23,247 nucleotides of DNA from a virus. Below the pieces are notes generated by a model that searched no databases, had not been told where the DNA came from, and was given only the letters and a program-made list of their open reading frames with translations. Where the stretch lies: IMG/VR virus record IMGVR_UViG_3300036884_000006, positions 1 through 23,247 of that record, one strand, 5' to 3'. The position numbers were made by a program, and so were the translations under genes. Position 1 is the stretch's first letter. The number at the start of each line of letters is the position of its first letter. This document shows positions 1 through 23,247 of this stretch, piece after piece.

Positions 1-511
1 CGTCACCCTGCAATTTCTCGTCAGCCGTCATCCAGACATCATACAGGCCGTCCTTCTTGAGACTGCCGTGTACGCGGTCAAGTGTGTCGGCGCGGAGGTT
101 GTTCATGCCCTGCTCTGCGCTGCCATCTATGCCCCATCCGAACTTATTGACGCCACCGGAAATCTGCGCCCGAAGATAGTCTGCGGCAGACGTTCCCTTG
201 GCCTTCAGGTCTGCGTATGTGTCCTTCAGCCGTCCAAGAATCTGCTCACGAATGCCGATGTTATTGAACGCTTCCAGACGCTTGTATTCCATGTCGCGGG
301 CGAGTTCGTCTGTGACATCCCTGATTGCGTTCTTCGTGGCGTCCACACGCGACATTTGCTTCTCACGAACATATCTATCCGTGTAGGTGTTCACCTTGTC
401 CTGAATGTCTCCGAAAGAAGTTCCGCGCAGTTTGCGCATCTTCCCATCGGTCCCCTCAAACTCCACGCTGTCGAGATAGTCCTTGAGTTGGTTAAGACAG
501 CTATCAGCCAT
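1..511 (-). CDS. Large internal virion / ejection-type protein, N-terminal part (runs off left edge)
   Basis: An uninterrupted reading frame of 170 codons starts at ATG 509-511 and continues through base 1 without a stop, so only the N-terminus is present. The start overlaps the end of the preceding ejection-protein gene by 8 bases, and a GGTGG sequence lies 5 bases before the ATG. The protein begins MADSCLNQLKDYL and is rich in charged residues with a helical look; no enzymatic motif is visible in this part. Its place, directly after the gp14/gp15-like genes, is where podophages encode their largest ejection protein (T7 gp16 position). The role is inferred from position and style only. The missing C-terminal part could carry a lytic transglycosylase or another domain. 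Confidence 0.75.
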   Translation of the reverse strand, partial: MADSCLNQLKDYLDSVEFEGTDGKMRKLRGTSFGDIQDKVNTYTDRYVREKQMSRVDATKNAIRDVTDELARDMEYKRLEAFNNIGIREQILGRLKDTYADLKAKGTSAADYLRAQISGGVNKFGWGIDGSAEQGMNNLRADTLDRVHGSLKKDGLYDVWMTADEKLQGD

Positions 512-2087
512 TGGAACCACCAAGGAAACAGGTCATAAACTGCTTGAGGCCCTTGATGACCTCTTGATTCTCGCGGTTGGCGTTCTCAATCTCCGCGACT
601 TCAGGAGTGTACTTCTCGTTGTCCAAAAGTTCCTTTGCCCTTTCGTCTAGTTCGTTCACTGCATCAGAGCGCACGGCGTCCACGGGAGGCGACTCCTTCA
701 TGTCCGTGTCACGCGCCTGTATCTTTGCTTCTTCGGTGGACGGGATTGGTTTTGCAGCTTCCTGTGCGGCATCGGTAAGACGCTGCTTGCGTGTGGCGTC
801 ATCAAGTATTCCGCCCTCAAGGGCGGACTCCGCGATGTCTTTCCCTGTAGCATCACGGAACGCAGAGTGCCACTCATCGGAACCGGGTACGAGAGATCCT
901 AGACGTTGCGCGAATTGTTCACGCCCCGGTTGCTGGTGTGCCTCAAGCCAGGCCTGATAGTACATTTCCTCGGAGGCAACACCGCCCGATGTCGGGTCAA
1001 TCGTCCCGCCGTGTTCCGTTGGCTCTATCGTGTGCGTGTCGCTGGGATGGTCGGCAAGCCATTGCTGATAATTTGATTCGTCCCATGCGCTTCGGTCAGT
1101 TTCAAGCGCATTTCCGAACATATCACGGTTAATGTCGTGGTCGAGAAGCGGCGTAATTTCTACAGGCTTCCCCTCAGCCATCTGCCCTGCGGCAACCTGC
1201 AAAGCTTCTGCCTTCGCTTCGGGCGACATGCGCTCGGCCATCATCTTCGCCGCCGCAGCAACGCGCCCGGTCAGCTTGTCCATGACGGCCCCGCCGCCCA
1301 TGTGCATGATAGACATGAACCCGGAAGCACCTATAAGGCTTTCATGGATAGCGTCATTGACGGTGTACTCGCGCCCCACGCCTTCTGACGTAGCGGCCTT
1401 AAATGCGCTTATGGGCGCCTGCATCGCAAGGCCCTCGGCAGCACCAGCAACGCCACGGAAGGCGGTGCGTGACAGGCCACCAGCGATTCCAGCCGCGCCG
1501 AACTCACCAACGGCCTCTGCCGTTGCGGGGGTCATCATCTTCAATGCTGACAGGCCACGGGCGACTGCGGCTTCCCCGGCCACGCCGCCAGCAAAGTACA
1601 TGGACGCTACGTTCACTGGGTCAAGCAACATCGCTGCAGTATCTACGCCCCACCGGGCGACAGACCGCAGAGTGCCGTCATTCTGCGCGTCTTGCAGCGT
1701 AGCCTTCTGGATGGACTGCTGCGTGTAGTTGTCGGACATGCGTTTGGCGACATCCTCCGGCAAGTCCTGGGAGAACGTGACGCCATTTCCGTAGCGGTCA
1801 GGCTTGACCCCATACCGCTCATTGGCGTCCTTTGCGGATATTACCGTCGATTGACCAAGGCCGGGGTCATCCCCGATCTGGCGCATCTGACCAGGGTTCA
1901 GTGGATCGGCCTTGTCGTAAGCGTTCTTCGCCCAATCGACGGCCCATTTCATCGTGCCAAACCAATCAGCGGTATCCAAAAGCGACGGAGAGGGCGGCGC
2001 ACCGTGGGCATGGTAGTCGCTCATCAACCCCGCAGTTGGGTCAGGCTGGTCGTAGTTGAAGTTGAGATTAGTCGGAATAGCTGGCAT
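504..2087 (-). CDS. Internal virion protein (ejection protein, gp16-like N-terminal region)
   Basis: A 527-residue protein, probably part of the internal core that is ejected with the DNA to form a channel across the cell envelope. The middle (about residues 130-290) alternates hydrophobic Ala/Gly-rich segments with the motif LLDPVNVAS and a stretch containing GREYTVNDAIHESLIGASG. That pattern is typical of internal virion proteins of T7-like phages, which often have DPVN and YT..DA motifs. The C-terminal third is charged and probably helical. I placed the start at ATG 2085-2087 because AGGA sits 5 bases upstream. The frame is open further, to ATG 2132, but that codon has no ribosome binding site and would overlap the upstream gene by 65 bases. 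ATG 2093 is a possible alternative. The gene overlaps both neighbours slightly. Confidence 0.72.
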   Translation of the reverse strand: MPAIPTNLNFNYDQPDPTAGLMSDYHAHGAPPSPSLLDTADWFGTMKWAVDWAKNAYDKADPLNPGQMRQIGDDPGLGQSTVISAKDANERYGVKPDRYGNGVTFSQDLPEDVAKRMSDNYTQQSIQKATLQDAQNDGTLRSVARWGVDTAAMLLDPVNVASMYFAGGVAGEAAVARGLSALKMMTPATAEAVGEFGAAGIAGGLSRTAFRGVAGAAEGLAMQAPISAFKAATSEGVGREYTVNDAIHESLIGASGFMSIMHMGGGAVMDKLTGRVAAAAKMMAERMSPEAKAEALQVAAGQMAEGKPVEITPLLDHDINRDMFGNALETDRSAWDESNYQQWLADHPSDTHTIEPTEHGGTIDPTSGGVASEEMYYQAWLEAHQQPGREQFAQRLGSLVPGSDEWHSAFRDATGKDIAESALEGGILDDATRKQRLTDAAQEAAKPIPSTEEAKIQARDTDMKESPPVDAVRSDAVNELDERAKELLDNEKYTPEVAEIENANRENQEVIKGLKQFMTCFLGGSNG

Positions 2088-4173
2088 TGGCATCCTGCGG
2101 CTTGGCAACCCTTGCGGCAGCGTTGAAGTCATTCATACTGAACGTAACACCCCGTCCGCGTTTGTCGCGCAGGGGGTCGCCGTTCACATAGACTGCAAGC
2201 AGATTCGGGTTGTCCTTGACGTTGCGGAACTCGGCCTGCTGCAAATAGGCGGCTGCACGGTTATTGTAGACGGCCTGCTCATTCGTGGTGGTCGGTGCGG
2301 GGAGATAACGGCTCATATCAAGATCGGAAACCTTGAGTCCGCCAATAAGGTCTGGTGCGTACTGGCGCACCATGTTCCCGTATCCAGATGGTACGATTGT
2401 CTTGGGCGAGAGGACTTCATACTTGCTTGAGAACTGCTTGAGTGCATCGCGGGTTGCCTCTGCCCACGGCATATTACTAGCGATATTTGCTGTTACCAGG
2501 GCGTCCAGGGCTTTGTATTCAGCCTGCCCGGTGGCTAGTCCCTGCTGACCCTGATAGGCAAGGCTGGCCTGTCTCGCGCTGAATGTCGGGTCGTTCTCGA
2601 TCATCTTCTGTATGCTTTTTTGCGTCCCACCATCCATAGACTCTTTCATGAGGTCATACGTGGGCTTCTTGCCGTCCTTGCTGATTGTCGTAACCTGCAA
2701 GTATTTCTGCTGCGCGTCCGGGTCAAAGTTGTCGATGGCGAAGTTCATCCCTGCGGGTACGCCGATATTCTGCATGGATTTCCTGACAGCACCTGCGTTG
2801 GGACCAGCGTTCTGGTATAACTGCGACAGGAACTGTAAAGGATTACCTGACTGTTGCGCCTGCTGCCATAACTGCTGCGCCTGTGGCGTGGTGAGCGCAC
2901 TACGCTGTTCGGATGGTATCCCCATCGCAGCCTGTGTCGCCAACTGCTTCCCGACAAGTCCAAAGGTATCCGGTGCGCCATTGGAGCGATGCGGGATGAT
3001 ATTCATTTCCGGGTATAGGAGCGCGACACCATCTGCTGCATTGCGCCCAGTGGTGTTCTGAAACACTCCCTGGATATGGTTGTACGTATCAACGAATGTC
3101 TGACCACTAATCATCCCCATTGTGTCGCCAGTTATGGGATGCTTATCGCGCAGGGCTTGTGCGCTTGCGTGGTCGCCCGACTGATCGAATAGCGCGGCCT
3201 GTACGGCATCCCTGGAGGCGGCGAACTGCACAACCTGCGCACCGTTGGACTTTGTGGGAACGGGGCCAGGCATTGCCAGGTACTTGTCGTATTGTCCCGA
3301 ATTGTAGGCCATAGACGCAGCCATCATCCGGTTATTATTTTCGACTCCAACCTTCATTTCGTCCATCATTTTGTATTGATTGATTTCTCTATCAGCAGAA
3401 GCCAGCGCACCGGGGGAGAGTGCAGACGAACCATCTTGCAAGGTCATTCCACGAAGTCCACGTGCAACAGACTCGGCGGCTTTCGTTCCTCCGTGGTCAA
3501 GTGCCTGCATGACCTGGGCATGGGCAACAGGAGATAGCAACTGACGAACAATACCGTTGGCATATGCGGCCTGCTCTTCCGGGGCAACGCCCTGCGCTAT
3601 TGCATACTGCCTTGCAGCATCGTCAAGTCTGTCCTTGTGGTACGTGATTGCCTGTGGGCCATCTGCGGCGGCGTCATCGGCAATCTGGCTCATCCCGGCC
3701 AGCATTCCCTTCTTGTGCGCCTCAACGGTCTGGTACGCAGCGTGGGAGCCAAGCTGCTCATTGACCATGACTATATTGCGCGTAGCCATGCCCTCAAACA
3801 TTTTACGTTCCATCTCGGACTGTGAGTTGGCAGCGTACTGGTTGTAAATGTCAGCGATCTTTTGCTGTGTAGCGGGGAGCGCAGCTTGCGCGTCTGTCCC
3901 TTGTAACTGCGAAAACGAGTTCTTAATGTCGGAAATGTCTTTCGACATCTTCACCCAATTTTGGGTGGCATTAGTCTCATTTGTCATGCTTTGCAAGGTA
4001 GATGCGACTTTCTGAATCGCATCGGTCCCGGCGTCAATCTTCTGTGAGCCGCCCTGTAACGCCGCACCTATCTGCCCACCGAACTCGGACGGGTCGGCGG
4101 ATACACCGGAGTACACGCCACTCGGCGCACCCTGCGCGGCAACATCGGGAACTGGACTGTATGGCAATCTCAT
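2068..4173 (-). CDS. Internal virion protein, gp15-like
   Basis: A 701-residue protein, close to the size of T7 gp15 (about 750), in the expected order after the gp14-like gene. It is mostly Gln/Ala/Ser/Asp-rich and predicted helical throughout, with no signal peptide or obvious TM segment, as expected for a soluble core component packaged in the head and ejected with the DNA. The N-terminus (MRLPYSPVPDVAAQGAP) is a proline-rich lead-in often seen in this family. AGGTG lies 6 bases before the ATG, and the previous gene stops 9 bases earlier. The gp15-like name rests on size, composition and synteny; no catalytic motif supports it. Confidence 0.72.
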   Translation of the reverse strand: MRLPYSPVPDVAAQGAPSGVYSGVSADPSEFGGQIGAALQGGSQKIDAGTDAIQKVASTLQSMTNETNATQNWVKMSKDISDIKNSFSQLQGTDAQAALPATQQKIADIYNQYAANSQSEMERKMFEGMATRNIVMVNEQLGSHAAYQTVEAHKKGMLAGMSQIADDAAADGPQAITYHKDRLDDAARQYAIAQGVAPEEQAAYANGIVRQLLSPVAHAQVMQALDHGGTKAAESVARGLRGMTLQDGSSALSPGALASADREINQYKMMDEMKVGVENNNRMMAASMAYNSGQYDKYLAMPGPVPTKSNGAQVVQFAASRDAVQAALFDQSGDHASAQALRDKHPITGDTMGMISGQTFVDTYNHIQGVFQNTTGRNAADGVALLYPEMNIIPHRSNGAPDTFGLVGKQLATQAAMGIPSEQRSALTTPQAQQLWQQAQQSGNPLQFLSQLYQNAGPNAGAVRKSMQNIGVPAGMNFAIDNFDPDAQQKYLQVTTISKDGKKPTYDLMKESMDGGTQKSIQKMIENDPTFSARQASLAYQGQQGLATGQAEYKALDALVTANIASNMPWAEATRDALKQFSSKYEVLSPKTIVPSGYGNMVRQYAPDLIGGLKVSDLDMSRYLPAPTTTNEQAVYNNRAAAYLQQAEFRNVKDNPNLLAVYVNGDPLRDKRGRGVTFSMNDFNAAARVAKPQDANASYSD

Positions 4174-4182
4174 TTATTGCAC

Positions 4183-4905
4183 CTACTGCACAAGTTTCTT
4201 GGTCTGAAGTTGCCACATGCCAGCGTTGCCCGCCACGGAGGCAGCGCCGCCAAGGAGAGACATGGCAGAAGATATATTCGCAGCGGATACGGCATCATCG
4301 GCTTTCTGCCCGTAAAGGTCGGCCTGCTGCTGGAAGGAGTTGGCCTGTGATTCACTCGCGTAGACATTCTTCTGCGTGTTGGATTTAAGCGTGAGGGCGT
4401 TGAGTTCGCCAAGGGCGGCTGCGCTGGACTTCACATCCACGTTACTGCCACTATTGACATCGAGTCCGTTCGCACCCTGCTGCGCTGCGATTGCCCCAGC
4501 CGTGGCGCGGGTTTTCATGTTCTGGATATTGAGATTCGCTTCGCCCTGCGCGGCCTGCATCTGCGCATTGCGCTGCGCCATGAGCGCATTGTAATTCTGG
4601 ATGCCCTCGTTCGCCAACGCTGCCTTTCGTGCGGCCTCGCCCTGGTACTGTGCGCCAATGGCATTGCCAACTGCGCTCAATCCCTGGAGGCCCATTGAAA
4701 TGTCGTGCATACCTCCAGCGGACGCAACGTCGTACGTCATGCCAGGTGAAATGGCTCCAAGGATACCGGACGCTCCCCACCCTGCGCTAACCGCTGAACT
4801 GGCGGCCAGAGAACCATCTGCGGCATAGGTTACAGCCGGGAGTGTGTAACCCGTAGAACCAATTACCGAAGCGGCGGCTTCACCGATACCCATGTCAAAA
4901 CCCAT
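4183..4905 (-). CDS. Internal virion protein B, gp14-like
   Basis: A 240-residue Ala/Gly/Gln/Asn-rich protein. Residues about 65-230 look like long amphipathic helices (for example AARKAALANEGIQNYNALMA), and a hydrophobic Ala/Gly-rich segment lies near the C-terminus (SSAMSLLGGAASVAGNAG). T7 gp14 (196 residues) is a core protein that inserts into the outer membrane during DNA ejection. This protein has the same general build and lies between the gp13-like and gp15-like genes. Its start codon overlaps the stop of the gp13-like gene as TAATG, indicating translational coupling. Sequence identity to gp14 itself cannot be judged here. Confidence 0.75.
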   Translation of the reverse strand: MGFDMGIGEAAASVIGSTGYTLPAVTYAADGSLAASSAVSAGWGASGILGAISPGMTYDVASAGGMHDISMGLQGLSAVGNAIGAQYQGEAARKAALANEGIQNYNALMAQRNAQMQAAQGEANLNIQNMKTRATAGAIAAQQGANGLDVNSGSNVDVKSSAAALGELNALTLKSNTQKNVYASESQANSFQQQADLYGQKADDAVSAANISSAMSLLGGAASVAGNAGMWQLQTKKLVQ

Positions 4906-5372
4906 TACTTTCTCTCCATCGTGAACTTGCGGAACTTCGCCCTATTGGGTCCGACTTCCACAACTTCAGGGTGTACAGTGAATCCGATAAGTTGCAGAAA
5001 CTTTATTGCGGCGGCGTAATCTGCGTAGACATAGTTCTCAAGCCTTGGGAAGTATTCCAGCATCCCCCGCGCTTCAGCCTTTGCGTGGCGTATGAACGCA
5101 AGTGGTATTTTCTCAATCTCCCGCGTAGTCAGAAGCCACGGTATCCCAACGTCCGACAGGATGCCCCCGCCGAGTCCAAACATGCAGGCAAGTTTCCCAT
5201 TTACGAACGCCGTCTTTTTCCAAATGGCGCGGTCATAGGACTTGCGCACCATCTGCCGCTCTGTGAATCCAACGGAACAAACTTCCATCCGGTCATTGTC
5301 CCGCATGTTCTGCGAAAGGTCACGAATATGTCCAGGAGTAGAGTCAACAATCTGGTAGTCGCACTCACCCAT
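4905..5372 (-). CDS. Phage Gp13-family protein (T7 gp13-like, GNAT-like fold)
   Basis: A 155-residue protein from ATG 5370-5372, with GGAG six bases upstream and an 8-base overlap with the end of the tail nozzle gene. The longer open frame to 5534 would overlap the nozzle gene by 170 bases and is rejected. Recognisable features are an N-terminal D..PGHIRDLSQNMRDNDRME segment, a central FGLGGGILSDVGIPWLL block, and a C-terminal NYVYADYAAAIKFLQLIGF block. These match the T7 gp13/DUF2833 family, which has an acetyltransferase-like layout (the last block resembles the acyl-CoA binding end). T7 gp13 is needed for correct assembly of the internal core. Whether the protein acetylates anything is unknown. 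Confidence 0.85.
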   Translation of the reverse strand: MGECDYQIVDSTPGHIRDLSQNMRDNDRMEVCSVGFTERQMVRKSYDRAIWKKTAFVNGKLACMFGLGGGILSDVGIPWLLTTREIEKIPLAFIRHAKAEARGMLEYFPRLENYVYADYAAAIKFLQLIGFTVHPEVVEVGPNRAKFRKFTMERK

Positions 5373-8196
5373 TAGAATCTCCCACCACGACCTCGGGGAT
5401 AACGGCGAGGACGTTGCATGGCATGGGGTAGTCCTGCTGAATGCACACCTGTCCCGGTTTTGTCCATAGGGGTGTAATGTTGATGAGCTTGTCTCCCGTG
5501 AACAAAGGAATTGGTTGACCAGCGAGGATGTCATTGCCCCGGTCCTTGAACTCCGTCACGGTGTCGAAAGTCTGTCCGACCTTGATACCCCGACTTGCCT
5601 CAACGCGTACAGTCACCGAGTAGATATTCTTGCGCTTGCCTTGGATGGTGCTGCCACCAGCTTGCGGGGAGTCGAGATAAAGCGTCTGCAACTGCGCCTG
5701 GAACGGCAAGCCAACCGTGATAGCCGTTGCGGGGGTGGCTAGCGTCACAGACCCACCAGAAACTATCTGGCTTGGTGCTACGCTGCCATCTGCGAGAATG
5801 GCGACTGTGCATCCCTCAAGATGCCCAAGGCCCGTCACAACCGAAACTGGAGTGGTTTGCGTCCATGCCCCGGTGGGGAACGGGACGGGATTGTTGTTCG
5901 GGTCATTCGGTATGGTATCGGTAATCGGCTGCGATAACGTCACAGAAACGCTTGTGCTGCTGCTGTAGGAAGTAATCGTACCGATACCACCACCAGCGCG
6001 GATAACGTCACCCACGTTTCCGGACGAGAATACTCCAGCACTCGCCACGACGCTTGCCGAAGTGGAAGCCGAAGAGAATGTCAGGGTCGCAGCGGGAGTG
6101 TTCTGCGGGTAGCTCAATCCCGCATCGACGCACCACACGGACTCAACGTCCGTCCAGATGCGGTTGTCCATGCGCTCAACGTAGTAATACCAGTTTCCGT
6201 TGACCTTACGCTGGACAACGCAATACAGCGCATTTACCGGGGGTTCGCTGACCGTACACACGGACTTGAAAAGGCCGAAGGTGTCATGCCGCGCCCAGGC
6301 GTAAATGTCCTGTTCCTTGAGATACGTGAACGACAGGAGTACGCCGTCATCACGGACGCACCAGACAATCTTGTACGGCTCTTCGCACCAGGCCCATTGG
6401 AGAATCGTGTTCGTGGCGAACAGGTGATTCGACAGGACGGACATATCTGTGCCCGTGTAAATTTGCGCGTAGAAGTTGTACGACAAGTCGCGCACAACGC
6501 TACCCTTCTCCTGAACGTAGAGAATGTCATAGTTGACGGTAATCGGTGGAACCTGCGCGTTGCAGCCGTTGTAAGCCTGCGGAGTAGCAACCTGCTGCGA
6601 GGGCGTAACAGCCGTGCCATTCGCGCCGCCGCTTATCTGCCACGCACCACCACCCGTCAGGACAACCATGCCCCCCGGCATCGGAACCATCGCTTGTACG
6701 CCGTTCACCTGCTGCGCCCACGGAGTACCCTGAATGGCATCATCATCCTGTACGGGCGTCGAAACGTCGAAGTTCGCGTACTGCCCCGGCTTGCTCATCC
6801 TGTATGTGTCAGGTGCATTCGGGGTGTTGGCGAACACCTTGCGTTGCTGGAAATAGGCCACGGTGCTTGGATACGTCCCGGTGGACTTCCCGATAACAAG
6901 GATTGCCGTGGCACTCGTTCCGTCAGCCGTGAACGTTATTGTGTCGCCAGCGGCATATCCGCTGCCCCCATTCTGGACGATAACTGCGCTGACAGCACCA
7001 CCAGTGATAACTGGCAACAAAACAGCACCACTACCCGTCGAGGTCGTGATGCTGTACGTTACGCCAGTCTGCGTGTACCCGGAGCCACCAGCGGTAATAG
7101 TCACGCTGGAAATGGGGGATATGGCGAACGGGTTGCTATGGGTCGGTGGCGAATGGGTAGCGTCAGCGGTGATGTTCGTGTCCACAAACGACAGGCCATA
7201 GGCCGTGCCGATGTACGAGAACTGCGAACCAACCGGGACGGTAGAGTTGTACGCGGGGGGGGCCATGAAGATATTGTACGACGTAGACCCCGTGACGGCG
7301 GGCCAGGAAATGTTGTTGCTTCCCGATACCACGGCGATATCTACGCTGTTCGTAATCGTCCCCACGGGCGACGGGACACTCTCCTGACCGTTGGCGTCAA
7401 CCGCAGTCACACAGTAGGAGTAGCAAGTCTTGAGGCTGGCCGTGGTATTGTTCGCAGCCGTAGTGATACTGGCCGGGGCCGCAATCGTGCTAGCAAATGT
7501 GATAGCCGTCAGCGACCATGAGGCCGTCCCGGTGCGCTTCAGGTCATATGGCGGGTAACTCGGATGCACAAACGTCATCGTATCCGCAGACTGCGTGAAC
7601 TTGAGTAGCGGAAGGTCAGCGACAGCCCACGGTGTTACGAGTGTGTAGATTCGTGCTACCGTGCCACCGCTGGCATAGGCTGTGTACGAGGTCGAGTCGA
7701 TATTGCCGCCGCCCACGGGATTAGTCAGCGTGAACGTGTTGGCGGCAGAATTGGCGACAATGAAGGTCTGCCCGTTCAGTTGCGTCATGCCGGAGATTCC
7801 CGTGATATACACGGCATCCCCGTTAGAGAACCCATGAGAGTTTGACGTAATCTGGCACGGATTGGCTTTGGATGCACCAGTTATCGTCTTACTCGCTTCG
7901 ACTACATACGCGCCATTGGCGATTACCCGCATGTACAGGTTACCGAACTCAAGCGCATAACTCTGCGTACTATTGAACACAAATGGAATAAGGCGCGGTG
8001 GCAGTCCCGTTCCTGCCTGTTCGGACACGCCAATAAAGTGCGTCCCGGCCCGCGAAGCAGCACCGCCGCGATAGTTCACGAACATATTGCGCATCGTGGC
8101 TGCGCCAGTGCGGTACTTCGCCAGGTCAACACGCCCGTACAAAGACGGCGAGAGTTCACCGGACGCGAAGCTAGGCTGGATAAGCGATATGGTCAT
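5365..8196 (-). CDS. Tail nozzle / tail tubular protein B-like protein
   Basis: A 943-residue protein, the distal tail tube (nozzle) of podoviruses, T7 gp12-like. The N-terminus has the family signature (PSFASGELSPSLYGRVDL, then RNMFVNYRGGAASRAGT). Residues about 100-182 match the FCCH-type beta domain often inserted in these tail proteins (ITSNSHGFSNGDAVYITG and NTFTLTNP). Residues about 240-345 form a fibronectin III-like domain (YSYCVTAVDANGQESVPSP). Residues about 363-437 hold two GGSGY-type beta repeats. After these come QQRKVFANTPNAPDTYRMS and the rest of the conserved core. It is longer than T7 gp12 (about 794), and the inserts account for the difference. GGGAG/GGAG lies 4 bases before the ATG. 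It follows the adaptor and a structural gene, as expected for tail assembly. Confidence 0.9.
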   Translation of the reverse strand: MTISLIQPSFASGELSPSLYGRVDLAKYRTGAATMRNMFVNYRGGAASRAGTHFIGVSEQAGTGLPPRLIPFVFNSTQSYALEFGNLYMRVIANGAYVVEASKTITGASKANPCQITSNSHGFSNGDAVYITGISGMTQLNGQTFIVANSAANTFTLTNPVGGGNIDSTSYTAYASGGTVARIYTLVTPWAVADLPLLKFTQSADTMTFVHPSYPPYDLKRTGTASWSLTAITFASTIAAPASITTAANNTTASLKTCYSYCVTAVDANGQESVPSPVGTITNSVDIAVVSGSNNISWPAVTGSTSYNIFMAPPAYNSTVPVGSQFSYIGTAYGLSFVDTNITADATHSPPTHSNPFAISPISSVTITAGGSGYTQTGVTYSITTSTGSGAVLLPVITGGAVSAVIVQNGGSGYAAGDTITFTADGTSATAILVIGKSTGTYPSTVAYFQQRKVFANTPNAPDTYRMSKPGQYANFDVSTPVQDDDAIQGTPWAQQVNGVQAMVPMPGGMVVLTGGGAWQISGGANGTAVTPSQQVATPQAYNGCNAQVPPITVNYDILYVQEKGSVVRDLSYNFYAQIYTGTDMSVLSNHLFATNTILQWAWCEEPYKIVWCVRDDGVLLSFTYLKEQDIYAWARHDTFGLFKSVCTVSEPPVNALYCVVQRKVNGNWYYYVERMDNRIWTDVESVWCVDAGLSYPQNTPAATLTFSSASTSASVVASAGVFSSGNVGDVIRAGGGIGTITSYSSSTSVSVTLSQPITDTIPNDPNNNPVPFPTGAWTQTTPVSVVTGLGHLEGCTVAILADGSVAPSQIVSGGSVTLATPATAITVGLPFQAQLQTLYLDSPQAGGSTIQGKRKNIYSVTVRVEASRGIKVGQTFDTVTEFKDRGNDILAGQPIPLFTGDKLINITPLWTKPGQVCIQQDYPMPCNVLAVIPEVVVGDSNG

Positions 8197-8208
8197 TGCG
8201 CTCCCGGG

Positions 8209-8811
8209 CTAGACGGCAACACCAGTGGGGGGAATCTCTTCGGTCCACTCAATTTCAATATCGAGGACAAGACCAGCCGGCACAGCCGACCCGTTCATGT
8301 TCAAGCACAACGCCTCGCCCGCATGGAGGACGCAGGACTTTACGCCACGGGCCGCACCGAACAACTCCTCGGCAATCCACGCCGAGCCGCCACCGGCGAG
8401 GGTCGGGTTGCTCATCACATAACTGCCGATTGTGCCCTGTGCCGTACCCAATCCAGTGGGGACAGCAGACCACGACAGGGTTGTCGCCTGCGGGGCCGGG
8501 TCAACGCTGTCCATCGGAGTCATCGTAACGCTGGCAGAAGTGCCACCAGTGTCGGTGGCGCTACGCTTAATGAGCAGAATCCTATTCGTAGACGCAGCGG
8601 TAGACGCACCGCTGACATTCACCCTGCTCACGCGCACAGTTCTGGTGCTTGCAGCCGGGTTGAACAACTGTACGATGTCCGAAGGGGTGGCATACGGAGC
8701 AAAGGCGGTCATGGTTGTCCTGTACGTGGGCTTCATGCCCTCATTGTTCGCATTGTCCTGTCCATACTGGTTGACGGTCGGGCTGCCAGTGGGCTGACTT
8801 GGAATAGGCAT
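8209..8811 (-). CDS. Putative virion structural protein
   Basis: A 200-residue protein between the tail adaptor and the nozzle gene. It is rich in Thr, Ser, Ala and Val with alternating hydrophobic patterns, suggesting an all-beta fold; the N-terminal 25 residues (MPIPSQPTGSPTVNQYG) look like a flexible arm. I recognise no catalytic motif, signal peptide or TM helix. AGGAG stands 9 bases upstream of the ATG, directly after the adaptor stop codon. Podophages often encode a small beta-rich protein at this place. It could be a decoration, cement or tail-accessory protein, but the sequence does not decide between these. Confidence 0.7.
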   Translation of the reverse strand: MPIPSQPTGSPTVNQYGQDNANNEGMKPTYRTTMTAFAPYATPSDIVQLFNPAASTRTVRVSRVNVSGASTAASTNRILLIKRSATDTGGTSASVTMTPMDSVDPAPQATTLSWSAVPTGLGTAQGTIGSYVMSNPTLAGGGSAWIAEELFGAARGVKSCVLHAGEALCLNMNGSAVPAGLVLDIEIEWTEEIPPTGVAV

Positions 8812-8823
8812 ATTCTCGTTCTC

Positions 8824-9543
8824 CTAAATGCCGCTGTAGGTAATGTTTCCGCTACTGCCACGGGCAGACATCCAATCCGGGGTATGGTCCGCGTTGCTGA
8901 CCAACTCCGTGCCATCGTCAATGCGGGCCTGGTCGATAATCATCTGCGCGGCCTGCATACACGCCTTGTAAAGCGCCATATCCAGCGACAATGCAGGGAC
9001 GAGTTTCGCGGAAAGCGACATAACCATCGCCTCCTGAAACTCTGCATCCCAAATGTCGGGATTGGTAATCCGCGCCGTGTAGACAAGCTGCGCCTGATAC
9101 TGATTGGTCAGGATGACGCGGGTTGGGTTGCCGGAAGCGTCCGTATCCGTAGCGATCTCAAACTTGACGGGGTGGCCGTAGTCAACGCTGACCCCGACAT
9201 TCCCGACTGCGCTCATAAGTGGAACGCTAGAAGTTTGACTCTGTGCCACGGCATTGAGGATATAGCGGCACTTGATGCAGTCGGACGGGTATCCGTACTC
9301 ATACTGCCACGGCTGCGGGATGGTCGGGTTCGTGTCAGACGCCGACTTTAACTGCGCGAGAAACGTCTGCTTCCTTGCGAAGTTCCACGTTGCGGCCCGG
9401 AGAAGGCTGTCGCGGGTGGGGTCAAAGAGAATGGCCGCAACGCTGGCCTCTGGCGAACCGTCAGACGGGCGGATGCTACTGACCGTTGACTGCGCACCAA
9501 TCGTAATTAGCGCACGGTTGACAATATCGACTTCAGAGGCCAT
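8824..9543 (-). CDS. Head-to-tail adaptor, tail tubular protein A-like
   Basis: A 239-residue protein starting MASEVDIVNRALITIGA. This is the hallmark opening of podoviral tail tubular A / gp4-type adaptors, which form a ring under the portal and anchor the nozzle. Further matches are the acidic/Pro stretch before FDPTRDSLLRAATWNFARKQ (the conserved RD.LL...WNFA motif) and YGYPSDCIKCRYI (the usual Y.YP.DC.r motif). The length agrees with the family. GAGGAG lies 9 bases before the ATG. The gene is followed by the structural and nozzle genes in the standard order for tail assembly. Confidence 0.88.
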   Translation of the reverse strand: MASEVDIVNRALITIGAQSTVSSIRPSDGSPEASVAAILFDPTRDSLLRAATWNFARKQTFLAQLKSASDTNPTIPQPWQYEYGYPSDCIKCRYILNAVAQSQTSSVPLMSAVGNVGVSVDYGHPVKFEIATDTDASGNPTRVILTNQYQAQLVYTARITNPDIWDAEFQEAMVMSLSAKLVPALSLDMALYKACMQAAQMIIDQARIDDGTELVSNADHTPDWMSARGSSGNITYSGI

Positions 9544-9549
9544 GTGCGG

Positions 9550-9849
9550 TTACTCCTCGGAATCCTCTTCCTCGTTCTCCTCGTCCTCATCCTCGCAAGC
9601 CATGTGGGTGATCTGAAGCTCGATGCGCTTGCCGTTGCCGTCCTCGGAAATGCTCGTCACCTTCGCCATGCAGAACAGGTGAATCATGTCGCCGAGTTCG
9701 GGAGTCTCATCTTCAAGGCCGAGCTTCTCAACTTCGGCATCGCCAAGTGAGATACATAGGCCATAGGGGTAGTTGTCGGACGCGATAGCGGGCATGTCCG
9801 AAAAGTCAGACGAGTCCCGCCGCATGTCTTTCATGGCTGGGATCATCAT
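9550..9849 (-). CDS. Capsid staple-like / decoration protein
   Basis: A 99-residue acidic protein with the core NYPYGLCISLGDAEVEKLGL, a GDM.HLFCMAKVTSIS segment, and IELQITHM before a run of Asp/Glu. This layout (YPYGL.I.L....+KLGL, then GD.....A.VTSIS, then ELQIT.M) matches a family commonly annotated as capsid staple proteins in tailed phages, small proteins that hold capsomers together. The very acidic last 15 residues (DEDEENEEEDSEE) are unusual and may interact with the neighbouring Lys-rich protein. GGAAG lies 5 bases upstream of the ATG. The function is inferred from family resemblance. Confidence 0.6.
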   Translation of the reverse strand: MMIPAMKDMRRDSSDFSDMPAIASDNYPYGLCISLGDAEVEKLGLEDETPELGDMIHLFCMAKVTSISEDGNGKRIELQITHMACEDEDEENEEEDSEE

Positions 9850-9851
9850 GG

Positions 9852-10022
9852 CTACTTCCCCTTCTTGGGATTCTCATCGCCCATCGGGTCGGAGGTGCTA
9901 TCTTCCTCGTCCTTGTCCTTGGTGCGCTTCGCCTTGTCCTTGTCGTAGAACTTCTCCGCACGGGAGGGCTTCTTTTCGCCCTTCTTTTCTTTCTTCTCTT
10001 CCGCCTTCTTGAACTTCGCCAC
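9852..10022 (-). CDS. Small Lys/Glu-rich protein (GTG start)
   Basis: A 56-residue, extremely charged protein. More than half of its residues are Lys, Glu, Asp or Arg (KKAEEKKEKKGEKK near the start, KDKAKRTKDKDEED in the middle). I chose GTG 10020-10022 because GGAG lies 7 bases upstream and the preceding gene stops 1 base before it. The open frame extends to ATG 10088, but that would run through most of the preceding gene. No fold or known domain is visible; it is probably disordered. Such small basic proteins next to capsid genes could bind DNA or the capsid interior, but this is inference. Confidence 0.6.
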   Translation of the reverse strand: MAKFKKAEEKKEKKGEKKPSRAEKFYDKDKAKRTKDKDEEDSTSDPMGDENPKKGK

Positions 10023-10023
10023 G

Positions 10024-10215
10024 TTATTTCTCCTTCTTGTCATACATGCTGGTGGAGATACGCTTCTCCTTCTCTTCCCTCTTGGCATGACCCTTGGCCT
10101 TGTCCGCGTTGCTCATGGCAATGGCGACGGCCTGTTTCTGCGGTCTGCCAGCTTCAACCTCGGTCTTGATGTTTTCCCGGACAACGCGCTTGCTGCTACC
10201 TTCTTTGAGCGGCAT
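10024..10215 (-). CDS. Small basic DUF6496-like protein
   Basis: A 63-residue protein beginning [19 protein letters not shown], then [19 protein letters not shown] and a Lys/Glu-rich tail. The pattern S+++V..NI+.E...G+PQKQAVAIA matches the short DUF6496-type proteins common in phages and bacteria, whose function is not known. A G-rich sequence immediately before the ATG can serve as ribosome binding site. The next gene begins 1 base after its stop, so the two small basic proteins are probably translated together. Confidence 0.7.
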
Positions 10216-10229
10216 AAGGCCCCCCCACC

Positions 10230-10604
10230 CTAGTTAGGGACGGCGGTTTCGGAAACGGTGCCCATGATCTTAGCAACGCGTTTGGGCCTGCCGGGGCCAG
10301 CCTTCACAGTTTCGGGCTGCTTCGGCGCACCCATGACATTAGGCCCCTTCTCCGGGGCATGAACAAGGCGCACAAGCGGATCCTTGGCCTCGGCGTAGGC
10401 GCGGTCAATGAACTCATCCATGCCCATTGTGTTGCCGATGCTTTCAAGGTAGTCGGCAATCTTGATCTTTGCAGAATCGTTCAGAGGGGTCATCCATTCA
10501 TTCGGAATGCCGCTAAACTCGATCTCGGTTCCGATCTCCCAAAGAACGTCATCGGCATACAAGGGCTGTTCAAGGATATAGCGGGGAACTTCGACAATCG
10601 ACAT
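10230..10604 (-). CDS. Hypothetical protein with AT-hook-like tail
   Basis: A 124-residue protein of unknown function. The N-terminal half ([23 protein letters not shown] is its core) is acidic, and the middle carries [18 protein letters not shown]. The C-terminal region has [14 protein letters not shown], an AT-hook-like GRPKR motif that could contact DNA or be a coincidence. I chose ATG 10602-10604 because GGAG sits 5 bases upstream. The longer frame to 10637 begins inside a strong hairpin and has no ribosome binding site. It lies just after the cement-protein gene, in the place where related podophages have an uncharacterised capsid-region gene. Confidence 0.65.
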
Positions 10605-10621
10605 AGAGTCTCCGTGATGTA

Positions 10622-10656
10622 TGGGGAGATGGGGCATTTCTGCCCCACCATCCCCA
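10622..10656. promoter_or_regulatory. Strong two-part hairpin between cement gene and next gene
   Basis: Nested inverted repeats: TGGGGA (10622-10627) pairs with TCCCCA (10651-10656), and TGGGGC (10630-10635) pairs with GCCCCA (10642-10647), around a 6-base loop. That gives 12 mainly G-C pairs with only a small internal loop. No T-run follows on either strand, so it is not a standard intrinsic terminator. It lies in the 67-base gap after the capsid cement gene, the widest gap in the late operon. It could protect the 3' end of the capsid mRNA or lower read-through; this is inference. Confidence 0.6.
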
Positions 10657-10671
10657 TTGTGACGTTAAGGG

Positions 10672-11145
10672 TTAGGAACCGACAGAGTAACCAGCCGCGT
10701 ACTCGGACGAAGAAAGGTTCTCGTCCTTACCGATGGTCAGGAACGCAGTCAGAGCGCCAGTGGAAATGGTGGCAGTACCCACCGTGTAGCTCAACTGGAG
10801 GTAACGCGGCATAGCCACGCCAGCGACGCGGCGGGGCACATGGATAGACCAGATCAGCGCAGAAGCGCCGATGTTGGCAACCGGGATGGCAGCGGACTCA
10901 GCGTAGGTAGTCCAAGTGCCGTTGGTGGTGGTGGAACCCTGGAACTGGATGTTCAGAGTACCGGAACCCGTGGAGGTGGCAGCAGCGGTGCTGTTATACA
11001 CCACCAACTTGACGCCGGGGGTGTCACCCACGCTCATTTCACGGGCATTCTGCAAGTCGATGATGTTAGTGCTGGCAGCAGTAGCCGTACCAATGGAGTT
11101 AAAGGTCTGCGCAGAACTAAACACAAGGTTGGAATCAATAAACAT
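10672..11145 (-). CDS. Capsid cement protein, Bbp16-like
   Basis: A 157-residue beta-rich protein starting MFIDSNLVFSSAQTFNS, with TAASTNIIDLQNAREMSVGD, LNIQFQGSTTTNG and ALTAFLTIGKDE. The opening (+ID..L.FSSAQ), the ASTN.IDL motif and the position just after the major capsid gene match the Bbp16 family, the cement proteins of Bordetella phage BPP-1 that bind the capsid surface. Family members are typically about 130-160 residues. A G-rich run lies 9 bases before the ATG. It is probably made in large amounts together with the capsid protein. Confidence 0.82.
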   Translation of the reverse strand: MFIDSNLVFSSAQTFNSIGTATAASTNIIDLQNAREMSVGDTPGVKLVVYNSTAAATSTGSGTLNIQFQGSTTTNGTWTTYAESAAIPVANIGASALIWSIHVPRRVAGVAMPRYLQLSYTVGTATISTGALTAFLTIGKDENLSSSEYAAGYSVGS

Positions 11146-11165
11146 ATCTATTTTCCCCCTATGGG

Positions 11166-12224
11166 TTAGACAACGCGGGTTTCGGTATTCACCAGGGCGT
11201 CACACACGCGAATGGGAATGCCACGGAAGTCGGCCACAACCTTGCCCGCGTACTCAGAGAGGCGCAGGAGAGTACGAGCGTTGCGCATGGCCTGGATGTC
11301 CAAGTACTGGCGCACAGTACGGTTGCAGTAGATGACGGGACGGATGGCAGGCATAACGCCGTCGGGGGCGTCACTCTTCGTGATACCGCTCACCTCGTAG
11401 GAGGTCGTGGGCATACGGATAACGGCCTTCGCCAACTGAGCATACAGGTCAACCGGAGTGGCGTTCTGCAAACCCAGGGTAGCAGAGGTCACATCCACGT
11501 TGGCAAGACGCACAACGTAGCGCCAGTCACGCACGGTGAGGCCAGCCTGCCAGCGGAAGTAGCTGGTGTAAGCCTCAAAACGGTTGTACGAGCCGTCATA
11601 GCCCGGAATGGTGTCGCCCTTGTCCTCATGCAGAAGACCGGCCTTGCTGCCCTTCGGGAAGATGCCATGACAGGTGCGGTCGCCCCAACCGACAATCCAA
11701 ATGGAAGTGTTGGACGAGGCAGTGCCGCCGCAGTCAATGACGTTGTAGGCGGTCTGCGCAGAGGCAGTCGCAACAGTGTTGAAGCGGGGAGACAGGCCAG
11801 TAAACTGCGTCTGGTTCACGGCGGCATTGCCGTAGAACAGAGCAGTCGCAACCTGCTGGCTCAAGCCTTCCATCTGCGCCATATCTTCGGACAGACGGAA
11901 CTTGCCGATGTCGCCATTCAGTTCTGCAAGGTTGCGGTCAACGATGCTGTAGGCTTCCAGCGAACCGCAGTGGTCTTCGATCTGCGCGGTGGTGGACTTG
12001 CCGGGCACAACGCCCTGGTACAACTGACGCCACGTACCGGACGGCAGGCCCGTGCGGACAGTGGATCGGTGGCCCGTGGGAAGGTTGCCCTCAAGCCAAA
12101 CCATGTCCTCAAAGATTTCATTAGTCTGGGACAAGAGTTCGGCGATGTCGCCAATCTTGCCATCGGGGTCCTGACGCTTCGCCCAATCGGCGAGGGACAG
12201 GTAATTGGAACCGAGAACAGCCAT
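11166..12224 (-). CDS. Major capsid protein, Bbp17-like (HK97 fold)
   Basis: A 352-residue protein starting MAVLGSNYLSLADWAKRQ. It contains the family motifs LLSQTNEIFEDMVWLEGN, TVRTGLPSGTWRQLYQGV and EDHCGSLEAYSIVDRNLA, a FYGN segment, and FTGLSPRFN. These are characteristic of the BPP-1 Bbp17-type major capsid protein, which builds the icosahedral shell. The length is normal for the family. A strong GGAGG lies 6 bases before the ATG and the scaffold gene ends 2 bases upstream, as expected for a scaffold/capsid pair. Confidence 0.92.
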   Translation of the reverse strand: MAVLGSNYLSLADWAKRQDPDGKIGDIAELLSQTNEIFEDMVWLEGNLPTGHRSTVRTGLPSGTWRQLYQGVVPGKSTTAQIEDHCGSLEAYSIVDRNLAELNGDIGKFRLSEDMAQMEGLSQQVATALFYGNAAVNQTQFTGLSPRFNTVATASAQTAYNVIDCGGTASSNTSIWIVGWGDRTCHGIFPKGSKAGLLHEDKGDTIPGYDGSYNRFEAYTSYFRWQAGLTVRDWRYVVRLANVDVTSATLGLQNATPVDLYAQLAKAVIRMPTTSYEVSGITKSDAPDGVMPAIRPVIYCNRTVRQYLDIQAMRNARTLLRLSEYAGKVVADFRGIPIRVCDALVNTETRVV

Positions 12225-12226
12225 TA

Positions 12227-12910
12227 TTAGCCTCCGTTATACATTCTCGCAGTACGCGAGGCGGGAGCGGGTTCGGCGCTCTTGGAGGCAGGGATAGACC
12301 TACCTTCGCCAAGGGCTTGCGAGACTTTGTAGACAAAGCGAACCATTGCGGGATGATTCCCAAGTCCGTACTGGGTCATCGCCTGACGGAGTTCGGGGCT
12401 ACCGTACTCGTCCAGAACAGAAGCACATGCCGTGATTGCGGTCTTGAAACGGTTGCCGCCGATCTCGCGGTCTGCCAAAACCTCTTCACGCCATTTGTTG
12501 TTCTGGCTTTGCCAGGCTTCCTGCTGTGCGGTGTGCATCTTCCCCACTTCGGAAAGGTACAAATCGACGAGTTCTTGGCCTTTCTCCGGCGGCACATTGG
12601 CGGCTGTAAGAATAGACTTGAACTGGCCGTACTCTTTCTCTGCGAGTTGAACGCCCTCTGGCAGTTTGAAATCGTAAACAGGAGCCTGCGGTGTTTCTCC
12701 GGGTGCTTCCTGCGTTACTTCGGGGGAAGTGTCCTCCGGTGTGGCAATAGTCGCCTCGGAGAGAATGGAGTCCGTAGAAGTCGGAGCGGGTACATATTCT
12801 ACGGGAGTGGGAGAGACTTCTGCGGGGGCAACTACCGCAGCGGGTGCTTCGACTTGTGCGGGGGCGGCATCGACGGCGGGGGCCGCAACACCGGGACTAA
12901 CTTCGGTCAT
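12227..12910 (-). CDS. Capsid scaffolding protein
   Basis: A 227-residue protein directly upstream of the capsid gene. The N-terminal 90 residues are an Ala/Pro/Val/Glu-rich low-complexity arm. The C-terminal half is helical: YDFKLPEGVQLAEKEYGQF, then a long amphipathic stretch with MHTAQQEAWQSQNNKWREEV, then GGNRFKTAITACASVLDEYG and a basic end. The shape (disordered acidic arm plus helical coil) and position are typical of internal scaffolds that direct procapsid assembly and are then expelled. I chose the second in-frame ATG (12908-12910), because AAGGAG lies 7 bases before it. The first ATG (12916) has the same AAGGAG only 1 base away, too close. The gene overlaps the Bbp19-like gene by 14 bases. 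Confidence 0.8.
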   Translation of the reverse strand: MTEVSPGVAAPAVDAAPAQVEAPAAVVAPAEVSPTPVEYVPAPTSTDSILSEATIATPEDTSPEVTQEAPGETPQAPVYDFKLPEGVQLAEKEYGQFKSILTAANVPPEKGQELVDLYLSEVGKMHTAQQEAWQSQNNKWREEVLADREIGGNRFKTAITACASVLDEYGSPELRQAMTQYGLGNHPAMVRFVYKVSQALGEGRSIPASKSAEPAPASRTARMYNGG

Positions 12911-13229
12911 TCGCATTCTCCTTCATCATTTCGACGTATTCCTTGGGTGCCCAACGCGAGATCATGCTCATAATGCGCAGGCCGACATTGCGCTCACCTT
13001 CGCGGAACGCCATCGTGGACGGACTTTGGTCAAAGGTTGTGCTGTAGAGGTGGCAGGTTGAGAGAAGCCCCCATATCAGTGCCCTGCCTGCCGGGTAGGA
13101 CATGATCTTGACGAATGCTTCCTGCGCGGACTTCTCGTCGCGCCCCTTCTTTGTTTTCTTCTCCGCGACCTGTTTAGGGTCGGAAGCGTCGTATCCCGTG
13201 GATGGCTTGTCACTATCAGTTGGCTGCAT
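12897..13229 (-). CDS. Bbp19-like phage protein
   Basis: A 110-residue protein with the domain AFVKIMSYPAGRALIWGLLS, then CHLYSTTFDQSPSTMAFREG, ERNVGLRIM and APKEYVEMMKENAND. This is the Bbp19 family pattern (F..+M..P.GR..L..LL..C......F......M.F.EG.R.VGL......+..P..Y..M..E), found beside capsid genes in many podophages, including BPP-1. The first 35 residues are Lys/Asp-rich and probably disordered. Its exact function is not established. It overlaps both neighbours: the end of the second glycosyltransferase-like gene by 14 bases and the scaffold start by 14. Confidence 0.85.
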   Translation of the reverse strand: MQPTDSDKPSTGYDASDPKQVAEKKTKKGRDEKSAQEAFVKIMSYPAGRALIWGLLSTCHLYSTTFDQSPSTMAFREGERNVGLRIMSMISRWAPKEYVEMMKENANDRS

Positions 13230-13857
13230 TGTGCGCCTGCGCAGAAGCTACAGTGTTTGTCTGCTGTCCGATGTGGCCGATGTCGAAAGTTAGATCAACG
13301 TCACACCAGATTTTGTACCCAGCCTTCTCGGCCTTCTTGCAGAAGTTGTAATCTTCGCTGGTGATGACGCACTTACCCTTCCCGTCGTTCTCGTAAGTCT
13401 CGTAGTAGTAAGGCCACTTGAGATTACGGAACACGCTCGTCTTGATAAGTACGAAACCACCGGGAAGGTTCTCCATCTCGACAAGGCCCGACTGCGGTGT
13501 GGGAATGTCTTTCGCTTTCTGCACACCGAGCGTTTCATACGGAGGAACACGCTTGTTGTACGTGCAGCCAACAATGTCCTTGTCGTGGGCCATAAGGCGC
13601 GCAATGGCGTCGGCAGGGAAGAACATATCGCTATCGACAAAGAACACGTAATCCGCTTCGTGGGATAGCGCCCTCACAACAAGATTGTTGCGGGCCGCAG
13701 TAATCATGCTCGACTTCTCATTGATGATGCCAATGCGGGCAACACGCATGGAGTTCGACACACAGGCGGCAACGCTCATGCCAAAGTCGGCCTGCCAAAT
13801 GTCAGAAGATGGGATGAGGACTGCGAGTTTTGGAAGCTGCGGGGAAATGATATCCAA
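13216..13857 (-). CDS. Glycosyltransferase-like protein, GT-A fold (TTG start)
   Basis: A 213-residue protein with a complete GT-A-type layout. It has an N-terminal strand (LAVLIPSS) and MITAARNNLVVRAL (residues about 51-64). A canonical DxD metal/nucleotide-sugar site, FVDSDMFF, spans D75-D77. VGCTYNKRVPP follows, then LPGGFVLIKTSVF. TSEDYNFCKKAEKAGYKIW has acidic residues E168-D169 as candidate catalytic base, and DIGHIG (H195) fits the usual metal-binding histidine. It is therefore probably catalytically competent. The acceptor is not visible: a virion protein or a host surface glycan are the options. The start is TTG 13855-13857, with AAGGAG 8 bases upstream; no in-frame ATG occurs before residue 27. 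It lies between the portal and Bbp19-like genes. Confidence 0.82.
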   Translation of the reverse strand: MDIISPQLPKLAVLIPSSDIWQADFGMSVAACVSNSMRVARIGIINEKSSMITAARNNLVVRALSHEADYVFFVDSDMFFPADAIARLMAHDKDIVGCTYNKRVPPYETLGVQKAKDIPTPQSGLVEMENLPGGFVLIKTSVFRNLKWPYYYETYENDGKGKCVITSEDYNFCKKAEKAGYKIWCDVDLTFDIGHIGQQTNTVASAQAHNAAN

Positions 13858-13871
13858 ACAAAATTCTCCTT

Positions 13872-14708
13872 CTAGGGGGTGATGTAGCGCCCACGGGAGA
13901 TATCTTTCAGAATCTTCTCGGCGCGTTTCTTCGCCTTGAGGTATTCCGGCGTGGGCGGGGAAGTGTCTCCGAATCTTTCTTCATTCAGCGGAGCGCGGGC
14001 AATAAACTCCTCCGACATTGCGCGAACAACGTCCATCTTCTGTTCCATATCGAGGAGTTTTCCCTTAAACTTTTCGGCAATCTTTTCGGCAATCAGGATG
14101 CGAACAGGGCGCGTCTTTGCAAAGAAGTCTCCCCAAAACGCTATGTCCCTGCACCGCTTGGAGGTGCCACGCTTTCCGGCATATTCAACGGGGATTTTCG
14201 TCACATTGCCCGACACAAAGAAGTCAATCTCTGCCAGCCAGGTATCATCAAACCAGAAGGGGAAAAGTTCCGGCGACCACTTGCCACCCATTGCGCGGAG
14301 AAATGTGTCGGGGATGATAGGGTGCGTGGCATCGGGGTCTTGCTGCGAGTACAGCCAGAACGGCTTGTTTGGATTCGTGCCAACAACCGTAGCCACAACC
14401 TCGTCCCAATCCGGAGTGACGATGAATGCCCTGTCCGTGGTAATGAGATAAACGTCAGCGTTACTCATTGAGAGAAGTCGGTTATTGATTGCGCCAAGGC
14501 TTGCGCTACGTGGCGCGATGTTTGTCCGCACGGGGTTGCCATGATCTATCAAGCCCCACATGGCACGAATGGAATCCTCATCGTCATTATCAAGACCGAC
14601 AAGGTATTCAATATCGTTCTTGCCACTCTGCAACTGCATCATGGAGACAATGACGGCAGACAGACGGTGATGCTGTCCACGGGAAGCGATGATGACATTT
14701 ATCTTCAC
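13872..14708 (-). CDS. Glycosyltransferase-like protein with altered DxD site (GTG start)
   Basis: A 278-residue protein with a GT-A (family 2-like) layout. The N-terminal strand and loop KINVIIASRGQHHRL (2-16) are followed by a D-rich turn LDNDDED (39-45) and SLGAINNRLL (70-79). DVYLITTDRAFIVTPDWDEV (85-104) sits where this group usually has a D-D or DxD pair before P.WD; here the residues are T91-D92-R93, so metal binding may be changed. The C-terminal 80 residues are helical and charged. The start GTG 14706-14708 overlaps the portal stop as GTGA, giving translational coupling. It forms a pair with the next gene, which has an intact DxD site. Enzyme activity is uncertain. Confidence 0.72.
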   Translation of the reverse strand: MKINVIIASRGQHHRLSAVIVSMMQLQSGKNDIEYLVGLDNDDEDSIRAMWGLIDHGNPVRTNIAPRSASLGAINNRLLSMSNADVYLITTDRAFIVTPDWDEVVATVVGTNPNKPFWLYSQQDPDATHPIIPDTFLRAMGGKWSPELFPFWFDDTWLAEIDFFVSGNVTKIPVEYAGKRGTSKRCRDIAFWGDFFAKTRPVRILIAEKIAEKFKGKLLDMEQKMDVVRAMSEEFIARAPLNEERFGDTSPPTPEYLKAKKRAEKILKDISRGRYITP

Positions 14709-16498
14709 TGCGGCTTATTCCCCAATGCGGCCTGCAACGCATTCACGCCGCCGCCAACATCCACGTCGGAGAGGTTCTTCGCGCCCTGCGACAAGGCCAT
14801 GCCTGTCTGCAACTGCTGCTGTTGTGCCTGCTGCTGGCTTCTCTGCTGCCGCATCTGCGCCATTACCTTCGTGTCGGTCATGCACTTGGGGGAAACAGAG
14901 AGGTACTGCGCATACTCGCGCACGATCTCGTCAATGTCGAGGTTATCCATAACATCAGGCTTCACGCCAACAAGGTTGCCAACCGTGCCAAGCAAACGCT
15001 CAAGGCTGGCAGTCGCACCCGCCTTCTGACTGCGCGAGAGGATGGAGTCATACTGGATGTCGAGGAGCTTACCCTGTAATGCAGGCGGCATCGGCGGCAA
15101 GAGGTTCTTGCGCTTCATAATACCGAAGATGCGCTCAATGAGCGGATTCATCGCTTCATTCTCAAAGCGTTCAACCACAGGTCCAAGCTGCGTCATCTTC
15201 TCTTCGCGCCGCTGGTCGATCTCCGTGGCACTGCGCACGGTATCCAGATTGCTAATCATCATAAACAGGTCATTGAACATGACCGTCTTGATACGCTTCT
15301 GAATCTCCGCAATGTCCTGCTGCAATTCCTGGATGCGCGGATTCACCTCAAAGACGGGCCTCATGCCCTGCTTATTCGTAATGTCCGCAACATAAGTGAT
15401 GTGTCCGGGGAGGATGCTCGACGGCTCATTCTTCAGAGATATGTCGGCAATAAGAGGGGGCCTGACCATCTTTTCAATGGCTTCTGCCTTTCTCCTAGTT
15501 TCAACCTGCAACTGCATGATATCTGGCAGCGCGTCCATCGCGGGGCTTCTGCCATAGGCATCGTTGGATACGATGTCCCATCTTGGGACAACAAACGGCA
15601 TTTCGTTGAATCCCCGCACAGAGAGGGGCTTTCGACTGTCAGCACTGTACTCCCAATAAATCTCGCGGTACGTGAACTTCTTCGGGACAACTTCGTACTG
15701 GTCGCCGTTCTTCATATTGATAGGGAAGTTCGGCTCAATGGCGTGGGCAATTACTCTTTCAGTCTCAAGACCAGCGCCCTTATCCTTCCACAAGCCAAGT
15801 ACACCCGCAGACACATTCTCAACGCCGAACATGTCAACGATCTGTGTAGTATTAAGAGTGAACTGGCGGTAGAGTGTATCAGCACGGAGAGAAGAAGAAA
15901 CACCAACAAAGAACTCGCCAGCACATGGATTGTAAAGTCGTATAACATCGTCCTCATCCTCATAGACAACAATCGGGGCAGTCCCGAACACGGAGAGGTC
16001 AAGGTACATGGTAGACAGGGAGTCATAGAAATTCGACTGCGCCATGATGCGGTACATGCGAGATTCAATCTCGTCCAAGTACGCCTGCACTTCGCTAATA
16101 TCATTCAGCGAGGCATCCACAAAGCGCAACTTGAACCACGGACGGGCGGGGCTGGTCAGGCCGCTCATCATGCCAGAGGCAAGGGTACGGGCGGCGATAG
16201 TACCAGTGGCGTCGATGATGCTCTGGTTAATCTGCAAGCCACGATTGGACACGTTGGGCGTGACGAGCCAGTGATAGCGACGCGGCAGGATGTACTCGGC
16301 CAGTTTCGCCCAATGCTGCCACCAGGAGGTGCGCCACATGCGCATGGAGACAAGGCGCGACTCAAGGTGTCCGCGCAGTTCCGGCCATGCCATGTCAACG
16401 GAATCGACGCGCTCTTTCGGTTCTGCGAGTTGCTGCGAAAGAAGGGACGCGCTGGACTTCTCGTAATGTCCAACATCAGCCACGTTCATCTTACCCAT
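14705..16498 (-). CDS. Portal / head-to-tail connector protein
   Basis: A 597-residue protein of the podoviral head-tail connecting family (PF12236 type), which forms the dodecameric portal through which DNA enters and leaves. The N-terminal signature is present: R..MRMWRTSWWQHWAKLAEYILPRRYHWL, followed by IDATGTIAARTLASGMMSGL and SPARPWFKLR. Further blocks are YLDLSVFGTAPIVVYEDED, REIYWEYSADSRKP, VPRWDIVSNDAYGRSPAMDA and LQVETRRKAEAIEKMVRPP. The C-terminus is Gln-rich (RQQRSQQQAQQQQLQTGM), common in these connectors. The start at ATG 16498 follows GGTGGG, 8 bases upstream. The length matches the family (about 500-730). Confidence 0.92.
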   Translation of the reverse strand: MGKMNVADVGHYEKSSASLLSQQLAEPKERVDSVDMAWPELRGHLESRLVSMRMWRTSWWQHWAKLAEYILPRRYHWLVTPNVSNRGLQINQSIIDATGTIAARTLASGMMSGLTSPARPWFKLRFVDASLNDISEVQAYLDEIESRMYRIMAQSNFYDSLSTMYLDLSVFGTAPIVVYEDEDDVIRLYNPCAGEFFVGVSSSLRADTLYRQFTLNTTQIVDMFGVENVSAGVLGLWKDKGAGLETERVIAHAIEPNFPINMKNGDQYEVVPKKFTYREIYWEYSADSRKPLSVRGFNEMPFVVPRWDIVSNDAYGRSPAMDALPDIMQLQVETRRKAEAIEKMVRPPLIADISLKNEPSSILPGHITYVADITNKQGMRPVFEVNPRIQELQQDIAEIQKRIKTVMFNDLFMMISNLDTVRSATEIDQRREEKMTQLGPVVERFENEAMNPLIERIFGIMKRKNLLPPMPPALQGKLLDIQYDSILSRSQKAGATASLERLLGTVGNLVGVKPDVMDNLDIDEIVREYAQYLSVSPKCMTDTKVMAQMRQQRSQQQAQQQQLQTGMALSQGAKNLSDVDVGGGVNALQAALGNKPQ

Positions 16499-16503
16499 TC
16501 AGG

Positions 16504-16734
16504 CTACCCACCGAGCAGGCTTTTCGGGGCCGTGCTTACAGGTTGTTCAAGGCCACCCGCAGTAGTGCCGATGTTCGACATGGCCGCGCCAGCCGCCTTG
16601 GCCTTACTGCTGGCCCCGGTCTGCGCCACGGAGGAGTCAGCCATCGTGGGCGGGTTCGCCGGGGTCGGGGGAGCGGCGGGAGTCGGGATAGACGGAGCCG
16701 AGCCACCACCAAACAAAGAAGCAATTCCACCCAT
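16504..16734 (-). CDS. Small Pro/Ala/Gly-rich protein
   Basis: A 76-residue, low-complexity protein (MGGIASLFGGGSAPSIPTP, then repeated PP and AP pairs, ending KSLLGG). No domain or TM segment is convincing, and it is probably disordered. Its start overlaps the terminase stop as TAATG, and the portal starts 6 bases after its stop, so it is clearly placed within the terminase-portal unit. Short Gly/Pro-rich proteins beginning MGG.. are often found at this position in podophages with this connector type; their role is not known. Confidence 0.65.
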   Translation of the reverse strand: MGGIASLFGGGSAPSIPTPAAPPTPANPPTMADSSVAQTGASSKAKAAGAAMSNIGTTAGGLEQPVSTAPKSLLGG

Positions 16735-18089
16735 TACTTTTCCCCCATATCGCCCCAGGCTTCCGCCAGCGGGTCGTACTCTTTAACTGGTTGGTTCTTC
16801 CGTAGATGCTGCTGCGGGCCAGACTTCGCGCCCACGGGGGCCGCAAACGTCAATGCCAACGCATCGCCGAGGTCGGGGGATGGGAGGCCGCGCTCTTTGA
16901 TGTGCGCTTTTGTCTCAAGGCGCAGACGGCCAGCAGAATCGTAATCATAAACGGGGGTAGAGAGGTCTTTCTTCAACTCGTCATTCTGCGGGAGTGCGCC
17001 ACCATCTTCAAGCCATTGGCGCATCGTGTCCCACATTTCGGCGCGTTTGTTCTCGTACTTGCCTTTCTGACCAGGGGAGCCGCCGAAGTTGACCTCAATG
17101 ACAGAGAAGCCGAGTTGCCGTAGACGGTCTATAACGCCCTCGCCACGGCCAGCATCAATAAAAACAGCGTCAGGATGAAAAGCGTTAATCTCGGCAATGA
17201 CATTAGCAACCATTTCCATATTGTCGCGCTCTTTGAATACGCGGGGCTGGAAGGCTTGCAACCCCAAACGGCGCTGAATAGCACTCCGATCATTACCAAA
17301 ACGGGCAATGTCAACACCAAGAACACGCGCAGACCCAAGTATTTCATGGTCGGGATACTTCTTCTTGGCTGCATTTTCCACCAAGTCTATGTGAATGAGC
17401 GCATCTTCATTACTCGCGCTGAAGTCACACATGAACTCTTGGCGATAGCGCGAATCATTCATTGTCATTCGCGCAGAATCAAGCTCTTCCTTGTCTAGTA
17501 CGTCTGTCTCCGTAACGGGGAACATTCGTCCGTACCAATCTTCTGACTTAACGCGCACACCGTCCGCGCTGCGCAAGCCAAGCGACGCGTCCAGCCATAG
17601 TTCATAGAACGCATTGATTCCCTTCGGCGTCCCAATGAAGATCGCCCATCCCTTACGGTCTGCAAGAGTAGGCCTGACGATTTCAGACCATACCTCCGGG
17701 CGCATCTGCGCCACCTCGTCCATGACAACGCCGTCGAGATATATTCCGCGAATAGCGTCCGGGTTGTCCGAGCCATAGAGGGAAACGCGTCCACCGGAAG
17801 GAAAGTCAACTCGCAACTCCGATTCGTTGAATACGGCACCAGGGATGCACCCGGCATACTCGCGCAGGTAGTCCCACGCCACGGCCTTGGCCTGTTTCAA
17901 CTGCGGGGCGATGTATGCGTACCTTGGACGGCTTCTGCCGCAGCGCAGGCAGGAGAGAATCAGCGTATTAATTGCCATGACGGTTTTACCGAAACGGCGA
18001 TGGCACACTAGGACATTGAATCGTTTGAGGTTCCGGTGTACCTCGTCCTGCCACTTGTGGGGCTTATACGGGTAGACTACTTGCGACAT
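16734..18089 (-). CDS. terL: Terminase large subunit
   Basis: A 451-residue DNA-packaging motor and nuclease. The ATPase domain shows Walker A CHRRFGKT (29-36), Walker B GVVMDEVAQ with D124-E125, and the coupling motif IGTPKG (152-157). The RNase H-like nuclease domain shows three acidic sites: D260 in LGVDIARFG, D312 in VFIDAGRGEG, and D406/D409 in PDLGDALAL. The length is typical. The start overlaps the putative small terminase by 26 bases. No clear ribosome binding site is visible in front of the ATG, which suggests translation coupled to the upstream gene. The packaging type (cos, pac or direct terminal repeats) cannot be inferred from this window. Confidence 0.95.
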   Translation of the reverse strand: MSQVVYPYKPHKWQDEVHRNLKRFNVLVCHRRFGKTVMAINTLILSCLRCGRSRPRYAYIAPQLKQAKAVAWDYLREYAGCIPGAVFNESELRVDFPSGGRVSLYGSDNPDAIRGIYLDGVVMDEVAQMRPEVWSEIVRPTLADRKGWAIFIGTPKGINAFYELWLDASLGLRSADGVRVKSEDWYGRMFPVTETDVLDKEELDSARMTMNDSRYRQEFMCDFSASNEDALIHIDLVENAAKKKYPDHEILGSARVLGVDIARFGNDRSAIQRRLGLQAFQPRVFKERDNMEMVANVIAEINAFHPDAVFIDAGRGEGVIDRLRQLGFSVIEVNFGGSPGQKGKYENKRAEMWDTMRQWLEDGGALPQNDELKKDLSTPVYDYDSAGRLRLETKAHIKERGLPSPDLGDALALTFAAPVGAKSGPQQHLRKNQPVKEYDPLAEAWGDMGEK

Positions 18090-18573
18090 CGGTTATGACA
18101 CTCGCTATGTCGATCTCGTCCTCCGTCAACGACAGGGAAATTCTCGACTGTTCGACATTCGGGGGGAGATGAACGGATGGGAGAGCTTGCTCAAGTTCGA
18201 TGAGCGCGGGAGACTTTACTGAATCCAACGACTGTGTAGGCGTAACATCAATAGCCGAATCACTTGGGTCACGGTCAACGGAGGTAACGATGTACATAGG
18301 ACCACCATCTTTCCCTGTGACCTCTTGGCGCTGGACAGGTTTTCCACAAACTCTGTCCATGATTGCAAGGGCCGCTTTGAACTGCATGTCCTCGCTCTTG
18401 GCCTCAAGCAACTGAATGAGCTTCTTGGCCGCTTTGGGTGACGCTGCCTGTAAGATCGCCATGACATCCGCGTTGACCCGTGGCTTCGCATCCTTCGGAG
18501 TTCGGATGGCGGGGACTTCAACGGGCTTCGGCTTGGTGCGGTGGACATTGAGTCCCGGCTTTCCACGGGGCAT
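18064..18573 (-). CDS. Putative terminase small subunit
   Basis: A 169-residue protein immediately upstream of, and overlapping, the large terminase. The N-terminus is basic and Pro/Lys-rich (MPRGKPGLNVHRTKPKP). The centre has SPKAAKKLIQLLEAKSEDM followed by FKAALAIMDRVCGKPVQR. This helix pair ending in (I/L)LDR..GKP.Q is common in small-terminase-like phage proteins, where it helps recognise phage DNA. The C-terminal half is acidic and probably forms the part that contacts the large subunit. The start ATG 18571-18573 follows GGGGA by 4 bases. The name rests mainly on position and this short motif. Confidence 0.6.
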   Translation of the reverse strand: MPRGKPGLNVHRTKPKPVEVPAIRTPKDAKPRVNADVMAILQAASPKAAKKLIQLLEAKSEDMQFKAALAIMDRVCGKPVQRQEVTGKDGGPMYIVTSVDRDPSDSAIDVTPTQSLDSVKSPALIELEQALPSVHLPPNVEQSRISLSLTEDEIDIASVITDVASSLPV

Positions 18574-18834
18574 CTAGTCCCCATGCTCGGATGCGCAGCG
18601 AGTCTCCACAACGGTAATCCGCCTGTCGTGTTCTGCGACTTTAAGGTTCACCTTTTCAAGATCGCCCCATGTCACGCAGTCGCGTTCAAACTGCGCCTGG
18701 CGGGACATAATGAGATCGAGTTTCACGCCATGCTGCGCCATTTGATCTCGGAGGTTGTTAATCCCTGACGAGACTAGCCAACCAACCCCGCCGACAACCG
18801 TGGTCACTACGACCATTTGTAACCATTCTGACAT
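18574..18834 (-). CDS. Small membrane protein with coiled coil (lysis cassette; spanin- or holin-like)
   Basis: An 86-residue protein with one N-terminal TM helix (about residues 5-23, LQMVVVTTVVGGVGWLVSS) and a charged heptad-type coil (about 26-78, including MAQHGVKLDLIMSRQAQFE and DLEKVNLKVAEHDRRITVVE). A single N-terminal anchor with a coil is the build of inner-membrane spanin subunits and of some phage accessory membrane proteins. I did not find an embedded small lipoprotein partner in another frame. It starts in a TAATG overlap with the holin stop and is directly followed by the small terminase gene. The lysis role is inferred from context. Confidence 0.6.
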   Translation of the reverse strand: MSEWLQMVVVTTVVGGVGWLVSSGINNLRDQMAQHGVKLDLIMSRQAQFERDCVTWGDLEKVNLKVAEHDRRITVVETRCASEHGD

Positions 18835-19373
18835 TACTTGCTAGCCGCCCCGTTGACCTTCTCATATGTCCGCATCGCTCCACCACCAAGAATCAGGATA
18901 GTGATTGAGGAAATGAGGCCAGTGTCAATGGGCGGGGCAGTCACCGTGAGGTGATTGAGGCGGCTAATCCAATCAATAAGCGGGCTGATAATGCAGGAGT
19001 AGCCAAGGGACGCGCCACAGATATACCCAATGAGGGGACGCCAATCGCGGGCAAACTTGTCATTGCTCTGCGCCTCGGCGGTGTTCGTCTGCGCCTGGGC
19101 AATCGCAATCTGCGTGTCTGCCTGCAACTGCGCGGCCTGCCACGCAAGCAACTGCGCCTGTTCCTGCACCTCAAGCTGTTTCAACTGAACGGCAATTTGC
19201 GGATCGTTGCTGGCGAGGGCCGCATTGACAGCATCAGGCGTGGAGTCGCACCCCAACGCCTTGGCGATAAGACCACCAGCCGCGCCGACAATGGCACCGA
19301 CGGGGCCACCAATGATTGTCCCCAAGAGCGGGGCAAACTTCGACACCCCACCAACAACGTCCTTCCAGGTCAT
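18834..19373 (-). CDS. Holin, three-TM (GTA-type) family
   Basis: A 179-residue protein with a hydrophobic N-terminal hairpin (about residues 12-40, FAPLLGTIIGGPVGAIVG), a long Gln/Ala-rich helical coil (about 60-108), and a conserved block RDWRPLIGYICGASLGYSC (108-126). Two further TM stretches lie about 113-135 and 150-168. This matches the GTA_holin_3TM family, first described in gene transfer agents and common in phages of Gram-negative bacteria. Such holins make the inner-membrane lesion that lets the endolysin reach the cell wall. It stands two genes after the lysozyme, forming a lysis cassette. Confidence 0.82.
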   Translation of the reverse strand: MTWKDVVGGVSKFAPLLGTIIGGPVGAIVGAAGGLIAKALGCDSTPDAVNAALASNDPQIAVQLKQLEVQEQAQLLAWQAAQLQADTQIAIAQAQTNTAEAQSNDKFARDWRPLIGYICGASLGYSCIISPLIDWISRLNHLTVTAPPIDTGLISSITILILGGGAMRTYEKVNGAASK

Positions 19374-19376
19374 GGC

Positions 19377-19574
19377 CTAGCCCCGGAGAAGATGGCCGAT
19401 AATGAGGCCCAGGATGAACGCAATGCAGTCCCACGACATGAAGTGCATCCTCCAGAACGTCTTGCCCTGGTCGTAATACTTGCTGACCTCCGCTTCAATG
19501 TACTGCTTCTCGGCTTCCAGTTTAGCCTCATCGCTCACAAGGTCGGCCTTCAGCTTGTCCAGAAATTCAGACAT
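19377..19574 (-). CDS. Small single-TM protein of the lysis cassette
   Basis: A 65-residue protein with a charged helical N-terminal half (DKLKADLVSDEAKLEAEKQ) and a C-terminal TM helix (about 48-63, CIAFILGLIIGHLL). It has no signal peptide or catalytic motif. I chose ATG 19572-19574 because AGAGG lies 6 bases upstream and the lysozyme stops 2 bases earlier. The frame is open to 19679, but that would overlap the lysozyme gene by 100 bases. It could be an accessory or second holin, or an antiholin. It does not belong to a family I can name. Confidence 0.7.
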   Translation of the reverse strand: MSEFLDKLKADLVSDEAKLEAEKQYIEAEVSKYYDQGKTFWRMHFMSWDCIAFILGLIIGHLLRG

Positions 19575-19576
19575 GA

Positions 19577-20041
19577 TTATCCTCTCGCGTTTTCGATTGT
19601 TGCAACAATGCGCTTCGCCCGTGCGCCCACTTGTAGGTACCACTTGCTGTGTTCCAATTCGTATGCCGCTTGTCCCCAAGAGCCGGACTGAAGCGCCCGC
19701 AGCGTATTAATGAAACATGCGAAAGTAGCGACACCCATATTGAAAACCATATTCAGAACATTCTCGTAAACGATGGATGGTAGGTCAGCCATCCACGGCC
19801 ACCGCTGAACCATGAGCCGTTCCGATTCGTCAACATCGGATTCAAGCCATGCCTCGGCCTGCTCTAGCGTACAAGTTGTTCCAGGGACTGCCGGGTAGTC
19901 AAGGTCGGGATGCGCCTCAAGATTGTGGCCGTAGCCTATCGTAATGTGACCAGCGGGGCAGACATACGAGGTGAGCTTCGCAACTCCACTCTCCTCGTCC
20001 TGCTTCAACTGCTCAAGAAGGCGCTGCCTATCGTAGTTCAA
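19577..20041 (-). CDS. Endolysin, GH24 lysozyme (T4-type muramidase; TTG start)
   Basis: A 154-residue enzyme that cleaves the glycan strands of peptidoglycan. The catalytic region is QLKQDEESGVAKLTSYVCPA followed by GHITIGYGHN. E16/E17 is the candidate acid, C28 sits where T4 lysozyme has Asp20, and T34 corresponds to Thr26. A Cys at that position is common in lambdoid lysozymes. The spacing from E17 to C28 is two residues longer than the usual E-x8-[DC]-x5-T. The C-terminal lobe (NVLNMVFNMG, LQSGSWGQAAYELEHSKWY, GARAKRIVATI) closely follows T4 lysozyme. There is no signal peptide, so it needs the holin. The start is TTG 20039-20041, overlapping the previous stop as TTGA. Confidence 0.93.
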   Translation of the reverse strand: MNYDRQRLLEQLKQDEESGVAKLTSYVCPAGHITIGYGHNLEAHPDLDYPAVPGTTCTLEQAEAWLESDVDESERLMVQRWPWMADLPSIVYENVLNMVFNMGVATFACFINTLRALQSGSWGQAAYELEHSKWYLQVGARAKRIVATIENARG

Positions 20042-20424
20042 TGTTTCACCGGGTAGAAAGCATTTTCAAAACGACGTGCCAACGACTCCCGCGTCTGGCC
20101 AATCTCATTTTCCGTCACGTAGCGGCTATTGGCGAGGTGTTCCATGTTTGCGATGAGGAGGTGGGAAAATTCGTGAACCGCAGTCCGAAGCACATCCTGA
20201 CGCGTTACAGGCATACTCCACGTCTTTGCGAAGTACACATTGGCATTCCTTCCCGGTGTGTTCGTAGCAATGCCACCACACATCGCACCCGGCTCACCAG
20301 CGTCCTCCCAAGAGAACTGTATCTCCCAATCAGACAGTCCGAACTTCGCGCACCACTCCATGAACGTGGCCTTGAAGAGCTTGTAGTCATCGCGGGTGGT
20401 CTTGAAATTCTCAAGGTCAGGCAA
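20038..20424 (-). CDS. Putative zinc metallopeptidase-like protein (HEFSH motif; TTG start)
   Basis: A 128-residue protein with TAVHEFSHLLIANMEHL; HEFSH (84-88) is an HExxH zinc-binding catalytic motif. A preceding WEIQFSWEDAGEPGAMCGGI segment and NANVYFAKTW strand resemble the substrate-side strands of small SprT-like or minigluzincin peptidases. Downstream glutamates (for example in YVTENEIGQ) may supply the third zinc ligand. It lacks a signal peptide. The start TTG 20422-20424 has GGGTGG 6 bases upstream and follows the zinc-ribbon gene by 1 base. An alternative ATG at 20361 has AAGG 8 bases upstream. Its target is unknown: it could be a phage protein precursor or host protein. Confidence 0.65.
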   Translation of the reverse strand: MPDLENFKTTRDDYKLFKATFMEWCAKFGLSDWEIQFSWEDAGEPGAMCGGIATNTPGRNANVYFAKTWSMPVTRQDVLRTAVHEFSHLLIANMEHLANSRYVTENEIGQTRESLARRFENAFYPVKH

Positions 20425-20425
20425 A

Positions 20426-20674
20426 CTAAACCACCCGTTCCAATTTGCCCCGGTGGCAGGCAGGACAGATCCCCATCTGGTTCACAACCCAAATCCCACA
20501 CACGCGACAACGGAAAACATACTCATCGCAGGTAACTTCGTCAGTTTGGCCCGAATAATGCCCGCACTCTTCATCAGGGACATAGCTGAAACCAGATGGG
20601 AGAGATTCACGCCGCGAGAACATTTCCTCCGCATGGCCGTACTCTCCCGCATCCATCGCCTCAAATCTGTCCAA
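20426..20674 (-). CDS. Zinc-ribbon protein, first gene of the leftward operon (TTG start)
   Basis: An 82-residue protein with four cysteines in two pairs, CRVCG (residues about 56-60) and CPACHRG (about 69-75), forming a zinc ribbon; a further CGHYSG and a Cys (VTCDEY) lie upstream. The N-terminal half is acidic. The start is TTG 20672-20674, with a strong AGGAG 6 bases upstream. The nearest ATG, at residue 7, lacks a suitable ribosome binding site. Zinc ribbons of this size bind nucleic acid or protein partners. As the first gene behind the late leader it could be regulatory, but nothing in the sequence proves that. Confidence 0.65.
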   Translation of the reverse strand: MDRFEAMDAGEYGHAEEMFSRRESLPSGFSYVPDEECGHYSGQTDEVTCDEYVFRCRVCGIWVVNQMGICPACHRGKLERVV

Positions 20675-20711
20675 CCAATTCTCCTAGTGCGCCCCTAGTG
20701 GACACCTTCTC

Positions 20712-20740
20712 AAAAAAATAAAGCCCCCCTAGAAGGGAAA
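20712..20740 (-). terminator. Terminator-like hairpin with U-run, upstream of first late gene
   Basis: Read on the minus strand, TTTCCCT (20740-20734), loop TCT and AGGGGGG (20730-20724) form a 7-pair stem with three G-U pairs. It is followed by C, then TTTATTTTTTT (20722-20712). This has the form of an intrinsic terminator, but it stands in front of the late operon, between the candidate promoters and the zinc-ribbon gene. It could end a short transcript, act as an attenuator, or be overcome by antitermination. The stem is short, so strength is uncertain. Confidence 0.5.
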
Positions 20741-20930
20741 TGCCTTACGCTAATGCGTTTCACTTCTTCAGTCACAGAATTATCAGCCCTGGACACCCTG
20801 CTGTCCCATCACTGGGCGCTACCCGGCAGAACGGGTTTCATAGTCTTTGTTACCAAGAAGGGGCTGTTTATCCGTCCGTGGCTAGCGACCTACCACTATC
20901 GGCGTCCGGGGGACCTACTCTCAATTTCTT
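20741..20930 (-). ncRNA. Candidate structured leader RNA or small RNA
   Basis: A noncoding stretch between the candidate promoter and the terminator-like hairpin, with an unusual density of hairpins. Pairs, in + strand coordinates: GTCC/GGAC (20904-20907 with 20911-20914); CAGCCC/GGGCTG (20784-20789 with 20861-20866), closing a branched region; ACCCG/CGGGT (20821-20825 with 20832-20836); CCCA/TGGG (20805-20808 with 20813-20816), whose loop reads GTGA on the minus strand (a GNRA loop); GGACA/TGTCC (20791-20795 with 20802-20806), which competes with the previous stem; and ACGC/GCGT (20747-20750 with 20755-20758). I recognise no known RNA family. Confidence 0.4.
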
Positions 20931-20936
20931 CCAACT

Positions 20937-20966
20937 ATCATGTACAGAAAACGTGTCACTTGTCAA
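20937..20966 (-). promoter_or_regulatory. Candidate sigma70-type promoter for the late operon
   Basis: On the minus strand a perfect -35 box TTGACA (20966-20961) is followed, after 18 bases, by CATGAT (20942-20937), a four-of-six match to the -10 box. Transcription would start near 20930, giving a leader of about 255 bases before the TTG start of the first gene. This is the best leftward promoter in the region. A phage-specific polymerase or activator could also act here, but cannot be seen from sequence. Confidence 0.55.
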
Positions 20967-20989
20967 GATAAAAATAGCACGTTTCACCC

Positions 20990-21010
20990 AAAATTATAAA
21001 AAAAATTATA
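20990..21010. repeat. AT-rich island with tandem AAAATTATA
   Basis: The 9-base unit AAAATTATA occurs at 20990-20998 and 21002-21010, 12 bases apart and joined by an A-run. The segment is much more AT-rich than the rest of the window. Read on the minus strand, each unit carries a perfect TATAAT. It may therefore be a promoter element, a DNA-melting site of an origin, or both. Confidence 0.6.
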
Positions 21011-21033
21011 CGGGAATACGCTGCAAACGGAAA
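21005..21033 (-). promoter_or_regulatory. Second candidate leftward promoter (perfect -10 box)
   Basis: On the minus strand, TATAAT (21010-21005) is a perfect -10 hexamer, preceded after 17 bases by TTTCCG (21033-21028), which matches the -35 box at only three positions. It would need an activator or give a weak start. It is arranged in tandem with the TTGACA promoter about 65 bases further along. Confidence 0.35.
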
Positions 21034-21248
21034 CAGCGTGGGCGGGTGTGTGAGAAACTAGCTGCGGTGGGTGGCGCATGGGACTCCGGCCATGCCAACG
21101 GCGAAGTATCCCCCCCGTTTTGGCCCTCGCTGATTGGTCCTAGTACCGTTTGCCAGGTGCAGCTCCACGGTGCGCTACAGTCAATGCGGAGGAACAGCCC
21201 CTCCCTCACATCGGGCGGCCATGTCCTCGCTATCGCTGCGCTATCTCT
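21018..21248. other. Noncoding stretch with scattered inverted repeats
   Basis: No credible gene is visible. I see short hairpins: ACGCTG/CAGCGT (21018-21023 with 21034-21039), GCATGG/CCATGC (21076-21081 with 21090-21095), and a GGAGG/CCTCC pair near 21188-21204. An open frame of 175 codons crosses this stretch on the plus strand, but its composition is not protein-like and it runs over both candidate promoters. The stretch separates the leftward promoters from the repeat cluster. Confidence 0.5.
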
Positions 21249-21250
21249 AG

Positions 21251-21282
21251 TGATACTGCGGGCATGATACCAGCAGTGATAC
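21251..21282 (+). repeat. Three TGATAC direct repeats
   Basis: TGATAC occurs at 21251-21256, 21265-21270 and 21277-21282, that is every 12-14 bases, about one helical turn. The last two units extend to ATGATACCA/GTGATACCA. Direct repeats with helical spacing commonly bind a replication initiator or regulator, but the protein is not identified here. Confidence 0.5.
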
Positions 21283-21294
21283 CACGAGGCGCCC

Positions 21295-21318
21295 AGTTGT
21301 CCGGTTAGTTGTACGGTT
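21295..21318 (+). repeat. 12-bp tandem duplication
   Basis: AGTTGTCCGGTT (21295-21306) is followed immediately by AGTTGTACGGTT (21307-21318), two copies with a single difference. It is 12 bases downstream of the TGATAC repeats and belongs to the same repeat-rich stretch. It could be a protein-binding site or a slipped duplication. Confidence 0.65.
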
Positions 21319-21428
21319 GACGAGTAGCCTGGAGCGGCACCAGAAGGCCAGCGATGAATATAAGGATAGCTTGATATAGGCCGGGAACCGTTGGCATTGG
21401 ATGAAATAGATATCGGCGCGTGGCTGAA

Positions 21429-21486
21429 CTACTCACACGAATTTGCGCTCACTCACACGGTTCTGACCCATCTACTCACACGAATT
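21429..21486 (+). repeat. Three ACTCACACG repeats (iteron-like)
   Basis: CTACTCACACGAATT occurs twice (21429-21443 and 21472-21486), and a shorter ACTCACACG lies between them (21451-21459). The starts of the 9-base core are 20 and 23 bases apart, near two helical turns, so bound proteins would sit on about the same face of the DNA. Such arrays are typical of initiator-binding iterons, operators, or transposase-binding ends of some insertion sequences. No transposase gene is present. Confidence 0.7.
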
Positions 21487-21534
21487 GCAGTCCAATGCTG
21501 CTTATTTGTCTGATTTTTCGGACTACGCCTAATA

Positions 21535-21551
21535 ATCCATTATTAATGGAT
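21535..21551. repeat. Perfect 17-bp palindrome
   Basis: ATCCATTA (21535-21542), one central T, then TAATGGAT (21544-21551) form a perfect inverted repeat. This is the size and symmetry of an operator for a dimeric repressor. It lies about 150 bases before the rightward promoter, within the divergent control region. Confidence 0.7.
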
Positions 21552-21553
21552 CC

Positions 21554-21563
21554 GCCACGTGGC
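21554..21563. repeat. Perfect 10-bp palindrome
   Basis: GCCACGTGGC is self-complementary over all 10 bases and begins only 2 bases after the 17-bp palindrome. An imperfect inverted repeat follows at 21570-21590 (GCCC, T, CGG, five-base loop, CCG, T, GGGC). The three symmetrical elements in 56 bases suggest a protein-binding cluster. Confidence 0.55.
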
Positions 21564-21704
21564 CTGTAAGCCCTCGGAGCTGCCGTGGGCATACTCTAGC
21601 ATGGTGCGACCGCGTGGCTTGTCTGAGGTCATGTGAGGATTGTTGGTGCCGTAGGGGTTGCGGAGTATTTTTAATTTATTTTGTCTGCTAGTGCATTTTT
21701 TTTG

Positions 21705-21734
21705 TTGACAAGGTTCTGGCGAGTAGTTAAATAT
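21705..21734 (+). promoter_or_regulatory. Candidate sigma70-type promoter for the rightward genes
   Basis: A perfect -35 box TTGACA (21705-21710) is followed after 16 bases by TTAAAT (21727-21732), a four-of-six match to the -10 box; the wider TTAAATAT is AT-rich. The start site would be near 21740, about 40 bases before the first rightward ORF. A T-run lies just upstream (21696-21703), as an UP-like AT-rich element might. It diverges from the leftward promoters about 740 bases away. Confidence 0.6.
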
Positions 21735-21780
21735 CTGCTTAGCGGGACAATGAAACACTAACCATCGAGGCAAGTATGAA

Positions 21781-21909
21781 ATGGACGCTAACACCTGCTA
21801 CAACCTGGCCGCTTGGCTTTTGGCCCTGATAGTGGCCGGAGTACTGGCTACGGCCACAACGTACCACGCACCGAACCGCAGAACGGATGAACCTAAGAAG
21901 AGGGGGTAA
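21781..21909 (+). CDS. Small single-TM peptide (42 residues)
   Basis: A 42-codon ORF, MDANTCYNLAAWLLALIVAG.., with one clear TM helix (about residues 8-28) and a basic, polar tail ending DEPKKRG. It ends 2 bases before the next start, and its last codons contain the AGAGGGGG ribosome binding site of that gene, so it sits in the transcript like a real first gene. GAGG lies 10 bases before the ATG; an out-of-frame ATG 4 bases earlier gives only 17 codons. I do not recognise it. A small membrane peptide at the head of an early operon could act on the host membrane or on superinfection, but that is inference. Confidence 0.5.
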   Translation: MDANTCYNLAAWLLALIVAGVLATATTYHAPNRRTDEPKKRG

Positions 21910-21911
21910 TC

Positions 21912-22457
21912 ATGGGCGAAGACAAGAGATATAACGGCTGGACCAACTACGAGACCTGGCGTGTCAACCTGGAATTCTTCGATGGGGATTTCTGGAATGA
22001 ACGGGCCGAGGAAATGGCACTGGAACTGCTGGATAAGGATGGAGACCTTGACGGCCTGCGCTCGGCCCTGGCGGATGAGATGAAGGAAAGCCTTGAAAAC
22101 TATGTGGGCGAGACAAGCGAAAGCGGGCTTGTCCAGGACTATGCCTACGCCTTTATTTTCGAGGTCAACTACCATGAGATAGCCGAGCATTATGTTTCAG
22201 ATATCGACGTGTGGTCCGCAGGCTGGAACATGCCCGGCTACATGCCGGACAATCCGCCTGCTTTGTTCCTGGGCTGGGACCAGGCGCGGGATTATCTGGT
22301 TGAAGAGCTGGAAAGGGCGCTTGAAGAGCTGGAAGAGGGCGCGGAAGACCCCGGCTATGCTGAGGTGGCTGAGCGCCTGATCCACAAGGCGCCGGGCAAT
22401 GCGGAATATGGGCAGACCATCGGGGCGTATCATTGGTTTTTGACAAAGGGGGTTTAG
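21912..22457 (+). CDS. Very acidic phage protein with NGWTNYETW motif
   Basis: A 181-residue protein starting MGEDKRYNGWTNYETWRVNL. The NGWTNYETW..NL motif defines a family of phage and plasmid accessory proteins without known function (DUF7249-like). It is strongly acidic: I count 41 Asp/Glu against 12 Lys/Arg, a net charge near -29. The C-terminal part contains DYLVEELERALEELEEGAED, likely a helix or coiled coil. AGAGGGGG lies 5 bases before the ATG. It precedes another accessory gene by 2 bases. The charge would fit a nucleic-acid mimic or a protein that binds a basic host factor; this is a hypothesis. Confidence 0.8.
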   Translation: MGEDKRYNGWTNYETWRVNLEFFDGDFWNERAEEMALELLDKDGDLDGLRSALADEMKESLENYVGETSESGLVQDYAYAFIFEVNYHEIAEHYVSDIDVWSAGWNMPGYMPDNPPALFLGWDQARDYLVEELERALEELEEGAEDPGYAEVAERLIHKAPGNAEYGQTIGAYHWFLTKGV

Positions 22458-22459
22458 CC

Positions 22460-23065
22460 ATGCGCGAGGAAACGACTACCCGCACATTGTACACATTCGC
22501 CGAGTTATCAGAAGACGCGCAAAACGCGGCGCTTGAAAAGCTCCATGACATAAACGTGGATTGCGACTGGTATGACCTGGACTATCACGCGGAAAACCTG
22601 GCCGCCATTGGCTTTGAGAATGCAAAAATTCATTTTTCCGGTTTTTGGTCCCAAGGCGACGGGGCTTGTTTTGACGCCGACGTGAACGTGGAAAAGGCCT
22701 TGAATGCCTTTTTAATGTGTAACCATCCGGCCCGCAATTTTGACGTGGCCGCGTATGAGAAATGGCTTACCCTGGCCGAACGTGGCGCAATCAGCGCACA
22801 CATTCGCAAGGTCGGGCCATATAACATTTACGCCCATGCAAATACAAGAGACCTGGAGCTTGACTGCGTTTTTTCGCAAAAGGCTTGGGACAAGCTTGGG
22901 CTTGGAGCCTGCCAGGATTTGCTTGAACAGCTCAGGCACGATGCCTGCCAGGAGATATATTCGAGCTTGGAAAAGGAATATGAATACCTGACCGGCAGGG
23001 GAGCCATTCTGGGGACAATCGAGGCAAACGAATACGAATTTACAGAAGACGGGAGGCTTGCATAA
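22460..23065 (+). CDS. Phage accessory protein with FWSQGDGACF motif
   Basis: A 201-residue protein from ATG 22460-22462, preceded by AAGGGGG 7 bases upstream; the frame is open to 22433, but that would overlap the previous gene. It shows LYTFAELSEDAQNAALEK, then WYDLDYHAENLAAIGFENAK, and the well-recognised block IHFSGFWSQGDGACF (about 66-80). This F.EL...A...A.E+..D.N.D..WY ... FSGFWSQGDGA.F layout is widespread in phages and plasmids, sometimes labelled antitoxin-like, but its function is not established. It is acidic and likely cytoplasmic. It is coupled to the following ORF through a TAATG overlap. Confidence 0.8.
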   Translation: MREETTTRTLYTFAELSEDAQNAALEKLHDINVDCDWYDLDYHAENLAAIGFENAKIHFSGFWSQGDGACFDADVNVEKALNAFLMCNHPARNFDVAAYEKWLTLAERGAISAHIRKVGPYNIYAHANTRDLELDCVFSQKAWDKLGLGACQDLLEQLRHDACQEIYSSLEKEYEYLTGRGAILGTIEANEYEFTEDGRLA

Positions 23066-23247
23066 TGACCGCCCGAGAATTAACCGCATATGCTGAATGC
23101 GCCAGGCAGGCCGCACCGGAACTGCTGGCGGCGCTGGAAATGGCTTTGCGCGCATTTGGCAACCCCAAAGAGATTGACGCCCTGGTGGCCTTTGCCACAG
23201 TGGAAAAAATCCGCGCGGCCATTGCTAAGGCACAGGGGGTAAAGGAT
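23065..23247 (+). CDS. Small helical protein, truncated by right edge
   Basis: An open frame of 61 codons from ATG 23065-23067 to the window end, with GGGAGG 8 bases upstream and a TAATG overlap with the previous stop. The visible part, MTARELTAYAECARQAAPEL followed by LAALEMALRAFGNP and KIRAAIAKAQG, is Ala/Leu-rich and helical. Short proteins ending in A+AAI.KA.G are common accessory phage ORFs. No function is assigned. Confidence 0.65.
   Translation, partial: MTARELTAYAECARQAAPELLAALEMALRAFGNPKEIDALVAFATVEKIRAAIAKAQGVKD

Follow-up and report, generated by a model that had tools for sequence, protein, structure and literature searches.

A candidate termination/antitermination leader before the late operon of a podophage, with a predicted RNA fold that seems to recur in a second phage lineage

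The window analysed here is a whole 23.2-kb virus record (IMG/VR IMGVR_UViG_3300036884_000006, 23,247 nucleotides) of a podophage, whose minus-strand genes run from about 20,674 to 1 and encode tail proteins, the capsid, the portal, the large and small terminase subunits, a holin and a lysozyme. Together they form a late operon of about 20 kb for lysis, DNA packaging and the virion. Plus-strand genes from 21,781 (a 42-aa ORF), 21,912 and 22,460 diverge from this late set and seem to open the early region, about 1.3 kb into which the contig stops; the gene at 21,912 matches DUF7249 (E = 9.5e-8). Early and late sets are separated by 1.1-1.2 kb in which neither strand has a called gene, and the leader region described below occupies the left end of this interval, immediately preceding the late operon. 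No coding was found in 20675-21911 on either strand, except for the possible 42-aa ORF from 21781, and a 175-aa plus-strand ORF (20740-21267) has no family match. The first late gene encodes an 82-aa protein with a possible zinc ribbon (Pfam PF09723, E = 3.6e-4, below the cut-off), and its TTG start, as given in a preliminary description of this DNA, is borne out by the Shine-Dalgarno sequence in front of it (Table 1). A 542-aa protein from the distal end of the late operon (504-2132, minus strand) has no PHROG match, while the neighbouring structural genes were matched. Besides, two other phages (L117 and L122) carry, like the window, a DUF7249 early gene that is divergent from a terminase operon.

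Table 1. Coordinates of the predicted features in and around the late leader (window positions)
Feature	Positions	Strand	Remarks
Early (rightward) promoter region	21691..21733	+	Same upstream stretch as late promoter; TTGACA at 21705-21710
22-bp stretch ending in TTGACAAG	20959..20980	-	Upstream of and including the late -35; repeated at the early promoter
Promoter-like site TTGACA-18-CATGAT	20937..20966	-	10/12 consensus bases; predicted start near 20930
Predicted leader RNA	20712..20930	-	About 215-219 nt if terminated; from promoter and terminator positions; no coding
Rod, 5' strand	20901..20921	-	Pairs with 20797-20776; unconstrained MFE of first 155 nt
AGGUCCCCC	20908..20916	-	Can pair with the terminator's GGGGGGCUUU (20729-20720)
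Hairpin A, GUGGUAG-GUCG-CUAGCCAC	20878..20896	-	Counterpart in L017: GCCCC-AGGCC-GGGGC
ACGGAUAAAC strand, 10 nt	20866..20875	-	Identical in L017 and L018, same place
Hairpin B, ACCCG-UUCUGC-CGGGU	20821..20836	-	P 0.89-0.96
Hairpin C, CCCA-GUGA-UGGG	20805..20816	-	GUGA (GNRA) loop; P 0.89-0.96
Rod, 3' strand	20776..20797	-	Unconstrained MFE of first 155 nt
Intrinsic-terminator stem-loop, 12 pairs	20719..20747	-	U7 next at 20718-20712
Shine-Dalgarno AGGAG	20681..20685	-	6 nt before TTG 20674; from sequence
First late-operon gene, 82-aa protein	20426..20674	-	Start TTG 20674

The TTGACA promoter proposed earlier for the late genes was recovered as a promoter-like site on the minus strand, with an A/T-rich stretch above its -35 element. 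Its -10 element (CATGAT) is weak, and TTGACA alone is no more frequent in the window than expected by chance. The 22-bp stretch that lies upstream of, and includes, the late -35 has a second copy at 21691-21712 on the plus strand, which points into the early genes and is identical at 18/22 positions; nowhere else in the window does a copy reach 16/22. Since the late and early promoters share this upstream module, the host polymerase probably transcribes from both, and its doing so would call for a block after initiation. Between the leader core and the operon, the only promoter-like site is GGGACA-17-GATAAT at 20807, a weak one with 9/12 consensus bases. With regard to a sigma-dependent promoter-proximal pause as in lambda, inspection by eye of the first 25 transcribed bases revealed no clear -10-like element. 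In addition, a perfect inverted repeat, AAACGTG-22 nt-CACGTTT (20949-20984), surrounds the late -35; even with up to 3 mismatches allowed, the window has no second copy of this repeat, which is a possible repressor or activator site.

An intrinsic terminator, reading UAAGGC-(AU)-UUCCCU-UCU-AGGGGG-GCUUUA and then U7, sits 37 bases before the first late gene. This terminator is better than chance: its d'Aubenton-Carafa score (D = -0.4) is the second best on the minus strand, its U-tract score is the highest of either strand, and only 4 of 400 dinucleotide shuffles of a 326-nt region and 1 of 150 shuffles of a 1,237-nt region were as good, while a simple consensus scan gave no excess of terminators (7 vs 4.9 +/- 2.1). 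The preliminary description had seen here a 7-pair G/U-rich hairpin with a U-run and had called it terminator-like, yet the seven pairs are the top of a 12-pair hairpin.

The leader between promoter and terminator had also been called hairpin-rich, but structure beyond the level of chance was not confirmed. Its predicted stability does not exceed that of shuffled sequence (z = 0.14 for the 236-nt leader, z = -0.5 for the core) and the z scores of its 80-nt windows are scattered around zero; since the leader folds no better than its shuffles, a count of its hairpins cannot be taken as a sign of function. For the first 155 nt, the predicted fold is well defined and is composed of a rod near the 5' end and a branched head. 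From a 5-bp base, the rod proceeds through GUC:GAU, CCC:GGG with a two-base CU bulge, and GGACGCC:GGUGUCC, with pair probabilities of 0.62-0.99, whereupon the head follows with hairpin A, the strand ACGGAUAAAC, hairpin B and hairpin C, the last being the minus-strand stem with a GNRA loop that had already been noted.

Inspection of the sequence upstream of the terminase genes in TerL relatives led to a comparable leader in two near-identical phage contigs, L017 (IMGVR_UViG_3300012085_000004) and L018 (IMGVR_UViG_3300012144_000124), whose TerL is ~46% identical to that of the window. In these contigs, a leader of 230 nt follows TTGACA-18-TAATAT or TAACAT and precedes the small terminase gene, with the same promoter distance and the same predicted fold (rod near +1, branched head and ACGGAUAAAC). 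The L017 leader is more stable than 200/200 of its own shuffles (z = -2.65). The rod of its best fold consists of CCGCCGCGG:UCGCGGCGG, UGUC:GAUA, CCC:GGG with a two-base UC bulge, CGA:UCG and GCGCCGAUC:GAUUGGCGC, and the elements of its head come in the same order as in the window. Conversely, the window carries the features of the L017/L018 leader group that we propose here, that is, the rod near +1 with GUC:GAU and CCC:GGG, hairpin A, ACGGAUAAAC and hairpin C, of which hairpin A has 3/5 pairs changed on both sides between the window and L017/L018, and hairpin C has the counterpart CCCC-UCAA-GGGG in L017. The terminators of L017 and L018 are weak and unconvincing (D = -27 and -44, respectively).

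The likeness was evaluated with the leaders anchored at their promoters. In the comparison of whole-leader sequences from the -35 onwards, which covered 477 TTGACA sites in the loci retrieved, L018 and L017 took ranks 1 and 2 with each of three scoring schemes, and 0-3 of 2,000 sequence shuffles matched their likeness to the window. By predicted structure, L018 and L017 again came first and second in tree distance among 803 promoter-anchored segments; the MFE mountain distance placed them third and fourth, and the ensemble mountain distance fourth and thirteenth. Of 500 structure shuffles, 0 and 2 were as close. The preliminary description had named covariance in relatives as a check, and this came out in part. 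A model-fitted alignment of the window with L017/L018 has 97.8% of cells paired and 8 pairs that differ on both sides, compared with 0-1 double-sided changes for sliding partners, counts for which the alignment was fitted to the L017 structure and which come from effectively two independent sequences. Significance of the model, on the other hand, was not reached: a covariance model built from L017/L018 only reached 7.2 bits on the window leader (E = 2.6 in the window), below chance hits and below the 7.9 bits of a wrong-strand control, albeit with the match in the right place and at full length. Unanchored local alignment of the window and L017 leaders was unremarkable as well (rank 265 of 15,664). 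As L017 was picked after inspection of ~17 late leaders, we estimate the overall significance at the order of 0.01-0.02. On these two independent sequences, we consider it likely that the window leader is akin to the leader of L017 and L018.

Further members of this group were found neither in 764 genomes searched with a motif pattern nor in 297 genomes searched with a three-sequence model. Comparison of the leader DNA with 50,697 phage records gave no match, and a leader 17-mer had 7 matches in all viral contigs, roughly as many as expected by chance, at sites that did not otherwise resemble the leader. The first two late proteins and the capsid retrieved no relatives when used as bait, and an alignment-based TerL scan yielded relatives of up to 58% identity, none of them with the leader; it is absent from the closest TerL relatives (L143-L220), and six upstream regions of TerL relatives were inspected by eye. 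The late leaders of L014, L108, L109 and the podophage vB_PaeP_YA3 are without the fold (tree distances 116-138 vs 70-72 for L017/L018). Moreover, covariance models of 4,227 Rfam families gave no match above the gathering threshold in the window. The leader RNA fold is thus absent from Rfam and is probably common to one other distant phage lineage.

Two known kinds of RNA were considered and rejected. Skipping-rope RNA (RF02924), which is found in phages, has a weak full-length match inside the L017 leader (6466-6536, plus strand) that keeps the conserved GAGAU, but its 18.1 bits lie below the 36.7-bit cut-off and the window leader has no match. This identity was dismissed, as the match is weak and restricted to L017 and weak matches occur in unrelated control genomes too; the one above-cut-off match in Desulfobacterota (L139) bore no resemblance to the leader on inspection, and another falls in a dnaJ-like gene. 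A packaging RNA like the phi29 pRNA came into consideration because the L017 RNA adjoins terminase genes, and was discarded in view of the ordinary small and large terminase genes of that phage, no phi29-type context being seen.

In phage lambda, the Q protein lets polymerase that started at pR' pass the terminator tR', and the 6S leader RNA between them is ~194 nt long. The window resembles this system in its predicted sigma70-type promoter, ~200-nt leader and intrinsic terminator directly before the late operon; unlike in lambda, the late operon is divergent from the early genes and a folded RNA is predicted. Lambda Q loads via DNA and a sigma-dependent pause (PMC4604602). A Q-pR'-tR' reading has also been published for YA3, where the terminator lies 224 nt behind the late promoter (PMC7326022). 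The YA3 portal protein is 37% identical to that of the window, and before the YA3 late genes we find a promoter-like site, TTGACC-17-TAGGAT, and a terminator with D = 27 (record 43816-43834), while its leader, unlike the window's, does not have the shared fold (tree distance 116). In L014, a promoter at 6138 is followed by terminators at 6298-6322 and 6368-6398 and by the first late gene at 6610. The order of promoter, leader, terminator and late operon, which lambda, YA3 and L014 have alike, favours control by termination and antitermination. We therefore lean towards reading the region as a late-operon control leader of this type, with a fold that is present in at least one other lineage. 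Of the antitermination or attenuator leader suggested earlier, the layout stands, and the structured nature of the leader gains support from L017/L018, not from folding energy; the exact fold proposed is not the one with the best support.

According to this termination/antitermination reading, we infer an active host-sigma70-type promoter that would make a leader RNA of ~215 nt, most transcripts normally ending at the intrinsic terminator, short of the first late gene. An antiterminator acting late in infection would let polymerase read into the ~20 kb of late genes, and the fold of the first ~155 nt, rod and branched head together, probably takes part in the decision. The leader would then probably be a switch that keeps the late genes off until late infection. 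Neither a Q gene nor any other antiterminator gene was recognised in the window, a fragment that covers only the start of the early region, and the Q families PF06530 and PF03589 are absent both from it and from the L017 phage. In many environmental phages a late-gene regulator cannot be recognised; a leader RNA identifiable from position and fold would help to study how such phages time lysis and packaging, besides being a testable candidate for RNA-based antitermination outside the lambda-like phages. If only lambda-type control is at work, its layout would be extended to a deeply diverged podophage.

We also asked whether the RNA might suffice by itself, its folded 5' part binding polymerase like HK022 put, so that the enzyme passes the leader's own terminator and later ones with no phage protein, and the control being exerted at the promoter. 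Antitermination by put is protein-free and works through the beta' zinc-binding domain of RNA polymerase. The put RNA is ~70 nt long with two stem-loops and belongs to early operons, with putL lying just downstream of its promoter (PMC9378689); the window likewise has a folded RNA right behind a phage promoter, possibly acting on its own polymerase. The fold begins near +1, would be complete before the terminator, and has a similar counterpart in L017/L018, whose phage is without either Q family searched. Nevertheless, the core in the window is a ~155-nt branched rod that precedes a late operon and has its own terminator, and a constitutive antiterminator right before a terminator would be hard to make sense of unless regulated, and we regard antitermination by RNA only as unlikely. 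More speculative is the notion of a new late-leader RNA class, defined by the ~155-nt rod, the branched head and the conserved ACGGAUAAAC, that would be transcribed from the very start of the late promoter in distantly related phages and would, in place of Q, remodel host polymerase to read the entire late operon; we consider it improbable.

Two exclusive folds had been predicted to hinge on AGCCCC. Two such folds do emerge, but through another strand: the strongest alternative partner of the terminator G-run is GGUCCCCC near +16, and the predicted switching strand is AGGUCCCCC, whose duplex with the G-run comprises 9 pairs in the window (-15.4 kcal/mol); the value for L017/L018 is -11.0 kcal/mol. 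The pairing AGCCCC:GGGCU is seen in some sub-folds, and within the first 155 nt the GGG of GGGCU pairs mostly with CCC 20911-20909 (P 0.62). On folding at growing lengths, the rod is the best fold until nt 203, and once the terminator G-run is transcribed, the MFE switches to the AGGUCCCCC:G-run pairing, which would disrupt both rod and terminator. This behaviour would suit an attenuator in which the late genes are off when GGUCCCCC is held in the rod and on when it is paired with the G-run, the choice depending on a ligand, a protein or how fast transcription proceeds. The end of the L017 leader, GGGGGGCUU, is complementary to GUCCCC near +15, and this pair also exists in L018. However, rod and local terminator would form first during transcription, the L017 MFE does not switch, and G-runs readily find C-rich partners in a C-rich leader, all of which makes such an attenuator rather improbable.

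We give still less weight to an independent ~215-nt small RNA acting elsewhere, with late transcription starting from a promoter below the terminator. A terminated transcript is indeed predicted and the rod is a self-contained fold, but between core and operon there is only the weak site at 20807, and the RNA of L017/L018 lies directly before the terminase genes with no clear terminator. Lastly, that the terminator insulates the late genes from stray leftward transcription, with an incidental fold and a chance likeness to L017/L018, would accord with the unexceptional stability of the leader, the non-significant unanchored sequence search and covariance model and the missing leader in L143-L220, but is highly improbable given position-anchored tests that are hard to reach by chance and a promoter that aims straight into the terminator.

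Several repeats were observed in the non-coding gap and in the L014 leader. The sequence CTACTCACACGAATT occurs twice, 43 bp apart, in 21429-21486 (plus strand), with a third related copy, CTCACTCACACGG, in between; these iteron-like repeats are perhaps a replication origin or an operator. TGATAC is present in three copies, at spacings of 14 and 12 bp (TGATACTGCGGGCATGATACCAGCAGTGATAC), in 21251-21282 (plus strand), and a 16-bp inverted repeat of 88% connects CGGATAAACAGCCCCT in the leader (20859-20874) with CGGAGGAACAGCCCCT on the plus strand (21187-21202), 312 bp apart. The podophage late leader of L014 (6095-6640), which starts with TTGACT-16-TAAAAT, continues behind its two terminators with an extended series of GTAACGTTAC-type repeats that precedes the first late gene.
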